From the NCBI RefSeq assembly GCF_001314225.1, contig NZ_CP012697.1, positions 2,480,001-2,544,000 on the forward strand: a DNA stretch of 64,000 nt, given 5' to 3'. This document shows, piece after piece, positions 1-64,000 of the stretch. Position numbers and translations under genes: made by a program. Below the pieces are notes generated by a model. It saw nothing but the letters and a program-made list of their open reading frames with translations, was not told the DNA's origin and searched no databases. The DNA comes from Microbacterium sp. No. 7 (GTDB lineage Bacteria; Actinomycetota; Actinomycetes; Actinomycetales; Microbacteriaceae). Each line of letters starts with the position of its first letter. Position 1 is the stretch's first letter.

Positions 1-915
1 ACCAACGCCGACCGCGCGATCAACCAGCGCATGATCGCCAACAACGAGGCGAACCTCGTCGAGCAGACCGCCCTCGACACCAACACCGCCAACGCCGCGG
101 CCGGCGTCGGCCGCGCCCGCGCCGAGGCGGAGCAGGCCGAGCAGCTCGCCCGCGCGCAGGCCGAGCAGGCCGTTCTGCAGCAGCAGGCCGAGAACCGGCA
201 GGCCCAGCTGGATGCCGACGTCAAGCGCGTCGCCGACGCCCAGCGCTACGAGGCCGAGACGCGTGCGCAGGCCGACCTCTACACGCGCGAGCGCGCCGCC
301 GAGGCCGCCGCAATCGAGCAGGTCAAGCAGGCCGAGGCACGCACCCGCATCGCCGAGCAGCAGGCGCAGGCCGACCGCGCCCGCGCCGCGGGTGAGGCTG
401 CCGCCACCGAGGCGAAGGCCGCCGGTGAGGCCAACGCCCTGCGCGCCCAGGCCGAGGCGGAGGCAGAGGCGCGCCGCCTGCGTGCGAGCGCGGAGGCCGA
501 GGCGATCAGGGCCGAGGGCGAGGCGCGTGCCGCCGCCGTCGAGGCGGAGGCGAAGGCCATCGCGTCGAACCAGGAGGCCTTCCTGTCGCAGCGCGTGCTC
601 GAGGTGCTGCCGTCGATCATGGGCGAGTTCGCCAAGGGGTACGCGACGATCGGCAGCGTCTCGATCATCGGCGGCTCCGGCGAGGACGGCGCCTCCAGCG
701 TCGTCGGCGGTGACAGCGCCAAGGCGATGCGGTCGGTGTTCGACAGCGTGAGCGCGGCGACAGGCCTCGACCTCGCCGCGATCATCCAGGGCCAGGCCGT
801 CGGACGCGGCTTCGGGGCGGGCGCCGCGAGCGCCGCACCGGCGCCGGCTCACGAGGAGCGTCCGGCATCCGCCGGCGCCCTGCGCCGCTCCCCCGCTCCG
901 GAGGAGGGCGAGTAG
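1..915 (+). CDS. Flotillin-like (SPFH family) protein, 5' truncated
   Basis: The reading frame is open from base 1, so the N-terminus lies outside the window. What is visible (about 304 residues) is a long, very Ala/Glu/Arg-rich heptad-like coiled coil with repeated AEAEA and RAEGEA patterns, then a short hydrophobic region (residues near SIIGGSG) and a Pro/Ala-rich tail. This is the layout of the C-terminal half of flotillin/SPFH membrane-scaffold proteins, whose SPFH domain would be upstream. Flotillins organise membrane microdomains at the inner face of the cytoplasmic membrane. The family call rests on composition and layout, because the diagnostic SPFH domain is not in view. No terminator is obvious before the next gene. 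Confidence 0.7.
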   Translation, partial: TNADRAINQRMIANNEANLVEQTALDTNTANAAAGVGRARAEAEQAEQLARAQAEQAVLQQQAENRQAQLDADVKRVADAQRYEAETRAQADLYTRERAAEAAAIEQVKQAEARTRIAEQQAQADRARAAGEAAATEAKAAGEANALRAQAEAEAEARRLRASAEAEAIRAEGEARAAAVEAEAKAIASNQEAFLSQRVLEVLPSIMGEFAKGYATIGSVSIIGGSGEDGASSVVGGDSAKAMRSVFDSVSAATGLDLAAIIQGQAVGRGFGAGAASAAPAPAHEERPASAGALRRSPAPEEGE

Positions 916-1026
916 CGAGCCCTTCCCGTCACGCGCTGAGCGCGGCCGCCGGCGTGTGGCCGCGCTCAGCCTTTTCGCGGGTTTCTTCGGGGCGATGCGC
1001 GCGAGGTCGCGACGTAGGCTGACGGC

Positions 1027-1761
1027 ATGACGGTGCACGTGGTGATGGTTCACGGCATCCGCACCTCTGCCACCATGTGGCGCGCGCAACGCGAGCACCT
1101 CGCCGAGCGGGGTGTGCCGTCGACCGCGGTCGACCTGCCCGGCCACGGCACGCGGCGGGGCGAGGAGTTCACGCTCGACGAGGCCTTCGCCACGATCGAC
1201 CGGGCCGTGCGGTCGGCCACCGCCGACGGGCGCGTGCTGCTGGTCGGGCACTCGATGGGCGGGCTGCTGTCGATCGCCTACGCGGGCGGCGAGGACGGGC
1301 CGCCGATCGACGGCTTCGTCGCGGCCTCGTGCACCGCGGTCCCCCGCGGCACGGGCCTCGCGACCTATCGCGCCCTCGCGCGCGGCTTCGACCGGCTGCC
1401 CGGCCGCGGCCAGTGGATCGCCGATCGCGTGCTCGACGCGACGCTCCCGCCGCACACGCGCGCCGACTTCGGGGCGGGCGGCTACGCCTACGACGCGCAG
1501 GACGTCGCGCTGCGGAGCCTCTCGGTGCTCGACCTGCTCACCGCGCTGCGGCGCATCGACGTGCCGATGTGGTTCGTGAACGGGCAGTTCGACCAGCTGC
1601 GCGTCAATGAGCGGCTGTTCACGGCGACGGCGCCGCAGGCGGAGCTCATCGTCGTGCCGCGCACGAGCCATCTCGTCACGGCGATGCGGCCCGACGTGTT
1701 CAACGCCGTGCTGTCCCTCGCGATCGCGACGATCGAACGGATGCCGGAACAGACCTGCTAA
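1027..1761 (+). CDS. Alpha/beta-hydrolase
   Basis: A 244-residue protein of the alpha/beta-hydrolase fold. The N-terminal strand motif VHGIR forms the oxyanion region, the nucleophile elbow is GHSMGG (Ser about residue 76), and a late Asp (NGQFDQL) and His (TSHLV) complete a plausible Ser-Asp-His triad. The length is normal for single-domain cytoplasmic esterases, lipases or lactonases. No signal peptide or membrane segment is seen. The start ATG follows a spacer of about 110 nt after the flotillin-like gene, so it is probably transcribed separately. The substrate cannot be read from the sequence. Confidence 0.85.
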
Positions 1762-1873
1762 CATTGACTTTTGGCTTGCGTGTGGGCTTTCCCCTCACAC
1801 GACCGCCGTGCGACAGCCCTCTCTTGTCACCCGGCACCTCCATCGAACACTCCGAACGAAAGATACGTCGAAC

Positions 1874-2134
1874 GTGGCGAACATCAAGTCGCAGATCAAG
1901 CGCAACAAGACCAACGAGAAGGCGCATGAGCGCAACAAGGCCGTGAAGAGCGAGCTCAAGACGCTCGTCCGCCAGACCCGCGAGGCCATCTCGGCCGGCG
2001 ACAAGGCCACCGCCGAGAAGAGCCTGCAGAAGGCGACCCGCAAGCTCGACAAGGCCGTGAGCAAGGGCGTCATCCACAAGAACCAGGCCGCGAACCGCAA
2101 GTCGGCGATCGCGAAGCAGGTCGCCGCTCTCTGA
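1874..2134 (+). CDS. rpsT: 30S ribosomal protein S20
   Basis: An 86-residue, strongly basic, all-helical protein beginning [21 protein letters not shown], the typical S20 N-terminus. S20 binds 16S rRNA early in small-subunit assembly. The GTG start gives the usual S20 length; the frame is open further upstream but that part has no S20 similarity. It is a single-gene unit. A strong hairpin terminator follows 17 bases after the stop, and the divergent neighbour holA ends convergently. rpsT next to holA is conserved in many actinobacteria, which supports both calls. Confidence 0.97.
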
Positions 2135-2150
2135 GCACCCGCTGACCTTC

Positions 2151-2185
2151 GGTGATGGCCCGCCCCTTCGGGGCGGGCCATCACC
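2151..2185 (+). terminator. Rho-independent terminator of rpsT
   Basis: A perfect inverted repeat, GGTGATGGCCCGCCCC, with TTCG loop and exact complement, followed by GTTT. The 16-bp stem with a tetraloop lies just after the rpsT stop codon. Confidence 0.9.
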
Positions 2186-2204
2186 GTTTCCCGCCATCCG
2201 CGGG

Positions 2205-2317
2205 GGTGCCAGTTGTTCTCGCGAGGGTGCCAGTTGTTCTCGCGAGGGTGCTTTGGCGTTCGCGGCGAGAGCACCCTCGGTGAGACAGATGGCACCCTCG
2301 GTGAGACAACCGGCACC
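2205..2317. repeat. Modular 21-bp palindromic repeat cluster, copy A
   Basis: Two direct 21-bp units (2205-2225 and 2226-2246, identical, beginning GGTGCCAGTTG and ending CTCGCGAG) are followed by a central hairpin (2247-2275, arms GGTGCT/AGCACC), then two inverted, slightly diverged units (2276-2296 and 2297-2317). The whole block is therefore symmetric about its centre and could fold into a cruciform or nested hairpin. The same unit recurs at 10365-10445. It sits between the convergent ends of rpsT and holA. No coding function is apparent. Confidence 0.85.
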
Positions 2318-2343
2318 CTCGCGGGGATGGAGGCCCGCGGGGG

Positions 2344-3369
2344 TCAGGCGCCGAAGGGGGCGCGGGTGGCGATGACGGTGACGAGGCGTTCGACGGCGAA
2401 GACGGGGTCGCGAGAGCCGCCCTTGACCTCGGCATCCGCCCGCGCAGCGGCCTGGATCGCGAGACCGAGGGATGCCTCGTTCCATCCGCTGAGGTCGCGG
2501 CGGGCGCGGTCGACCTGCCAGTCCTTCAGGCCGAGACGGGCGGCCAGCTCGCGCGCGGACTCGCGGGAGCCCGCGACGCGCGCCATCGTGCGCAGCTTCG
2601 AGGCGATCGCGGCGACGAGCGGAACCGGGTCGGCGCCGCTCGCCAAGGCGTGCCGCAGCGTGATGAGCGCCTCGCCGTAGCGTCCCGCGATCGCGGTGTC
2701 GGCCACGGCGAACGCGGTCGTCTCGATGCGCCCGCCGTAGTAGCGCTCCACGATCTGCTCACCGATGTCGCCGGGGATGTCGGAGATCAGCTGCTGGCAG
2801 GCGGCGGCCAGCTCGGTGACGTCGTCGGCGAACGCGCCCACGAGCGCCCGCAGCGCAGCCGGCGCGATGCGCCGGCCCGCCGCCTGGAACTCCCCCGCGG
2901 CGAAGTCGAACCGGTCGGAGTCGCGCTTGATCGCGGCGCACGCGATCTCGACGCCGCCGCCGGTGCCTGCGCGGATCGCGTCGAGCAGCTTCTTTCCGCG
3001 CACGCTCGCGCCGGTGTGCCGCAGCACGACCGTCGCGCCGTCCTGCGGCGCCTCGATGTAGGCGAGCGCCTCGGCGAGGAACGCGTCGCTGCACTTCTCG
3101 GCGCCCGCGACGCGCACGAGGCGCGGCTCGCCGAACAGCGACGGCGAGGTCATCGTGAGCAGGCTGCCCGACGTGTAGTCGTCGGCGCGCAGATCGGAGA
3201 TCTCCAGGCTCGGGTCCTCGGCGCGCAGGAAGTCGCGGACGCCGGCGATCGCGCGCTCCGCGCAGACCTCCTCCGGTCCCGAGACGAGCACGATCGGCGC
3301 CGGCTGCGGGGCGCGCCACGACACCTGCGGGATCGCGCTCTTGGGAGTCGATCGACGCGGTGCGGCCAT
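2344..3369 (-). CDS. holA: DNA polymerase III delta subunit
   Basis: A 341-residue protein matching the HolA family: N-terminal nucleotide-binding-like fold (IVLVSGPEE), then LFGEPRLVRVAGAEK, a central AAA+-like lid region and an all-helical C-terminal collar domain (residues about 215-335) with the conserved ALITLRHALASGADPVPLVAAIA segment. The delta subunit opens the beta sliding clamp as part of the clamp loader in DNA replication. It lies directly downstream of comEC on the same strand (9-bp gap), so the two are probably co-transcribed, as in related genomes. The start ATG gives a short basic leader ahead of the domain. Confidence 0.93.
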   Translation of the reverse strand: MAAPRRSTPKSAIPQVSWRAPQPAPIVLVSGPEEVCAERAIAGVRDFLRAEDPSLEISDLRADDYTSGSLLTMTSPSLFGEPRLVRVAGAEKCSDAFLAEALAYIEAPQDGATVVLRHTGASVRGKKLLDAIRAGTGGGVEIACAAIKRDSDRFDFAAGEFQAAGRRIAPAALRALVGAFADDVTELAAACQQLISDIPGDIGEQIVERYYGGRIETTAFAVADTAIAGRYGEALITLRHALASGADPVPLVAAIASKLRTMARVAGSRESARELAARLGLKDWQVDRARRDLSGWNEASLGLAIQAAARADAEVKGGSRDPVFAVERLVTVIATRAPFGA

Positions 3370-3378
3370 GCCCCCAGC

Positions 3379-5751
3379 CTACCGAGGGGCACCGACGGAC
3401 GGCTCCGCGTCTCCCCCGCGCTGCCTCCACACCCGCAGCGCGCCGTCGTCGTCGACGCTGACCGCGACCGCGCCGTCGGCGTCGGTGCGGGCGATCGTCG
3501 TTCCGGCCGCGCGCAGCGCGTCGAGGATCTCGGCACGCGGATGCCCGTAGGTGTTCTCGCCGACCGTGACGAGCGCCAGGGCGGCGTGCAGCTGTGCATA
3601 GAGGCCGTGGTCCTGATCGGCGCTGCCGTGGTGCGCGACCTTGACGACCGCGAACGACGCGCCGCGCAGCTCGCGCCGCACGCCCCGCTGGGCCTCGGCG
3701 TCGAGGTCGCCGAGGAGGATCGCGGCAGGCAGGCCGCCGCCCTCCCAGGCGGTCACGACGCTCGCGGTGTTTCCTGTCTCCCGCCCGTTCGCGCGTGGCC
3801 ACAGCACGCGCCACCGCGCCTCGCCGAGCCGCCCGCTCATGCCCGTCGCGGCGGGCACCACCTCGGCGCCGCCCGCCGCGAGGGCGCGCAGCGTCGCGTG
3901 GTCGTCGCCCGAGCCCGGCGGCCCGTGCAGCACGACGTCGACACGTCCCTCGACCGCCTCCAGCCCGCCGCGATGGTCGAGGTCGAAGTGCGTGAGCACG
4001 AGCAGGTCGACCTCACGGATGCCGAAGAGCGCCAGGCAGCGCCGCAGCGCCTCGGGGTCGGGTCCCGTGTCGATGAGCGCCGTGCGTCCGCCCGAGCGCA
4101 CGAGCAGAGCGTCGCCCTGGCCCACGTCGCACGCCGCGATCGACCAGCCGGCGGGCACGTGGCCCCGCTCGACGAGCGCGGCGATCGGTCCGAGGCCCAC
4201 GAGGCATCCGATCGAGAGAGCGGCGACGACCCGTGCGGGCACGTGCGCCCAGGCCGGCTGCCCGGCGGCGAGCACTCCGATCGCGGCGCCGACCGCGGAC
4301 AGGGCGAGGAGCCCGGGCCATCCCTCCAGCCATGGGAGGGCGTTCGCGGGAAGGCCGGCGAACGTCTCCGCCGTGCCGGCGATCCACGCGGCGGGCACCC
4401 ACGCGAGCGCGGCCAGGCCGCTGCCGACGACGGGGATGCCGGCGGCCAGGCACGCCGCGAGCCCGACGACCGTGCCGGCCGGCGCGGCGGGGGCCGCGAG
4501 CAGGTTCGCGACGACGCCGTAGACCGGGATGGTCGGCGTGATGAGCACGAGCAGGGGGCCGCAGGCGAGCTGTGCCGCGAGCGGCACGGAGACGGCCAGG
4601 GCGAGGGGCGACGGCATCCATCGGGCGAGACCGTCGGCGAGCGGGCCGGCCGCGAGCAGCAGCGACCCCGTTGCCGCGGCCGAGAGCGCGAAGCCGAGCG
4701 ACGACGCGAGCCAGGGATCGATCACGAGCAGCACGACGATCGCCGTCGCGAGGATCGAGACGCCGGCGCCGATCCGCCCGAGCAGCACGCCCAGCATCGC
4801 GATGACCGCCATCGCACCCGCGCGCACGACGCTCGGCTCGGGCGAGACGAGCACGACGAACCCGCCGAGGGCCGCGAGACCCGCGATCACGCGACCCGCC
4901 CGCGGCACGCCGCACCAGGCCGCCACGGCGAACGCGATGCCCACGACGAGAGCGCAGTTCGCGCCGGATACCGCGGTGAGGTGTGAGAGCGACGACGCCT
5001 TCATCGCGGCATCCAGCCCCTCGCCGACCCCGCTCGTGTCGCCCACGGACAGTCCCGCGATGAGGCCCGCACCCGGCTCCGGCAATCCCGCCGCGACCGC
5101 CTGCAGCCCGTCGCGCAGCGCCGCCGCCGACGCGAGCACGCCGCGGGGAGGATCGAGCACCGTCGCCTCGCTCGCGTGCACCACGAGCACGGCGCGCTCA
5201 CCGGCGCGCGGCGGCGACGTCGTTCCCCGCACCTCGACGAGGGCGCCCAGGTCGAGGCCCTCCGGCGCGTCGGCCAGGCGCAGGAGCACGGGCGCGTCGA
5301 CGGCCCTGCGCTCGTCGCCGATCCGCACCTCGTGCGCAACGGCATCGGTGCGCCAGCCCGTCGCCGACCGCTCGACCTTGCCGACCACCGTGGCCCGCAC
5401 CTGCAGCGCACGCCCGCCGTCGGTCGGCAGCTCGGTCAACACCGCCCGTGCCGGCAGCATCGCCGCCACGTGCGTCGCTACCGCCGCGCCTCCCGCGGCG
5501 CAGATCGCGGCGACCGCGAGGAATGTGCGCCAGCCTCCGCGGCATCGCACGCCGGCGAGCACCGCCGCGAGCGCGAGGCTCCAGAGCGAGATCGCGATCG
5601 GCACCGTGACGGAGGGATGCAGCGTGACGACCGACGCCGTCGTCCACGCGACGCCGACGACCGGCGCGAGGCGCAGATCACGACGCCGTGCGCGCCTGCG
5701 GGGCGGCGGGGCGGTCTGCCGGGCCGCCGGCGCATCGTCCTGTCGGGTCAC
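3379..5751 (-). CDS. comEC: ComEC/Rec2-family DNA-uptake channel
   Basis: A 790-residue integral membrane protein. The N-terminal part has hydrophobic helices and an OB-like DUF4131 region, the centre is the multi-helix competence domain (SHLTAVSGANCALVVG is the family signature, about residues 255-270), and the C-terminal third is a metallo-beta-lactamase-like domain with THFDLDHRGG and AHHGSADQDH metal-binding motifs. ComEC transports single-stranded DNA across the cytoplasmic membrane during transformation. The GTG start at 5751 is preceded at 45 nt by an element shared with comEA. comEA lies about 4 kb upstream, separated by cargo genes, which is unusual. holA follows closely. Confidence 0.93.
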   Translation of the reverse strand: MTRQDDAPAARQTAPPPRRRARRRDLRLAPVVGVAWTTASVVTLHPSVTVPIAISLWSLALAAVLAGVRCRGGWRTFLAVAAICAAGGAAVATHVAAMLPARAVLTELPTDGGRALQVRATVVGKVERSATGWRTDAVAHEVRIGDERRAVDAPVLLRLADAPEGLDLGALVEVRGTTSPPRAGERAVLVVHASEATVLDPPRGVLASAAALRDGLQAVAAGLPEPGAGLIAGLSVGDTSGVGEGLDAAMKASSLSHLTAVSGANCALVVGIAFAVAAWCGVPRAGRVIAGLAALGGFVVLVSPEPSVVRAGAMAVIAMLGVLLGRIGAGVSILATAIVVLLVIDPWLASSLGFALSAAATGSLLLAAGPLADGLARWMPSPLALAVSVPLAAQLACGPLLVLITPTIPVYGVVANLLAAPAAPAGTVVGLAACLAAGIPVVGSGLAALAWVPAAWIAGTAETFAGLPANALPWLEGWPGLLALSAVGAAIGVLAAGQPAWAHVPARVVAALSIGCLVGLGPIAALVERGHVPAGWSIAACDVGQGDALLVRSGGRTALIDTGPDPEALRRCLALFGIREVDLLVLTHFDLDHRGGLEAVEGRVDVVLHGPPGSGDDHATLRALAAGGAEVVPAATGMSGRLGEARWRVLWPRANGRETGNTASVVTAWEGGGLPAAILLGDLDAEAQRGVRRELRGASFAVVKVAHHGSADQDHGLYAQLHAALALVTVGENTYGHPRAEILDALRAAGTTIARTDADGAVAVSVDDDGALRVWRQRGGDAEPSVGAPR

Positions 5752-5790
5752 GCTGGCAGGCTCTCACCGCCACCGCGCACGCCGTCACCG

Positions 5791-5862
5791 TCAGCCGCGA
5801 TCGGTGGACAGATCGCTCGTCGACGTCATTGTGGACGAGGCGATGAGGTCATGGGCAGTCAT
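5791..5862 (-). CDS. Possible 23-residue leader peptide upstream of comEC
   Basis: A short reading frame beginning MTAHDLIASS and ending DLSTDRG, ending 39 nt before comEC. Its ATG is preceded by a very strong AGGAGGAGG ribosome-binding sequence, better than that of comEC itself. It overlaps the shared com element, so the coding look may be accidental. The frame is also open to an ATG at 6009 without a clear ribosome-binding site. The equivalent site upstream of comEA has no such ATG, which argues against a conserved peptide. Confidence 0.3.
   Translation of the reverse strand: MTAHDLIASSTMTSTSDLSTDRG
5797..5842 (-). promoter_or_regulatory. Shared com upstream element, comEC copy
   Basis: On the minus strand the element reads CGCCTCGTCCACAATG, 12 variable bases, then GATCTGTCCACCGATCGC, ending 45 nt before the comEC GTG. 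The comEA copy (10292-10337) is identical in both arms except two bases and has the same 12-nt variable centre and the same 45-nt spacing. Each arm contains a GTCCAC/GTCCCC core resembling an actinobacterial DnaA box (TTGTCCACA). It may be a promoter or an operator for a competence regulator. Confidence 0.6.
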
Positions 5863-6014
5863 GGCCGCCTCCTCCTGCATGACGCGACCACGACGGCCCA
5901 CGACCTCGGGCCGCCCGAGAAGGCGGTCGCTCGTTGCCGGATGCCGCGGTGCGGAGGCGACGACGAGCGCCCGCGATCCCGATGCCGTCTCCGTGAGCGA
6001 TCGCGCCATGCGAA

Positions 6015-6061
6015 AAGCCCAGTTGTGAGAAGCCCCGTTGCGAGAAGCCCCGTGCGGCGAG
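6015..6061. repeat. 15-bp tandem repeat, about three units
   Basis: Tandem units AAGCCCAGTTGTGAG, AAGCCCCGTTGCGAG and a 17-bp variant AAGCCCCGTGCGGCGAG lie directly after the permease stop, between that gene and the comEC upstream region. The unit differs from the 21-bp repeats elsewhere in the window. Confidence 0.7.
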
Positions 6062-6077
6062 AGCAGTGCGGCGAGGG

Positions 6078-7148
6078 CTACGCGCGCTCCTTGAACCGCT
6101 GAAAGAGCGTCGACTCCCTCAGCGGGACGACGGGGACGAGCGCGCCGAGGATCGCGCTCACGACGGCGATCGCGATCGTGGCGGCATAGGGCGAGGACCC
6201 GATCCCCTCGTCCCGGCCGAGCAGCAGGTGCGTCGCCCAGCCGCTCGCAGCCATGGCGAGGAGGCCTGCGGGCACTGCCCAGAACACCGTCTCGGCGACC
6301 GTGATCGCGACCAGATCACGATGCCGTGCTCCGGCGTGGAGGTTGCTCGCGAGCTCGAGCCGGCGTCTCCGCGTGCCCGCGGCGGCGACGACGGCGAACA
6401 CGAGCCCGAGGGAGGCGACGGCGAACCGGGTCGGACGGTCGGCGAACTCCCTCTGTCCGTCGAAGCCCGGCCCTCGCGCGGGGTTCGCCGAGGTCGTGCG
6501 TGCGTCCTTCGCCGCGGCGGCGCCCGGGATGAGCGCGGAGCGCAGCACCGCGTCGCGCGAGGGGTCGGTCGGCCACACCTCCGCCCAGCACTCCGACGCC
6601 GTCTCCGGCGTGCCGATCGTCACGATGGCGCTCGCCAGTCGCGGGTCGCGCCCGTCTTCCTCGGGGTAGGCGAACGTGTCCAGAACCGCGACCTCGGCCT
6701 GCGAGAGGGCGAGCGTCGCTCCGGCATCCACGCCCCAGGTCTCCGCGAGGGCATCTGATAGGTACACTCCGGCCTCCCCCGTCACCGGGATCCCGAGAAG
6801 ATCGGCCACGCCGTCGGTGACCTCGTAGTGCGGAATGCTGAGCGCACCGAGCGCGGGCAGCTGAACCGGATCGAGCGGTGTCACCGCGCCGGCGCCCGTG
6901 AAGCCCGGGAGCTCGCCGAGGCGATCGCACGCGGCCGGGGAGACGGCGCTGTCGGCGACGAGGATGCGGATCGCGGCGGCTGACGCACGGTACTCGCGGG
7001 CGCGGGCGTCGATGCCCCCGATCGTCGCGATGTCGGCGGCGAGAACGGCGCCGGTCGCGACGATCGCGACCGCGAACATCGCTCCGGCGCGCGCTGTGCC
7101 GGTGAGGGCGTTCCGCACCGCCTCCTGGATGAGGAAGGAGGCCCTCAT
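6078..7148 (-). CDS. FtsX-like ABC transporter permease
   Basis: A 356-residue membrane protein with an N-terminal helix (residues about 22-45), a large extracytoplasmic domain, and three C-terminal helices (about 245-262, 283-305, 323-345), the FtsX/MacB topology of a half-size permease. MacB-type exporters move peptides or envelope substrates. It overlaps the upstream ATPase remnant by 4 bp (ATGA-type), so it is the last gene of the operon running from 9272 down to 6078. The ATPase has lost its N-terminus, so the permease may lack a functional partner. Confidence 0.75.
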   Translation of the reverse strand: MRASFLIQEAVRNALTGTARAGAMFAVAIVATGAVLAADIATIGGIDARAREYRASAAAIRILVADSAVSPAACDRLGELPGFTGAGAVTPLDPVQLPALGALSIPHYEVTDGVADLLGIPVTGEAGVYLSDALAETWGVDAGATLALSQAEVAVLDTFAYPEEDGRDPRLASAIVTIGTPETASECWAEVWPTDPSRDAVLRSALIPGAAAAKDARTTSANPARGPGFDGQREFADRPTRFAVASLGLVFAVVAAAGTRRRRLELASNLHAGARHRDLVAITVAETVFWAVPAGLLAMAASGWATHLLLGRDEGIGSSPYAATIAIAVVSAILGALVPVVPLRESTLFQRFKERA

Positions 7149-7510
7149 CGGCTCACCGCGGCGACCGCGCTCGATGCGCGCGAAAGATCAAGGGTGTGAG
7201 AGCACGCGGCCATCGTGTCGTGGTCGTGCGTGGCGATGACGACGATGGCGCCCTCGGATGCCAGGCCTGCCAGGACGGCGTTGACGGTCTGCGCGGAGGC
7301 GCGGTCGAGCTGCGCGGTCGGCTCGTCCACGAGGAGCAGGTCGGCGCGCGTCGCGAGCGCCCTGGCGAGCATGAGCCGTTGCGCCTCGCCTCCGGAGAGG
7401 GAGCGGAACGGCCGTGCGCCGAGCCTCTCGATGCCGAAGCGCCGCAGCACGACGCGTGCTTCGCGCTCGGCATCGGCGCGGCACGCATGCGGCAGCGTCC
7501 TGCACGTCGA
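7145..7510 (-). pseudogene. ABC transporter ATPase, N-terminally deleted
   Basis: The frame carries the signature motif LSGGEAQRLMLARAL, Walker B LLLVDEPTAQLD and the H-loop ATHDH of an ABC ATPase, but the Walker A half of about 110 residues is absent. The ATPase frame can be followed upstream only to about 7510, where it runs into the end of the adaptor gene, still in another frame. A GTG at 7450 could start a 101-residue fragment. This is best explained by a deletion joining the 3' part of the adaptor gene to the middle of the ATPase gene. Without Walker A it cannot hydrolyse ATP on its own. Confidence 0.8.
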
Positions 7511-8399
7511 ACAATGCCCCGGGCGGCACCGCCACGACGTCGACCGGCTCCAGGAGCGACGTGAGGCCCGTCAGCCCCGAGGCCTGGCCCGCTTGCGACG
7601 TGAGCGAGAACCCCGGCGACGCGGCGATCTTCGCGAGCTGCTCCGGATCGAGGACCGCCCCTTCCGAGATCGTCGCGTCGATGCCAGCGACGCGCACGGT
7701 CCTGTCGCCGGGCATCGGCGCCGAGGTGCCGGGGTCCACGATCTGCAGCGCCTGCAGGGCGCCCGCCGTGCTCCCGAACGGTGCCCCAGGCCCGACCGTC
7801 TGTCCGATGGTCAGGTCGCAGCGTGCGCGCACCGTCGTCTCCCCGGGAACGCGCAGGACGGTCGACACGCGGAACCTGCCGTCCGCCGGGTCGAGATCAT
7901 GGTCGGTCTGGAACTGCTGCACCGCGTCGGCCAGCTCCGAATCGAATCGCCCCTCCGAACCGGACGGGTACCCCAGCGCCGCGAGCGCACCCCTGAGCGC
8001 CTCGACGTCGTCGCCCTCGTCGCCGAGGCTCAGGTCGCGGAACAGGGGCTGCACCGCGGCCAGTGCCACCACCGGCGCATTGTCCAGCCGCATCACGACG
8101 CTGCCGTTCGCCAGCGGCTGACCCACGGCACACGTGAGCTCCGTCACGGTACCGCCGCCCGCCACCGTGAGCGTCGTCGCCGGGCCGGTCACGGGCTGGA
8201 GCGCCACGGTCCTCTGGTCGCGATACGAGGTGGATGCCACGGGGTACGCCTCGGCCCTCGGCGGCTTCGCGAGGTTCGACGGCTCGGCCGGCGACAGGCT
8301 GAGGGCCAGCAACGCACCGCACGAGACCGCGGTCACGGCGAGAGCGGCGAGGCCCCGGAGCGTCCAGGCCCGCGCTGTCGCCCCGCGCCCCTCACTCAT
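7188..8399 (-). CDS. Peptidoglycan-binding/HlyD-like adaptor, 3' end replaced by out-of-frame ATPase sequence
   Basis: Residues about 12-35 form a membrane anchor. They are followed by a biotinyl-lipoyl/HlyD-like segment (TLTVAGGGTVTELTCAVGQP), an embedded peptidoglycan-binding-1 domain (residues about 125-170, LGDEGDDVEALRGALAALGY), and the second adaptor half to VVAVPPGALFDVQD. Such proteins link an inner exporter to the envelope in Gram-positive MacB-type systems. After about residue 300 the protein reads out-of-frame ATPase DNA (Arg-rich, no family resemblance), so its true C-terminus has been lost. It overlaps the lipoprotein gene upstream by 8 bp. Confidence 0.7.
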   Translation of the reverse strand: MSEGRGATARAWTLRGLAALAVTAVSCGALLALSLSPAEPSNLAKPPRAEAYPVASTSYRDQRTVALQPVTGPATTLTVAGGGTVTELTCAVGQPLANGSVVMRLDNAPVVALAAVQPLFRDLSLGDEGDDVEALRGALAALGYPSGSEGRFDSELADAVQQFQTDHDLDPADGRFRVSTVLRVPGETTVRARCDLTIGQTVGPGAPFGSTAGALQALQIVDPGTSAPMPGDRTVRVAGIDATISEGAVLDPEQLAKIAASPGFSLTSQAGQASGLTGLTSLLEPVDVVAVPPGALFDVQDAAACVPRRCRARSTRRAAALRHREARRTAVPLPLRRRGATAHARQGARDARRPAPRGRADRAARPRLRADRQRRPGRPGIRGRHRRHRHARPRHDGRVLSHP

Positions 8400-9051
8400 C
8401 CTCGATGATGTCGTAGTTCATGCCCGCCCCGTAGAAGCAGGATTTCACCTGCGGATCCTGCACGTCGAAGGGCGGGTTGCTTCGCATTCCGCGTTCCAAG
8501 AAGCCTCGCGTCGCATCGACGGTGACATCACCGCCGGCGAGCCCTGCTGATTCCAGACACGCGTACGCGACGCGCGCAGGGTCCGCATAAAGGTGCGGAT
8601 TTCCCTGCTGTATCTCGAACAGCATGATCACGTTCCCGGCCGTTGCCGCCATGCAATCCATGTCGGCGCGCATCAACGCATCGACATCGTCAACCAACGG
8701 AGGTTTCAGCTCAACGGCACCACTGACAAACTGCGCAGTCGAAATTGTATATCCCTGATCAGACATGCAATCAAGATACAAGTCGATTCCCATGAGATAC
8801 TCGCTCTGCTTTATGCGCCCCGACTCGGTTGCTCCCGTGAGCACATCCCGTTCAAAGTCCGTGAGCGAATCATCCCTCAGCGACTGCTCGAAGAGGTCCT
8901 GCAGCGAGTCGGCAATCGTCCCATCGACGGATGCCCTCTCTGTCGCAGAACAACCCACGAGCCCGAACACAAGGATGACCACCGCGGCGCAGAGCGCGGG
9001 GAACCGTCCGATGCAAAGACTCTGCGAACGCACAAGAACCTCGCCCGCCAT
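8392..9051 (-). CDS. Putative lipoprotein of unknown function
   Basis: A 219-residue protein with a hydrophobic signal ending in a lipobox (FGLVGC, Cys about residue 34), so it is probably attached to the outer face of the membrane. The mature part is acidic with several further Cys residues (DLYLDCMSDQ, DMDCMAA, AYACLE, KSCFYG) and no family I recognise. It has an AT-richer, less biased codon use than the neighbouring com genes, consistent with acquired DNA. It is translationally coupled at both ends: its ATG overlaps the TGA of the small upstream gene, and its end overlaps the adaptor start. Confidence 0.7.
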   Translation of the reverse strand: MAGEVLVRSQSLCIGRFPALCAAVVILVFGLVGCSATERASVDGTIADSLQDLFEQSLRDDSLTDFERDVLTGATESGRIKQSEYLMGIDLYLDCMSDQGYTISTAQFVSGAVELKPPLVDDVDALMRADMDCMAATAGNVIMLFEIQQGNPHLYADPARVAYACLESAGLAGGDVTVDATRGFLERGMRSNPPFDVQDPQVKSCFYGAGMNYDIIEDE

Positions 9052-9272
9052 CAGGAGCAGAGAATTCCGTCGCCGTGGGAGACGCGTCCTTCGTGCGTGA
9101 AATCGATATGGCCACAGTTACGCCCGCCACCGGGCGCGCAAGAAAGCGTCACCACTCCGGCATCGAGTTCTGTCGCCACGACCGATGTCGGCGGCGAGAC
9201 GAAGATACCGACCGCGAACTTCCCGAACACCATGCCCCCCAGCATCAGTATCGTCCTGTCGGCACACATCAC
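9051..9272 (-). CDS. Small secreted Cys-containing peptide, first gene of exporter operon
   Basis: A 73-residue protein with a hydrophobic N-terminal segment (about residues 8-25) and a Gly/Cys-containing tail with three Cys after the segment (TLSCAPGG, RNCGHID, ILCS). Its stop overlaps the lipoprotein start as TGATG, which argues for real translation. No family is recognised. Position as the first gene before a lipoprotein, an envelope adaptor and MacB-like exporter genes suggests a secreted peptide or bacteriocin-like product, but that is inference from context. Several in-frame Met codons near the start make the exact N-terminus uncertain. Confidence 0.45.
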   Translation of the reverse strand: MMCADRTILMLGGMVFGKFAVGIFVSPPTSVVATELDAGVVTLSCAPGGGRNCGHIDFTHEGRVSHGDGILCS

Positions 9273-9352
9273 TTGGATGCCACATCCATATTGCAGGACG
9301 CGCGGAGGCGTGTCAACTCCGTGATCGCCTCCACTGGCAGCGCCCGCAGAGA

Positions 9353-9599
9353 TCAGAAGCGGCTGGGTTCCACGCCGCTCAAGACCGCATACGCCAGCTC
9401 GGCGGATGAGGCGATGTACCGGGTAGTGCCGTCAGCCGTCGAGACGACGCCGGTCAGCCTCCAGCATGGCGCCGAGCTCCACGTCCACATCGATGCTCGG
9501 AAAGAAGTCCGTGCGGCGCGTTGCTCGACGGGGAGGAGTCGCGAGACCCGCACGAATCAGCCGGTCCAGCGGGTCCTGGTCGAACCCGGTCGCGCTCAT
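9353..9599 (-). pseudogene. Small conserved-looking gene broken by a frameshift
   Basis: An ATG at 9599 with a strong GAGGAGGAAG ribosome-binding sequence starts a frame beginning MSATGFDQDPLDRLIRAG and ending at 9432 after 55 residues. An overlapping frame continues with protein-like sequence (TTRYIASSAELAYAVLSG) to 9353. Joining the two near 9435-9450 would give one protein of about 80 residues. It is just upstream of the exporter operon on the same strand and may be its original first gene. The function is unknown. Confidence 0.4.
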
Positions 9600-9655
9600 C
9601 TTCCTCCTCATGGTCAAGAGCGTCGCACTCATCGCCACAGACTTCATACCCGCTC

Positions 9656-10246
9656 TCACAGCACCACCAGGTCGCGCAGGCCCTCGAGCATCTTCTCGCC
9701 GATGCCCGAGACCGCGAGCAGATCCTCCACGCTCGTGAACGGCCCGTTCTCGTCACGCCACTGGATGATCCGGGCCGCGATCGCGGGGCCGACGCGTGGA
9801 AGCGTGTCGAGCGCCGCCGCGTCGGCCGTGTTGAGGTTCACGCGACCGTCGGCCTCCCCCGCAGCCGCGGCCGATGGCGGTGGCACCTCGCCGACGGCCG
9901 GCACGTACAGCTGCTCGCCGTCGCTCAGTGCCCGCGCCAGGTTCACGGCGGCCGCGTCCGCGGCATCCGTCATGCCGCCCGCCGCCGCGACGACGTCGAC
10001 CACGCGCGCACCCTCGTCGAGCCGGTAGAGGCCGGGACTCACGACCTGCCCGTGCACGTGCACGTACACGGGCGCCGCCGTGGCGCGGATCTCGACCGCG
10101 ACGACCTCCTCGGCCGGCGCGGATGCCGTGCGCACGACGCCGATCGCGACCGTGGCGGCAGCGGCGGCGAGCACGAGCACGATCGCCGCGCCCAGGCCGA
10201 CGGTGCGGCGCGGTCGCGGCGCGGGCGGCGGGTCGACGGGGTCCAC
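9656..10246 (-). CDS. comEA: ComEA-type helix-hairpin-helix DNA-binding competence protein
   Basis: A 196-residue protein with an N-terminal membrane anchor (about residues 15-35), a SLBB-like domain (VYVHVHGQVVSPGLYRLDEG) and a C-terminal double helix-hairpin-helix (VNLNTADAAALDTLPRVGPA and VSGIGEKMLEGLR). ComEA binds incoming double-stranded DNA at the outer membrane face and delivers it to ComEC. I chose the GTG at 10246 because it puts the basic residues and anchor at the N-terminus; the frame continues upstream through non-coding-looking sequence. The shared com element ends 45 nt before this start. Confidence 0.9.
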   Translation of the reverse strand: MDPVDPPPAPRPRRTVGLGAAIVLVLAAAAATVAIGVVRTASAPAEEVVAVEIRATAAPVYVHVHGQVVSPGLYRLDEGARVVDVVAAAGGMTDAADAAAVNLARALSDGEQLYVPAVGEVPPPSAAAAGEADGRVNLNTADAAALDTLPRVGPAIAARIIQWRDENGPFTSVEDLLAVSGIGEKMLEGLRDLVVL

Positions 10247-10291
10247 ACGGGCAGCCTCGCACCCGCGCCCGTGCCGCGGAGCGCGAACCGA

Positions 10292-10337
10292 GCGATCGGT
10301 GGACAGATCCGCCGGGTCACACACTGGGGACGAGGCG
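10292..10337 (-). promoter_or_regulatory. Shared com upstream element, comEA copy
   Basis: The minus strand reads CGCCTCGTCCCCAGTG, 12 variable bases, then GATCTGTCCACCGATCGC, with 45 nt to the comEA GTG. It matches the element before comEC in sequence, internal spacing and distance to the start codon, while the sequences on either side are unrelated. Confidence 0.6.
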
Positions 10338-10364
10338 GCGAACACACCCGAACACCGGCGCAAG

Positions 10365-10445
10365 GGTGCTAATTATCTCGCCGAGGGTGCTTTCGAGAGC
10401 ACCCTCGCGGGAACAACTGGCACCCTCGCGAGAACAACTGGCACC
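10365..10445. repeat. Modular 21-bp palindromic repeat cluster, copy B
   Basis: One diverged forward unit (10365-10385), a central perfect 18-bp palindrome-like hairpin (10386-10403, GGTGCTTTCGAGAGCACC) and two inverted units (10404-10424, 10425-10445). The last is the exact reverse complement of the unit at 2205-2225. A partial further unit follows to about 10456. The block lies between the leuS stop and the comEA upstream element. Confidence 0.85.
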
Positions 10446-10487
10446 CTCGCGAGAAAAAGACGAGGGGATGCCGCGAGCACGGGGCCG

Positions 10488-13064
10488 CTAGGCGACGGTG
10501 AAGCTGACGACCTTGGGGGCGCGGACGACGACGCGGGTGATCTCGCGGTCGCCGAGCGAACGGCGCACCTTCTCGTCGGCGCGGGCGACGGCCTCGAGCT
10601 CCTCGCTGGAGATCTTCGCGGGCACCTGCAGCGTGCCGCGCACCTTGCCGTTGACCTGCACGACCGCGGTCACGCTCTCCTCCACGAGCAGCGTCGCGTC
10701 GGGCTGACGCCACGAGACGAGGCCGACGAACGGCGCGTACCCGAGCTTCGCCCACATCTCCTCCGCCGTGTGCGGGGCGAACAGGTCGAGCACCATCGCG
10801 ACGGCCTCGGCGGCCTCGCGCACGGCGGGGTCGCCGGCGCCGGGGCCCGTGTCGATCGTCTTGCGGATCGCGTTGACGAGCTCCATCAGGCGGGCGACGA
10901 CGACGTTGAACTTCGTCTGCTCGACGAGCCCGTGCACGTCGGCCCACAGCCGGTGCGTCACGCGCCGCAGCGCGACGTCGCCCTCGGCCCACACGGCGTC
11001 GGGGGCGCTCGTGACCTCGGAGGCGACGCGCAGCGCGCGGGCGAGGAACTTGGCGGCGCCGGTCGTCGACACGTCGGCCCAGTCCTTGTCGTCCTCGACG
11101 GGCCCCGCGAAGGCGAGCGCGACGCGCAGCGCGTCGGCGCCGTGCTGCTCGAGCTCCTCCTGGAACAGCACCAGGTTGCCCTTGCTCTTCGACATCTTCG
11201 CGCCGTTGAGGATGACCATGCCCTGGTTGATGAGGCTGGAGAACGGCTCGGTGAACTCGACGAGGCCCATGTCGAACAGCGCCTTCGTGATGAAGCGCGC
11301 GTACAGCAGGTGCAGGATCGCGTGCTCCACGCCGCCGATGTAGAAGTCCACGGGACCCCACTTGTCGGCCTCCGCGGGCGAGAACGCCTCCGCGGCGCTG
11401 CCCGGCGACAGGAAGCGCAGGAAGTACCACGAGCTGTCCACGAAGGTGTCCATCGTGTCGGGGTCGCGCAGCGCGGGCTCGCCGGTCTCGGGGTCTGTCG
11501 TCGCGACCCACTCCGACGCGCCGCCGAGGGGCGACGTGCCCTTCGGCGTGAGGTCGAGGCCCGTGATCGAGGGCAGCTCGACCGGCAGCCGGTCGTCGGG
11601 CACGGGCACGATGCGTCCGTCGGACGTGTGCACCATGGGGATGGGCGTGCCCCAGAACCGCTGGCGCGAGATCAGCCAGTCGCGCAGGCGGTAGTTCTTC
11701 GCCGCGCGCCCCGCGCCGCCCGCCTCGAGCTGCTCGATCGCGCGCGCGATCGCGTTGCGCTTGCTCAGGCCGTTCAGCGAGCCCGAGTTGATCATGCGCC
11801 CCTCGCCCGTGAGCGCGACGCCCGTCTTCGCGGGGTCGACGTCGTCGGCGCCGGCGGATGCCGGGTCGATCGGCACGCCGTTCTCGTCGAGCTCGATCAC
11901 CGGGATCGCGCCGGTCAGCGGCGCCAGCGTGTCGACGACGACCTTCACCGGCAGGCCGAAGGCGCGCGCGAAGTCGAGGTCGCGCTGGTCGTGGGCGGGC
12001 ACGGCCATGACCGCGCCGTGGCCGTAGTCGGCCAGCACGTAGTCGGCCGCCCAGATCGGCAGCCGCTCGCCGTTGATGGGGTTGACCGCGTAGCGCTCGA
12101 GGAACACGCCCGTCTTGGGGCGGTCGGCGGTCTGACGGTCGATCTCGCTCGTCTTCTGCACCGTCTCCAGGTAGCCCCGGAAGCGCTCCTGCACCTCGGC
12201 GGAGGCGCCCGCCGCGAGCTCGGACGCCAGGTCGCTGTCGGGCGCGACGACGAAGAACGTCGCGCCGTGCAGCGTGTCGGGGCGCGTCGAGAACACGGTG
12301 ACCTTCTCGTCCCGGCCCTCGATCTCGAAGTCGATGTCGGCGCCGACCGAGCGGCCGATCCAGTTGCGCTGCATCTGCAGCACCTTGTGCGGCCAGAAGC
12401 CCTCGAGCTGGTTGAGGTCGTCGAGCAGGCGGTCGGCGTACTGCGTGATGCGGAAGTACCACTGCGTGAGCTTCTTCTTCGTCACCTCGGCGCCGCAGCG
12501 CTCGCAGTGGCCGTCGACGACCTGCTCGTTGGCGAGCACCGTCTGGTCGGCGGGGCACCAGTTGACGGGGCTCTCCTTGCGATAGGCGAGCCCGCGGTCG
12601 TAGAGGCGCTGGAACAGCCACTGGTTCCACCGGTAGTACTCCGGGTCGCTCGTGTGCAGCACCCGCGACCAGTCGAACGAGACGCCGTACTGCTTGAGGC
12701 TCGCCTTCTGCTGGTCGATGTTCTGGTAGGTCCACTCGCGCGGGTCCGCACCGCGCTTGATCGCCGCGTTCTCGGCGGGCAGGCCGAAGCTGTCCCAGCC
12801 GATGGGGTTGAGCACGTTGTAGCCGCGGTGCCGCCAGAACCGCGCGACGATGTCGGAGTAGAGGTAGTTCTCGGCGTGGCCCATGTGCAGGTCGCCCGAC
12901 GGGTACGGGAACATCGCCAGCACGTACTTGCGCGGCCGGGTGTCCTCGTCGCCGCCGGCGCGGAACGGGTCGTGCTCGGCCCAGAGCGCCTGCCACTTCT
13001 GCTGGATGGCGTGCGGATCGAAGGCGCCGCCCTCGGCGGCGATTTCGCTGGTCGTCATGGACAC
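10488..13064 (-). CDS. leuS: Leucyl-tRNA synthetase
   Basis: An 858-residue class I aminoacyl-tRNA synthetase that charges tRNA-Leu. The HIGH motif appears as HMGH in [16 protein letters not shown] (about residue 60), the CP1 editing domain spans roughly residues 230-430 (with [12 protein letters not shown]), and the catalytic loop KMSKSKGN lies near residue 620, followed by the anticodon-binding domain. The length is normal for bacterial LeuS. The start may be the GTG at 13064 or the ATG two codons later. It runs as a single gene toward the repeat cluster. Confidence 0.97.
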
Positions 13065-13116
13065 GGGTATCCCATCGTGATGAGGAGAGTGAGACGCGAG
13101 AACTCGCCCTTTTAGG

Positions 13117-14460
13117 CTACCCGACGCCGTCTGACCACTCCCGAGGCAGCCGGGCGCCGATCGCGGCGAGCGGTCCGCGCGCCTTGACGGCGACCTCGGC
13201 GACCTCGGCGGCGGCCTCGGAGCGCCAGGTGATGCCGCCGCCGGCGCCGACCGAGACGGAGTCCGCCTCGTACACGATCGAGCGGATCACCATCGCCAGG
13301 TCGGCGCCGCCGTCGTCGCCGATCCACCCGAAGCAGCCGGCGTAGACGCCGCGCGGCGCGCCCTCCAGGCGGTGCAGGATCGTCATGGCCGACCGCTTCG
13401 GGGCGCCCGTCATGCTCCCGGCGGGGAACGCGGCATCCAGCACGTCGCCGATGCGCACGCCCGGCAGGAGGGCGCCGGCGACGGTGCTGACGAGCTGGTG
13501 CACGGCGGGGTACGACTCCACGTGCAGCAGCCGCTCGACCGTGACGCTGCCGGGCGCGCACACGCGCTGCAGGTCGTTGCGCATGAGGTCGACGATCATC
13601 ACGTTCTCGGCGCGCTCCTTGACGCTCTCGAGCAGCTCGCGCGCCTGGCGCGCGTCGTCCTGCGGATCGGTGCCGCGCGGCCGCGTCCCCTTGATCGGCG
13701 AGGTGCGCACGGTGCCGCCCCCGATCTGCAGGAACCGCTCGGGGCTCGCGCTCAGCAGCACGCGGTCGCCGACGCGGACGAGCCCGCCGTGGTGGGTCGG
13801 GTGCGCCGCGCGCAGCCGCAGGTAGGCGTCGACGGCCTCCCCCGCATCGCTCCGCGGCACCTCGAACCGCGTCGTGAGGCACAGCTGGTAGGCGTCGCCG
13901 GCGCGGATCGCGTCGCGGCAGCGCTCGATGAGCGCCGCGTACGCACGCGGATCGTGGCGCGCGACCGCCGTGAGACCGCCGTCGGGCCCGCCCTCCGCCG
14001 GTGCGCCCGCGGACGCCGGGGCGGATGCCGCCCAGCCCTCCGCCCGCCGCACGGCGTCGTCCAGCTCGCCGGCCGGGGCGACGACCCACGTCTCGCGGCG
14101 GGCGTGGTCGAACGCGAGGAACCACGCGACGGCGAGCCCGGCGTCGCCCGGCCCATCGAGCCGCGCGGGCGCCCCGGCACGGGCGGCCGCGTCGTCGTAG
14201 GCGCACCAGCCGACCCAGCCGCCGCCGAAACCGCCCCAGCGCCGCTCTGCCGACGTCTCGCAGACGACGTGGCGGGGCACCGGCGCGGGCACGCCCACGC
14301 CCATCCAGCTCCATCCGCCGGTCGCGTCGCGCCCCGAGTCGAGCCAGAAGGCGTGGGGCTCGCGCGCCGGTCCGCCCAGGAACGCCGCCGCCGGGTCGAC
14401 CCACGACGGCAGTCGGCGGGCCTCACGTGCAGCAGACACGGAATTCACAGTAGCGGGCAC
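13117..14460 (-). CDS. pabB: Aminodeoxychorismate synthase component I (chorismate-binding family)
   Basis: A 447-residue protein of the anthranilate/aminodeoxychorismate synthase component I family. The chorismate-binding signature is visible in order: [56 protein letters not shown] and [13 protein letters not shown], ending [10 protein letters not shown]. The amino-terminal region is short and diverged, which fits PabB better than TrpE. It would make 4-amino-4-deoxychorismate for folate with a glutamine amidotransferase subunit not present here. GTG starts at 14460 and 14439 are both possible; no clear ribosome-binding site decides. Confidence 0.8.
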
Positions 14461-14474
14461 CGTACGCTTGTCGG

Positions 14475-15146
14475 GTGAACGACTTCCTCTCCTGGATCCT
14501 GGATGCCGTTCAGAGCGTCGATCCCGTGCTGAGGACGATCCTCGCGGGCGTCGCGATGATGCTGGAGACGAGCATCCTGGTCGGCCTGATCGTTCCCGGC
14601 GACACGATCGTGATCGTCGCGGCGACCGCCGTCGCGTCGCCCGTCGAGGGCGTCCTGCTGGGCGTCGCCGTCGTCGTCGGCGCGCTCGCGGGCGAGAGCA
14701 TCGGCTTCTGGCTGGGGCGGTGGCTGGGGCCGCGCATCCGCGCGTCGCGCCTCGGCGCCCGCATCGGCGACGACAACTGGCGCCGGGCCGAGCTCTACCT
14801 GCAGCGTCGCGGAGGCCCGGCGGTGTTCATCTCGCGGTTCCTGCCCGTGCTGCACTCGCTCGTGCCGCTCACCGTCGGGATGAGCGGGTTCTCGTTCCGC
14901 CGGTTCCTCGCGTGGACGATCCCCGCGTGCGTCGTGTGGTCGGTGCTGTACGTCTCGGTCGCCGCGGCCGCTGCCGGCACGTACCGCGAGCTCGCCGACC
15001 AGCTGCACTACGCCGGCTACATCTTCGTGGGCGTCATCGCGCTGTTCCTGCTGTTCGTGTGGCTCGCGAAGCGCTTCATCATCGCGCGCGAGGCGCGGCA
15101 CATGCACCTCGAGCCCGATGCCGAGCACCACGACGTGACAGACTGA
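14475..15146 (+). CDS. DedA-family membrane protein
   Basis: A 223-residue protein with about five hydrophobic segments and the DedA/SNARE-associated (VTT) signatures: ETSILVGLIVPGD near residue 36, GESIGFWLGRWLGPR, and the conserved FISRFLPVLHSLVPLTVGMSGFSFRRFLAW. DedA proteins act as phospholipid flippases or transporters (undecaprenyl phosphate or polar lipids) in the cytoplasmic membrane. The GTG start is divergent from pabB with only 14 bp between starts, so the promoters must overlap the two coding starts. The next gene follows by 4 bp, suggesting an operon. Confidence 0.9.
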   Translation: MNDFLSWILDAVQSVDPVLRTILAGVAMMLETSILVGLIVPGDTIVIVAATAVASPVEGVLLGVAVVVGALAGESIGFWLGRWLGPRIRASRLGARIGDDNWRRAELYLQRRGGPAVFISRFLPVLHSLVPLTVGMSGFSFRRFLAWTIPACVVWSVLYVSVAAAAAGTYRELADQLHYAGYIFVGVIALFLLFVWLAKRFIIAREARHMHLEPDAEHHDVTD

Positions 15147-15150
15147 ACCG

Positions 15151-16182
15151 GTGGCCACGCCGACGACCCCTCCCAAGGTGCTCTGGCTCGCACGTCTCGA
15201 ACACCGCCTGCATGCCTGGCGCGAACGTCGTGCGCGCCGGCGCGGACACCGGCCGACCGTCGCCGCGTTCCCCGGCTACGGCGGCGAGGACTGGGTGCGG
15301 GTGCTCGCGCGCGTGCTCATCGTGCCGCCCGTGCCGACCCGGCGCCGCGGGGCCGATGCGGCCGTGCGCGGATGGCGCAGCTTCGCGTCGGTGCCGATCG
15401 GCTTCGCTCCCGTGCGGGTCGACATCGAGGGCACGGTGCACGAGGTCGTCGCCGATCGCGGCGGCGTGATCGACACCGTGCTGCCCGCGCGGCTGTCGCC
15501 GGGCTGGCATCCGATCACGATGTCCGTCGAGGGCTCCGACCCGGTCGAGACGAGCGTGTTCATCGTGGGCGCGGAGGTTCCGTTCGGCATCATCTCCGAC
15601 GTCGACGACACCGTCATGGTGACGGCCCTCCCGCGGCCGCTCGTCGCGGCGTGGAACTCGTTCGTCGTCGACGAGCGCGCCCGCCAGCCGGTTCCCGGCA
15701 TGTCGGTCATGCTGGAGCGGATCGTGCACGACCGGCCCGGCACGCCCGTGATCTACCTCTCCACGGGCGCGTGGAACGTCGCGCCGACGCTGCAGCGCTT
15801 CCTGCGCCGGCACCTGTTCCCCAAGGGCGCGCTGCTGCTCACCGACTGGGGGCCGACGCACGATCGCTGGTTCCACAGCGGCCGCGAGCACAAGCGCGAG
15901 AACCTGCGCCGGCTGGCGGGCGAGTTCCCGCGCGTGAAGTGGCTGCTCATCGGCGACGACGGCCAGCACGACGACGACCTGTACACGGAGTTCACGAGCG
16001 AGTTCCCCGAGAACGTCACGGCCGTCGCGATCCGCCGGCTCTCGCCCGCGCAGGTCGTGCTGGCGGGCGGGCGCACGTCGGTCAACGACCACTCCGCCGC
16101 GTCGGTGCCGTGGGTGACCGGGCCCGACGGGGCCGCGCTGCTCGACCGGCTGCGCGAGGCGGGGGTCGTCGACGGCGCGTGA
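15151..16182 (+). CDS. APP1-type (DUF2183) phosphatase domain protein
   Basis: A 343-residue protein whose central and C-terminal part carries HAD-like motif I ISDVDDTVMVT (about residue 150), IYLSTGAWN and LLTDWGPT, and the late acidic motif LIGDDGQHDDDLY, as in the APP1 catalytic domain (named after yeast phosphatidate phosphatase APP1). The N-terminal about 130 residues are basic with a beta-rich region. It starts with GTG 4 bp after the DedA gene, so they probably form an operon, perhaps in lipid metabolism. The bacterial substrate is not established. Confidence 0.85.
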   Translation: MATPTTPPKVLWLARLEHRLHAWRERRARRRGHRPTVAAFPGYGGEDWVRVLARVLIVPPVPTRRRGADAAVRGWRSFASVPIGFAPVRVDIEGTVHEVVADRGGVIDTVLPARLSPGWHPITMSVEGSDPVETSVFIVGAEVPFGIISDVDDTVMVTALPRPLVAAWNSFVVDERARQPVPGMSVMLERIVHDRPGTPVIYLSTGAWNVAPTLQRFLRRHLFPKGALLLTDWGPTHDRWFHSGREHKRENLRRLAGEFPRVKWLLIGDDGQHDDDLYTEFTSEFPENVTAVAIRRLSPAQVVLAGGRTSVNDHSAASVPWVTGPDGAALLDRLREAGVVDGA

Positions 16183-16201
16183 GGCCGCCTACCCTGGAGG
16201 G

Positions 16202-16912
16202 ATGTGCGGTCGGTTCGTCATCGCCCAGCCGGGGCCGGAGCTGGTCGGCGTGCTGCGCGTCGACCTCGTCGCCGACGATCTGCCGGCGCCGTCGTTCAAC
16301 GTCGCGCCGACCGACCGCGTCGCGATCGTGCTCGACTCGGCGAAGTCCGAGCCGCCGGTGCGGCGCCTCGAGGCGGCGCGCTGGGGTCTCGTGCCCGGGT
16401 GGGCGAAGGACGTCTCGGTGGGCGTGCGCGCCATCAACGCCCGCGCCGAGGAGGCCGCCGGCAAGCCGACGTTCCGCGAGGCGCTCGTCTCGCGGCGCGC
16501 GATCGTCCCGGCATCCGGCTACTACGAGTGGCACACGAGCGAGGGCGTGAAGACGCCGCACTACATCCACCCCGCCGACGGCGCGCCGCTGCTGTTCGCG
16601 GGGCTCTACGAGTGGTGGCGCGATCCCGCCAAGGCGGGCGACGATCCCTCGCGCTGGCTGCTGAGCTTCACGATCCTCACGCGCGCGGCGGTCGGCGACC
16701 TGGGCGCGATCCACGACCGGATGCCGCTGTTCGTCGACCCCGACCACGCCGACGCGTGGCTCGATCCGCACGCCGACGACGCCGCCGGACTGCTGGACGC
16801 CGCGTCCGACGCCGCGCCGCACGTCGCCCGGGGGCTCGAGGCCTACGCCGTCGGCAGCGCGGTCGGCAACGTGCGCAACGACACGCCCGACCTCATCGAG
16901 CCGGCGTCGTGA
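16202..16912 (+). CDS. SOS response-associated peptidase/abasic-site sensor (SRAP, YedK-like)
   Basis: A 236-residue SRAP protein. Cys2 (MCGRF), the residue that crosslinks to abasic sites in single-stranded DNA, is present. So are PSFNVAPTD, RWGLVPGWA, INARAEEA, PASGYYEW (Glu) and IHDRMPLF (His). SRAP/YedK shields abasic sites by forming a thiazolidine link. A GAGGG ribosome-binding site lies just before the ATG. Its stop overlaps the GTG of the following glycosylase-like gene, so the two are translationally coupled and likely form a DNA-repair operon. Confidence 0.93.
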   Translation: MCGRFVIAQPGPELVGVLRVDLVADDLPAPSFNVAPTDRVAIVLDSAKSEPPVRRLEAARWGLVPGWAKDVSVGVRAINARAEEAAGKPTFREALVSRRAIVPASGYYEWHTSEGVKTPHYIHPADGAPLLFAGLYEWWRDPAKAGDDPSRWLLSFTILTRAAVGDLGAIHDRMPLFVDPDHADAWLDPHADDAAGLLDAASDAAPHVARGLEAYAVGSAVGNVRNDTPDLIEPAS

Positions 16913-17760
16913 TCACCGTCGTCGCCGTCGACTGGCGTGCCGCCGAGGCCCGTCACCGGGAGCGCGCCGACGCGCTCACGGCGGGCCATCGCGCCCGTGC
17001 GGCGCGCGGCGAGCCGCACCCGGTCGAGGACTTCCTGTTCACCTACTACTCGTACAAGCCCGCGGTGCTGCGCCGGTGGCATCCGGGCGAGGGACGGGAG
17101 CTGGCGGATGCCGCGGACGACGCGCGCGCCGCGTGGCGCTGGTACCGGCCGGGCGGCGCACCCCGGTCGCTCGTCGTCGACGGCGCGGCGCTGCGCGCCG
17201 AGAAGGCCGAGCCGATCGCGCAGATCGCGGCGATCCTGCGCGGCACGCAGGCCCGGCCGGCGTCGTTCGGCTGCTTCGGCATGCACGAGTGGGCGATGGT
17301 GTACCGCCAGGGCGAGCACCGGCATCCCGTGCCGCTGCGGCTCGGCCAGGAGGGCACGGATGCCGTGGTCGAGGCGCACGACCTGCGGTGCACGCACTTC
17401 GACGCGTTCCGGTTCTTCACCCCCGCGGCGGCGCCGCGCAACCGGCTCCCCCTCACGCGGGCCGGTCAGGGCGCGCAGGAGCAGCCGGGGTGCCTGCACG
17501 CGGGCATGGACCTGTACAAGTGGGCGATCAAGCTGGGCCCGCTCGTGCCCGGCGAGGTGCTGCTCGACGCGTTCGAGCTGGCCCGCGACATCCGCGAGCT
17601 CGACATGCGCGCGTCGCCCTACGACCTGCGCGCCTGGGGCTACTCCCCGGTGCCCGTCGAGACGGCCGACGGCAAGGCCGAGTACGTGCGCCGGCAGCGC
17701 CGCTTCGCCGACCGCGGTGCCGCGCTGCGCGCGCGGCTGCGCGAGATCGTCGAGGGCTGA
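16909..17760 (+). CDS. Protein of the actinobacterial family annotated as 3-methyladenine DNA glycosylase
   Basis: A 283-residue protein with the conserved blocks HPVEDFLFTYYSYKPAVLRRW, FGCFGMHEWAMVYR and CTHFDAFRFFTP of an actinobacterial family that databases usually label 3-methyladenine DNA glycosylase. I see no helix-hairpin-helix, so the activity is uncertain. Overlap with the SRAP gene (GTGA) supports a role in DNA repair. A strong hairpin follows after about 125 bp. The GTG start is chosen because the frame immediately upstream is the overlapping SRAP coding region. Confidence 0.75.
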   Translation: MITVVAVDWRAAEARHRERADALTAGHRARAARGEPHPVEDFLFTYYSYKPAVLRRWHPGEGRELADAADDARAAWRWYRPGGAPRSLVVDGAALRAEKAEPIAQIAAILRGTQARPASFGCFGMHEWAMVYRQGEHRHPVPLRLGQEGTDAVVEAHDLRCTHFDAFRFFTPAAAPRNRLPLTRAGQGAQEQPGCLHAGMDLYKWAIKLGPLVPGEVLLDAFELARDIRELDMRASPYDLRAWGYSPVPVETADGKAEYVRRQRRFADRGAALRARLREIVEG

Positions 17761-17773
17761 CACGGCGCCGGGC

Positions 17774-17858
17774 GTGCACCGTGCAGGAGATTCTGCGCCC
17801 GCCGGCCTGAGCGCCCGGCGACACGCCCGGGATCGCGAAGACGTCCTGCACGGTGCAC
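17774..17858. repeat. Spaced inverted repeat between glycosylase-like gene and ptsG
   Basis: GTGCACCGTGCAGGA at 17774-17788 recurs as its reverse complement at 17844-17858, with a GC-rich centre that itself contains CGCCGGC/GCCCGGCG arms. The arrangement of inverted arms around a palindromic core resembles the modular repeats at 2205 and 10365, but the unit sequence differs. Confidence 0.7.
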
Positions 17859-17885
17859 GACGCGGGCGCCCAGCGACGGCGGCCG

Positions 17886-17940
17886 GTCTCGCCGGTCGGG
17901 TGCCCGCGACGCGAAGCCGCGGGCACCCGACCGGCGAGAC
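17886..17940. terminator. Bidirectional hairpin terminator
   Basis: A perfect 23-bp inverted repeat (arms begin GTCTCGCCGGTCGGG) with a 9-nt loop lies between the convergent ends of the glycosylase-like gene and the PTS gene, finishing 2 bp from the PTS stop. No T-tract is present, as is common in high-GC actinobacteria. Confidence 0.85.
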
Positions 17941-17942
17941 GC

Positions 17943-19946
17943 TCAGTCGAAGACGACCGTGGCGGACTCGTCGTTCAGCACGATGACGGGCGTGACGGCC
18001 GACAGGCCGGCGGCGCGGATCGCGGCGGCGTCGAAGCGCAGCAGCGGCGTGCCGGCGGCCACCTCGTCCCCCGCCGCGACGAGCGTCTCGAAGCCGGTGC
18101 CCTTGAGCCCGACGGTGTCGATGCCCACGTGGATCAGCAGCTCGGTGCCGTCGTCGAGCCGGAGGCCGATCGCGTGGGCCGTCGGGAACACGGATGCCAC
18201 GGTGCCGTCGGCCGGTGCGACGACGGTGTCGCCGCTCGGATCGATCGCGACGCCCGGTCCCATCGTGCCGCTCGCGAACATCGGGTCGGGCACGTCGGCG
18301 AGCGCCACGACGGCGCCCTCGACGGGCTGGCGCAGCCGCACCGTGCGCCCGGACGCCGCCTGCTCCGCCCGTTCCCTCTCCTCGAGCGCGGCGCCCGCCG
18401 CGATCAGCGCCCCGCCGACGCCCGGGGCGACCATGCCCGCGACCGCGCCCGTCGTCGCCGCCCCGGCGCCGGGGAAGGCCTCGATCCGCTCGGGCGCGAC
18501 GCGGCCCGCGATGACGTCCTCCATGGCGTCCTTCACGAACTGCACGTTGAGCCCGTAGACCACCTGCACCGACTTGCCGCCGGCCTTCATCGTGCCGGCC
18601 GCTCCGGCGCGCTTCAGGGCGGCCTCGTCGATCTTCGACGGGTCGTCGATCTCCATGCGCAGGCGGGTGGCGCAGTTGTCGAGGTCGAGGATGTTCGCCT
18701 TGCCGCCGAGGGCGTCGATGAACGCCGCGGCGGTCACGTGGTAGTCGCTGCCCGAGGAGGCTCCTCCGGCGTCCGCCCCGTCGTCGTCCTCGCGGCCGGG
18801 GGTCTTGAGGTTCCACCTCTTGATCACGAACCGGAACGTGAAGAAGTAGATGAAGAACCACGCCACGCCCATGATCGGGATCATCCACGGGTTCTGCGCG
18901 AGCGGGTTGACCCAGCCGAGCACGAGGTCGATGAAGCCGCCCGAGAAGCCGAAGCCCATGCGGGTCGGCAGGATCGCGCTGATCGTGAGCGAGATGCCCA
19001 TGAAGACCGCGTGGATCAGGTAGAGCCACGGCGCGACGAACATGAACGCGAACTCCAGCGGCTCGGTGACGCCGACGAAGAACGAGGCGACGGCGGCCGA
19101 CAGCATGATGCCGTAGGTGACCTTCTTGCGCGTCGTCTTGGCGGTCATGTACATCGCGAGCGCCGCGCCGGGCAGGCCGAACATCATGACGGGGAAGAAG
19201 CCGGTCATGTACTGCCCCGTGACGCCGAAGACGCCCGCACCCGCGGAGCCCTGCTGGAAGTTGACGAGGTCGTTGATGCCGGCGACGTCGAACCAGAACA
19301 CCGAGTTGAGCGCATGGTGCAGGCCGACCGGGATGAGCAGGCGGTTGAAGAACCCGTAGAGGCCGGCGCCGACGGGGCCGAGCGTGACCATCCATTCGCC
19401 GAACGCCACGAGGCCGCTGTAGAGCACGGGCCACACGAACAGCAGCACGAGCGCGGCGACCAGCGAGGCGCCGGCGGTCACGATGGCCACGGAGCGCTTG
19501 CCCGAGAAGAACGACAGCGCGTCGGGCAGCTTGGTGTCCTTGAAGCGGTTGTAGCACCACGCGCCGATGAGGCCGGCGATGATGCCGACGAAGACGTTGT
19601 TGACCTTGCCGAACGCGGGGTTGACCTCGGAGATGTCGTCGATGCCGAACAGCACCTGCACCGTCGCGGGCGACAGCAGCGTCGTCATCGTGAGCCACGA
19701 CACGAGTCCGGCGAGCGCCGACGTGCCGTCGGTCTTGTTCGCCATGCCGATCGAGATGCCGATCGCGAACAGCAGCGGCATGTTGTCGAGCAGCGCCCCG
19801 CCGGCCGCGCCGAGGAAGGCCGACGCGACGTTCGGGCCGCCGGCGGCCGAACTGATCCAGTAGCTGATGCCGGACAGGATCGCTGCGACCGGCAGCACCG
19901 CGACGGGCAGCATGATCGATCTGCCCAGTCTCTGGAAGAACTTCAT
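17943..19946 (-). CDS. PTS glucose/N-acetylglucosamine permease, EIICBA fusion
   Basis: A 667-residue phosphotransferase permease with domains in the order EIIC-EIIB-EIIA. EIIC (about 1-385) has many hydrophobic helices and the substrate-site motif SFFVGVTEPLEFAF. EIIB (about 405-480) has the phosphorylated Cys in DNCATRLRME (about 425). EIIA (about 535-667) has the active His in LLIHVGIDTV (about 606). It imports and phosphorylates glucose or GlcNAc at the membrane, fed by HPr/EI. I use the ATG at 19946 with a GGAG site, four codons inside the longest frame. Glucose versus GlcNAc specificity cannot be decided. Confidence 0.92.
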   Translation of the reverse strand: MKFFQRLGRSIMLPVAVLPVAAILSGISYWISSAAGGPNVASAFLGAAGGALLDNMPLLFAIGISIGMANKTDGTSALAGLVSWLTMTTLLSPATVQVLFGIDDISEVNPAFGKVNNVFVGIIAGLIGAWCYNRFKDTKLPDALSFFSGKRSVAIVTAGASLVAALVLLFVWPVLYSGLVAFGEWMVTLGPVGAGLYGFFNRLLIPVGLHHALNSVFWFDVAGINDLVNFQQGSAGAGVFGVTGQYMTGFFPVMMFGLPGAALAMYMTAKTTRKKVTYGIMLSAAVASFFVGVTEPLEFAFMFVAPWLYLIHAVFMGISLTISAILPTRMGFGFSGGFIDLVLGWVNPLAQNPWMIPIMGVAWFFIYFFTFRFVIKRWNLKTPGREDDDGADAGGASSGSDYHVTAAAFIDALGGKANILDLDNCATRLRMEIDDPSKIDEAALKRAGAAGTMKAGGKSVQVVYGLNVQFVKDAMEDVIAGRVAPERIEAFPGAGAATTGAVAGMVAPGVGGALIAAGAALEERERAEQAASGRTVRLRQPVEGAVVALADVPDPMFASGTMGPGVAIDPSGDTVVAPADGTVASVFPTAHAIGLRLDDGTELLIHVGIDTVGLKGTGFETLVAAGDEVAAGTPLLRFDAAAIRAAGLSAVTPVIVLNDESATVVFD

Positions 19947-20026
19947 GGGATTCTCCACTCTTCGTCGGGCTCCTCTTCGAGCCCGCTGGTGCTCCGCATC
20001 CTATGAGCCGCGCGCTGCCCGGGCAA

Positions 20027-21130
20027 TCATCGGGATGCCGTGGACCCCGGCCGCGGGGCCGCGGGCAGCGTCACGGTCGCCCGCAGCCCGCCCTCGGGGA
20101 GCGCCGCCAGATCGAGCGTGCCGTCGTGCGCGCGCACGATGCTCTTCGCGATCGCGAGCCCCAGTCCGACGCCGGCGTGGTCGCCGCGGATCCGCTCGGA
20201 GCCGCGCTGGAACGGCTCGGTCAGCGTCGCGACGAGCCGGGGGCTCAGCACCTCGCCGGTGTTGCGGACCGTGAGCGTCGCGCGCTCGCGGCCCGGGTGC
20301 GTCGTCACCTGCACGGTGCCGCCCGCCGAGACGTTGTGCACGATGCCGTTGTGTACGAGGTTCGCGGCGAGCTGCTGCAGCAGCGCGGGCGAGCCGAGCG
20401 CGACGGCGACCTCGCCCGACACCTCGATGGTCACGCCGCGTCGCTCCGCGAGCGGGAGCAGCGTCTCGGCGGCCTCCTCGGCGACCAGCGAGAGGTCCAC
20501 CCGCTCGCGGTCGAAGCCGCGGCGGTCGGCCCGGCTCAGCAGCAGCAGCGCCTCGGTGAGCTCGATCGCGCGCGCGTTGACGAGGGCGAGCCTGCGCAGC
20601 AGCTCGGCGTCGCCGCGGTCGGGGTCCTGCAGGGCGACGTCGAGCAGCGTCTGCGTCACCGCGAGCGGCGTGCGCAGCTCGTGCGACGCGTTCGCGGCGA
20701 AGCGCCGCTGCTCGTCGACGTGCGCCTCGATCTGCGCCAGCATCGCGTCGAAGCCGTCGGCGAGCTCGCGGAACTCGTCGTGCGGCCCGGGCAGCGCGAT
20801 GCGGTGCGACAGCGCGCCGTCCGCGGCCGCGCGCGTCGCGGCGGTGATCCGTCGCAGCGGCGCGAGCATGCGGCCCGCGAGCAGCCAGCCGCCCAGCAGT
20901 CCCAGGGCGAGGAGGAGGACGAGCGCCCATGCCGCCGCGGGCGCGAACGCGCGGATCAGGTCGTCGCGCCCGGGAAAGAACGGCCCGTCGGTCTCGGCCG
21001 CGTGGGGCGGCACGTAGCGCAGCAGGAAGACCCACACGACGGCGAGCAGCAGCGCGCCGGTGACGAGGACGACGGCCGCGTAGCTGAGGGCGAGCTTGAG
21101 CCGCGCGCTCAGGCCGGGCGCCCTATCCAC
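20027..21130 (-). CDS. Sensor histidine kinase
   Basis: A 367-residue membrane kinase with two transmembrane segments (about 11-37 and 65-87) flanking a short extracytoplasmic loop, a HAMP linker (RMLAPLRRITAATRAA), a HisKA domain with the phospho-His in ASHELRTPLAV (about residue 150), and a HATPase domain with N-box NLVHNGIVHN and G-box motifs DHAGVGLGLAIAK. No response regulator is adjacent on either side, which is unusual for this class. The divergent neighbour is an M15 D,D-peptidase, so cell-wall sensing is a reasonable guess. Confidence 0.9.
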   Translation of the reverse strand: MDRAPGLSARLKLALSYAAVVLVTGALLLAVVWVFLLRYVPPHAAETDGPFFPGRDDLIRAFAPAAAWALVLLLALGLLGGWLLAGRMLAPLRRITAATRAAADGALSHRIALPGPHDEFRELADGFDAMLAQIEAHVDEQRRFAANASHELRTPLAVTQTLLDVALQDPDRGDAELLRRLALVNARAIELTEALLLLSRADRRGFDRERVDLSLVAEEAAETLLPLAERRGVTIEVSGEVAVALGSPALLQQLAANLVHNGIVHNVSAGGTVQVTTHPGRERATLTVRNTGEVLSPRLVATLTEPFQRGSERIRGDHAGVGLGLAIAKSIVRAHDGTLDLAALPEGGLRATVTLPAAPRPGSTASR

Positions 21131-21239
21131 CGTCCCCGCCCGCGTCCCGCATCCTCACATCGTACGAACCGCGGCGTATCGCGCGCATATCGGATTCCGC
21201 ATACGGGCCGGCAACGCGGCATCAGGTTGCGTGGACGCC

Positions 21240-21827
21240 ATGATCCACACCGAGTCGTCGCCCGTCCGCGGCCGCCCGCGCGGCGCCGCCGCGCCGATCG
21301 CCCTCGTCCTCGCCGGCCTGGCCGCGCTGACGATCGGCGCCTCCGCGTTCCTCCTCGTGCCGACGTCGCCGGCGTCGGCGCGCGCGGTCGGCACCGCCGA
21401 CGGGGTCGTCCCCGAGGGGGTGACGGCGTTCGACGACGCGTACCCGGCGATCTCGAAGCTCGACCCGGCGCTCCTCGCCGCGCTGCGGCAGGCCGCGGAC
21501 GACGCCGCGGACGAGGGCGTCGTGCTCGAGGTCAACAGCGGCTGGCGTTCCGTCGCCTATCAGGAGAGGCTCCTGCGCGAGGCGGTCGCGGAGCACGGAT
21601 CGGCGGACGAGGCCGCGCGCTGGGTCGCCGAGCCGAGCGCGTCGTCGCACGTCTCGGGCGCCGCCGTCGACATCGGCCCGGCCGAGGCGAGCTCCTGGCT
21701 GATCGCGTACGGCGCGCGGTACGGCCTCTGCCAGATCTACGCCAACGAGCCGTGGCACTTCGAGCTCCGCCCCGACGCCATCGAGGCCGGCTGCCCGGAG
21801 ATGTACGCCGACGCGACCGAACGGTAG
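21240..21827 (+). CDS. M15-family D-Ala-D-Ala carboxypeptidase (VanY-like)
   Basis: A 195-residue secreted or anchored protein: N-terminal hydrophobic segment (about residues 18-38), then the M15 metallopeptidase domain with NSGWRSVAYQ, the zinc motif SSHVSGAAVDIG (SxHxxGxAxD) and the second zinc ligand region NEPWHFEL. It would trim D-Ala from peptidoglycan stem peptides outside the membrane. The ATG at 21240 is preferred; a GTG three codons earlier is possible. It is transcribed divergently from the histidine kinase gene, with about 110 bp between starts. Confidence 0.9.
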   Translation: MIHTESSPVRGRPRGAAAPIALVLAGLAALTIGASAFLLVPTSPASARAVGTADGVVPEGVTAFDDAYPAISKLDPALLAALRQAADDAADEGVVLEVNSGWRSVAYQERLLREAVAEHGSADEAARWVAEPSASSHVSGAAVDIGPAEASSWLIAYGARYGLCQIYANEPWHFELRPDAIEAGCPEMYADATER

Positions 21828-21854
21828 CCGGGTGCGCCGAGCGGCCGCGGTCCC

Positions 21855-23249
21855 TCACCGCCACTCCGCCTCGTGACGACCGAGCGGTCCGGCCTCGTGC
21901 GCCCACGCCTGCGGCGCGCCGTCGATGCGGGCCGCGGGCCCCGTCGCGAGGGCAGGCCCCCATGCGGTCATCCGCTCGACGAGCGGCACGTCGTCGAGCG
22001 ATCGCGGGTCGGCCGGCTCGTCGGAGACGGGGAGCGAGAACAGCAGATTCGCGGTGCCGACGAGCGAGGCGCGGATCGTGGCGACCCTGCGTTCGGCGAG
22101 GCGCACGGCGAGGGCCCGCGCGATGGCGGCGCCCAGCAGCCACCCGGTGGCGTGGTCGAGGGCCTGGACGGGCAGGGCGCCGGGCGCGGATCCCGGAGCG
22201 GTCTCGCCCGCGGAGATGCCGCAGCTCAGCTGCACGAGGCTGTCGAAGCCGCGGCGCTCGCGCCACGGCCCCGACCATCCGTACGCGTTGAGACGCGCGA
22301 CGACGAGATCCGGGTTCAGGGCGCGGAGCCGCTCGTCGGAGTAGCCCCGCCGTTCGAGCGCGCCGGCACGGAGCCCGCAGACGAGCACGTCGGCCCCGGC
22401 GATGAGGGCGTCGAGGCGCGCACGCCCCGCGGCGGTCGCGAGGTCGAGGGCCGCGGTGCGCTTGCCGAGGGTCGTCTCGGGCAGGAGCGGCGGCACCTCC
22501 GCGAAGCCCGGCGGGTCGACGCGGAGCACGTCGGCGCCGTACCCGGCGAGGAACCGCGTGCAGACCGGCCCCGCGATGACCCGGGTGAGGTCGAGGACGC
22601 GCACGCCCGCGAAGGGCAGCTCCGGCCGAGGCGCCCACGAGGCGACGCGTGCGCCGGGCGTCCAGGCCGTCGCGACCGCCGGCGCCGCGGCGGTCGCCGC
22701 CCCGGCCTCGGTCGCGAGCCACTGCTCGCGCGTGCGCAGCGCCGCGGCGGCTCCCCCGGCGGCGACGACCGCCTGCTCGAGCCGCTCCGCGGCGAGCGCC
22801 GACACCCGCTCCTCGACGGTCGCGCGATCGCGCGCGCCGAGCACGCGCTCGACCGCGGCGCGGTGCGACGGATAGTTGGTGTGCAGCCGGATCCAGCCGT
22901 CCGCCGCGCGGTAGTTGCCGGCGATCGGGTCCCAGAGCGGCGGCCGCTCCCATCCGACGGGCGTGAAGCGCCCCTCGGCGGCGAACGCCGCCGAGGCCTC
23001 CCGGCTGTCGACGCGCACGCCCGGGACGTCGCGGGCGCCGTGCCGCAGCGCGAGGAGCTGGGCGGCGGCGAGCGTCGCACAGGCCACCGCGCCGATGGCG
23101 AGACCGGTCACGTCGAACCCGGCCGGCAGCGTCACGCGGGGTCCGTCGAGCACGACGTCGCCGGGCAGCAGGCCACCGGGCGGCAGGGGGATGCCGTCAT
23201 CGATCGCGCCCCACAGACGCCGGACCAGGGAGAGGGGGATGCTGCTCAT
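21855..23249 (-). CDS. CaiB/BaiF-type (class III) CoA transferase
   Basis: A 464-residue CoA-transferase family protein. The second half opens with the family hallmark VRVLDLTRVIAGPVCTRFLAGYGADVLRVDPP and continues with GKRTAALDLATAAGR and LVVARLNAYGWSGPW. The N-terminal part resembles a diverged extra half-domain. Class III transferases move CoA between carboxylic acids. The ATG at 23249 (beginning MSSIPLSLV) is chosen over an upstream in-frame ATG that lies in the divergent promoter region. The divergent partner is an HTH-citrate synthase fusion, so a linked acyl-CoA function or regulation is possible. Confidence 0.88.
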   Translation of the reverse strand: MSSIPLSLVRRLWGAIDDGIPLPPGGLLPGDVVLDGPRVTLPAGFDVTGLAIGAVACATLAAAQLLALRHGARDVPGVRVDSREASAAFAAEGRFTPVGWERPPLWDPIAGNYRAADGWIRLHTNYPSHRAAVERVLGARDRATVEERVSALAAERLEQAVVAAGGAAAALRTREQWLATEAGAATAAAPAVATAWTPGARVASWAPRPELPFAGVRVLDLTRVIAGPVCTRFLAGYGADVLRVDPPGFAEVPPLLPETTLGKRTAALDLATAAGRARLDALIAGADVLVCGLRAGALERRGYSDERLRALNPDLVVARLNAYGWSGPWRERRGFDSLVQLSCGISAGETAPGSAPGALPVQALDHATGWLLGAAIARALAVRLAERRVATIRASLVGTANLLFSLPVSDEPADPRSLDDVPLVERMTAWGPALATGPAARIDGAPQAWAHEAGPLGRHEAEWR

Positions 23250-23322
23250 ACCGGAATGCTCCGCGTTCGGGGAACGCCGATCAAGATTGATCTTCGTCAA
23301 TGGTGTTGACTACCGTGTCCAC

Positions 23323-24537
23323 ATGGGCGACCTCATCGGCGCGCGCGAGGCGGCCTCGCGGCTCCGCATCAGCGTGAGCAGCCTCTATGCCTACGTGAGC
23401 CGCGGAGCGCTGCGCCGCATCCCGGGTCCCGACGGCCGGAGCAGCCTCTACGACGCGGACGAGGTCGAGGCGCTCGCCACGCGCTCGCGCCCGCGCACCA
23501 AGAGGCGGGCGCCCGCCAGCATCGACCTGCTCGTCGCGACGCGCGTCAGCACGGTCGCCGACGGCGTCGTGCGCTACCGCGGCATCGGGCTCACGGACCT
23601 CGTCGAGGGGCGGCACTCCTTCGAGGCCGTCGCGGAGCTGCTCTGGGAGGCGACGCCGACCGAGCGGGATGCCGGCTGGGCGCCGGCATCCGCGTTCCGC
23701 GGCGTCGCCGAGGCCCACGGCGACGCGATCTCGATCGTCCCGCACCTGATGGATGCGGTCGTGCGCACGCGGCCGGATGCCAGGCCGGAGTCGTCCGCTC
23801 GCCCGCTGTCGGTCGACTGGAGCGCGGCGGGCCGCGCGGCGATCGGCGCGATGCTGACGGTCGGGACGGCGGCGACCGCCGCCGGACCTCCCGGCTCCCC
23901 TGGCTCCCCCGGCCGCACGACGGTCGCGGCGCGCTACGGCGTCGCGACCGCGCTGTGGCGACGGTGGTCGCCCCTCGTCCCCACGCCGAGCCGCGTGCGC
24001 GCGCTGAACACCGCCCTCGTGCTGCTCGCGGAGCACGAGCTCGCCCTCTCGACGATCGCGGTCCGCGTCGCGGCCTCGGCACGCGCGCGGCCGGAGCTGT
24101 GCGTGGCCGCGGGCCTGGCGACGCTCGGCGGCGACCTGCACGGCCGCGCGAGCGTCACGCTGCACGAGCGCCTGCGGGCGCCCGGCCTCGCGCCCCGGGA
24201 CGATCCGCCGCGCGCCGACGACGGCATGCGGGCCGGCTTCGGGCACGTCATCCATCGCACCGATCCGCGCACGTCGATGCTGCTCGACGCCGTATGGCCC
24301 CTCGCCACCGCGGCCGACCGGCGGCGCATCGCGGCGCTCGCGCGGGAGGAGGTCGCGGCGGCGAACGTCGACCTCGCCCTCGCGGCCCTCGCCTTCGTCG
24401 CGCGGATGCCGCCCGGCGCGACCCTCGCGATCTTCGCGGTCGCGCGCACCGCGGGCTGGATCGCGCACGCCCGGGAGGAGTACGGCGAGCGGCCGCTCCG
24501 GTTCCGCGGCCACGCGACCCCGGCCTCGGGGCGCTGA
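23323..24537 (+). CDS. Citrate synthase-family protein with N-terminal helix-turn-helix
   Basis: A 404-residue protein. Residues 1-50 (IGAREAASRLRISVSSLYAYVSRGAL) form a MerR/excisionase-like HTH. Residues about 65-400 are a citrate synthase fold, with RYRGIGLTDLVEG, catalytic-type His in AEHEL (about 238) and DLHGRAS (about 273), FGHVIHRTDPR and Asp in VDLAL (about 350). Such fusions may sense acyl-CoA or a keto acid and regulate transcription, or be enzymes. The promoter region contains TTGAC and GATC-rich short repeats (23278-23310) that could be an autoregulatory operator. It is divergent from the CoA transferase gene. Confidence 0.85.
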   Translation: MGDLIGAREAASRLRISVSSLYAYVSRGALRRIPGPDGRSSLYDADEVEALATRSRPRTKRRAPASIDLLVATRVSTVADGVVRYRGIGLTDLVEGRHSFEAVAELLWEATPTERDAGWAPASAFRGVAEAHGDAISIVPHLMDAVVRTRPDARPESSARPLSVDWSAAGRAAIGAMLTVGTAATAAGPPGSPGSPGRTTVAARYGVATALWRRWSPLVPTPSRVRALNTALVLLAEHELALSTIAVRVAASARARPELCVAAGLATLGGDLHGRASVTLHERLRAPGLAPRDDPPRADDGMRAGFGHVIHRTDPRTSMLLDAVWPLATAADRRRIAALAREEVAAANVDLALAALAFVARMPPGATLAIFAVARTAGWIAHAREEYGERPLRFRGHATPASGR

Positions 24538-24649
24538 ACGCGCACGGCGCACGCCCGGGGGGCTTTCCGAGAGGGTCCGCATCTGGAAGGGTCGGGACTG
24601 TCCGTGCGCGACGCGATGCGGCGCGCACTCCGCCTGAATCGAGGATCCG

Positions 24650-24973
24650 ATGGGGAAGTTCATCTATGCCGGTTCGACGAAGGTCGACGTGGAGGACCGC
24701 GCGCTCGCGCACCTGCAGGCCGTGATCGGCGCCAAGCTGCGGCGCGGCGAGTCGTTCTACTTCACCTGGCGCGAGGACGTCAGCGTCGGCGGCGGCCGCA
24801 CGAGCGTGTGGCTGCACCAGGCCGTGCCGCTCGTGTACAAGTTCCACGGGAGCCGTCGCCCGTCGCTGAACCCGGCGTGGCTCGACGCGCTGACCCATAC
24901 GGCGAACTCGTCCGGCGGGCTGCACGTGGTGCCGGAGCCCGCCGAGACCGCGTCGACGCCCGTCGAGGCGTGA
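24650..24973 (+). CDS. DUF7882-type small protein, paralogue 1
   Basis: A 107-residue protein beginning MGKFIYAGSTKVDVEDRALAH, with KLRRGESFYFTW, SVWLHQAVPLVYKF and LDALTHTANSSGGL. This is a compact family common in Microbacteriaceae, often mislabelled as ATP-dependent DNA ligase and now, as I recall, DUF7882. The function is unknown; no catalytic motif, signal peptide or membrane segment is seen. A second paralogue begins 2 bp after the stop, so they form a translationally close pair. A GAGGATCC sequence precedes the ATG. Confidence 0.8.
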   Translation: MGKFIYAGSTKVDVEDRALAHLQAVIGAKLRRGESFYFTWREDVSVGGGRTSVWLHQAVPLVYKFHGSRRPSLNPAWLDALTHTANSSGGLHVVPEPAETASTPVEA

Positions 24974-24974
24974 C

Positions 24975-25313
24975 GTGGGCGTGCTCTTCTACGGCGGGCC
25001 GCACGGCGCGATCGAGATCGACGATCGCGCGCTCGCGCACCTCAAGCTCGTCGTGACGACCAAGCTGCGGCGTGGCGAGAGCTTCACGCTCTCGTGGGTC
25101 CATCCCGACGGCCAGTCCGGCGGGCGCAGCACGATCTGGCTGCATCCGTCGATCCCGCTGCGGTTCCTGTTCGACGATCCCGAGCCCACGCAGATCAACA
25201 CGGAATGGCTCGAGCAGCTCGCCAGCTCCGCGCACTCGACGGGCGGCATCCAGCTGGTCGCCGAGCACTTCGAGACGACGCCCGACGCCGAGACGGAGTG
25301 GCCCGCCCCCTGA
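24975..25313 (+). CDS. DUF7882-type small protein, paralogue 2
   Basis: A 112-residue paralogue of the preceding protein: MGVLFYGGPHGAIEIDDRAL, KLRRGESFTLSW, STIWLHPSIPLRFLF and LEQLASSAHSTGGI align along the whole length. It starts with GTG almost directly after the first gene. A third, truncated relative survives at 50209-50341 beside an IS element. Tandem duplication suggests dosage or heteromer formation, but the role is unknown. Confidence 0.8.
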   Translation: MGVLFYGGPHGAIEIDDRALAHLKLVVTTKLRRGESFTLSWVHPDGQSGGRSTIWLHPSIPLRFLFDDPEPTQINTEWLEQLASSAHSTGGIQLVAEHFETTPDAETEWPAP

Positions 25314-25405
25314 GGTCGCCCGATCGCGGGACGACGCGAGATCGCGCGGCACGACCTGCCGGGGCGGACAGGATGCCGGAGCCGGAAGAGAGGAAGGAGA
25401 GACGG

Positions 25406-25663
25406 ATGCCACGTTCGAGCATCAAGGACGAGGAGCTGTACGAGCGCCTCCGGGAGTCGGGGGCGTCGGAGGAGAAGGCCGCGCGCATCGCGAACGCAGC
25501 CGCGCGCGACGGCCGCTCGGCCGTCGGCCGTCGCGGCGGCGAGGCGCCCGCGTACGAGGAGTGGACCGTCGACGCGCTGCGCGCGCGGGCCCGCGAGCTC
25601 GGGCGCTCGGGGTACTCGAGGCTCCGCAAGAGCGAGCTGATCGAGCTGCTGCGCAACGGGTGA
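25406..25663 (+). CDS. Rho N-terminal (SAP-like) domain small protein
   Basis: An 85-residue, highly charged protein with a good GGAAGGAGAG ribosome-binding site. The N-terminal half has a helical DEELYERLRESGASEEKAARIANA pattern. The C-terminal half (about residues 52-85, WTVDALRARARELGRSGYSRL then RKSELIELL) is a Rho_N/SAP-type nucleic-acid-binding helix pair. Such proteins are common in actinobacteria and are likely to be DNA- or RNA-associated, perhaps stress-linked like the neighbouring genes. It lies within 100 bp of the DUF7882 pair on the same strand. Confidence 0.8.
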   Translation: MPRSSIKDEELYERLRESGASEEKAARIANAAARDGRSAVGRRGGEAPAYEEWTVDALRARARELGRSGYSRLRKSELIELLRNG

Positions 25664-25719
25664 GCGCCGCCGGGGCCTGACGAGGCCGCCGGCGGGGCGG
25701 GGGCGGGCGCTCGGTGCGC

Positions 25720-26202
25720 TCACCCGCGCCCCGTGTAGTCGGGACGCGGCGGCTGGAGGGGCTGGTCCGACAGCTCGCCGCCCTCGCGGCCGCCGTACGG
25801 ACGGCCGTGGTCGGCGAACTCCTCGCGCGTGAACACGAGCCGCCACGGCCCGGCCGTGAACTGGGCGCCCGTGCGCAGCGTCTCGCTGCGGTCGCCGGGA
25901 TGGGTCGCGGCGGCGTCGGGGTTGGCGTTCATCTCGCCCTCGCCGTGCAGCGTCAGCACGTACTCGTCCCGCTCGTCGTGGACGATCGTCGCGTGCACCG
26001 AGTCGGTGCCGGGCAGCTGCAGCGCGCACTCCGTCGACGAGCCGATGAGCAGCCTGTCCTCGTGCAGCTCGTGCACGAGCCGCTCCTGCTCCGACGAGAT
26101 GAGCAGCCGCGGGTGGCCGGCGCCCCAGGCCGCGTGGGTCGTGGTCGGCTCGGCGCCGTCGGCCGGGGTCTCTCGCCGATCGGTCTCTCCCTGATCGTTC
26201 AT
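25720..26202 (-). CDS. FHA-like domain protein
   Basis: A 160-residue acidic protein. The central part reads RLLIGSSTECALQLPGTDSVHATIVHDERDEYVLTLHG, the pattern of a forkhead-associated phosphothreonine-binding fold (Gly-Ser turn, then His after the Ser). The rest is polar and probably disordered, ending PPRPDYTGRG. The ATG at 26202 is chosen because of the strong AAGGAGGAGAGG site in front of it. No membrane segment is seen. It lies just downstream of the SDR gene on the same strand, so the two may be co-transcribed. Confidence 0.65.
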   Translation of the reverse strand: MNDQGETDRRETPADGAEPTTTHAAWGAGHPRLLISSEQERLVHELHEDRLLIGSSTECALQLPGTDSVHATIVHDERDEYVLTLHGEGEMNANPDAAATHPGDRSETLRTGAQFTAGPWRLVFTREEFADHGRPYGGREGGELSDQPLQPPRPDYTGRG

Positions 26203-26236
26203 CGTCCTCTCCTCCTTCTTCACGGGTGTCGCTTCT

Positions 26237-27118
26237 TCACAGGTGTCGCCCGCCGGTGACGGCGAGGATGGCGCCGGAGACGTACGAGGCGTCCTCCGAG
26301 GCGAGGTACACGTACGCCCCGGCGAGCTCGGCGGGCTGCCCGGCGCGCCCGAGGGGCGTGTCCTGGCCGAACTCCGGCAGCTTCTCGGGCCAGCCCGTGG
26401 CCGGGATCAGCGGCGTCCACACGGGACCCGGCGCGACGCCGTTCACGCGGATGCCGGCGGGGCCCTGCTGCTCGGCGAGCGCCTGGACGAACGCGACGAG
26501 CGCCGCCTTGGTCATCGCGTAGTCGAGCAGCGCCGGCGACGGGGAGGACGCCTGGATCGACGTCGTGACGATCACCGACGCGCCCGGCGGCAGGATCGGG
26601 AGCGCCTCGCGGACCATCCAGAAGGGGGCGTACAGGTTCGTGCGCATGACCCGGTCGAACTCCGCGGTCGAGAAGGCGGCGTCGTCGGCGCGCCGGCGCT
26701 GGTAGGCCGCGTTGAGCACGAGCAGATCGAGCCCGCCGAGCTGCTGCGCGGCGTGCTGCACGACGGCGGCCGACGCCTGCTCGTCGCGGATGTCGGCGGG
26801 GAGGAGCACGGCATCCCGGCCCTCGGCCTCGATCAGCTGGCCCGTCTCCTCGGCGTCGGCGGCCTCCTCGGGCAGGTAGTTGATCGCGACGTCGGCCCCC
26901 TCACGGGCGTACGCGACGGCGACGGCGCGCCCGATGCCGGAGTCGCCGCCGGTGATGAGCGCGCGTCTCCCCGTCAGCCGCCCCGCACCCCGGTAGGAGT
27001 ACTCGCCGTGGTCGGGGCGGGGCGTCGTCTCCGCGGTCAGACCGGGCTGGCTGCCGTCGTCTCGCGGAAAGCCGCGGGAGCGGTACTTCGTTCGCGGGTC
27101 GCGCATCTTCTCCGTCAT
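26237..27118 (-). CDS. Short-chain dehydrogenase/reductase
   Basis: A 293-residue SDR with a long N-terminal extension (about residues 1-45, as in stress-type SDRs such as YhdF/YhxC). The cofactor motif is GGDSGIGRAVAVAYAREGAD, then ADIRDE, LVLNAAYQ, Ser in TTSIQASS and the catalytic Tyr/Lys in LDYAMTKAAL (YxxxK). It ends with SYVSGAILAVTGGRHL. It is an NAD(P)-dependent oxidoreductase with unknown substrate, possibly in general stress together with the FHA-like gene 34 bp downstream. Confidence 0.9.
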   Translation of the reverse strand: MTEKMRDPRTKYRSRGFPRDDGSQPGLTAETTPRPDHGEYSYRGAGRLTGRRALITGGDSGIGRAVAVAYAREGADVAINYLPEEAADAEETGQLIEAEGRDAVLLPADIRDEQASAAVVQHAAQQLGGLDLLVLNAAYQRRRADDAAFSTAEFDRVMRTNLYAPFWMVREALPILPPGASVIVTTSIQASSPSPALLDYAMTKAALVAFVQALAEQQGPAGIRVNGVAPGPVWTPLIPATGWPEKLPEFGQDTPLGRAGQPAELAGAYVYLASEDASYVSGAILAVTGGRHL

Positions 27119-27217
27119 GCCCGCACGCTAACGAGCGGGGCGCGGGCACGCGAAGGGGGTTGACAATCCCGCGCCCGAGCGCTCACACGACGAGCGGACC
27201 GCCCGCCGGGCCGGGGA

Positions 27218-28276
27218 TCAGGCTCCCGGGCTCCGAGCGCCCTCGGTCGGCGGGCTCCCCGACGCCGCCGCGAAGCGCCGCGCGCACGCGCGCAGCAGGT
27301 CTACGAGCTCGGGCGAGTCGAGCACCTCGAACGGCCAGGTCAGCCAGACCAGGCACGACGCGAGCACCTCGACGCGCACGTCCGCGATCGGCCACTCCGT
27401 GGCCTCGGCGCCGTCGGCGGTGCGCACGGCGCGAAACCCCTCGGCGTAGCCCCGCATGTGCTCCTCCACCTCGGCCAGCGGCGCGTGGATGAGGATCGTC
27501 GCGGCGTGCACGCGCTGCAGGCGGTCGATGCGGTCGGCGACGTAGGCGGCGGCGTCGCCGCCCGGCACGGGGCGGCCGGCGAAGCGCACGCCCGTCGGCT
27601 CGGGGCGGCGGATGCGGTCGACCCGGAAGGTGCGCCAGTCGTCGCGGTCGAGGTCCCACGCCAGCAGGTACCAGCGCCGGCCGTGCGCGACGAGCCGCGC
27701 CGGCTCGACCCTGCGGCCCTCGTCGTGCGCGGGGGCGCCGTGCCCCGTGCGGTCCGCGTCGGGATCGGCGGGCGCGGTCGCGGCGGAGTAGCGCAGACGC
27801 AGCCGCTCCCGGTCGCGACAAGCCATCGCGAGCACCGCGACGACACCGGGGTCGACCGGCTCCGACGGCGTGACGGTGAACGACGCCGCGGAACGGATCG
27901 CGCGGGCGCGCGTGGCGGCGGCCGAGGGCAGCACGGTCTCGAACTTGGCGAGCGCGTTCTGGGCGAGCTCGCTGTCGCCGATCGCCCCCGATCGGGCCGC
28001 CTGCGCGAGCGCCGTGGAGATGAGCACCGCCTCGTCGCCGGTGAAGACGAGCGGCGGGAGCGCCCCGTCGGCGCGCAGCCGGTAGCCGCCATGGCGGCCG
28101 CGGACGGCGCCGACCCGGTAGCCGAGCGTGCGGAGCCGCTCGATGTCGCGGCGCAGGGTGCGTTCGGCGACGCCGAGCCGATCGGCCAGCTCGGCGCCCG
28201 GCCAGAACCGGCGCGCGGTCATCAGCTCGAGCAGTCGCAGCGTGCGCGCGGTCGGATCGGCCTCGGCATCCTCCAT
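27218..28276 (-). CDS. WYL-domain transcriptional regulator
   Basis: A 352-residue regulator. The N-terminal HTH_11-type winged helix (LLELMTARRFWPGAELADRLGVAERTLRRDIERLR, shown here in pieces: PGAELADRLGV and RTLRRDIERL) is followed by a WYL domain (PARLVAHGRRWYLLAWDLDR, about residues 190-260) and a C-terminal WCX-like region. WYL proteins are ligand-sensing repressors or activators. The ATG at 28276 has a GGAGGG site. It is divergent from the epoxide hydrolase gene; the intergenic region holds a clean inverted repeat, so it probably regulates itself and that enzyme. Confidence 0.9.
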   Translation of the reverse strand: MEDAEADPTARTLRLLELMTARRFWPGAELADRLGVAERTLRRDIERLRTLGYRVGAVRGRHGGYRLRADGALPPLVFTGDEAVLISTALAQAARSGAIGDSELAQNALAKFETVLPSAAATRARAIRSAASFTVTPSEPVDPGVVAVLAMACRDRERLRLRYSAATAPADPDADRTGHGAPAHDEGRRVEPARLVAHGRRWYLLAWDLDRDDWRTFRVDRIRRPEPTGVRFAGRPVPGGDAAAYVADRIDRLQRVHAATILIHAPLAEVEEHMRGYAEGFRAVRTADGAEATEWPIADVRVEVLASCLVWLTWPFEVLDSPELVDLLRACARRFAAASGSPPTEGARSPGA

Positions 28277-28292
28277 CCCTCCACTATCTCGA

Positions 28293-28319
28293 ATATCAGG
28301 ACAGGATTCGACCTGATAT
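28293..28319. promoter_or_regulatory. Inverted repeat, candidate operator for the WYL regulator
   Basis: ATATCAGG (28293-28300) and CCTGATAT (28312-28319) form a perfect 8-bp inverted repeat with an 11-bp spacer, inside the divergent promoter region of the WYL regulator and the epoxide hydrolase. It is AT-rich relative to its surroundings. Confidence 0.65.
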
Positions 28320-28383
28320 CGCGCCATCCTTGTGCCAGAAGCTCCCGCCGGGCCCGCGAAGCCCCTGAACGAAGGAACAGACC

Positions 28384-29526
28384 ATGCAGATCCAGCCTTT
28401 CGTCGTCGACGTTCCGGCGCACGACGTCGACGATCTCCTGACCCGTCTCGCGGCGACGCGGTGGCCGAACGTCGCCGACGCCGACGCCGACGAGAGGGGC
28501 GTGAGCCTGACCTGGCTGCGCCGTGCGGCGGAGCACTGGCGCACCGCCTTCGACTGGCGCGCGGCCGAGGCGGCCCTCAACCGCCTGCCGCAGTTCACCG
28601 CCGACGTCGACGGCGTGCCGCTCCACTTCGTGCACGCCCGCGCGGGCGGCGCCGGCCTGCCCGTGCTGCTCGTGCACGGCTGGCCCGACTCGTTCCTGCG
28701 CTACCGGGACGTCGTGCCGCTGCTCGTCGCGGCCGGGCACGACGTGATCGTGCCCTCGCTGCCGGGCTTCGCGTTCAGCGGGCAGCCCGAGGGACCGCTG
28801 CGGCTCGCCGGCGCAGCCGAGCAGCTGCACGCGCTCGTCACGGGCCTCGGCCATGAGCGGTACGCCGTCTCGGGCGGCGACTGGGGCGCAGGCATCGCCG
28901 ACCACCTCGCGACGACGCATCCCGGCTCCGTCGCGGCGCTGCACCTGACCGACGTGCCGTTCACGCGGTCGTTCCAGGTCGACCGTTCGGCGCTCTCCGC
29001 GGCGGAGCAGACGTACTTCGCCGAGACCGACGCCTGGTTCGAGGGCGCGGCGTACTTCGGCATCCAGGCCGCCGAGCCGACCGCGCTCGCGACGGGCCTC
29101 AGCGACTCGCCCGTCGCGCTGCTCGCATGGCTCGGCGGGAAGATCCGCGCGTGGAGCGACGCCGAGCCCGACCTCACGGCGCTCCTCACCGAGGTGAGCG
29201 TGCACTGGTTCGCCAACGACGCGCGCTCCGCGCTGGGCCTGTACGCGGAGGCGATCGACCCCACCGCGTGGAGCGACGACGAGAGCGGCTGGGGCGGCGA
29301 CGACGCGGCCGAGGTCGCCGGTGACCGGGGCGCCCCGGCCCCGCGCATCCCCACCGGCCTGACGCTCTTCCCGAAGGACTTCGTGACGGCGCCGCGCGAG
29401 CACGCCGAGCGCTTCTACGACGTGCGGCGCTTCACGGTCGCGCCGTCCGGCGGCCACTTCGGCGCGACAGAGGCGCCCGCCTTCTTCGCCGAGGAGGTGA
29501 TCGCCCTGCTGACGGGGCTCTCCTGA
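28384..29526 (+). CDS. Epoxide hydrolase (EHN domain, alpha/beta-hydrolase)
   Basis: A 380-residue protein with the epoxide-hydrolase N-terminal domain (residues about 1-100) followed by an alpha/beta-hydrolase core. The oxyanion motif is HGWPDSFLRY, the nucleophile Asp is in SGGDWGAGIAD (about residue 167), and the catalytic His is in SGGHFGATEAP near the C-terminus. Such enzymes open epoxides to diols, as in juvenile-hormone epoxide hydrolase-like bacterial members. GAACGAAGGAACAGACC precedes the ATG. It is probably controlled by the divergent WYL regulator. Confidence 0.9.
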   Translation: MQIQPFVVDVPAHDVDDLLTRLAATRWPNVADADADERGVSLTWLRRAAEHWRTAFDWRAAEAALNRLPQFTADVDGVPLHFVHARAGGAGLPVLLVHGWPDSFLRYRDVVPLLVAAGHDVIVPSLPGFAFSGQPEGPLRLAGAAEQLHALVTGLGHERYAVSGGDWGAGIADHLATTHPGSVAALHLTDVPFTRSFQVDRSALSAAEQTYFAETDAWFEGAAYFGIQAAEPTALATGLSDSPVALLAWLGGKIRAWSDAEPDLTALLTEVSVHWFANDARSALGLYAEAIDPTAWSDDESGWGGDDAAEVAGDRGAPAPRIPTGLTLFPKDFVTAPREHAERFYDVRRFTVAPSGGHFGATEAPAFFAEEVIALLTGLS

Positions 29527-29554
29527 GGCTCGGGCGGGCGCCGCGCCCTCCCCC

Positions 29555-30625
29555 TCAGCAGTGGAAGGTGACGGTGACCGATCCGGGTGCGCCGTAGGGG
29601 CCGCCGCTCGCGGTCGCCCCGGCGGGCACCAGGTTGCCGCCGCCTCCCCCGCCGCCGCTGATGCGGAACGTCCAGAGCGGGTCGTTGCGGCGGGTGAACG
29701 AGGATCCGCCGCCGCCACCGCCGTAGCCCCCTCCTCCACCGCCGCCGGAGTTTCCGCTGTCGTTCCACCAGCCGCCGACCGACCCGGCGTTCGCGCCGGT
29801 GCCGCCGTTGTTGCCGCTCGCGCCTCCGCCGTTGACCCTGGCGTCCGTGACGCCCCATCCGGTGCCCGACCCGGAGGTCGCGACGCCGCCCGTTCCGACC
29901 CCGCCCTGCTTGCCCCCGCCGGCGGTGCCGTAGATCGCCCCGAAGATGCCCGAGGTGAGGAGCTCGTACAGGTGTCCGTCCACGCCGACGGCGCCCGCGT
30001 TCGACGTCCCGGCGCCGTTGCCCGTGCCCGCGGTGAGATCGGTGATGAACCACGGCTGCAGCCGGCCGGCGCCACCGGCGCCGCCGGCCACGACGAGGAC
30101 GATGCCGTTGACGAGCAGCGCCGACGCGCCGCCTCCTCCGCTGCCGCGCTGGCCGTCGGTCTTGCCGGACACGAGCGTGCCGCTGTTGCCGCCCTTGCCG
30201 TAGGAGCTGTCCCCTCCGGTGCCGGCGGCCAGGCCCATGCCGCCCGCCTGCAGCGCGAGCACGTCCCCGGGCTTGATGACCGCGGTCGGCCCGACGTCGA
30301 GGGTGCCCTTGACGCGTCCCGGCAGGTACATGCCCGCCGGCGCGCCGCCCCCGCTGTCGGAGCCGCCGCCGACGAGCTCGAACGTCATCTTGGTGAACCC
30401 CGCCGGCACGACCAGGCCCGTCAGGTCGCTCTTCGTCGACTTCGGCACGGCCGCGCCGAGCGCCGGTGTCGCGTGCGACACCGGCGTCGCGGTGCATGTC
30501 GTCGCGGCCGCCCGCGGCACGCCGATCGTCATGGCGAGCGCGGGCATCGCCCACGCGGCGCTCTGCAGCACCGTGCGTCGCTCCACGCGACCCGGTGCCG
30601 CGCCGCTCATCTCCCTCTTGGTCAT
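29555..30625 (-). CDS. Glycine-rich secreted protein with a Tat-like signal
   Basis: A 356-residue protein. The N-terminus contains RRTVLQSAAWAMPALAMTIGV and AAA, a twin-arginine-like signal with probable cleavage near residue 42. The mature part is extremely Gly-rich (tracts such as GGGGGGGYGGGGGGSS), with a repeated turn-rich pattern and a final Cys (VTVTFHC), resembling surface or adhesin-type glycine-rich proteins. It probably acts at the cell surface or is released. The function is not identified. Upstream (30,690-30,760) is an AT-richer promoter region with GTATA and GTATGCG repeats. Confidence 0.7.
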   Translation of the reverse strand: MTKREMSGAAPGRVERRTVLQSAAWAMPALAMTIGVPRAAATTCTATPVSHATPALGAAVPKSTKSDLTGLVVPAGFTKMTFELVGGGSDSGGGAPAGMYLPGRVKGTLDVGPTAVIKPGDVLALQAGGMGLAAGTGGDSSYGKGGNSGTLVSGKTDGQRGSGGGGASALLVNGIVLVVAGGAGGAGRLQPWFITDLTAGTGNGAGTSNAGAVGVDGHLYELLTSGIFGAIYGTAGGGKQGGVGTGGVATSGSGTGWGVTDARVNGGGASGNNGGTGANAGSVGGWWNDSGNSGGGGGGGYGGGGGGSSFTRRNDPLWTFRISGGGGGGGNLVPAGATASGGPYGAPGSVTVTFHC

Positions 30626-30774
30626 TCCCCCCTGCTTCCCCCGGCCGTAGCCAGACGTCCCCCCGATCAGGGATGAACCCGATCACGCTGATACTGAGGG
30701 GAGTATATACGCATACCGGGGGGTGTATGCGCCGATACGGCCGGGAGTATCCGCGGCCGGACGTCATCCGGGGA

Positions 30775-30840
30775 GGTCGCGCGTTCCCGAGGAGATCGCG
30801 CGTTCCCGAGGAGGATGCCGCGCAGAACGCTCCTCGGGAA
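30775..30840. repeat. Tandem and inverted repeat block
   Basis: CGCGCGTTCCCGAGGAG occurs twice in tandem (about 30778-30794 and 30797-30813), and CTCCTCGGGAA (30830-30840) is the reverse complement of its end, so the region can fold into alternative hairpins. It lies between the Gly-rich gene promoter and the end of the RibD-like operon. Confidence 0.7.
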
Positions 30841-30887
30841 GGATCCCGACCCTCGCGAACGACGCGCGGGCAGGCGGCACGCCGGCG

Positions 30888-31463
30888 TCAGGACACCGGC
30901 CGGTAGCGAACCCTCACGGTGGAGGCCGGGTCGCCCGACAGTGGACTGAGTCGAACCGGTCTGCCCCCGGGCATGCTGTAGAGCCGGATGCCGTCGCCGA
31001 GAAGGACAGGGGCGATGTGCAAGTCGATCTCGTCGATCAGGCCGAGTTCGAGGAGCTGGGCGCCGATGCTCGGAGAGAACACCATGACGTCCTTCCCTCC
31101 GGCGGCGGCCAGCGCCAACTGAACGACGTCGGACGGATCGCGATGCAGGAAGGTCACGTTCTCCGCGGGTTCGGCGTCTTCTGGATGGTGCGTGAGGACG
31201 AAGATCGGCCCCTGCCAGGCACCGCCCCAGGGGCTGTGTCCCACCGGCGAGTCCCACCCGTCGCGTCCGGCGATGATCGCGCCGGTGCCTTCGATGTAGC
31301 CCTCGATGACACCGGGCTCCGTGCGGTATCCACCGGTTCCCATCCAGTCCACACTGTGCTGCGGCCCGGCGACGAACCCGTCCAGAGACGTCATGAAGCC
31401 CCACAGCACGCGTCCGTGACCCTGCTGCGGCTGTTCCGTCGCTTCCGGCGTCTGTCCGCTCAT
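30888..31463 (-). CDS. Dihydrofolate reductase/RibD C-terminal-family protein 1
   Basis: A 191-residue RibD_C-type reductase: VLWGFMTSLDGFVAG near the N-terminus, a central GAIIAGRDGWD, PIFVLTHHPED, then IGAQLLELGLIDEIDLHIAPVLLGDGIRLY, the usual family C-terminal block. These proteins are NADPH-dependent reductases related to DHFR, mostly of unknown substrate. It is the last gene of a three-gene operon; its ATG overlaps the stop of the VOC gene (ATGA). Expression is probably governed by the divergent HxlR regulator at the operon head. Confidence 0.85.
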   Translation of the reverse strand: MSGQTPEATEQPQQGHGRVLWGFMTSLDGFVAGPQHSVDWMGTGGYRTEPGVIEGYIEGTGAIIAGRDGWDSPVGHSPWGGAWQGPIFVLTHHPEDAEPAENVTFLHRDPSDVVQLALAAAGGKDVMVFSPSIGAQLLELGLIDEIDLHIAPVLLGDGIRLYSMPGGRPVRLSPLSGDPASTVRVRYRPVS

Positions 31464-31834
31464 GAGATCTCGCCCTTCGTTGCGTCGTCCTGCGGTGGCG
31501 CGGCGGCCAGGGAGATGCTGTTCCCGTCGGGGTCGACGATGGTGACGTGCTGCACGCCGTTGCCGTAGGTCTCGACGGGCTGGTGCACCATCCCCGCCGA
31601 ACGCCATCGCGGCAGGTAGGCCTCGAGACGGGGGACACCCAGGGTCATGAGTCCGCCTCCGGCCCGCTTCTCGTCGGGGGCGACGAAGAGCCAGGTCGCC
31701 GCAGCAACGTGCCACATGGCCTCCTCGCCGACGACCTCATCGGGGGATCGCCCGAAGAACACCGAGTACCAGTCGATCGCCGCAGAGAGATCGCGCACCG
31801 GAAGCCCCGCGAAGACCTGTGTCTCGATATCCAT
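31460..31834 (-). CDS. VOC (glyoxalase-like) family protein
   Basis: A 124-residue single-module VOC protein: FAGLPVRDLSAAIDWYSVFFGR at the start, WLFVAPDEKRAGG in the middle, HVTIVDPDGNSISL at the end. VOC proteins form dimers with a metal site and include glyoxalases, dioxygenases and antibiotic-binding proteins. It overlaps both neighbours by 1-4 bp, so it is translationally coupled between two RibD-like genes. The specific reaction is not readable. Confidence 0.88.
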   Translation of the reverse strand: MDIETQVFAGLPVRDLSAAIDWYSVFFGRSPDEVVGEEAMWHVAAATWLFVAPDEKRAGGGLMTLGVPRLEAYLPRWRSAGMVHQPVETYGNGVQHVTIVDPDGNSISLAAAPPQDDATKGEIS

Positions 31835-32529
31835 CAGAGCGTGTCCCCAGCGGGCCGCCACGGAGACGTGCGGGGAGGCTCGGCGGCCCTTCGGGTGAAG
31901 GTCATGTGCACTGTGCCGCTCTCGGCCACCTCGGTCGTCACCTCGTAGGCGGACTCGAGACCGCGGAGCCCGTCCCAGAGTCGCACGCCGCCGCCGAGCA
32001 GGATCGGTGCGACCGCGACGTGGAGCCGATCGATGAGACCGGCTTCGAGGAACTCGCGGACGACGGTGGGCCCGCCCCCGATCCGCACATCGCGACCTTC
32101 AGCTGCCTCGGCAGCCAGTCCGAGCACCTCCGCGGGCGTGGCCGAGAGGAAGTGGAACACGTTTCCGCCCTCCAGCGTCAGATCGGGACGCGTCTCATGC
32201 GTGAGGACGAAGACGGGGACGTGGAACGGAGGGTTCTCGCCCCAGTATCCGCGCCAGTCCGGGTCGTTCGGGTGCAGGTCGAGGCCGAACATGCCGGCGC
32301 CCATGATCTCGGCCCCGATCTCCGCGAAGTACGCGCTCGCGTACTTGTCGTCGATCCCGGTCGTGCCGGCACCGGACGTGTCGCCGAGGACACGCTCGCG
32401 GAAGGTCCGCGTCGCCGTATAGGAGTCGACCAGGCGGAACCAATCCTCGCCCAGCGGCTCCTCCCGCGTCGGGTGGGACGGGCTGCCGAAGCCGTCGATC
32501 GACAGGTTCAAGTCGGCGTGCACTTTCAT
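31834..32529 (-). CDS. Dihydrofolate reductase/RibD C-terminal-family protein 2
   Basis: A 231-residue paralogue-type RibD_C protein: MKVHADLNLSIDGFGSP, AEIGAEIMGAGMFG, VPVFVLTHETRPD, GGGPTVVREFLEAGLIDRLH and VAPILLGGGVRLW. It is the first gene of the three-gene operon, with an AGGGAGA site and ATG at 32529, and its stop overlaps the VOC start. Having two distinct RibD-like reductases in one operon is common in actinobacteria with HxlR regulators. The substrate is unknown. Confidence 0.88.
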   Translation of the reverse strand: MKVHADLNLSIDGFGSPSHPTREEPLGEDWFRLVDSYTATRTFRERVLGDTSGAGTTGIDDKYASAYFAEIGAEIMGAGMFGLDLHPNDPDWRGYWGENPPFHVPVFVLTHETRPDLTLEGGNVFHFLSATPAEVLGLAAEAAEGRDVRIGGGPTVVREFLEAGLIDRLHVAVAPILLGGGVRLWDGLRGLESAYEVTTEVAESGTVHMTFTRRAAEPPRTSPWRPAGDTL

Positions 32530-32546
32530 CGCGATCTCCCTAGTGC

Positions 32547-32575
32547 TTGCATATTGCAATTACCATCGTGATGGT
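32547..32575. promoter_or_regulatory. Two adjacent palindromes in the HxlR/RibD-like divergent promoter
   Basis: TTGCATATTGCAA (32547-32559) and ACCATCGTGATGGT (32562-32575) are two consecutive palindromes in an AT-rich stretch between the divergent genes. They are good candidates for operator sites of the HxlR protein. Confidence 0.6.
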
Positions 32576-32604
32576 TGACTGGTGTTGCGTCAAGGAGGTG
32601 ACCC

Positions 32605-33096
32605 ATGAGCCCACGATCAGGGTGTGCGATCAACGCCGCCGTCGAGGCGCTCGGCGACCAGTGGTCGTTCCTCGTGCTGCGGGACATGGTCTTCGGTGAC
32701 CGGCGGTACTTCCGCGAGCTGCTGTCCGGCTCGATCGAGGGCATCGCATCCAACATCCTCGCCGATCGACTGAAGAAGCTCGTCGCCGCCGGCATCCTCA
32801 CCAAAGAAGACGCCGGCCGCGGGCACCGTTCCCGATACAGCCTGACCGAGGCGGGCATCCAGACCGTCCCGATCCTGTTCGCCCTCGGCAACTGGGGGCT
32901 CGACTGGCGCGACGGCACACCAGAGCTGCGAACCCGGCAAGAGCTGATGCGCGCAGAGGGACCGGACTTCGTCGAGGAACTCATGGACGAGCTGCGCGTG
33001 CGCCACCTCGGTGCTGGGCCGCGATCCAGCACCAGTCCCGGCCCCCTCGAACGCCTCGACGCCGCCTATCGAGCGGCGGCCGACAGCGAGCACTGA
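32605..33096 (+). CDS. HxlR-family transcriptional regulator
   Basis: A 163-residue winged-helix regulator of the HxlR (DUF24) family: CAINAAVEALGDQWSFLVLRDM at the N-terminus, then RYFRELLSGSIEGIASNILADRLKKL (recognition region, in pieces), then GHRSRYSLTEAG in the wing. HxlR proteins often sense aldehydes or redox state through a Cys; Cys8 (SGCAIN) is present. It has an excellent AAGGAGGTGA ribosome-binding site. It is divergent from the RibD/VOC operon and likely regulates it. Confidence 0.9.
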   Translation: MSPRSGCAINAAVEALGDQWSFLVLRDMVFGDRRYFRELLSGSIEGIASNILADRLKKLVAAGILTKEDAGRGHRSRYSLTEAGIQTVPILFALGNWGLDWRDGTPELRTRQELMRAEGPDFVEELMDELRVRHLGAGPRSSTSPGPLERLDAAYRAAADSEH

Positions 33097-33154
33097 GCCT
33101 CCGCCAATGACACAGGGGCCATAGGACAGAACGAGGTGCCGCGCAGATGCAGAC

Positions 33155-33194
33155 AACGACGAGAGGCCCCCGCAAGCGGGGGCCTCTCGTCGTT
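33155..33194 (+). terminator. Rho-independent terminator after hxlR-type gene
   Basis: A perfect 18-bp stem (AACGACGAGAGGCCCCCG and its complement) with a CAAG loop, about 60 bp after the HxlR stop. It marks the end of the conserved chromosomal segment before the accessory region. Confidence 0.92.
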
Positions 33195-33196
33195 CG

Positions 33197-33472
33197 GTGG
33201 ACGCAATGGAACGCTGCGGGAACAGGCGACCACGGGTCGAGAGGTTGGTTTCCGCGTGGAATCAAGGCATCCGCGAGGGTGCCGAGTCCGAGGACAGGGC
33301 CGATGACCCGCTGATCGCGGCGTCGGCGGAACCAAGTAAACGACCTCGAACACGACTCACTGACGAGGAAGTGGACGCTATGCGAACAGCCCGCGCGCAG
33401 GGCGTGAGCGTGAACGCGCTGGCGCCCCGGTTCGAGGTTCACCGGGGCACGGTGTGGGCGAAGACGCGCTGA
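33197..33472 (+). CDS. Resolvase-like HTH protein, possibly a truncated recombinase
   Basis: A 91-residue protein whose C-terminal half (TRLTDEEVDAMRTARAQG, then VSVNALAPRFEVHRGTVW) is a helix-turn-helix as found at the C-terminus of serine resolvases/invertases (Hin type). No catalytic recombinase domain precedes it, so this is either a stand-alone HTH protein or a remnant. The start is uncertain (GTG 33197 or ATG 33206), and it begins right after the terminator hairpin with no visible promoter. It is the first accessory-type gene after the conserved block. Confidence 0.4.
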   Translation: MDAMERCGNRRPRVERLVSAWNQGIREGAESEDRADDPLIAASAEPSKRPRTRLTDEEVDAMRTARAQGVSVNALAPRFEVHRGTVWAKTR

Positions 33473-33566
33473 CCGACGCGCAGCAGCGCGCGGCGTACAG
33501 ACACCTTTCGCGGGATGAGAACGAGGCAACGTCGACCCGCTCGGGCTCGCTAACCGCTGGGCACCC

Positions 33567-34004
33567 TCACTGCTTCGTTCTGTGTTGCTTCACCGCTTTC
33601 ACGGTTCCGTCGGGGTTGTAGGCAATCCATTCGCCGGACTTGCGGCCGTGATCGTATTCTCCGGCATCGAGCGGGCGGCCCTGGGCGTCCCAACGCTCCC
33701 ATCGGCCGTGCTTGACATCGCGATCGATATTGCCGCGTTGCAACAGGGCACCGTTGGCGCGATACCAGGTCCAGGTCCCATGCAGCACGCCGTGTTCATA
33801 GGGGCCTTCGGAGCGGAGCCTGCCGTCAAGGGAGTAGTGCCGCCAGGTTCCGTGGCGCTCGCTTTCGTCGTAGTTGCCGACCATCACCCCGCCGTGGGGG
33901 TCTGGCTCGGTCCACTGGCCGGTCTTCCGGCCCTGGTCATCGAGCGTGTTGGGCGACTCAGGTGCGGCTCCTACGCGCGGCTCGTGAGCTTTGTTCCGTG
34001 TCAT
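33567..34004 (-). CDS. MORN-repeat (YwqK-like) protein
   Basis: A 145-residue protein made of about five MORN-like repeats with the G-W/Y-N-G spacing: GRKTGQWTEPD, SERHGTWRHYSLDG, GVLHGTWTWYRANG, DVKHGRWERWDAQG and GRKSGEWIAYNPDG. This pattern is found in proteins annotated as YwqK-family antitoxins. No toxin gene is adjacent, so that role is unsupported here. The ATG at 34004 gives a short polar leader; the frame upstream is Arg-rich and non-coding-like. Confidence 0.75.
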   Translation of the reverse strand: MTRNKAHEPRVGAAPESPNTLDDQGRKTGQWTEPDPHGGVMVGNYDESERHGTWRHYSLDGRLRSEGPYEHGVLHGTWTWYRANGALLQRGNIDRDVKHGRWERWDAQGRPLDAGEYDHGRKSGEWIAYNPDGTVKAVKQHRTKQ

Positions 34005-34015
34005 GACTCTGTGCT

Positions 34016-34423
34016 TCACGCTGCTGCGGCGGTTCGGTCGTTGAAGACCAACTCCCAGAGGTGCCCGTCGGGATCGCTGACATATGCGGTGTATGCGCCG
34101 TCGTGCTCGGCGGCTGGCTGGGCGGAGCCTCCCGCGTCTGCGGCGCGGGCGACAACATCGTCGATCTCCTTCTTGCTGCCCATCGCGCACGAGACGACGA
34201 CAGCGCCGGGGTGAGCAGTCACCGGGCCTGCGATACCGGCGCGTTCGACATAGGTCGCGTACTCGCTGAGCTCGATCAGAAACAGCGACAGGTTCGGCAG
34301 CTCGAAGGCGATCATGTACTCATCGATCCCCGGCGTCTGCAGGCCCAGGCCATCGCGGTAGAAGCGCAACGAGCGCTCCAGATCGGCAACGGGTAGCGAG
34401 ACGACAACAGTGGCAGGGTTCAT
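34016..34423 (-). CDS. VOC family protein
   Basis: A 135-residue VOC-fold protein: VVVSLPVADLERSLRFYRDGLGL, FELPNLSLFLIEL, then AYVSDPDGHLWELVF with the terminal metal-ligand-type Glu. It ends 11 bp from the MORN gene and is probably co-transcribed with it. The start ATG may be 34423 (MNPATV) or 34435. It is divergent from the ArsR-type regulator at 34481, which may control it. Confidence 0.87.
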   Translation of the reverse strand: MNPATVVVSLPVADLERSLRFYRDGLGLQTPGIDEYMIAFELPNLSLFLIELSEYATYVERAGIAGPVTAHPGAVVVSCAMGSKKEIDDVVARAADAGGSAQPAAEHDGAYTAYVSDPDGHLWELVFNDRTAAAA

Positions 34424-34448
34424 GACCACGATCATAACATGCCTTGCT

Positions 34449-34460
34449 ATTCACATGAAT
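34449..34460. promoter_or_regulatory. Short palindrome in the VOC/ArsR divergent promoter
   Basis: ATTCACATGAAT is a 5-bp-arm inverted repeat in the 57-bp region between the divergent starts, 20 bp before the ArsR ATG; a candidate operator. Confidence 0.45.
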
Positions 34461-34480
34461 GGTCGGCGATACTTGAGCAT

Positions 34481-34783
34481 ATGGATGGTTTCGCGGTGAT
34501 CGCTGAACCGACCCGGCGCGCGATCGTGGATCGCCTCCGGCTCGGTGAGAGCGACGTAGGCGGCCTCGTGGACGAGCTGCGGGTGTCGCAGTCGCTGGTG
34601 TCCAAGCACCTGCGGGTGCTGCGGCAGGCGGGTGTGGTGGAGTCGGAGGTCGCGGGCAAGCGCCGGATCTACCGGCTCACTGACCGGCCGCTGCCGGACG
34701 TGCTCGCCTGGGTCACGCCCTACATCGAGCGATGGAACACGAGCTTCGACCTACTGGCCGAGGCTCTGGAGGAGGAACGATGA
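34481..34783 (+). CDS. ArsR-family transcriptional regulator
   Basis: A 100-residue winged-helix regulator: VIAEPTRRAIVDRLRLGESDVG, VDELRVSQSLVSKHLRVLRQAG and GKRRIYRLTDRPL. It has no clear metal-binding Cys pair, as in ArsR proteins paired with SRPBCC enzymes. Its stop overlaps the next ATG (ATGA), giving a coupled two-gene operon with the SRPBCC-VOC protein, an arrangement frequent in actinobacteria. Confidence 0.9.
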   Translation: MDGFAVIAEPTRRAIVDRLRLGESDVGGLVDELRVSQSLVSKHLRVLRQAGVVESEVAGKRRIYRLTDRPLPDVLAWVTPYIERWNTSFDLLAEALEEER

Positions 34784-35703
34784 CGGACACCCCGCAGGCT
34801 CCGCGCGATGAGGTGATCGCAGAGCAGGTCCACGCGCCGATCGAGGTGGATCTGGAGCTGGAGGAGGATCGATGGACGATCGTGATGCGCCGACGGTTCC
34901 CGCACGCCCCGCAGAAGCTGTGGGCGATGCTCACCGAGCCTGCACGGCTGGCCCGTTGGTCGCCGATCGTGCCGAACCGTCCTTTGACCGAGCCGGGGCC
35001 CGCGAGTTGCCGGGAGAACCCGGGGGATGACCCGATCGATGCCGAGGTTCTTGTCGCTGACGCCCCGCGGCAACTCGTCCACCGCTGGGGACCCGACCTG
35101 CTGCGTTGGACGCTCACGCCCGACGGCGACGGCACCGCGCTCGAGCTACGACAAGCGACCGGGGGTCATGGGGCGGCCGTGATGCTTGTTGCCGGATGGC
35201 AGGTGTGCCTGGGGCGTCTGGCCGCCGAAGACGGCACCGACCGAGAGCGCCCGACCGGGCAACGCGCGATGTCCTACGGGTGGGAGGAACTGCGCGACAA
35301 GTACCGAGACCAGTTCTCCGAGCGGATCGGCACACAGGAAGGCAGCGTGAGCACAGCGTTCCGAGGAGTGTTCCTCACCAGCGCCGATCCTGCGGCGACC
35401 GCGCGGTTCTATCGCGACATCGCCGGGTTCCCGCCGGAGCAGGCGGGCGAGGGTGGCTACAACTACTGGCGGCTGGACCGCGATGGCATGCAGCTTGCGA
35501 TCCATGACGCACAGGCATTCGCGGACCACGCCTACCCGCCCAATCGCGATTCCAACCTCACCCATCTCTACTTCCGCGTAGAGGACCGCGATGCCTTCAT
35601 CGCCCACCTCCGCGATCTCGATGTGGAACCATTCGCGGTCGATGACGTCGTTGTGACCGTGGTCGACCCGGATGGTCGCAAGGTCATGTTCGGCACCGCC
35701 TGA
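34780..35703 (+). CDS. SRPBCC (AHSA1-like) and VOC domain fusion protein
   Basis: A 307-residue protein with two recognisable parts. Residues about 25-195 are an AHSA1-type SRPBCC ligand-binding fold (RRRFPHAPQKLWAMLTEP, ARWSPIVP, VHRWGPDLLRWTL, GWQVCLGRL). Residues about 200-305 are a VOC module (GVFLTSADPAATARFYRDIA, HLYFRVEDRDAFIAHL, VVTVVDPDGRKVMF). The join near GTQEGSVSTAF is without a stop. Standard partners of such ArsR genes encode only the SRPBCC part, so the VOC tail is an extra. The role is probably binding or detoxifying a small molecule. Confidence 0.85.
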   Translation: MTDTPQAPRDEVIAEQVHAPIEVDLELEEDRWTIVMRRRFPHAPQKLWAMLTEPARLARWSPIVPNRPLTEPGPASCRENPGDDPIDAEVLVADAPRQLVHRWGPDLLRWTLTPDGDGTALELRQATGGHGAAVMLVAGWQVCLGRLAAEDGTDRERPTGQRAMSYGWEELRDKYRDQFSERIGTQEGSVSTAFRGVFLTSADPAATARFYRDIAGFPPEQAGEGGYNYWRLDRDGMQLAIHDAQAFADHAYPPNRDSNLTHLYFRVEDRDAFIAHLRDLDVEPFAVDDVVVTVVDPDGRKVMFGTA

Positions 35704-35780
35704 ACAGCGCCTACGCTCGACCCCCTCACATATCGTGCTCGGTAGCCCGTAGTCGCAGCTAGGGATCAGTGTCACGAGAC

Positions 35781-35962
35781 TCAGAATCCCAGCCCCGGAC
35801 GGCCGGAGTAGGGATCGCTTCGAGTGGCATCCGGCGCAGATTGCGTGTGCAGTCGCCGCGCTCGCTCAGCGGCGAGTTGCCTGGTCTGTTCTGCTGCTGT
35901 GCGCTTGGTCTCGATATGTGCGGCGGCTTCTCCGGGTGTGAGCGCGCGGAGTTCTCCGACTT
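35781..35962 (-). pseudogene. C-terminal remnant resembling a mobilisation/relaxase protein
   Basis: About 60 minus-strand codons ending at 35781 read ELRALTPGEAAAHIETK, a helical Ala/Arg-rich stretch, and SDPYSGRPGLGF before the stop. This looks like the charged tail of an actinobacterial conjugative relaxase or mobilisation protein. Upstream it is cut by the IS481 transposase fragment at about 35963. The family assignment is tentative because only the low-complexity tail survives. Confidence 0.35.
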
Positions 35963-36257
35963 CCCTGCGAGCCTCCCCGCCGGAGCACGCCCCGACGCCG
36001 TCCACTACCGGATCCGCTACGACCACGTCGGCAACAACGGGAAGATCAGCTTCCGCCGAGCCGCCCGCATGCACCACCTCGGCATCGGCGTCGCCCACCG
36101 CGGCACACTCGTCCTGCTCATCGCCGACGACAACACCGTCACCATCGTCCACCAACGCACCGGCGAAATCCTCGCCACCAACCAGATCGACCCCGAGAAG
36201 ACCTACTGGCGCAACACACAGAAAGAGCCCGGCCGATGGCCGGGCTCTCCCACTTGA
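35963..36257 (+). pseudogene. IS481-family transposase, C-terminal fragment
   Basis: The frame reads RIRYDHVGNNGKISFRRA, then RMHHLGIGVAHRGTLV and a tail ending EKTYWRNTQKEPGRW, the C-terminal beta-rich domain of IS481-type transposases. The catalytic DDE core and HTH upstream are missing; unrelated minus-strand mobilisation-like sequence adjoins instead. The fragment cannot transpose and marks an old insertion or rearrangement at the edge of the mobile region. Confidence 0.8.
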
Positions 36258-36415
36258 TGTCTCCTATGTCGCAACTCATCACAACGGTGGACCTCCGTAG
36301 AGAGTTTGAGAACCCCTGCCCACACCTGAAAACCTTGTCTTTGCGCAGGTCACGGGGATTCTACGACCACGACCAGCGCTCCTCTGAGCCTACCGTTTCC
36401 GACTCAAGGGGGCGA

Positions 36416-36781
36416 GTGGTGCGATCACTTGGGATGGCTCAAACCCTCCTTCGCCCGGAGCAGGTCGACGATCTGGTAGCGCAGTACCGCGAGGGCGCAA
36501 CGCTCGTGGAGCTGGCATCCGTGTTCGGCGTGAACCGCCGCACGGTCGCCACCCACCTCACCCGGCGAGAGGTGACGATCCGCCGTGGACGGTTCGATCC
36601 CTCCCGCATCCACGAAGCAGCCGACCTCTACCTCAGCGGGTTGACGCTGGTAGAGGTCGGCATCAAGGTCGGGGCGGGGCCTCAGGCTGTCCGGCGAGCG
36701 CTCGCTTCCCACGGCGTCGTGATCCGGCCTGGCGGGCGCTGTGGTTCTCGCATCACGGCATCCACTGCCGTGGGCGGTTGA
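36416..36781 (+). CDS. Helix-turn-helix protein with two HTH-like units
   Basis: A 121-residue protein with a GTG start after an AAGGGGGC site. Residues about 12-58 form a Hin/resolvase-type HTH (QVDDLVAQYREGATLVELAS, VFGVNRRTVATHL), and residues about 60-105 form a second similar unit (IHEAADLYLSGLTLVEVGIK, VGAGPQAVRRAL). A catalytic recombinase domain is absent. Such proteins are often found near plasmid or integrated-element functions. It converges on the next gene with almost no gap. Confidence 0.6.
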   Translation: MVRSLGMAQTLLRPEQVDDLVAQYREGATLVELASVFGVNRRTVATHLTRREVTIRRGRFDPSRIHEAADLYLSGLTLVEVGIKVGAGPQAVRRALASHGVVIRPGGRCGSRITASTAVGG

Positions 36782-36783
36782 GC

Positions 36784-37155
36784 CTAGACACGAAGAGCTG
36801 GCTCACGCAGGCTCGCTTCGACGCGCGAGTCGTGGCGCTGGTGACGACGGACCGCAGCCTCGCGCAGGCGCGCGCGGATAAGCAGAGCGACGCTCACGGG
36901 TCCCATGATGATGAACTTGAGTGCGTTCCAGCATGCCCAGAGGACAATCAGGTGGAGCCAGCCTGGGCCGCCGTCGGCTGCCGCGCCAGAGCAGATGCTG
37001 CCGATCAGGATGTACGGAAGCGCGACCAGCATCGCTGGTATCCCCCACTTGAGTCCGCGGCGGGTGCGGATGGCAGCGAGCAGTCGGTTGCTCGGCATGT
37101 AGCGGTGCAGATAGTCGCGGGTGTGAACGCTGAGCGTCCAGATAAGGCGGAACAT
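36784..37155 (-). CDS. Small membrane protein typical of actinobacterial conjugative elements
   Basis: A 123-residue protein with two hydrophobic segments (about residues 40-58 and 68-92) and conserved-looking blocks MFRLIWTLSVHTRDYLHRY, RRGLKWGIPAMLVALPY and WNALKFIIMGPVS. I recall relatives annotated as hypothetical or, loosely, sulfate permease, in plasmids and integrated elements beside DprA-like and relaxase genes. The function is unknown. The ATG at 37155 is used; upstream is non-coding-like. Confidence 0.65.
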   Translation of the reverse strand: MFRLIWTLSVHTRDYLHRYMPSNRLLAAIRTRRGLKWGIPAMLVALPYILIGSICSGAAADGGPGWLHLIVLWACWNALKFIIMGPVSVALLIRARLREAAVRRHQRHDSRVEASLREPALRV

Positions 37156-37351
37156 GACGGGCCTCTCGTCACACGTGTTACTCCGTCGAGGAGGCAGAAC
37201 GTGTGTGAGTGCCCGAAGGCCGTCCCGGAGGACCCGCAATATGAGGAGAACCTGCCTCACCATCCACTGTACGCCGGGGTCGCCGTTCACGGAACCCTCC
37301 GACTCCCGCGTCGCCGCGCGCACCTCTCTGTAGGAGTGAGAGGAGCCGGCG

Positions 37352-38350
37352 ATGACGATCTTGAGCCAGATAGTCCAGGACGAGCGCACAGCACGGATGG
37401 TGCTGTCGATGCTCGTCGAACCGGACGATGCCGTCACCGGTCGCCTCCTGGGCGAGCTCGGTGCACAGGAGCTGTTTCGGATCGCCGAGGGTGATGACGC
37501 GGTGCCGGGGCTCAGCACCGTTGACGCTCAAGTGTGGCGCGCCCAGTTCCAGCGCCCAGACACTCGGACACTTGAAGAGAACCTCGTCGAAGCCGAGCGC
37601 GCCGGTACCGGCACGCTGATTCCCGGAGAGAAAGACTGGCCTTCCGCGCTCGACGATCTTGGCGACCGGCGGCCGTACGTCCTCTGGACTCGTGGCATGA
37701 CCTCGTTTCTCGCGCGACCGCTCAACGATCTCGTCACGATCACCGGCGCGAGGGCCTCGACATCCTACGGCGAGCAGGTGGCCGGGCAGCTTGCCTCCGA
37801 CCTCGCCTGCGCTGAGCGGATCATCGTGGCCGGAGGTGCCTACGGCATCGAAGGTGCTGCCCATCGCGCGGCGCTCGCGGCCGGTGGCGATACCATCGCA
37901 GTCCTTGCGAACGGAGTTGATCGCGCGTATCCGGCGGGCCACAGCGAGCTGCTCGGTCGTGTCGCTGATGACGGTCTGCTGGTCAGCGAAGTCGCACCCG
38001 GCGCAACGCCGACCCGCCATCGGTTCATCGCCCGTGCACGGTTGATGGCCGCACTGTCCACAGCAACGGTCGTGGTTGAGGCCGGCGCGCGATCGGGATC
38101 GATGAAGGTCGCGCAGGAAGCGCACCAACTCGGTCGCTCCCTCGGTGCCGTCCCCGGCCCCGTCACCAGCGCGACGAGTGTCGGGCCGCACCGGCTTCTG
38201 CACAGTGGGGAGGCCCGGTTGGTGGCCGGCTCGACCGACCTCGAACAGATGATCAGGCAGCCGGTAGGCAGCAGGGGTTCCGTTGCGGCGGTGCGAAGCC
38301 GACCTGCTCCCAGCGCCTCGCGTGATGCGCGAAGCGTCGTTGAGATGTGA
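37352..38350 (+). CDS. DprA-like DNA-processing protein (accessory copy)
   Basis: A 332-residue protein with the DprA/Smf Rossmann core: VTITGARASTSYGEQVAGQLA, IIVAGGAYGIEGAAHRAAL, DTIAVLANGVDRAYPAGHSEL, ATPTRHRFIARARLMAALS and VVVEAGARSGSM. DprA loads RecA on single-stranded DNA; accessory copies are frequent in mobile elements and defence loci. The N-terminal 100 residues are diverged from housekeeping DprA, and the C-terminal winged helix is short or missing. It lies in a presumptive defence/mobility cluster, 67 bp before an AlbA_2 gene on the same strand, so the two may be one operon. Confidence 0.87.
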   Translation: MTILSQIVQDERTARMVLSMLVEPDDAVTGRLLGELGAQELFRIAEGDDAVPGLSTVDAQVWRAQFQRPDTRTLEENLVEAERAGTGTLIPGEKDWPSALDDLGDRRPYVLWTRGMTSFLARPLNDLVTITGARASTSYGEQVAGQLASDLACAERIIVAGGAYGIEGAAHRAALAAGGDTIAVLANGVDRAYPAGHSELLGRVADDGLLVSEVAPGATPTRHRFIARARLMAALSTATVVVEAGARSGSMKVAQEAHQLGRSLGAVPGPVTSATSVGPHRLLHSGEARLVAGSTDLEQMIRQPVGSRGSVAAVRSRPAPSASRDARSVVEM

Positions 38351-38416
38351 CAGCAAAGCTCTAAACCTGGGCTGCTCCCTCCCCGCGTTGTCGGTGGCCA
38401 TCCCTACGCTTGTCAT

Positions 38417-39679
38417 ATGAGCTTCACTGCCCTCCACCGCGTTCTCGGTCGCGGCCCCGGTCCGTTGACGGACGAACTGCTCGATTCGGCTGTCGCGGCT
38501 GGTGCGACGGAGTCCGACGACCTGGACTGGAAGTCGGAGCTTCCACCTCAGAAGGGATTGCCGCAGACCGACTTCCCGAAAGACGTTGCGGCCATGGCGA
38601 ACAGTGGGGGTGGCGTCATCGTCTTCGGCGTGCACGAGTCACAGAAGGCGGCGACCGGGCGTACCGACGTTGGCGACTTTGACGAGGGGTACGAGCGCTC
38701 CCTTCGCAGCGCGGCGATCACCGCGATCACGCCGCCTGTGTTCGGCCTGAACGTGTTTCGGCTGGGCTCGGCGGAAGGCGAGCGTGCCGTCATCGTTGAG
38801 GTGCCAGCCAGCGTCGATGGTCCGCATCTGATCTATAGGGGCGACTACTTCGGTGCACCCGTTCGGAACGATGCGGACACGGTGTGGATGAAGGAGCGTC
38901 AGATCGAGGCGATGTACCGTGCGCGCTTCGACGAGCGCCGCCACGCCACCGAAGTTCTGGACACGTTGTATGCGGAAGCAGCAGCCGGGCGAGATTCAGA
39001 GACGCGCGCCTGGCTGGTAGCAGTTGCCCACCCACGCCTCCCACGCGTCGGAAGTCGGCTCACGCGCGATGAAGCCCGTGAGATCCTCGCAAAGGCTGAG
39101 AGCCTTGCGCTCTTTTACGCGGGCCGCGGTGGCATTCACCCACTGGAGAGCGTCGACCGTCACAACCCGCGACCAGGCCTTCGTCGATGGGTGGCCGTGA
39201 ACAGTGCGGCAGGTGAAGGCTCGGCGTGGAAGGAGGCCTGGGCGAGCATTCACCACGATGGATCAGTCACGATCGCAGCGGCCGTTGGGGGCCACCGCAT
39301 GAGCAGCGACGGCTACTTCGATGGCTGGCAGGTCCAGTCCGCAGCCATCGAATGCGCGATGGCGGACCTCATGGCGCTGGTGCGCAAGACAGCGGAAGCG
39401 ACAGGCGGCGGTGAGTACGACATCCGCGTCGGGATCGACTTCACTGGCGATCATCCGCTGACCATCTCAACGATCGACAACTTCGGCTATCACTACGACG
39501 GAGCCTCAGTCCCACTTCACCTGTACACGCCAGTCGAGTTCACGGTTAACGCGTCCGAGGCAGACTTGGACTTCTACTGGCACGTCCATGACCTCGCCCA
39601 GGACTGCGTGAACCAAGGCGGCATCTCGAACGTGCTGATGATCCAGCCGCCTGACCGCGATGCGCAGGAGACTGCTTGA
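38417..39679 (+). CDS. AlbA_2 (Schlafen-type) putative DNA-binding domain protein
   Basis: A 420-residue protein. Residues about 25-165 form the AlbA_2/Schlafen core: ESDDLDWKSELPPQKG, DFPKDVAAMANSGGGVIVFGV, and RNDADTVWMKERQIEAMYRARF. The remaining 250 residues have a beta-rich region of no recognised family. Schlafen-like proteins bind or cleave nucleic acid and occur in anti-phage systems. It follows the DprA-like gene closely on the same strand and converges with the protease gene. The role in defence is inferred from neighbours. Confidence 0.8.
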   Translation: MSFTALHRVLGRGPGPLTDELLDSAVAAGATESDDLDWKSELPPQKGLPQTDFPKDVAAMANSGGGVIVFGVHESQKAATGRTDVGDFDEGYERSLRSAAITAITPPVFGLNVFRLGSAEGERAVIVEVPASVDGPHLIYRGDYFGAPVRNDADTVWMKERQIEAMYRARFDERRHATEVLDTLYAEAAAGRDSETRAWLVAVAHPRLPRVGSRLTRDEAREILAKAESLALFYAGRGGIHPLESVDRHNPRPGLRRWVAVNSAAGEGSAWKEAWASIHHDGSVTIAAAVGGHRMSSDGYFDGWQVQSAAIECAMADLMALVRKTAEATGGGEYDIRVGIDFTGDHPLTISTIDNFGYHYDGASVPLHLYTPVEFTVNASEADLDFYWHVHDLAQDCVNQGGISNVLMIQPPDRDAQETA

Positions 39680-39738
39680 CGCGCACTGCCCTGTGGCCAG
39701 CACCAGTGGTCGAGCCAGACGGTGGTAGAAAACGGGGT

Positions 39739-42345
39739 CTACGGTCGAATGCGGCCCTGGACGCGCGCGCGTGCGCGTAGCCTGTCACGGACCTCTTCAT
39801 GGATGGTGTTGGAGGTCTGCTCCGCGGTCTCGGCGGAGACAACCAGCGCATATCGGATCGTGTTGCCTGCACGGAGTCGCTGGGCGTCGTCCATGCACTC
39901 GACATGAATCGGGAAGCTGTCTCCATCAACGAAAGACATGGCGCGAGAGCCCTGCACAATCTCGTGCTGAAGGCTTCCCCTCCGAACCGCGTTGTGCTCT
40001 GCATCGGAACGCTCGCCGCCTGCGAGGCTCGTGTCGGGTGTACTGAAGTAGACCTTCGCGCTGCGGTACCGAGTGAGCTGGCCGACCGTCGGAGCCATGA
40101 ATGCCAGCGTGATGGTGAAGCGGTGCCATTCCGCTTTCGCTCGAAGCGAGGGAGGCAGTGGGAATCCGTAAGTATGGCGCTCGTTCCGTGCGATTTGACC
40201 GCCCGCGACGAGGACGGCTCGGTTGGACGCGGCTTCGCCGAGTCTGCTGAGGTCGAGGCGACCGTAGCCGAGCAGAGCCGTCAACTGCCGCCGAGCATCC
40301 TGGCCATTGAGACCAAGATCGTTGCGCAGGCTGTTCTCCCAAGCGCCCCAACTGCTTGCATGGGCAAGGAGAGCGCGCACGAGCAGCGGGTGGTATTGCG
40401 GATCAGGAAGCGGTGCGTCTTCGGGATCGCGGTTATCAGACTCAAGGAGGTCAAACAGCCTGCTGGCTTCACGGGTGACGAGCGCCGTCGCGTTACTGGT
40501 GCCGTTCGTGAACACCGTGCTGTTGGTAGCACCCCCGCGTCCCGGAGCGGCCACCTGCAAGCCGGGTCCCGTCGCGGCGGTGCGAGCCAGGCCGACGGCA
40601 ACGTCAGTCTGACCGGGCAGCACGATGGGGCGCGTGTAGAGGGCGCGGCCTCCGGAGTGATGAAGGTCCGGCTTGACCGACCGATCGACACCGGGCCCAA
40701 CCGACCCGTAGTGTGCAGGAGCGTCCGGGTTGGTGATATCCCACACCGTATCTGGAACTGCGATCTCGCCGAGGCCGTCTGAGTGCGTGGCACCGACGGT
40801 GAGGGCGTTCAGTGCATCGCCAGGCGGAAGGATGCCGCGTAGCAGCGCCGTCTCGAAGCCGACCCGCATTGCAGCCAGGCGAGCGGCGTCAGTGTCGTGC
40901 GCGGCATCGGCGGGGATCGTGAACTCGTCGGTGTGGTTACCCGCACTGACGACGAACAGCAGATTGTACGAGTGGGCGAGCCAGTCCAGCAGGCGCCCAA
41001 CGGGGCTCATTCGACGCGTGAGTGCTCGTGTCTGTGCGCCTATGGAGAGGTTCACAACCCGGACGCTCGGCGCTGCGGCAGGCTGGTTCCCCTCGCCCTT
41101 CACAATCCGTCTGATCGCACGATGAAGGACGTCGGGGAGCAGACGATTCGGGACTACCTGCTCGTGCCCAGGCATGAACTCATGGGGCTGCAGGATCGGG
41201 CGCACGTAGAGAGGACGATCAAGCGCGGGACCGCCATCAGTGAGGTCGCCGTGAATGATGAGTGACGCCATGGCGGTTCCGTGGTGGCGAGCCGCGACGG
41301 GGTAGTTCTCACCAAGCCCATCAGGGTCATCGATCGAGAGCCGGCCTTGGAGCGTGTCGTGGTTGGTGAACGGCAGCCCGTCGAGCAGCGCGATCCGAGG
41401 CTTGCCTTCGACTCTGTCGCTGCGAGCAAGGTTGGTTTGAGTAACTGGCTCAAGAGTCCCTGGTGCAACGCTCATCGGGGTGAAGGGGCTGACGAACATG
41501 ACGTCATCAGTCGTGAGAAGCCGAATGGCCGAAGCTCCGTTGGTCAACACGGACTGGACCTGCTGGATCGGGAGTTCAGCCAGGAGCGCGTGGTACTCGA
41601 TCTCTCCGATCTGCGAGCGATCCAAGACTCGACCGGCGCTGGAAGTGATGACTTCCTCGACGTGCGCCTCGGCAGCCGCACGCTGGGCGGCATCACGCCT
41701 GTGCCAGAGCTCGACTTCGACGAGGACGGTGCTGACTGACTGACCGACCATGCTGAGAGTCTCTTCCCAGCGCTCTCGTAGACCAGTCTCACGGATGCGG
41801 TCCTCAGCGCCCCACCGACGTATCGCTGTCAGTTGCTGGAAGGCCGTCTTGAACTTGCCTAGCCCGTGCTCGAACGACGCGGACGGGTCGGCCTGCCATT
41901 GAGCGAAGAGCCGGAGTAGTTCGTCGATCGCCTTGGTGTTGGACATGACCAAGTACAGCGAGTGCGTGACGCGCTTGTCTGTCCGTCCAGCTTCACGCTC
42001 CGTCATGTGGAAATCGTCGTCGGGGTCAGATTGATCCCCGAGAAGCTCCGACAGAAACTCCAGGCCATCGATCCGGTTGATTGCGTTGCGGAAGTCCTTG
42101 ACGCTTCCCGCCAGATCAAATACGACCACGAGTGCGGGGTCAATCTCCTCTGGGGTGTCGGCGCTCAGACGGGCACGTTCGGCTTCGAAAGCTGCGGCCA
42201 AGTCCTTGAACTGAGGAGTCAGTCGTTCACCTTGTCGCCCAGCGCCCGGCTTTGCCAGACGTGGAAGATCACGCGGCGTCTGGGTTGGCCGCGCCACAAC
42301 CTCCGCCGGCCCGAACGCAAGGAGCGGTTTGCGCTCAACCGTCAC
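39739..42345 (-). CDS. S8 subtilase of an AAA/subtilase pair (IetS-like)
   Basis: An 868-residue protein. The N-terminal about 310 residues are helical and charged with no known enzyme motif. From about residue 315 there is a subtilisin-type domain with catalytic Asp in RIALLDGLPF (about 322), His in ARHHGTAMAS (about 355), oxyanion Asn in VVSAGNHTDEF (about 470) and Ser in TNGTSNATAL (about 617), followed by a beta-rich C-terminal domain. There is no signal peptide, so it acts in the cytoplasm. Its start overlaps the end of the AAA ATPase gene (ATGA). The pair matches the composition and order of IetAS. Confidence 0.85.
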   Translation of the reverse strand: MTVERKPLLAFGPAEVVARPTQTPRDLPRLAKPGAGRQGERLTPQFKDLAAAFEAERARLSADTPEEIDPALVVVFDLAGSVKDFRNAINRIDGLEFLSELLGDQSDPDDDFHMTEREAGRTDKRVTHSLYLVMSNTKAIDELLRLFAQWQADPSASFEHGLGKFKTAFQQLTAIRRWGAEDRIRETGLRERWEETLSMVGQSVSTVLVEVELWHRRDAAQRAAAEAHVEEVITSSAGRVLDRSQIGEIEYHALLAELPIQQVQSVLTNGASAIRLLTTDDVMFVSPFTPMSVAPGTLEPVTQTNLARSDRVEGKPRIALLDGLPFTNHDTLQGRLSIDDPDGLGENYPVAARHHGTAMASLIIHGDLTDGGPALDRPLYVRPILQPHEFMPGHEQVVPNRLLPDVLHRAIRRIVKGEGNQPAAAPSVRVVNLSIGAQTRALTRRMSPVGRLLDWLAHSYNLLFVVSAGNHTDEFTIPADAAHDTDAARLAAMRVGFETALLRGILPPGDALNALTVGATHSDGLGEIAVPDTVWDITNPDAPAHYGSVGPGVDRSVKPDLHHSGGRALYTRPIVLPGQTDVAVGLARTAATGPGLQVAAPGRGGATNSTVFTNGTSNATALVTREASRLFDLLESDNRDPEDAPLPDPQYHPLLVRALLAHASSWGAWENSLRNDLGLNGQDARRQLTALLGYGRLDLSRLGEAASNRAVLVAGGQIARNERHTYGFPLPPSLRAKAEWHRFTITLAFMAPTVGQLTRYRSAKVYFSTPDTSLAGGERSDAEHNAVRRGSLQHEIVQGSRAMSFVDGDSFPIHVECMDDAQRLRAGNTIRYALVVSAETAEQTSNTIHEEVRDRLRARARVQGRIRP

Positions 42346-43298
42346 CCTGCCGCCTGACCTCGGCGGTGTTCAAGCCGTTCTAGCACTATCCGGCGGATGT
42401 TGTCATCCGGGAGTTCCAGCACCGCGCGGCGGCGCACATCAAGTGCGAACTCTTCCAACTCGGCGAAGCTCGCCCCGGCCAACTTGTCGGCGAGGGTACG
42501 AGGAGCGAAACCGAGGTCGCCTCCGAGGCGTTCAGCAAGACGTTCGAGGAATCTCGTCGCCTGTGCGCGGCTAGGAGGTCCCAACTCCGTCCGAATCTGG
42601 AACCGTCGCCATGCCGCCCGATCCAGCAGCTCGCCGTGGTTGGTTGCGCCAACGAAGATCACGTGGGGTGGCAGTCTGTCGATTTGGAGCAGCAGTGTCG
42701 AAACCACCCGCTTGATCTCGCCGGTCTCGTGCTCGTCTGCTCGTTCCTTGGCGATGGTGTCCAGTTCGTCGAAGAACAACACGCAACGGCGGGTCCGCGC
42801 GAACTCAAACGCGTTGTCCAGCCGTGCGGCCGTTTCGCCGAGGAAACTCGACATGACTCCCTCGTAGCGGATCACGTAGAAGGGAAGCATCAGTTCTGCC
42901 GCGATCGCTTCCGCCACGCTCGTCTTGCCGTTTCCAGGCGGGCCAGACAGCAGAAGTCGGTTGCGCGGCTCAATACCGTAACTACGCAGAAGCTCGGCGC
43001 GCTTCTGCTCCTCGATCAGTTCGGTCACGACTCGTTGCGGGACCGGCGCAAGTTCGAGTTCATGCAGCCGACGGTTCGGTACGACCTCATGCACGAGATC
43101 GCGGATCGCTGCTGCTCGGTCGTCGCGGACGGGTCCCTGTCCCGTCGTCGTGATGAGTTGCGAGAGCCGATCGGCGAGAAGATGATGCTGGTTGGCGCGT
43201 TCTTCGGCGATGACGGACTCAACCAGCACCTTGAAGCGTTCCCGATCGCCGCGGCGTTCGGCCTCGACGAGGTCTAGGAGTAGATCAGCGCGCGCCAT
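42342..43298 (-). CDS. AAA ATPase of the ATPase/subtilase pair (IetA-like)
   Basis: A 318-residue AAA+ protein: N-terminal helical region (1-100), Walker A GPPGNGKT (about 119-126), Walker B CVLFFDELD (about 172-180), sensor-1 IFVGATNH and arginine-rich RRFQIR, then the lid domain. In IetAS this ATPase is thought to work with the subtilase in phage defence. The gene is first in the two-gene unit and overlaps the protease gene by 4 bp. The ATG start gives an ordinary length for the family. Confidence 0.87.
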   Translation of the reverse strand: MARADLLLDLVEAERRGDRERFKVLVESVIAEERANQHHLLADRLSQLITTTGQGPVRDDRAAAIRDLVHEVVPNRRLHELELAPVPQRVVTELIEEQKRAELLRSYGIEPRNRLLLSGPPGNGKTSVAEAIAAELMLPFYVIRYEGVMSSFLGETAARLDNAFEFARTRRCVLFFDELDTIAKERADEHETGEIKRVVSTLLLQIDRLPPHVIFVGATNHGELLDRAAWRRFQIRTELGPPSRAQATRFLERLAERLGGDLGFAPRTLADKLAGASFAELEEFALDVRRRAVLELPDDNIRRIVLERLEHRRGQAAG

Positions 43299-43417
43299 CG
43301 CCCCGCCTCCTTCAGCCGTGTGTCGTCATGTGGGTTTAAGTCTACTGTCGTGTGGCTCTGAGGCTACTTGGCCGCGCCGACATTCGCGGGTCCGCACCCC
43401 TGGGGTCGACACTGGCA

Positions 43418-46400
43418 CTACATTGCCCGCGACGGCCCACCTCTCGACGGGCTTCGAGCTGCGTGAGCATCATCCACGGTTTCAGCGGCCACTCGCACTC
43501 GGTCGAGGGCTGCCCGCGCCCGCGCAGCGTCGATCTTCTGGACCGCCGACTCGGGTGGCGCGCCGAGGGGCGTGTCGTCGGTGACGCGGTAACGATCGCG
43601 GTAGGCGGCGATCACGCGCGCGGACTTGCGCCAGGCCGCAGCCCGTCGCGGTTCGGTGGGCCGCGTGCCGAGTGCCTTCGTCCACGGCACGCTCTCGGCC
43701 AGCGCGCCGTCGAGTACGGCGTCGGCGCGTGCCGCGATGAGCTCCTCTCGCTCGTCGAGAGCCGCTCGCATCTCAACATCGATGACGCCGTGCGCCTGTG
43801 GGATGAGGCCGGCGATAAGTCGCGTTGGCTTGCGGGTCCGGCCCGAGCCTGCGGGGCGGCCGGTCGCCCGCTCGACCCGGTAGTGCAGGACGGCGGCGAT
43901 GTCGTCGGCGTCATCGAATCCTCGCGCGGCCACGAGGCGCGGCAAGAGCGCATCAAGGTTGTGATGGTTGGCCTCGGCGCGGCGAAGTTCAGCGGCAAGG
44001 GGGCCGAACGCCTCGGACTCGATGGCGCTCTCGGCCTGTTCGTCGGAGAGCCCGGAGCAGCGGATGAGGGCAGCCCAGCGGTCATGCTGGGCTGCGGCGG
44101 CGATGGTCTCGTACTCGGCGGCGAGCTGGGCGATCGAGCCCCACTGTTCCTGCTCGGCGACGATGGTCTCGTGCGCCGAGAGTTCGGCCCCGCTGTGCTG
44201 GAGAACGCCGTACAGCACGCTTCGCGCGGTGGCATGCGGGTCGTCGCCAGGGTGCAGCTGGGCATGGTCGTCGGCGCGGTCGAGAGTCACGTAGGCGTGG
44301 TTCGCGTGCCGCCCTCGGGTCATAGCGACGTAGAAGGTCTCCCTCGTCGAGGTCGGTTCGACCAACACGTGCGCACTGTCGGTCGTGATGCCTTGGGCGC
44401 GGTAGGCGGTGACTGCGTAACCGAGATCGACATGCTCGGCCACATACGAGGCCGGGAGGACGATGCTGCCGCCGAACCTGCGCCCACGCCTGCGAGCCTT
44501 GATGGTTCCGTCGTCGCCGACGGTGGTGCCGGTTCCGTAGTCGCGTGCGATGGTGATGGTCCCGTCGTCGCCGACGGCGGTGACGGTCCAGATGTCGCCG
44601 TTGCGTACCCAGTCCCGCCCGACCAGGGTGCGCAGTTCGCGCTTGTTGAGTCGCGTGATGATGGTGTCGCCGACGCCAGCGGCGGTGCCGTCGCGCAGCT
44701 CGACTTCGCGGTCGGGATTCAGAGTCTTGTTGAGGATCAGGTCGGCGCGGGCGCGACCGTTCAGCGCGGTCACGTCGTCGTGGGTTTCAGCGATCAGCAC
44801 AGAAACGAGTCCCGCGTCGCGGTCGGCGCGCCATGCGTTGTAAGCCGCGTCGGTCATGGCCTCGGCGTCGCCATCGGCGATGCGCTGGTGGGCGAGGTAA
44901 GTGTCGATAGCCGCTGTGCGCCCGTGACGCAGCTCGAGTGAGGCGGTCTTCTCCCAGGCATGGGTGAAGCGGTGAACGTCGACCAGTTCGGGAGTGTCGG
45001 CCCGGTCTCTAGCGATCATCGCGAACGCGCCGCCGGCATCTACGGATTGCAGTTGGGCGTAGTCGCCGACAAGCAGCACCTTCGCGCCAGCGTCTTGGGC
45101 GAGGTGGGTGATGCGGTCCAGTGACAGGGTGCCGGCGAGGGAGGCTTCGTCGATGATGACGAGCTGGCCTGCCTCGAACGCGGTGCCGTGGATCAGGTGG
45201 TTCTGCCACCACTTCGCAGTGTTCTCCGTCGCGATTCCGAGGTCGTCGGCGAGGACCTGTGCGGCGACCGCTGACGGCGCGAGCCCGACGACGGAACCGG
45301 AGCCGTGCTGGGCTTCCCAGGCGCGGCGGAGCGCGTTCATTGCGGTGGTCTTGCCCGCACCGGCAGGACCGACCAGCACGTCGAGCATCCGACCCGACAC
45401 CGCGATCCGGGTCAGGGCGTCGGCTTGGTCGTCGCCGAGCATCCGACCGTCCGCATCGGGACTGCGCGTGATCTTCTCGACCGTGGCAAGCGTCACCGTC
45501 GACCCGCCGAGGTTGGCTGCTCGTTCGAGAAGTCTGTCCTCGGCCGCGAGCTGGGACTCGGAGGTGAACACGGTCGAGCTCTTCGGTCGGAACACCGAGG
45601 TGCCGTCGGTCCGACGGAACACGACGGGCGAGGCGCCGAGTTCGGGCGGGGTCAAGCGAAGCGAAGCGAACTCGGCGGCATCGGCAACCATGGCGACGAT
45701 GGCTTCCCGGTCGTGCATGGTGGCGAAGCGCCAGCCCATCGTCTGCCGGGATGCCTCGGCCATGAGATTCCAGCGTCGCCAGGTCGAGCGCTTCTCACCG
45801 ACCACCTCGACGACCGAACGCCCAATCTCGCCAATGACAACGAGCGGTACGTCGTCGGCACGCAGCAGGAGCGGCTTGTCGTTGTCGGTCACCTCGCGCG
45901 CCCACGTCGTCGCATCCCGCCCCAACGACTTCGTGGCGCGCTCCCGCCATTCGACGGTGAGGTCAGCCAAGGACCGAACCTGCTTCTCGGGCCGAGTCGC
46001 GAGTGTGGCTTGAGCTCGCAATTTCATGATCGCCGCTGGTGTCGGGCGTCGTCCGTGCGCTGCAACGTACTTGGCGATGAGGCGATCGGTCTCGGCGTTG
46101 ATGTGACGCGCGCGGGTAGAGAACTCGGCGATCAGTTCATCGGGCACTCCAGTGATCGCCCATGCAGGGTTGTGGTCGCGGCCCATCTCTCGGGCCTCCC
46201 ATGAGACGCCGAAGGTGCGCGTCATGTGGTCGGCGAACACGGCTTCGTGGAGTTCGGAGAGCGCGACGACGGCGGTGTGCATGGGTCTGCCGTCGAGCGA
46301 GCGCCACTTCCCATCGAGGACGGTCTTGGCCTTGTTGCTGATGACGACGTGCGTGTGGAGGTGGGGGTCGCCGGCGCGGGAGTCGAAGTGATCGAAGGCG

Positions 46401-47029
46401 GTCGCGATGAGCCCGGTGACATCGACCTGCGCAACCGCGCCGTCTCCGGCGGTTGCGCCCGTGCGCGTGGCTGCAACCTCGCGTTCCATGAACGCAACCA
46501 CCTCCGCAACCGCGCGATGATGCGCCTCGGCGATGAGTGCCTGGACCCCGGCGTCGGCGACTGCCCACAACACGCTCGCGGACTTCGGGATCGAGAAGGT
46601 GAAGTCGAAGCCCGCCACAGCACGCCGTGTACTTCGGGCTGTCTCCTCGGCAACGATCTGCGCGACGGCCTCTCCCTTGGCGCCGGGGGTCATCGTCGGT
46701 TCGAGGTCAGCGATCCGCGCTTCGATTCGCTGCTCCTGGCTCTTGTATGCCGCGAAGCCCAGGCCGAGCTTGTCGCCGGTGATCGGATCACAGCCTGTGC
46801 CCATCAGGAGCTGGAGTTGGTGTTCCGATACTCGGTCGCCCACCTGAATCTCGCCCTTGCCGAGGGCCGCTACGCCCGCGCCGAGCCAGCGACCAGGCGG
46901 GGTGCCGTCCTCCATGTAGTAGCGGGTAAGCGGCGTCGAGAGCGGTCGGTCTCCGTCGGCTGCCACGACGGTCTTGAGCAGGTACTTGTAGCCGTCACCT
47001 GCCGACATCACGCGCATCGAAACCGTCAT
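43418..47029 (-). CDS. MobF-family (TrwC/TraA-like) conjugative relaxase-helicase
   Basis: A 1203-residue relaxase. The TrwC relaxase domain occupies about residues 1-380, with catalytic Tyr pair in LTRYYMEDG (about 37-38) and the three-His metal motif HFDSRAGDPHLHTHVV (about 214-227). A RecD2-like helicase follows, with Walker A VGPAGAGKTTA (about 554), Walker B LVIIDEASLAG and YAVTAYRAQGIT near the C-terminal helicase motifs. It nicks the transfer origin and unwinds DNA during conjugation. The ATG at 47029 is preceded by GGAGGTGGGC, which decides the start. No type IV secretion or coupling-protein gene is in view. Confidence 0.92.
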   Translation of the reverse strand: MTVSMRVMSAGDGYKYLLKTVVAADGDRPLSTPLTRYYMEDGTPPGRWLGAGVAALGKGEIQVGDRVSEHQLQLLMGTGCDPITGDKLGLGFAAYKSQEQRIEARIADLEPTMTPGAKGEAVAQIVAEETARSTRRAVAGFDFTFSIPKSASVLWAVADAGVQALIAEAHHRAVAEVVAFMEREVAATRTGATAGDGAVAQVDVTGLIATAFDHFDSRAGDPHLHTHVVISNKAKTVLDGKWRSLDGRPMHTAVVALSELHEAVFADHMTRTFGVSWEAREMGRDHNPAWAITGVPDELIAEFSTRARHINAETDRLIAKYVAAHGRRPTPAAIMKLRAQATLATRPEKQVRSLADLTVEWRERATKSLGRDATTWAREVTDNDKPLLLRADDVPLVVIGEIGRSVVEVVGEKRSTWRRWNLMAEASRQTMGWRFATMHDREAIVAMVADAAEFASLRLTPPELGASPVVFRRTDGTSVFRPKSSTVFTSESQLAAEDRLLERAANLGGSTVTLATVEKITRSPDADGRMLGDDQADALTRIAVSGRMLDVLVGPAGAGKTTAMNALRRAWEAQHGSGSVVGLAPSAVAAQVLADDLGIATENTAKWWQNHLIHGTAFEAGQLVIIDEASLAGTLSLDRITHLAQDAGAKVLLVGDYAQLQSVDAGGAFAMIARDRADTPELVDVHRFTHAWEKTASLELRHGRTAAIDTYLAHQRIADGDAEAMTDAAYNAWRADRDAGLVSVLIAETHDDVTALNGRARADLILNKTLNPDREVELRDGTAAGVGDTIITRLNKRELRTLVGRDWVRNGDIWTVTAVGDDGTITIARDYGTGTTVGDDGTIKARRRGRRFGGSIVLPASYVAEHVDLGYAVTAYRAQGITTDSAHVLVEPTSTRETFYVAMTRGRHANHAYVTLDRADDHAQLHPGDDPHATARSVLYGVLQHSGAELSAHETIVAEQEQWGSIAQLAAEYETIAAAAQHDRWAALIRCSGLSDEQAESAIESEAFGPLAAELRRAEANHHNLDALLPRLVAARGFDDADDIAAVLHYRVERATGRPAGSGRTRKPTRLIAGLIPQAHGVIDVEMRAALDEREELIAARADAVLDGALAESVPWTKALGTRPTEPRRAAAWRKSARVIAAYRDRYRVTDDTPLGAPPESAVQKIDAARARAALDRVRVAAETVDDAHAARSPSRGGPSRAM

Positions 47030-47231
47030 GCCCACCTCCGCTCCTGCCGGGCAGGTGAGCACCCGCACCCGGTGACTTCTGAAGCGGCAATGCCCGACTC
47101 AACCTCGACCTGCAAGAGGCGTGTGACCTCGGATGGCGGTCGGAGCCGAGGCCGGAGATGGAGGCATCGGGCGGCGGCAAGCGGGGGCTCGGTTGAGCAG
47201 CGGGCGCGTGTCGGAGTCGTGCACCTGACAG

Positions 47232-47530
47232 GTGACCAGCTCGGCATCAGTTCTCGATGAGGCACGGATGCCGGGGACGTCCGTCGCCGGAGCAGACTTC
47301 ATGCACGACCTCGACGCCAGCGGCGGCTTCCCATGCCAAGACGTGTCCACCGTCGGCAAGCGCGCCGGCCTCGCGCCAGGTACGCGCTCGGGGCTCTGGG
47401 CGCACATGGCCGCAGCCATCGACGCGCTCCAGCCCGAGTGGGTCGTCATCGAGAACGTCCGCGGGCTGCTGTCCTCACCCGCGACACGGCCACCCGCAGA
47501 AGGAGACGACCATGAACGACGCAACCCAGG
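47232..47530 (+). pseudogene. C5-cytosine DNA methyltransferase, N-proximal fragment
   Basis: The frame carries motif IV GGFPCQDVSTVGKRAG with the catalytic Cys and motif VI WVVIENVRGLL of a C5-cytosine methyltransferase. Motif I (the S-adenosylmethionine site) should lie upstream but is not found, so the gene is also 5' truncated. At 47531 the IS3-family terminal repeat begins. The C-terminal part reappears at 63123. The target-recognition region is missing from both pieces. Confidence 0.85.
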
Positions 47531-47613
47531 TGGGCTGACCCCGTTTCGTAGGTCCAGTCGTTATGAGAGTCGTCCTGTTGTCCGCGGTCGCGGGCAGGGA
47601 GACTGGTCAGATC

Positions 47614-47893
47614 ATGACGAACAGCAGGAAGCGTCACACCCCGGAGCAGGTCGTCCGTAAGCTCGGGCAGGCCGACAGGATGCTCGCCGACGGTCAGGAC
47701 GTCGCGGCGGTGTGCCGGGAGCTCGTGGTGTCCGAGCAGACGTACTACCGGTGGCGGAACCAGTACGGCGGCCTCAAGGCCGACGACGCAAAGCGCCTGA
47801 AGGAGCTGGAGAAGCAGAATGCGACCCTGAAGCGTCTGCTCGCGGAAGCGGAGCTGGAGAAGGCCGCGCTCAAGGAGCTGGCTGAGGGAAACT
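47614..47893 (+). pseudogene. IS3-family orfA (HTH protein), interrupted
   Basis: The frame begins MTNSRKRHTPEQVVRKLGQA and continues with VAAVCRELVVSEQTYYRWRN, the HTH, and a Leu-zipper-like helix (ELEKQNATLKRLLAEAELEK). Interrupted at 47893 by ISL3. Removing the insertion restores its end as EGNF and a stop at 49327-49329. The TSD copy at 47886-47893 contains the GGGAAAC slippery heptamer thought to drive -1 frameshifting into orfB. Confidence 0.85.
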
Positions 47894-49316
47894 GGCTCTT
47901 CGGAATTAGGGGTGTAGTTGGGGTCTGAATCCTCCGGCTTCGAGCAGGCTTCTTGCGATGTAGTTCGTGAGGTTCCGGAAGCCGAGCGCGGAGCCGCGGA
48001 GGTGTTCAAGTCGTCCGTTGATCGCCTCCGTTGGGCCGTTCGAGGTGCCGGGCCGATCGAAGAACGCGAGCACGTCGGCGGCGCGCTGCTTGAGGGTGCG
48101 GCCGAGCTTGCGGATCTCGACGAGCGCGGCAGGAACCCCGGTGCTGACCGCGTCGATCAGGGTCTGCATCATCTGCTTGCCATTCTTCTTGTCGGGTTCG
48201 CGATACGCGGCGATCATGCGCTGGTAGATGCCCCAGGTCGCTTCGACCTCGACGTGCTCCTCGGTCGCGAACAGCGCCTCCAGCCGAGCGCGTTGCCGGT
48301 CGGTGAGTAGCTTGTCGCCGGTGTGCAGGGTGCGGCGCGCCTGATAGAGCGGGTCGCCCTTCATCCCGCGGTGTCCGTGTAGATCCTGCTGAACGCGGCG
48401 GCGACACACATCGAGCGCATCGCCGGCGAGACGGACCACATGGAACGGATCCATCACCGGGACCGCGTCGGGCAGCTCTTCGGCGGCGGCCGTCTTGAAG
48501 CCGCTGAACCCGTCCATCGCGACCACCTCGATCCGCTTGGACCACTCCTTGGGCCGTGCCGCGAGCCACTGCTTGAACACGGCCTTCGAACGGCCCTCGA
48601 CCATGTCCAGCAGCTGGGCCGGGCCTGTCTTCTCGCGGGCGGGCGTGAGGTCGATGATCACGGTCACGTACTTGTCGCCGTACCGGGTGTGACGCCAGAC
48701 ATGCTCATCGACGCCCAGGGTCGTGACCCCGTCGAACCGGCCGGGAGCGTCGATCAGACGACGCCGACCCTCGGCGAGAATCGCACTGTTCGCGGTATGC
48801 CAGGACACCCCCAGACCGGCCGCGGCGCGGGTCACCGTGAGATGGTCGACCACGATCGCCGTCAGCGCCCACCCGAGCCCGCCACGCGAGATCTTCGCCC
48901 GCGGCGCGGCGGCCTTCGTGGTGTCCTGCCGCCACGTCTTCCCGCAGTGCGCGCACCGGTAGCGGCGCACCCGGACCAGCAGTGTCGTGGGCCGGTGCCC
49001 GAACGGCTCATGCGCGAGCCGACGCACCACGGTGTCTCTCGGGACGCCTTCCGCGCCGCACTTCCGGCACCAGGGATCGTTCTCGACGACGCGGCACTCG
49101 ATCACCGCCCGATCCGCCTCGAGATGTTGACCTACAGCCTCGAGGCCGAGCTCGTCGAGACGGCAGAACGTGGTCAGGCAGGGCGCGGCGAAGGTAGTTT
49201 GGAGCACGTCGAGGTCTTTCGGATGGGCAGTGTAGGAACTTCCATCCTGGAAGACCTCGACGCCTATCCGGCAATCGACCCGCGAACCTCGACTACACCC
49301 TCAACTGCGAAGAGCC
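47894..49316 (-). mobile_element. ISL3-family insertion sequence, copy 1
   Basis: A 1,423-bp element with terminal inverted repeats GGCTCTTCGGAATTAGG (left) and GGCTCTTCGCAGTTGAGG (right, reverse complement). It is flanked by the 8-bp direct duplication GGGAAACT (47886-47893 and 49317-49324), typical of ISL3. It inserted inside the orfA/orfB overlap of the IS3-family element. Confidence 0.93.
47906..49207 (-). CDS. ISL3-family transposase, copy 1
   Basis: A 433-residue transposase. The N-terminal zinc-finger region has CRVVENDPWCRKCGAEG and RRYRCAHCGKTW Cys motifs, followed by an HTH and the DDE core: TLGVDEHVWRH (first Asp), VVAMDGFSGFK and MDPFHVVRLAGDAL (second Asp), and STGVPA...GTSNGPTEAINGRLEHLRG (Glu). 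The ending GFRNLTNYIARSLLEAGGF is characteristic. It fills almost the whole element. The protein is identical to the one at 61574-62875. Confidence 0.94.
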   Translation of the reverse strand: MLQTTFAAPCLTTFCRLDELGLEAVGQHLEADRAVIECRVVENDPWCRKCGAEGVPRDTVVRRLAHEPFGHRPTTLLVRVRRYRCAHCGKTWRQDTTKAAAPRAKISRGGLGWALTAIVVDHLTVTRAAAGLGVSWHTANSAILAEGRRRLIDAPGRFDGVTTLGVDEHVWRHTRYGDKYVTVIIDLTPAREKTGPAQLLDMVEGRSKAVFKQWLAARPKEWSKRIEVVAMDGFSGFKTAAAEELPDAVPVMDPFHVVRLAGDALDVCRRRVQQDLHGHRGMKGDPLYQARRTLHTGDKLLTDRQRARLEALFATEEHVEVEATWGIYQRMIAAYREPDKKNGKQMMQTLIDAVSTGVPAALVEIRKLGRTLKQRAADVLAFFDRPGTSNGPTEAINGRLEHLRGSALGFRNLTNYIARSLLEAGGFRPQLHP

Positions 49317-49324
49317 GGGAAACT

Positions 49325-50195
49325 TCTAAGCCCGGACAGGCGCCGCGCCGCCGTCGATCACCTCAAGCGCGAGCTGCGGGTGAGCGAACGGATGGCGTGC
49401 CGTCTGGTCGGGCTGAGCCGCTCCGCGTATCGGCGACCGCTCAAGGGCGACACGGTCGCGGACCCGGATCGGGCGTTCAGGGAGTGGCTGCGCGCCTGGG
49501 CGAAGGACCATCCCCGCTACGGGTACCGGCGGGCGTATCACGACGCCCGCGCCGAGGGGTGGGTGGTGAACCACAAGAAGATCCAACGCCTGTGGCGTGA
49601 CGAAGGGCTCCGGGTCCCGCAGCGGCGTCGACGCAAGCGCGTCGGGTCCTCGACCGTCGACGCGCCGACGGCGGACGCGCCGAACGTGGTGTGGGCAGTG
49701 GACTTTCAGTTCGACGCCGACGAGCACGGCCGACCGATCAAGATCTGCTCGATCGTCGACGAACACACCCGGGAGTGCATCGGCGGCCTCGTGGAGCGCT
49801 CGATTACCGCCGACCGACTCACCGCCCACCTCGAGGACCTCGTCGCCGCCCGGGGCGCCCCGGCGGTGCTCAGGTCGGACAACGGGCCGGAGTTCATCAG
49901 CGAGGCGATGGCCGACTGGGCCGGCACCCGCACCGGCCTGTCCTACATCCCTCCGGGCTCGCCGTGGCGCAACGGGTACGTCGAGTCGTTCAACAGCCGG
50001 ATCCGCGACGAGTGCCTCAACATCAACAGCTTCTACTCGCTGCTGCACGCGCAGGTCATCATCGGCGACTGGAAGGACGAGTACAACCACCACCGCCGGC
50101 ACTCCTCGCTCGGCTACCTACCCCCAGCCGAGTACGCTCGACAGTGCACCCATCAAATGGAAACCGACGACTCACAGAACGTCCGGACCGAATGA
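49325..50195 (+). CDS. IS3-family orfB transposase (integrase core), separated from its 5' part
   Basis: The orfB frame resumes after ISL3 as SPDRRRAAVDHLKRELRVSE, then the HTH_21 region HPRYGYRRAYHDARAEGW and the rve integrase core with DDE residues: VVWAVDFQFDAD (D), LRSDNGPEFIS (D) and GYVESFNSRIRDE (E). A GTG at 49380 could start a 271-residue protein alone, but the normal OrfAB fusion by -1 frameshifting is prevented by the ISL3 insertion. The catalytic core is intact. Confidence 0.88.
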
Positions 50196-50208
50196 AGGGG
50201 GCGGCTCA

Positions 50209-50341
50209 TCTACGATTCACCTTCGACGAGTTCGAGCCCCCGCACCTCAACATGCAATGGATCCACGCGCTCATGCAATCGGCCAACAGTTCCGGAGGCA
50301 TCACGCTTCTCGATGAAGTGCTCGAAGCTCCGACAGGATGA
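50209..50341 (+). pseudogene. DUF7882-type protein, C-terminal fragment
   Basis: In frame with LRFTFDEFEPPHLNMQWIHA and MQSANSSGGITLLDE, it aligns with the last about 45 residues of the two DUF7882-type proteins at 24650 and 24975 (LDALTHTANSSGGL; LEQLASSAHSTGGI). The N-terminal two thirds are absent; sequence switches to the IS3-family end at 50208. This is a third family member destroyed by an IS-linked event. Confidence 0.75.
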
Positions 50342-50671
50342 CCGCCGCCGGCATTGGTCGGTGCTCGGAGGCCTGCCGGGAGCGTCGGCATCACGAGGAC
50401 GGACGGCTCATGCCAGGAGAACCTCGTGAGCCGAGCGAGTAGCCCTCTCAGAACGTCGAGTTCCCCAGAATCGTGGCTCGGAGAGGGCTCGTCACACGGA
50501 ATGTGACATCGCCTCATTGCGTTTGGCGCAGCGCCCCAGACGCCCCGCGCGTAGCCCCAGCTACCACACAGACATTACCACTGGGTGTCCCCCAAACGGA
50601 GGACATCACGGGCCGGCGCGACCCGATGTAGTGCGCGGGCATCAGCGATTGATTCACCCCCAGAAACGGTT
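50342..50671. other. Gene-free stretch
   Basis: About 330 bp with no convincing coding frame, no strong hairpin and no repeat shared with other parts of the window. It probably holds the transcription end of the fragment before it and of the minus-strand glycosylase-family gene. Confidence 0.5.
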
Positions 50672-51283
50672 TCACCGCAACGCGGTCTCGATGTGCCAAC
50701 GGAGATCTTCCACGACGTCTGCGGCGAACCACGGGTTCCTCGCGTGCCAACGAAAGTTGAGCGGCGACGGGTGCACTAGAGGGAACAGCTCAGGAAGAAA
50801 CTGCTGATAATTCCGTACCGTCGCGGTCAGCGTCGCGGTCTTCGCAATCGGCAAGTACGCCTGCTGTGCGTAGCGTCCGATCAACAAAGTCAAACGAATA
50901 TCAGGCATCAACGCGAAGAGCGGCGGATGCCACCTGGCCGCGAAGCCTCGACGCGGCGGCGCATCTCCCGACCCGCTGCGACCGGGGCCGGGGTAGTAGA
51001 AGTCCATCGGCAAGAGAGCGAAATTGTCCGGGTCTCGGAACTGTCCTTCGGTGACACCAAGCCACTGCATGAGGGTGGCACCACTGGCGTCGTCCCACGG
51101 CACCCCGCTTGCCTGCGCGCGGCGTCCCGGCGCCTGGCCAATGACGGCCACGCGCGCAGCGGCACCCACCGTGTAAATGGGGTCCATGCCCTGCTCTCGC
51201 AGCGCGTTGTTGGTGGAATCGTGTATCAGCTCATCATGGATGAGCGCGAGAGGATCAAGTGCACCGTACTGCGGAGTTCCCAC
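50672..51283 (-). CDS. Uracil-DNA glycosylase-family protein
   Basis: A 203-residue protein of the uracil-DNA glycosylase superfamily. Motif A-like VAVIGQAPGRRAQASGVPW, FALLPMDFYYPGPG in the middle and LVHPSPLNFRWHARNPW (HPSP motif with catalytic-site His) are present. It has few Cys, so no FeS cluster like family 4. It would excise damaged bases or act on foreign DNA; the substrate is not established. It stands in the cargo between the two ISL3 copies, 20 bp upstream of a cupin gene on the same strand. Confidence 0.83.
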   Translation of the reverse strand: MGTPQYGALDPLALIHDELIHDSTNNALREQGMDPIYTVGAAARVAVIGQAPGRRAQASGVPWDDASGATLMQWLGVTEGQFRDPDNFALLPMDFYYPGPGRSGSGDAPPRRGFAARWHPPLFALMPDIRLTLLIGRYAQQAYLPIAKTATLTATVRNYQQFLPELFPLVHPSPLNFRWHARNPWFAADVVEDLRWHIETALR

Positions 51284-51302
51284 GATCCGTACGCAACCTG
51301 CT

Positions 51303-51635
51303 TCAGTGCTTCTTAACGACGGTCAGGAGGATGACTGAGTCCTCGATGGCGTCGAGTGAGTGGAGCCCGTCCGGGATGATGAGGAGGTCACCGGGAGATC
51401 CGTTCCACGACAGGTCTCCGAATCTGAGCAGGACGCGGCCCTCGAGGACTTGCAGGGTTGCCTCTCCGGAGCTTTCGTGCTCAGCCAGGCTTTCGCCGGC
51501 CTTGAGAGCAATAAGCGTTTGTCGGAGTTGATGCTCGTGTCCTCCGAAGACGGTCTTCGCGCTTCTACCACTGGACGCTTCCTTCGCCTGAGAGAGTTCG
51601 TGTCGCGCGAGGGCGATGAGTGAGGTCTTTTGCAT
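51303..51635 (-). CDS. Small cupin-domain protein
   Basis: A 110-residue single-domain cupin: LRQTLIALKAGESLAEHESSGEAT (first motif, with His/Glu), VLEGRVLLRFGD and GSPGDLLIIPDGLHSLDAIED (second motif, with His). Cupins of this size bind metal or small ligands. It ends 19 bp before the glycosylase-family gene starts on the same strand; the pair may be co-transcribed. The reaction is unknown. Confidence 0.82.
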   Translation of the reverse strand: MQKTSLIALARHELSQAKEASSGRSAKTVFGGHEHQLRQTLIALKAGESLAEHESSGEATLQVLEGRVLLRFGDLSWNGSPGDLLIIPDGLHSLDAIEDSVILLTVVKKH

Positions 51636-52188
51636 AGCATTTCCGATGTTCGAATGTCATCGTGCGTGGGGTTGCTCGGCCTTACGGGAACCAAGCTGGC
51701 CGACACAGCTTGGTTCAAGCTCGTACCTATTATCTGTCCCCGTTCGGCTTACTCTCCGAGCCTGCCACTCGTTCAGCACGCTGGTCACCGAAAACGATCG
51801 TTTTCGGCGGGCGTCCTCTTAGCTCGGTGAAATTTTTGCCAGCGGCTTCTGGGCACCCGCTTTCTCCGCCGCCAGATGCATCGTTCCCATGCGTGTGGAG
51901 TTTGACGCTTTGTGGCGGCGTTCTGTGATCGCACGGTGTCGCAGACAGGGCACAGTGTTGGCCTGCCCGAGGAACCATGCGGCCTTGCCGACACTCTGAC
52001 ACGAGGCCCAGTCGAGGTCCTCGACATCCGTGATCGTCAGACCTACCAGCGTGAGGGGCGGGAGCGTGAAGACATCGGCCGGTCGAGACCGGCCGATGTC
52101 TTCACGCGGCGGCGGGGCGCGCTGCCCGGGGTGGACCAAGACGATCCTCGTCCGCAACATCCTTACGGAGCGGTGACACAAGTAGACG
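51636..52188. other. Gene-free stretch with two long palindromes
   Basis: About 550 bp without a recognisable gene. It contains a perfect 20-bp palindrome CCGAAAACGATCGTTTTCGG (51788-51807) and a 21-bp-arm perfect inverted repeat with a GA centre (52064-52107, arms beginning GCGTGAAGACATCGG). The first resembles an operator or recombination site; the second could be a terminator or cruciform. Several short frames cross them but look like chance. Confidence 0.6.
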
Positions 52189-52668
52189 TCAGTTGGCGTG
52201 CTCGTCCGGCGCGCTGTCCTCGGGCTGGACGGTCCATGCGGGAGGCTCGTCCTTACCGGTCGCTTCGTCTTGTTCTGCCTTGTCGCTGGTTCTCTGGGTG
52301 ATGCCAGGTGCGTGGTGCACCGGGGCATAAATCGCGTAGAGGCGCAGCGGTTCGTCGCCAGTGTTGATCACGTCATGCCAGGTGCCGGCGGGGACCTGGA
52401 CAGACCACCCATCCGAGACGTTTTGCTCGAAGTCGAGCCGGTCCTTGGCCGGGCCCATGACGGCCCTGCCCTGTCCGGCATCGAGGCGCAGGAACTGATC
52501 GGTGTTCTGGTGGACCTCCAGGCCGATGGACTCCCCGACCGGGATAGACATCAGCGTGACCTGCAAATACTTCCCGGTCCACGCCACGCTGCGGTAGTTC
52601 TCGTTCCGCCGGGTGGCCTCTTCGATGTCGAACGCGTTCGGGCGGGGCCCGATGTCGTTGATGGTCAT
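52189..52668 (-). CDS. Cupin-domain protein
   Basis: A 159-residue protein with a central cupin: VTLMSIPVGESIGLEVHQNTDQFLRL (motif 1, His/Gln/Glu), GRAVMGPAKD, and VQVPAGTWHDVINTGDEPLRLY (motif 2, His). The C-terminal 45 residues are acidic and likely disordered (DKAEQDEATGKDEPP). A strong AAAGGAGAAC site precedes the ATG. The same family appears in Firmicutes and actinobacteria as mannose-6-phosphate-isomerase-like cupins. The substrate is unknown. Confidence 0.87.
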   Translation of the reverse strand: MTINDIGPRPNAFDIEEATRRNENYRSVAWTGKYLQVTLMSIPVGESIGLEVHQNTDQFLRLDAGQGRAVMGPAKDRLDFEQNVSDGWSVQVPAGTWHDVINTGDEPLRLYAIYAPVHHAPGITQRTSDKAEQDEATGKDEPPAWTVQPEDSAPDEHAN

Positions 52669-52710
52669 TGTGTTCTCCTTTCGTGCTCGGACTTCGAGTC
52701 CAAGTCAGCA

Positions 52711-53391
52711 TCATCTTTCGGGGGGAGTCAAGGGTGGGTGGGTTTCGGCGAACCTCGTGGAGGCGAGGAGAGCGAGTACGACGCCGGCCCCAGCGACGAC
52801 GAGGACGCCGCTTAGTCCGGCTGCAGTGGCGCCCATGGTGGCGACCAGGGCACCGGCGAGCCCGGTGCCGATGGCGATGCCGGCCTGGTTGCCGAGCTCC
52901 ATCTGCGATGAGGCGCGCCCGACCGTGCCAGCGGCATCATCGAGGACGGCGATGGAGTTGATCGTGAAACCGAGACCGGCGCCGAGCCCGGCGATGATCC
53001 AGCCCACGGCGGCGACGGGGACGGGGACGGTGGTGAGGATCACGGCACCGATCACCGTCAAACCCGCGATGACGAGAATCGCTCCGAGGCGCGCGATGCC
53101 CCCCTTGGTCATGCCCCACTTCAGGAGCCGGGCGGGGGCATAGGCGCCGGCGGTCCACCCGATGATGCCTGCGGTCAGGACGATCCCGGCGAGTGTAGCG
53201 CTGATCCCTCGCACGCTGGTAAGGGCGAGCGGAATGAACAGGTCTGCGGTGAAGAACGCCATGGACAAGGCGGCTGCGAACACCACATTCGCCGGGAGCC
53301 CTCGACGCGCGGTGAGCGTCCCGGCAGGCAGAACCCGCCGGACGTGCGTGCGCGCCCTGACCTCGAGCTCGCGGAGGTTGCGGCTGACGCG
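52711..53391 (-). pseudogene. MFS transporter, C-terminal half
   Basis: From about 53391 the frame reads LRELEVRARTHVRRVLPAG, then about six hydrophobic helices (VVFAAALSMAFFTADLFIPLAL, and so on) to LALLASTRFAETHPP. This is the second half of a 12- to 14-helix DHA-type major facilitator; the first half is not upstream, where a terminator hairpin lies. The fragment might still be read in a longer frame from 53532, but that extension has no transporter features. It is a truncated gene, unlikely to function. Confidence 0.75.
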
Positions 53392-53463
53392 TTCGATACG
53401 TAATTCAGTACAGGCGTATCGAGGTGGCTGCACCACTGGGCGCCGATTTGTGGGCGCGAAAAA

Positions 53464-53492
53464 GCCCCCCGACGCAGGTCGCGTCGAGGGGC
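53464..53492 (-). terminator. Rho-independent terminator (minus strand)
   Basis: On the minus strand GCCCCTCGACGC, a short loop and GCGTCGGGGGGC are followed by TTTTT, a classic terminator. It lies about 150 bp past the acetoin reductase stop and closes that unit before the MFS fragment. Confidence 0.8.
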
Positions 53493-53639
53493 AGGTGAGT
53501 ACGATCCGGTCGTGACTTCGTCTGATCTTCACGAGGCCTTTCCGACTGCTCGGTCTGCGGGCTGAGCTGCCGATACCGGAGGGCGCCCGGGAGGGTCACA
53601 CGCCGACGCGCGGCGGGTGGTGAGACGGTCAGTGATGAC

Positions 53640-54425
53640 TCAGTTGTAAAGCATGCCGCCGTCGACGAGAAGCACCTGGCCGGTGACGTAGTCCGAGTCG
53701 GGGCCGGCGAAGAACGACACGACCTTCGCGACGTCCTCGGGGGTCTCGATGCGGCCGAGCGCGATGCCCTCCACGTTTTCCTTGAGGTTCTGGCCGAGTG
53801 GCTTGCCGTTGATCTTGCTGAGCTCGGCGTCGATGAGTTCCCACATGCCGGTGCCGACGATGCCGGGCGCGTAAGCGTTCACCGTGATGCCCTTCGGAGC
53901 GAGCTCCTGCGCGGCCGCCTGGGTGAAGCCGCGAACGGCGAACTTCGAGGCCGAATACGCGCTGAGGATGGGGAACCCCTGGATCGACGCGATGGATGCC
54001 GCGGAGATGATCTTTCCACCGTGACCGAGCTGTTCGAACTTCGCTGCGGCCGCCTGGATGCCCCAGACCACGCTGTCGACGTTGATCCGGAAGATCTGAT
54101 CGAGCTCTTCGGCGGTGATCTCGAGTACGGGCTTGATCTGGGCGATGCCGGCGTTGTTGACGATCACATCGAACCCGCCGAGCTGTTCGGCGGCTGCGTC
54201 GACAGCGGCAACGACCTGGTCGCGCTTCGACACGTCCGCAGCGACGAAGACCGCTTTTCGGCCCAGCTGCTCGATCTCGGCGACGACCGAATCACCCTTC
54301 TCGCGCTGCGGCTCAATGTCCGCGACGGCGATGTCAAAACCGTCGGCGGCGAGACGAAGCGCGATGCCGCGCCCGATCCCCTGCCCGGCTCCGGTGACCA
54401 ATGCGACCTTATCCTGAATAGCCAT
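53640..54425 (-). CDS. Acetoin/diacetyl reductase (SDR family)
   Basis: A 261-residue classical SDR: cofactor motif VTGAGQGIGRGIALRLAADG, ADIEPQREKG, VNNAGIAQIKPV, catalytic Ser in ISAASIASIQG and YSASKFAVRG (YxxxK), with NLKENVEGIALGRIETPEDV and final QVLLVDGGMLYN. The pattern matches (S)-acetoin-forming diacetyl reductases/2,3-butanediol dehydrogenases. A GAAGGAG site precedes the ATG at 54425. It is flanked by a multicopper oxidase gene upstream on the same strand; no link in pathway is evident. Confidence 0.87.
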   Translation of the reverse strand: MAIQDKVALVTGAGQGIGRGIALRLAADGFDIAVADIEPQREKGDSVVAEIEQLGRKAVFVAADVSKRDQVVAAVDAAAEQLGGFDVIVNNAGIAQIKPVLEITAEELDQIFRINVDSVVWGIQAAAAKFEQLGHGGKIISAASIASIQGFPILSAYSASKFAVRGFTQAAAQELAPKGITVNAYAPGIVGTGMWELIDAELSKINGKPLGQNLKENVEGIALGRIETPEDVAKVVSFFAGPDSDYVTGQVLLVDGGMLYN

Positions 54426-54583
54426 TCTCGTACTCCTTCTCAAACGCGAACGGGCGCCCAGCAGATTCGATGTTCGCGGGCCTGGCGCGTCGTACAGTGC
54501 AGGGCCAGCAGAAGTGGCTGCCCGTCTCCCACTTCAACATGGCGAATCGATTTGTATTCCCTGGCGCTCCTGACGTGCCAGGG

Positions 54584-56365
54584 TCACGCCATGAACGGCA
54601 TGAGTTCGGGAGGCATGGTCACAAAGGGCCGCATCATATCGCGATCCTCGTGCTCGAGGATGTGGCAGTGGTACATGTAGCGGCCGCTGTAGGCGTGGAA
54701 CCGGACGGCGATCTCGACGATTTCGTGGGGGTTGACGCGGACTGTGTCTTTGAGCCCGCGCTCGTTGGCGTCGATGACGTGGTCGAGCTCGTCGTCGGGG
54801 TCGCGACCGAGAGTGATCCGCGCGCTGAGGTCGAGATCGCCGATGCCGTCGTCGGGGATCTCCCAGCCGATGGGCCGGCGCGCGAGGACCTGGAAGGGAT
54901 CGAGGTGGATGTGGATGGGGTGCGTGTCATCGGTGAGGTTGATGAGCTGCCAGATCTCGTACTGGCCGAGCATCGGGAAGAACGTGGCGGTGTCCTCGAA
55001 GTGGGCGGCAACCGCGCGGTAGCGCGTCGTGTGGTCGCCGTCGGTGAGGGTGATCAGCGGACCGGTCGTCTCGTCCTCGTCGTCGACAACGGCGAGCTCA
55101 CGCATGGTCAGCATGTTGGGTACGTCCTCGAACTCGCGCTCGACAAGCGCGATGGCACGCCGCGGCGCCGCGTCCAGCTCCTCGGGTTTTGGCAGGGCGA
55201 AGTCGGTCGCCAGTTCGCGGGGCACCGGACGGTGCGCGACCGGGCCCGGGACGACACGGAAACGCATGACCTGGGGGTACGGCAGCAGCGCGTCGAGATC
55301 CGCGGCATCGGCGGCATCAGCGGCGGGAAAGGGCGCGCCATCGAACGGAGCGCCGGCGGTGTTGTAGAGCGTGAGCTCGGTGCCCGGTTGAAGGTCCGAG
55401 AAGTCGACGAGCAGGTCGGCGCGCTCGGCTGAGGCGAGGACCAGCCCGTCGGGTGGCAGCGCGACGGGCTCGCGGAGTAGGCCCGAGTCGGTGCCGATCT
55501 GAGTGATGCGATCGAATTCGGGCACGCCGTCTCGCAGCAGCACGAGCCGGAAGGTGCGGGCGTTGGAGCCGTTGAGCACGCGGAAGCGGTACGTGGCGGG
55601 CTGGACGTCGAGGATAGGCCAGACTTTGCCGTTGACGACCGTGAACGGCGCGAAGGCCTCCATCACCCCAGGGTCGGTCTTGTGCACCAGCTGGCCGGTC
55701 AGCCGACCGCCCTCGTCGAGTCCGAAGTTACGGTCCTGCAGCAGCAGCGGCACCTCGTACGGTGGTCCCTCGGGCAGCCCGAGGTCACGTTCGCGCTGGT
55801 CGCGGATGATCCACAGTCCCGCCAGCCCGGCGTATACGTCGAACCGAGTGACGCCCATCACGTGGTCGTGGTACCAGAGCAGCGTCGCGCGTTGGTCCAT
55901 CGGGTAGTCAAATACGGCGAGCTGGCCGGGTGCGAAGAGGTTCTCGGTCCAGCCGTCGTACACGGCCGGTGTCAGGCCACCGTGCAGGTGCACGACCGAG
56001 TGTCCCGTCAGCGCCGCGGCGTGCGGGTCCGGCGTGCCGCCGCTCAGACCGGGACTGCACTGCACAGGCACACCGTCGGCGTCGACCTCGTCGCCAGCCA
56101 TCGTTACGATGACGGGCAGCCCGCCGTCAAGCTCGTTGCGCCACTCGACGCGGACCGGGTGGCCGCGCTCAGCCTCGATCGTCGGGCCTGGGAGCGTGCC
56201 GTCGTAGCCCCACACACGCGACCGGGGCAGATCGCGATGGAAGCTGTGTGAGCCGGTACGGATCCGCACCGTCAGACGGCCGTTGTGATCGCGCGCGAGC
56301 AGGCGCTCGGGCAACGGCAGAACGTCGACGAACGGCGTCAGAGGCATGCGCTGCGCGGCGGCCAT
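54584..56365 (-). CDS. Multicopper oxidase (CotA/bilirubin oxidase-like)
   Basis: A 593-residue three-domain cupredoxin. Copper ligands are visible in order: VVHLHGGLTPA (HxH), LLWYHDHVMGVTR (HxH), HPIHIHLDPFQV (HxxHxH) and YMYHCHILEHEDRDMM (HCHxxxHxxxxM), covering type 1, 2 and 3 sites. No signal peptide is seen, as in CotA. Such enzymes oxidise phenols, bilirubin or metals with O2. The ATG at 56365 or the one six codons later may start it; the ribosome site is weak. It sits in the cargo beside the mercury transposon and could add metal resistance. Confidence 0.93.
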   Translation of the reverse strand: MAAAQRMPLTPFVDVLPLPERLLARDHNGRLTVRIRTGSHSFHRDLPRSRVWGYDGTLPGPTIEAERGHPVRVEWRNELDGGLPVIVTMAGDEVDADGVPVQCSPGLSGGTPDPHAAALTGHSVVHLHGGLTPAVYDGWTENLFAPGQLAVFDYPMDQRATLLWYHDHVMGVTRFDVYAGLAGLWIIRDQRERDLGLPEGPPYEVPLLLQDRNFGLDEGGRLTGQLVHKTDPGVMEAFAPFTVVNGKVWPILDVQPATYRFRVLNGSNARTFRLVLLRDGVPEFDRITQIGTDSGLLREPVALPPDGLVLASAERADLLVDFSDLQPGTELTLYNTAGAPFDGAPFPAADAADAADLDALLPYPQVMRFRVVPGPVAHRPVPRELATDFALPKPEELDAAPRRAIALVEREFEDVPNMLTMRELAVVDDEDETTGPLITLTDGDHTTRYRAVAAHFEDTATFFPMLGQYEIWQLINLTDDTHPIHIHLDPFQVLARRPIGWEIPDDGIGDLDLSARITLGRDPDDELDHVIDANERGLKDTVRVNPHEIVEIAVRFHAYSGRYMYHCHILEHEDRDMMRPFVTMPPELMPFMA

Positions 56366-56502
56366 GCGCTACACGCTACCAGCCCGCCCGACGTGTCGTG
56401 GGACTATGCGCACACGGGCATAACGGATGGAGTTCCGCGCGCAGACGCGAGCGTCGAACAGAGGTCTCGCGGATGTCGCGGGCGCGGTCTAGATTCCCGG
56501 GT

Positions 56503-56964
56503 ATGAGCGCTGGGGAGCGGATCTACTCGGCGGTGTTGCACCGGGACAAGCGGGCCGAGCAGGAGCTCGATCCTGAGGTGCGACGCAATCTCGCGCCCAA
56601 TGGACTTCGACTGGTGGCCGCCAACGCGCTCCAGTCCTCGGGCGATCAGATCGTCAACGCCTCGACCGTGCTGCCGTGGCTGTTCAACGCCCTCGGCGTT
56701 CCCGTGGCGCTGACGGTCCTACTGGTGCCGATCCGCGTGTCGCTCTCGATGCTCCCGCAGGCGTTCCTCACGCCACTCATCGTCCGTGTGCGGTTCCGCA
56801 AGTGGGTGTTCATCTCCGGCGCTCTGGTGCAGGCCGCCTCGGCGGGAGTGATCGCCGGAACCGCCGCGCTCGGGCAGGGCCTGGTCGCCGGGGTCGTGAT
56901 CCTGGTCGGGCTGGCGGCGTTCGCGCTGGGGCGGTGCCTGTGCTCGATCGCCTCCAAGGACGTC
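56503..56964 (+). pseudogene. MFS transporter, N-terminal part, split by the IS21-mer transposon
   Basis: The frame begins MSAGERIYSAVLHRDKRAEQ and has about four hydrophobic helices to CLCSIASKDV, where the IS21-family end begins at 56965. Reading resumes after the target duplication at 61539 as DVQGRTIP, the expected continuation, but only for five codons before ISL3 copy 2. The rest of the gene is lost. Confidence 0.85.
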
Positions 56965-57051
56965 TGACTTTGTCAACCTGATTTGGCCCCGGGGTGACGG
57001 TTTGAAGTGGCCCCGTCGTGGCGGCGGGTCGATGTGGGTGGCTGTCTGTTG

Positions 57052-58428
57052 TCAGGCGCAGCAGGAAGTGGGGAGTTCGTTGCGGAAGAGGTTCGCAGTG
57101 AGGCGGATGCCTTCGGCCATGGTGAGGTACGGGGCCCAGGTGTCGGCGAGTTGGGTGACGGTGAATCCGGCTTTGATGGCGTAGGTCGCGGCGAGCATCA
57201 TCTCGCCGGCGGTGTCGGCGAGGGCGTGGACTCCGAGGACTTTGCCGGTGTCGGCGTCGGCGACGATCTTGATGCCGCCGCGGGTGTTGTGGTTGGCGAT
57301 GGCTCTGGGCACGTCGGCCAGTCGCAGGTATCGGCAGGCGCATCTGTATCCGGCGGCGATGGCTTCGGCTTCGGTGATCCCGGCCGAGGCGAGTTGGGGT
57401 GAGGTGAACAGGACGGAGGGCAACCCGGTGTAGTCGACCTGCTCAGAGTGACCGAGGGCGTTGTGTGCGGCGATCTTCCCGGTCCTCGCGGCGACGTACA
57501 CATACTGGGGCACGTCGGTGACGTCGCCGGCGGCGAACACCGCCGGGTTCGTGGTCCGCTGTTGTTCGTCGACAATGATGAAGCCGCGGGTGTCGGTCGC
57601 GATGCCCGCAGTGGCGAGGCCGAGCCCGTCGGTGCGGGGGGTGCGGCCGGTGGCGACGAGGACGCGTTCACCGGTAGCTACTTTCCCGGTGCGGGTGAGG
57701 ACTCGGACCAGGTCGTCGTGTGGGGTGATCGTTGCGGCGCGGTCGCCTATGACGGTGATTCCGTCGGTCAGGAAGGCTTGGCGGAGCTCGGAGGAGAGTT
57801 CTGGTTCGGCGTGCGGGGCGAGCCGGCCGATGATGGTGACCTCGACCCCGAGCCGGGCGAACAGCTGGGCCTGTTCGAGGCCGACGAATCCGCCGCCGAT
57901 CACCACGAGCGAAGCGGGCAGCTCGGTGAGTTCCATCGCCGTGGTCGACGTGAGGTAATCGATCTGCTCGAGGCCGGGGATCGTTGGGATGGTCGGTTCG
58001 GCGCCGGTGGCGATGAGATACGACTTGGCGCGAACCGGTCGTCCATCGACGAGCAGTGTTGAGGGATCGGTGAATGTTGCGGTGCCGGGGAGGATGTCGA
58101 ACCCGTAGGCGGCGGCGATGTCGGCGTACTTGGTCTGGCGGAGCATGCCGACCAGCTCATCCTTCTGCTGCACGAGCGCGCCGAGGTCGACGGCCCCAGC
58201 GGAGGTGGCGGCGCCGGGGAACGGGTTCGTGAGCGCGGCGTGGCGGGTGTGCGCGGCCGCGAGGAGTGTCTTGGAGGGCACGCAACCCACGTTCACGCAG
58301 GTGCCACCGAGCGTGCCCGATTCGATGGCGACCACGCTCGCCCCCTCGAGTCGGGCGTGGATCGCCGCGGACATCGCCGCGCCGCCCGTCCCGACCACCG
58401 CAAGATCGAACTCGTTGTGCTGAGTCAT
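57052..58428 (-). CDS. merA: Mercury(II) reductase
   Basis: A 458-residue flavoprotein disulfide reductase. FAD-binding VVGTGGAAMSAAIHA, the redox pair GGTCVNVGCVPSK (Cys44/Cys49), NAD(P)-binding VVIGGGFVGLEQAQ, ATGRTPRTDGL and AAGDVTDVPQYVYVAA are visible, as is the C-terminal vicinal pair TSCCA (Cys456-Cys457) that delivers Hg(II). It reduces Hg(II) to volatile Hg(0) with NADPH in the cytoplasm. The N-terminal MerP-like domain of many MerA proteins is absent. A GAGGAGGCATC site precedes the ATG. It is divergent from merR across a palindromic operator; no mer transporter is present in the element. Confidence 0.95.
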   Translation of the reverse strand: MTQHNEFDLAVVGTGGAAMSAAIHARLEGASVVAIESGTLGGTCVNVGCVPSKTLLAAAHTRHAALTNPFPGAATSAGAVDLGALVQQKDELVGMLRQTKYADIAAAYGFDILPGTATFTDPSTLLVDGRPVRAKSYLIATGAEPTIPTIPGLEQIDYLTSTTAMELTELPASLVVIGGGFVGLEQAQLFARLGVEVTIIGRLAPHAEPELSSELRQAFLTDGITVIGDRAATITPHDDLVRVLTRTGKVATGERVLVATGRTPRTDGLGLATAGIATDTRGFIIVDEQQRTTNPAVFAAGDVTDVPQYVYVAARTGKIAAHNALGHSEQVDYTGLPSVLFTSPQLASAGITEAEAIAAGYRCACRYLRLADVPRAIANHNTRGGIKIVADADTGKVLGVHALADTAGEMMLAATYAIKAGFTVTQLADTWAPYLTMAEGIRLTANLFRNELPTSCCA

Positions 58429-58480
58429 GATGCCTCCTCGGGTGGACCGGGCCGCACGTGCGGCCCTATGCGACAGAATG

Positions 58481-58504
58481 GACCTTCAAGCATGCTTGAA
58501 GGTC
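58481..58504. promoter_or_regulatory. MerR-type operator, perfect 24-bp palindrome
   Basis: GACCTTCAAGCA followed by its exact reverse complement, centred between the merA and merR starts. On the merA strand TTGACC forms a -35-like box overlapping the palindrome, with a long (about 19-bp) spacer to a weak -10, the layout MerR proteins untwist. Confidence 0.88.
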
Positions 58505-58527
58505 AAACTGACGGTGGAGGTGTCACG

Positions 58528-58917
58528 ATGCGGATCGGAGAACTCGCGGAGAAGGCGAGGACGAGACCGTCGACGCTGCGGTACTACGAGGAGCGCGGGC
58601 TGCTGCAACCGCCGGAGCGCACCCCGGCCGGGTACCGCAGCTATGGTGACGAGACGGTGCAGCGGCTCGAGTTCATCGATCGGGCTCGCGCGGCGGGGCT
58701 CACCCTTGCGCAGACCGCGGAGATCCTCGATGTTCGCGACACGGGTGGTTCGCCGTGCGCTCACGTGCTGGATCTCCTTGACCGCCGGCTCGTGGAGATT
58801 GATGAGCAGCTCGAGCAGCTGCGCGCCCTACGAGGGAGCATCGTCGAGCTTCGGGCGCACGCGACGGCAACGGCGTCCGAAGCCTGCACGCCGGAGTCCA
58901 TCTGCCGCTACCTCTGA
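58528..58917 (+). CDS. merR: MerR-family mercury-responsive regulator
   Basis: A 129-residue regulator. The N-terminal HTH is MRIGELAEKARTRPSTLRYY followed by EERGLLQPPERT and AGYRSYGDETVQRLEFI, then a long dimerisation helix. Cys77, Cys120 and Cys126 match the three-Cys spacing of Hg(II)-binding MerR proteins. GGTGGAGGTG precedes the ATG. It would repress and, with Hg(II), activate merA through the 24-bp palindrome. Confidence 0.92.
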   Translation: MRIGELAEKARTRPSTLRYYEERGLLQPPERTPAGYRSYGDETVQRLEFIDRARAAGLTLAQTAEILDVRDTGGSPCAHVLDLLDRRLVEIDEQLEQLRALRGSIVELRAHATATASEACTPESICRYL

Positions 58918-58931
58918 TGACTTTCGGATCG

Positions 58932-59732
58932 CTACTGCCGCTGACGGGTGTGGTTGAGGCGGTACGAGGTGGTGCCGGTTTCGATGATGGTGCCGTTGAA
59001 CGTGAGCCGGTCGACGATTGCCGCACACAGGCGCGGGTCAGTGAAGGTCTTCGTCCACCCGCTGAACGACTCGTTGGATGCGATCGCGACGGAGTTCTTC
59101 TCTTCCCGCTCTGTGAGGACCTGGAACAGGAGTTCGGCGCCGCGTCGGTCGAGTTCCATGTAGCCGAGCTCGTCGATCAGGAGCAGGTCAACGCGTCCGT
59201 ACCGGTTGATGGTGCGGGTGAGTTGTTTCTCGTCGGCGGCTTCAACGAGCTCGTTCACGAGCTTCGTCGCCAGGGTGTACCGGACGCGGAAGCCCTTCTC
59301 TGCAGCGGCGGTGCCGAGGCCGATGAGGAGATGCGACTTCCCGGTGCCGGAGTCCCCGATCAGACACAGCGGATCGCCGCGGCGGATCCAGTCCCCGTTC
59401 GCGAGCGTATGGATCGTTGCAGGGTTGACGTTCGGATTCGCGTCGAAATCGAAGTCCCCGAGCCACTTGTTCCTCGGGAACCCGGCTGCCGACACGCGGC
59501 GGACAACGGACCGGCGGTCCCGGTCGTCGCACTCGGCGAGGAGGAGCTCGGCAAGGAACCCTTGGTAGGTCAGCTGCTCACGTTCCGCGGCCGTGATCGC
59601 TTCGTGCATCACCGCCCGCATGGTGGGTAAACGGAGCCTGCGGCAGGCTTGGTCAACTGCGGCCGCGGCGGCTTCTTCGGTCAGCCCGCGCTGCCGACGC
59701 AGGGTCGTGGTGACATTCGTGGGGTTGCTCAT
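58932..59732 (-). CDS. istB: IS21-family IstB helper ATPase
   Basis: A 266-residue AAA+ ATPase of IS21 elements: GDWIRRGDPLCLIGDSGTGKSHL contains Walker A (GDSGTGKS), VDLLLIDELGYMELDRRG contains Walker B, and SVAIASNESFSGW holds sensor 1. IstB selects and remodels target DNA for IstA. It overlaps istA by 4 bp (ATGA), the standard arrangement. The merR stop and istB stop converge within 15 bp. Confidence 0.95.
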   Translation of the reverse strand: MSNPTNVTTTLRRQRGLTEEAAAAAVDQACRRLRLPTMRAVMHEAITAAEREQLTYQGFLAELLLAECDDRDRRSVVRRVSAAGFPRNKWLGDFDFDANPNVNPATIHTLANGDWIRRGDPLCLIGDSGTGKSHLLIGLGTAAAEKGFRVRYTLATKLVNELVEAADEKQLTRTINRYGRVDLLLIDELGYMELDRRGAELLFQVLTEREEKNSVAIASNESFSGWTKTFTDPRLCAAIVDRLTFNGTIIETGTTSYRLNHTRQRQ

Positions 59733-61387
59733 GATCCGGCGATTCCTTCTCTCTCATCGGTGACCGGCGGTTCTGGTTCGGAACGTCGGTTAAGGAGTTC
59801 GTCGTAGTGCGCGACGGATGGCAGTGGCCGCCGGTCGGCTGGGAGTCCGGCGATCACCGCGGCCGGATCCATGAGGCGACGCTGGGTCAGGCTGACAACT
59901 CGCTGCACGTCACGTCGTGGTTGTTCAACGCGATGACGGTCTGACTCGGGCCCGGCGGCGTGCAGTCGGGCTTCGACCGCGACGACGTCGGCGGACACCG
60001 CCCCGACCGTGAGGGCGGCACGGATCCCCGCGATCACGTCGACGGTTCGCATGGTCCTGTGGAGCAGGAGCACATCGATCAGAGCCCTTGTGCCGGCGCT
60101 GTCGCCATCGACCTTCCGCGCTTGCTGCCAGAACGCGTCATGCGCTGTCGTGAACACGCCGGCTTCGCGTGCACGGGCCAGCGCGGTGGACCCGGGCAAC
60201 GCGCCGGGCTTGCGCCTGAGGACCTCGAGGTAGTGGTCAAGGTTGATCGACTCCCCGCCGCGGGCCACGACCCGCTCGTGCCGAGCGACCTCGGCGTGGC
60301 CGTCGAACACCACGAGTTCAGACGCCCGCAACGAGACCCGCACCTTCCGCCCGATCAGACGGGCGGGCACGGAGTACCTCGCCATCCGCACGGTGATCAG
60401 GCTCGAGCGGTCTACCCGCGGGTAGAGCACCAGGCCAGGATCGAACCGCTCGCCTGGCAATGGCGTAAGGCGGGCTTGTTCGTCGATGAAGTCTTGCCCG
60501 ACAGTGCGGATCCGGGTGTTGATGCGTCGCTCGTTGTCGCGGGCGTCCCACCGGCGGATCTGCTCGTTCAACTCGGCGAGCGAGTCGATGACCGGCATCG
60601 GCGACAGCCAGGTGCGGCGAAACCGACCAACTTCGCCTTCGACGCCACCCTTCTCGTGGGCGCCGTCGATTCCGGGCTGGCAATAGAACGAGTCGAACCC
60701 GTAGTGCGAGCGGAACAGTACCCATCGGTCGTTCTCTACTCGGCTACGGCCCTTCCCATACAGCACCGTCTGTACCGCGGCAGTGAGATTGTCGTACCGG
60801 ATGTGCCGGGTCGGGATCCCACCTATCTCGTCGAACGCGTCGATATGTCCTTCCAGGAACGCTTCCTGCGATTGCGTCGAGTACACCCGGTGCACCGCCT
60901 TCCCCGAGTGCGAGAGCCGGAACGTGAACATGTGGCACTTCGTTTTCACCCCGCCAAGGATCACCCAGACCTCGCCGAAATCGACTTCGGCTTCCTCACC
61001 AGGTGCGTGTTCCTGTGGGACGAACACCTCGACGCGGCGCCCGGCTGCGGCATCGATCTGGGCACGACGTACGCGCACGTAGTCGCGGACCGTCGAGTAC
61101 GACAGTCCCGCCGCTTCGTGCTCGTCGACCAGCCGCGCGAGAACCCTTGTCGCCGTGTGCCGCTGCTTACGAGGCGCGTCCAGATCCTGAGTGAGCATCG
61201 CGTCGATCACCGCCTTGTACGGCCCCAGCCGTGGAGACATCCGTGACGGTATCTTCCGCGGCGGCGGAATTGGCGACGCCAAGGCCTGCCGCACCGTGCG
61301 ACGGTGGACCCCGAACCTGTCTGCCAACGCGCGCACCGATAGCCCGTCGACGCGCGAGGCGCGGCGGATATCCGCGAACAATTCCAC
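59729..61387 (-). CDS. istA: IS21-family IstA transposase
   Basis: A 552-residue DDE transposase. The N-terminal HTH (LSVRALADRFGVHRRTVRQAL) precedes the rve core with D in EEAEVDFGEVWVIL, D in HIRYDNLTAAVQ and E in KGGVEGEVGRFRR, then the Mu-type beta-barrel (VRMARYSVPARLIGRKV). It cuts and joins the element ends, with IstB. I use the GTG at 61387 with a GGGGT site, the usual VELFADIRR start; a longer frame begins at 61456 inside the terminal repeat region. It appears intact. Confidence 0.93.
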   Translation of the reverse strand: MELFADIRRASRVDGLSVRALADRFGVHRRTVRQALASPIPPPRKIPSRMSPRLGPYKAVIDAMLTQDLDAPRKQRHTATRVLARLVDEHEAAGLSYSTVRDYVRVRRAQIDAAAGRRVEVFVPQEHAPGEEAEVDFGEVWVILGGVKTKCHMFTFRLSHSGKAVHRVYSTQSQEAFLEGHIDAFDEIGGIPTRHIRYDNLTAAVQTVLYGKGRSRVENDRWVLFRSHYGFDSFYCQPGIDGAHEKGGVEGEVGRFRRTWLSPMPVIDSLAELNEQIRRWDARDNERRINTRIRTVGQDFIDEQARLTPLPGERFDPGLVLYPRVDRSSLITVRMARYSVPARLIGRKVRVSLRASELVVFDGHAEVARHERVVARGGESINLDHYLEVLRRKPGALPGSTALARAREAGVFTTAHDAFWQQARKVDGDSAGTRALIDVLLLHRTMRTVDVIAGIRAALTVGAVSADVVAVEARLHAAGPESDRHRVEQPRRDVQRVVSLTQRRLMDPAAVIAGLPADRRPLPSVAHYDELLNRRSEPEPPVTDEREGIAGS

Positions 61388-61561
61388 TTTCGACCCCTGC
61401 CGGGCCCGCTCATCCTGAAGCAACACGAAACACACGCTCAGGTGGGGCCAGATCAAACCGTCAGAACCGCCCCGGCAAGTCAGAAAGTGGGGCCACTCCT
61501 AGCCGTCACTCCGGGGCCAAAACAGACTGACAGAGCCAGACGTCCAAGGGAGGACCATACC

Positions 61562-62984
61562 GGCTCTTCGGAATTAGGGGTGTAGTTGGGGTCTGAATCC
61601 TCCGGCTTCGAGCAGGCTTCTTGCGATGTAGTTCGTGAGGTTCCGGAAGCCGAGCGCGGAGCCGCGGAGGTGTTCAAGTCGTCCGTTGATCGCCTCCGTT
61701 GGGCCGTTCGAGGTGCCGGGCCGATCGAAGAACGCGAGCACGTCGGCGGCGCGCTGCTTGAGGGTGCGGCCGAGCTTGCGGATCTCGACGAGCGCGGCAG
61801 GAACCCCGGTGCTGACCGCGTCGATCAGGGTCTGCATCATCTGCTTGCCATTCTTCTTGTCGGGTTCGCGATACGCGGCGATCATGCGCTGGTAGATGCC
61901 CCAGGTCGCTTCGACCTCGACGTGCTCCTCGGTCGCGAACAGCGCCTCCAGCCGAGCGCGTTGCCGGTCGGTGAGTAGCTTGTCGCCGGTGTGCAGGGTG
62001 CGGCGCGCCTGATAGAGCGGGTCGCCCTTCATCCCGCGGTGTCCGTGTAGATCCTGCTGAACGCGGCGGCGACACACATCGAGCGCATCGCCGGCGAGAC
62101 GGACCACATGGAACGGATCCATCACCGGGACCGCGTCGGGCAGCTCTTCGGCGGCGGCCGTCTTGAAGCCGCTGAACCCGTCCATCGCGACCACCTCGAT
62201 CCGCTTGGACCACTCCTTGGGCCGTGCCGCGAGCCACTGCTTGAACACGGCCTTCGAACGGCCCTCGACCATGTCCAGCAGCTGGGCCGGGCCTGTCTTC
62301 TCGCGGGCGGGCGTGAGGTCGATGATCACGGTCACGTACTTGTCGCCGTACCGGGTGTGACGCCAGACATGCTCATCGACGCCCAGGGTCGTGACCCCGT
62401 CGAACCGGCCGGGAGCGTCGATCAGACGACGCCGACCCTCGGCGAGAATCGCACTGTTCGCGGTATGCCAGGACACCCCCAGACCGGCCGCGGCGCGGGT
62501 CACCGTGAGATGGTCGACCACGATCGCCGTCAGCGCCCACCCGAGCCCGCCACGCGAGATCTTCGCCCGCGGCGCGGCGGCCTTCGTGGTGTCCTGCCGC
62601 CACGTCTTCCCGCAGTGCGCGCACCGGTAGCGGCGCACCCGGACCAGCAGTGTCGTGGGCCGGTGCCCGAACGGCTCATGCGCGAGCCGACGCACCACGG
62701 TGTCTCTCGGGACGCCTTCCGCGCCGCACTTCCGGCACCAGGGATCGTTCTCGACGACGCGGCACTCGATCACCGCCCGATCCGCCTCGAGATGTTGACC
62801 TACAGCCTCGAGGCCGAGCTCGTCGAGACGGCAGAACGTGGTCAGGCAGGGCGCGGCGAAGGTAGTTTGGAGCACGTCGAGGTCTTTCGGATGGGCAGTG
62901 TAGGAACTTCCATCCTGGAAGACCTCGACGCCTATCCGGCAATCGACCCGCGAACCTCGACTACACCCTCAACTGCGAAGAGCC
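61562..62984 (-). mobile_element. ISL3-family insertion sequence, copy 2
   Basis: A 1,423-bp element with the same ends and orientation as copy 1 at 47894-49316. Left flank ACCATACC and right flank ACCATAGC match at 7 of 8 positions, consistent with a mutated 8-bp target duplication. It lies 23 bp from the IS21-mer transposon and abuts the inverted IS3 remnant. Confidence 0.92.
61574..62875 (-). CDS. ISL3-family transposase, copy 2
   Basis: A 433-residue transposase identical in translation to the one at 47906-49207, with the same zinc-finger Cys pairs, DDE core and terminal ISL3 motifs. Identity of the two copies indicates a recent duplication and active transposition in this lineage. Confidence 0.94.
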   Translation of the reverse strand: MLQTTFAAPCLTTFCRLDELGLEAVGQHLEADRAVIECRVVENDPWCRKCGAEGVPRDTVVRRLAHEPFGHRPTTLLVRVRRYRCAHCGKTWRQDTTKAAAPRAKISRGGLGWALTAIVVDHLTVTRAAAGLGVSWHTANSAILAEGRRRLIDAPGRFDGVTTLGVDEHVWRHTRYGDKYVTVIIDLTPAREKTGPAQLLDMVEGRSKAVFKQWLAARPKEWSKRIEVVAMDGFSGFKTAAAEELPDAVPVMDPFHVVRLAGDALDVCRRRVQQDLHGHRGMKGDPLYQARRTLHTGDKLLTDRQRARLEALFATEEHVEVEATWGIYQRMIAAYREPDKKNGKQMMQTLIDAVSTGVPAALVEIRKLGRTLKQRAADVLAFFDRPGTSNGPTEAINGRLEHLRGSALGFRNLTNYIARSLLEAGGFRPQLHP

Positions 62985-62989
62985 ACCAT

Positions 62990-63122
62990 AGCTTACGGAC
63001 GACCTGCTCCGGGGTGTGACGCTTCCTGCTGTTCGTCATGATCTGACCAGTCTCCCTGCCCGCGACCGCGGACAACAGGACGACTCTCATAACGACTGGA
63101 CCTACGAAACGGGGTCAGCCCA
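62990..63122 (-). mobile_element. Inverted remnant of the IS3-family left end
   Basis: The 133 bp are the inverted equivalent of 47531-47663: terminal repeat (ending CAGCCCA at 63122), leader, and the first codons of orfA (MTNSRKRHTPEQVVRKL). It is cut at GTAAGCT and joined to ISL3 copy 2. It has the same outward-facing end as the copy at 47531, so the methyltransferase pieces are both flanked by this IS end. Confidence 0.88.
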
Positions 63123-63472
63123 CACCAGATCATCGACTTCGCGCTCCACGGACCGGCTGGCTCACCGACCAGGAGAGCCGAATCGGAGACCCTGTGGTCC
63201 CTGATAGACGGACTCTTCAACGCTGGGGACGCTACGCCGACGCCATCACCCGCTGGGAACACATCACCGGACGCCCCGCGCCAGCGCCAGCCCTCCTGAA
63301 CGACGCCGACGGCCCCCGCCCAGCACCAGCATTCGTCGAATGGCTCATGGGCTTACCGAACGGATGGGTTACGGACAGCGATGACCTGACGCAGAACCAG
63401 CAGATCACCGCGCTGGGCAACGGAGTGCTACCTCTCCGGGCCGTGTCCGCACTGTCGCTGCTCGCCGCGTGA
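63123..63472 (+). pseudogene. C5-cytosine DNA methyltransferase, C-terminal fragment
   Basis: The frame ending at 63472 reads RWGRYADAITRWEHITGR, then AFVEWLMGLPNGWVTD and QQITALGNGVLPLRAVSAL, the motif IX-X region of C5-cytosine methyltransferases. It matches the missing C-terminus of the fragment at 47232. The first residues after the IS end (TPDHRLRAPRTGWLTD) belong to the same frame. A GTG at 63194 could start a 92-residue product, with no catalytic motif. Confidence 0.85.
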
Positions 63473-63479
63473 ACGTGGG

Positions 63480-64000
63480 TTACTGCAGAGCCGCGTCCTC
63501 CGGTGCGCCCGGTGCTGTTCCCAGAGCGGCGAGTAGGCGGGTCCGGATTCGCTGCTTGCGCTGCTCGAAGAACGACGTGAAGTCGGCCAGGTCGAGAGGA
63601 AGGCCGTCGAGGTCGTTCTCGGCGAGGTAGGTGGCTCGCTTGTCCTCGCTCGGGAAGGCAGTCTCAATCCACTCCGCGGGCAGGCTGTCCTGCTTCTCGA
63701 TGTTGGCGGTGCCAGCGAGCAACTGGAGGTTCGGCAGGAGATTCACGGCCGCCAGGTAGTCGTCGATGCTGTCGAGCGGGACTCCGGCGTCGAGGAGCTT
63801 CTTCTTGGTGAACCGGGACTTGGGGAAGATGTGGTCTTCGTGGAACTTCTTGCTCAGGTCCAGCCCCGGATACAGAACCGAGAGGACGGAGAACGTCCGC
63901 TGGCCGGCGTACTTGAGGTTGAGCAGTTCGTCGATCTCGGCGTTGTCGAACGTGAGGCTCTTGCCGACGGCCGCCATTGCCTCCTCGACCGCAGCGACCG
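63480..64000 (-). CDS. DUF262/DUF1524 (GmrSD-like) HNH protein, C-terminal part
   Basis: Minus-strand frame, open through the right end of the window, so the N-terminus is outside. The visible about 173 residues contain LNLKYAGQRTFSVLSVLYPG, an HNH-type block KKFHEDHIFPKSRFTKKKLL, then NLLPNLQLLAGTANIEKQD (Asn), the pattern of the DUF1524 nuclease end of GmrSD/DUF262 type IV restriction-like proteins. It sits next to the broken methyltransferase, again pointing to a defence region. A DUF262 domain would be expected upstream. Confidence 0.8.
   Translation of the reverse strand, partial: VAAVEEAMAAVGKSLTFDNAEIDELLNLKYAGQRTFSVLSVLYPGLDLSKKFHEDHIFPKSRFTKKKLLDAGVPLDSIDDYLAAVNLLPNLQLLAGTANIEKQDSLPAEWIETAFPSEDKRATYLAENDLDGLPLDLADFTSFFEQRKQRIRTRLLAALGTAPGAPEDAALQ

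Follow-up and report, generated by a model that had tools for sequence, protein, structure and literature searches.

In streptococci, the cin-box recognized by SigX is the -10 region itself, while CRP-S/Sxy sites are built of palindromic CRP half-sites. The consensus of promoters controlled by PafBC is TGTCRGTG-N8-TAnnnT and includes a -26 element. PafBC of mycobacteria reads this -26 element together with sigma-A (PMC11804915). Recognition of one short element marks nearly all streptococcal com genes needed for transformation as targets of SigX (ComX) (PMC8467076). The ComK boxes of Bacillus subtilis have spacers of 8, 18 or 31 bp, the first two corresponding to one and two helical turns (PMC8170675). 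Among the actinobacteria, the comEA/comEC promoter of Micrococcus luteus is well studied and its activity is higher in minimal than in rich medium, but the available portions of these accounts name neither a cis element nor a direct regulator (PMC6667448, PMC8467076, PMC12849477). The most recent of them (PMC12849477, January 2026) describes the M. luteus competence regulon as currently unknown, with regulatory nodes yet to be identified, and competence control in Actinomycetota as little known. Natural transformation has been demonstrated in Aurantimicrobium photophilum and Rhodoluna lacicola (PMC11577799). Among the papers listed in a search of titles and abstract openings, with subscription papers and preprints outside its scope, none was about a paired-box element like the one described here.

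The window analyzed is a 64,000-nt stretch of the Microbacterium sp. No. 7 genome in which comEA and comEC are separated by three open reading frames (Table 1), while 70 of 79 family relatives have the two genes at most 500 nt apart. The initial annotation had described two 46-bp minus-strand elements upstream of these genes, each consisting of two arms around an N12 centre and ending 45 nt before the start codon, in unrelated surroundings. Positions, arms, centres and the 45-nt distance to both GTG codons were confirmed. Downstream of the elements 48 of 102 positions match in register, so the surroundings of comEC and comEA do not look like an obvious duplication.

Table 1. Features of the comEA-comEC region (positions within the window).
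Feature	Position	Strand	Description
comEC	3379..5751	-	790 aa; Pfam Competence, 4.8e-37; GTG (5751) 45 nt past element
comEC -10-like hexamer	5758..5763	-	GAGCCT; 36 nt past box B, 6 nt ahead of GTG
com element of comEC	5797..5842	-	box A TCGTCCACA (~5838-5830), N18, box B CTGTCCACCGAT (~5811-5800)
Three open reading frames	6078..9051	-	FtsX-like (below cut-off), PG_binding_1, one without family
comEA	9656..10246	-	196 aa; HHH_3 and SLBB; NCBIfam TIGR00426 above cut-off; GTG (10246) 45 nt past element
comEA -10-like hexamer	10253..10258	-	GAGGCT; 36 nt past box B, 6 nt ahead of GTG
com element of comEA	10292..10337	-	box A TCGTCCCCA (~10333-10325), N18, box B CTGTCCACCGAT (~10306-10295)

The paired elements cannot be attributed to chance, since the exact 18-nt right arm occurs at only two places in the 4.83-Mb genome, namely before comEC and comEA, and since the arm with up to three mismatches was found at 27 sites genome-wide and the two-box pattern CTCGTCCMCA-N18-CTGTCCACSGAT, with the same tolerance, at 31 sites, against none in the reversed control in either case. 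These 31 sites carry zero (14), one (10), two (4) or three (3) mismatches; a looser two-box pattern returned 39 sites and a single one in the control. A logo of 30 sites, comprising 29 of the 31 strict-pattern sites (L021-L048 and L050) and one looser-pattern site (L073) and omitting L049 and the site at 4595214, revealed the conserved unit to be two direct-repeat boxes of 9-12 nt (TCGTCCMCA and YTGTCCACSGAT) that lie 27 bp apart and are followed further down by a -10-like nAnnnT. This hexamer, which is absent from the initial annotation, stands 36 nt downstream of box B, with its A present at 26 and its T at 27 of the 30 sites in an alignment that was not anchored on the -10. An RTG start codon follows at +48/49 in 22 of the 30 aligned sites, and given these two fixed positions most targets look leaderless; the comEC transcript, too, would be leaderless, to judge from where its -10-like hexamer lies. 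Centres and flanks differ among the copies, while the distances to the -10 and the start codon are fixed. Judged from the sequence, the arm pair belongs to a promoter and is not a repeat.

This architecture sets the com boxes apart from the described systems. ComK boxes are likewise two spaced boxes before late competence genes and work in a similar way, but they are AT-rich, whereas the com boxes are GC-rich direct repeats of the form YYGTCC[A/C]CAG. The cin-box shares the property of one element serving many com genes, but its reader is an alternative sigma factor; the com boxes, unlike the cin-box, lie at least 36 bp upstream of an ordinary nAnnnT -10, which is found as a separate element 36 nt downstream of box B. 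The conserved cores are direct rather than inverted repeats, in contrast to the CRP-S/Sxy site. PafBC promoters are also actinobacterial, also drive DNA-metabolism genes and at times coincide with the boxes in the same promoter (DUF222 genes).

The initial annotation had read the elements as a competence operator or promoter, and the genome scan supports this reading by placing them before several unlinked late competence genes: comEA (HHH and SLBB), comEC (Competence), comF (Pribosyltran/comF), yraN-comM (UPF0102 and Mg_chelatase), the Tad/Flp pilus ATPase gene tadA (T2SSE, TIGR03819) and an ssb (SSB). Further targets are type VII secretion system (T7SS) genes (FtsK_SpoIIIE/EccC and WXG100), a DUF4192 family and DUF559-type nuclease genes (DUF559/MTES_1575). 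A link to competence is not obvious for the Phd antitoxin, M23 peptidase, pRiA4b ORF-3-like and coiled-coil targets, and one uncharacterized target (P0001) gave only two matches, one being the window genome's own. No strict- or looser-pattern site lies within 1 kb upstream of dprA in this genome; placement of dprA directly after comM was considered and rejected, as the best DprA match is about 15 kb away. No regulator gene was found, and no HTH gene among the targets is conspicuous except those of the multi-copy AbiEi/DUF559 proteins, whose wHTH domain may be a candidate reader of the boxes.

Absence of the pattern upstream of comEA and comEC in close relatives had been proposed as a refutation, but many relatives keep the element before comEA. 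The exact consensus with N18 had no match, and close forms were rare, in 80 family comEC loci; this was not accepted as refutation because comEA upstream regions show drifted boxes with preserved geometry. At up to two mismatches 39 of 120 family genomes (the window genome counted) gave a match and every control gave none; the 81 genomes without a match include one of the same genus (G106), and 46 of 78 Microbacteriaceae comEA regions score below 14. Many family relatives have TAGCGT at the -10 position of comEA. In one genome with comEC also separated from comEA (L107), both promoters bear a variant particular to that genome (TCCTGCACA, 27 bp, TTGCGCACA, then CCTAGCGT-N6-ATG), and the comEC promoter looks copied from that of comEA, first codons included. 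In another (L122), no such promoter was seen before the likewise separate comEC in the inspected stretch, where the start of the frame is uncertain.

The element is not confined to Microbacteriaceae, as had been suggested. A drifted consensus of the same geometry, with YYGTCC[A/C]CAG occurring twice, precedes comEA in many families of the class Actinomycetia. In 137 of 154 comEA loci, those retained because their start had a usable -10 and at least 130 nt of sequence ahead of it, a core lies at -44 to -47 from the -10 in 49 of 78 Microbacteriaceae and 49 of 59 other-family promoters, and at -71 to -76 in 65 of 78 and 31 of 59, respectively; 50 letter shuffles gave largest single columns of 5 and 3. 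The spacing of the boxes is mostly 27-30 or 17-18 bp, differing by one helical turn, and 13 of 54 best spacings in the comEA set from the other families of the class fall outside these ranges. In this set 39 of 78 comEA regions score below 14, a result that is partly circular because 59 of the same 78 promoters had served to train the class box model; the Microbacteriaceae, yraN and comF results are free of this circularity. Orthologues chosen independently of the motif (comEA, yraN and comF) do carry the element, but most yraN and comF loci fall short of the threshold: among the best-matching loci (29 yraN and 28 of 29 comF, from 59 genomes each), a score of at least 16 was reached by 12 of 29 yraN loci against 1 and 0 in the controls and by 7 of 28 comF loci against 0 and 0, leaving 17 and 21 below it. 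At a score of 8 the controls are higher (yraN, 14 against 3 and 2; comF, 9 against 1 and 3). A class-wide pattern search of 148 genomes gave 139 matches against 12 in the control, and the 70 matched loci examined (one site twice) had comF, YraN, SSB, RecA, TopA, ComEA, DUF4192, AbiEi/DUF559 and DUF222-HNH families downstream by HMM. Outside the class, comEA regions of other Actinomycetota (29 loci from 60 genomes searched) were not above the control, with one hit against 2 and 0.

The reader of the boxes could be DnaA itself, which would couple the competence genes to replication status, and links between competence and replication are known in other bacteria. The resemblance to DnaA boxes pointed out in the initial annotation is real: the core TCCACA is shared, the boxes resemble those of high-GC genomes, some are exactly TTGTCCACA, and in several Microbacterium species box B is TTGTNCAC, its fifth base varying just as that of DnaA boxes does. 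The conserved positions differ, however. A DnaA box follows TTWTNCACA, in which positions 1-2 are T and positions 6-9 are CACA. The com boxes of other families instead mix C and T at position 2 (T in only 38% of box B and 33% of box A), have A or C at position 7 and retain a G at position 10 in 75-80%. The boxes of the dnaA region of this genome are mainly TTATCCACA or TTGTCCACA (6 of 8 matches), unlike the TCGTCCMCA and YTGTCCACSGAT of the com boxes, and the AT-rich sequence L249 has TAATCCACAG rather than TTATCCACA. Strict paired spacing is a feature of the com boxes that is untypical of DnaA regulation. Because the dnaA-region boxes differ and the com boxes of other families lack a fixed T2, accept C7 and conserve G10, DnaA is an unlikely reader. 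A DnaA paralogue was rejected for this role, as the genome encodes a single protein with the PF08299 DnaA binding domain.

It is quite unlikely that a repressor occupies the boxes and silences competence genes during growth: a cis position by itself is compatible with either sign of regulation, but the boxes do not overlap the promoter core and their cores lie at least about 45 bp upstream of a weak -10 lacking a conserved -35, a place typical of activators. Also very unlikely is a PafBC-like (WYL, single-strand-DNA-sensing) regulator whose regulon would be a damage response rather than competence. Such a regulator would account for recA, topA and ssb among the targets in other families and for the presence of a PafBC-type TGTCGGTG-N8 element alongside the two boxes at 8 of 11 DUF222 loci (all 11 loci examined for this element are DUF222 by HMM). 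Nevertheless, the known -26 element works with sigma-A (PMC11804915), while the boxes lie 45-76 bp upstream of the -10. The core targets are uptake genes, and in Microbacteriaceae comEA promoters the interval from box B to the -10, which would have to hold a -26 element, lacks strongly conserved columns. A dispersed repeat or DNA-uptake sequence devoid of a promoter role would fit the roughly 30 copies in one genome but is hardly credible: this number is far below that expected of an uptake sequence, the copies have unrelated centres and flanks yet fixed distances to the -10 and start codon, and one gene is preceded by a single site across many families.

With their recurrence before about 30 genes and a drifted form in many families of the class, the boxes look like an on-switch for competence. 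We consider it highly probable that they are an operator pair for a candidate activator and form the upstream control region of an actinobacterial competence-regulon promoter. On receipt of a presumed inducing signal, a sequence-specific activator would bind the two direct-repeat boxes, whose cores keep a constant register, roughly 45 and 73 bp ahead of a weak -10 without a conserved -35, and would from there recruit the housekeeping RNA polymerase. Transcription would begin at the start codon or a few nucleotides before it, so that many targets would be leaderless. In this manner DNA uptake (comEA, comEC, the Tad/Flp pilus and comF) would be switched on together with the handling of the incoming strand (ssb and yraN-comM, and recA in other families) and with linked genes for T7SS eccC/WXG100, DUF4192, DUF559/AbiEi and DUF222-HNH proteins.

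A broader and more tentative possibility, which we regard as plausible without leaning towards it, is that one new master regulator governs competence across Actinomycetia through this helically registered box pair, and also governs T7SS and nuclease-type families (DUF559/AbiEi, DUF222-HNH) that have transforming DNA as their target or as their vehicle. The defined operator can serve as a bait for capturing the regulator and as a reporter, and it allows candidate regulon genes to be compiled from sequenced actinomycetes. It also suggests a part in DNA uptake for T7SS and for nuclease-type families without a known role.

Re-reading of the sequence placed both 46-bp elements where the initial annotation had located them, with the arms and the N12 centre it had described, and the distance of 45 nt to the GTG start codon holds for comEC and comEA alike. 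The window covers positions 2480001-2544000 on contig C1. A search of the whole 4.83-Mb genome yielded 31 sites for the two-box pattern vs 0 in the reversed control, and a looser pattern gave 39 vs 1. Thirty sites were aligned on the boxes alone, the -10 not being used as an anchor; these were 29 of the 31 two-box sites, without L049 and the site at 4595214, plus L073 from the looser search. The consensus reads TCGTCC[C/A]CA for box A and CTGTCCAC[G/C]GAT for box B, which lies 27 bp from box A beyond a variable separating sequence. Bases spaced as nAnnnT follow 36 nt beyond the boxes (A in 26 and T in 27 of the 30 sites), and an RTG codon is found at +48/49 in 22 of them. Judged by sequence, the com element together with nAnnnT is a promoter, and transcription probably begins leaderless, at the start codon itself, with some sites having a short leader instead. 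A run of near-identical units (GAGGGTGCCAGTTGTTCTCGC plus an inverted part) is present directly upstream of the comEA element, and strings resembling these units are found upstream of the com elements L034 and L039 as well.

Features, com-element targets assigned by HMM in the window genome, and AbiEi/DUF559-type loci
Feature	Window position or locus	Strand	Assignment or remark
comEC start	GTG 5751		45 nt after 46-bp element
comEA start	GTG 10246		45 nt after 46-bp element
Run of GAGGGTGCCAGTTGTTCTCGC units	10370-10470		
DprA-like gene	37595-38221	+	PF02481, 2.6e-57
comEC			target, HMM
comEA			target, HMM
comF			target; Pribosyltran match, ComF family model below its cut-off
TadA/CpaF pilus ATPase			target; TIGR03819 over cut-off
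SSB			target, HMM
YraN, then Mg_chelatase/ChlI protein (ComM)			target, HMM
EccC-like FtsK/SpoIIIE protein, type VII secretion			target, HMM
WXG100 protein			target, HMM
EspA/EspE-like protein			target; HMM, below cut-off
DUF4192 protein			target, HMM
Four DUF559/MTES_1575 proteins			targets; HMM, two over a cut-off, two weak
AbiEi-like protein			target; HMM, below cut-off
M23 peptidase			target, HMM
pRiA4b ORF-3-like protein			target, HMM
Phd-type antitoxin			target, HMM
AbiEi/DUF559-type com-box loci	L025, L029, L034, L073, L276, L277, L296, L297, L305, L327, L336		

For nine scanned targets (L021, L024, L037, L039, L041, L044, L045, L047 and L050) no Pfam family was obtained. Small proteins are encoded behind com elements with a leader at L024, L036, L038, L041 and L044; four of the five open with a PQ[IV]WTLIAVF stretch, and the three scanned (L024, L041, L044) have no Pfam family. 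The dprA gene is not located behind comM in the window genome, where the yraN-comM-dprA cluster (L197 and G000:C1:2247356-2264560) appears to be split, like comEA-comEC. About 15 kb of other sequence separates comM from the best dprA match, and PF02481 has six matches on three contigs of this genome.

In 70 of 79 relatives comEC lies within 500 nt behind comEA; in the window genome three unrelated ORFs stand between the two genes. They are more than 1 kb apart in two relatives (L107, L122). At L107, comEC is preceded by a box pair of its own with 27-bp spacing, followed by CCTAGCGT-N6-ATG, and therefore a separated comEC with its own com promoter is seen in a second genome. This promoter shares its sequence variant with that genome's comEA promoter and was probably copied from it, because the likeness extends into the first codons. 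At L122 no such promoter was seen in the stretch examined, the comEC start being uncertain there. In the window, the comEA and comEC flanks are identical in register at 48 of 102 positions, and no sure sign of copying between the two promoters is apparent.

Within the Microbacteriaceae, the exact consensus with N18 was absent from 80 comEC loci, which contained six looser matches at other gaps, one of them (L105) being a comEA promoter. The comEA promoters of the family have the same geometry with drifted boxes resembling TCCTCCMCA and TTGTNCACSG, as shown by inspection and subsequent column statistics. Their -10, CCTAGCGT, is strongly conserved six or seven nt ahead of RTG; because TAnnnT served to select it, its score is in part predetermined, but the boxes played no role in the anchoring. 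Sites with at most two mismatches were found in 39 of 120 family genomes, the window genome included, with every control count 0. Among 29 loci examined in the other genomes, HMMs confirmed two YraN (L173, L175), two AbiEi-type (L176, weak, and L186) and four DUF222 proteins (L164, L181, L185, L188) downstream. Natural transformation is established in two members of the family, Rhodoluna lacicola and Aurantimicrobium photophilum, and the same study reports comEC transcripts to be more abundant in the dark (PMC11577799). In A. minutum, of the same genus as the latter (L139), two cores lie 27 bp apart, the first box being degenerate, with TAGCAT as the -10.

Elsewhere in the order and class, the comEA promoters of other families share the two cores. 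Of 59 such promoters, 49 have the core between -44 and -47 relative to the -10 and 31 have it between -71 and -76 (50 letter shuffles never gave more than 3 in any column); the consensus of either box is YYGTCC[A/C]CAG. Searching 148 genomes of the class for the exact box pair gave 139 matches in 46 genomes vs 12 in the reversed control. Box spacing is constant in some genomes (29 bp in 11/11 sites of G135, 28 in 9/9 of G318, 27 in 6/8 of G205) and mixed between neighbouring values in others, e.g. G202, G219 and G301. A -10 and a start at leaderless distance were present in 28 of 70 examined loci. Among 41 loci scanned by HMM, downstream genes encode ComEA, two comF-like proteins (one just below cut-off), four YraN, four SSB, two RecA, one topoisomerase I, three DUF4192, seven DUF222, seven AbiEi/MTES_1575-type (two below cut-off), a phage-type integrase and two ParA/MinD-type P-loop proteins (one below cut-off), by eye like the Flp-pilus Ssd/CpaE protein; six had no family. 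Proteins with an AbiEi wHTH and DUF559/MTES_1575 (Vsr-like) proteins are recurrent targets across families. Type VII secretion genes (EccC-like, WXG100; among L043, L028 and L310) lie behind com boxes in the window genome; in another family, the same holds for a gene with a WXG100-like match below cut-off.

For loci chosen without the motif, scores came from a box model whose training set was the comEA promoters of other families. A threshold of 16 or more was reached by 12 of 29 yraN upstream stretches of 260 nt (antisense 1, reversed 0) and by 7 of 28 for comF (0 and 0); lowering it to 8 gave 14 vs 3 and 2 for yraN and 9 vs 1 and 3 for comF. For comEA regions, scores of at least 14 were obtained in 32 of 78 Microbacteriaceae (controls 0 and 0) and in 39 of 78 others (0 and 1), which are partly the training set; in Actinomycetota outside the class there was 1 in 29 vs antisense 2 and reversed 0. 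The best spacings in other families were 27-30 bp in 31 of 54, 17-18 bp in 10 and elsewhere in 13, the two classes differing by one helical turn.

Box placement, a weak -10, the missing -35 and the helical register would be compatible with an activator that touches RNA polymerase from upstream. Among known designs the ComK promoter comes closest, its two boxes being described as having spacers matched to helical turns (PMC8170675), although the com boxes are unlike ComK boxes. DnaA, an option raised by the initial annotation, is a less likely candidate for the protein binding the com boxes, since box positions 2, 7 and 10 and the boxes of the dnaA region speak against it. Literature listings, screened by titles and starts of abstracts with subscription papers and preprints outside their scope, contained no paper on the com element, and the competence regulon of M. 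luteus was called currently unknown in January 2026 (PMC12849477).

The DNA-damage regulator PafBC is an unlikely candidate reader. It is described as acting from a -26 element (PMC11804915), which argues against it, this element not being seen in Microbacteriaceae comEA promoters. A PafBC-type TGTCGGTG-N8 element does adjoin the com boxes in 8 of 11 DUF222 loci, and for this reason those genes may obey both signals. Loci assigned to DUF222 by HMM that carry box pair and element are L181, L185, L188, L315 and L318-L321. This arrangement suggests that these DUF222 genes are controlled by both competence and DNA damage.
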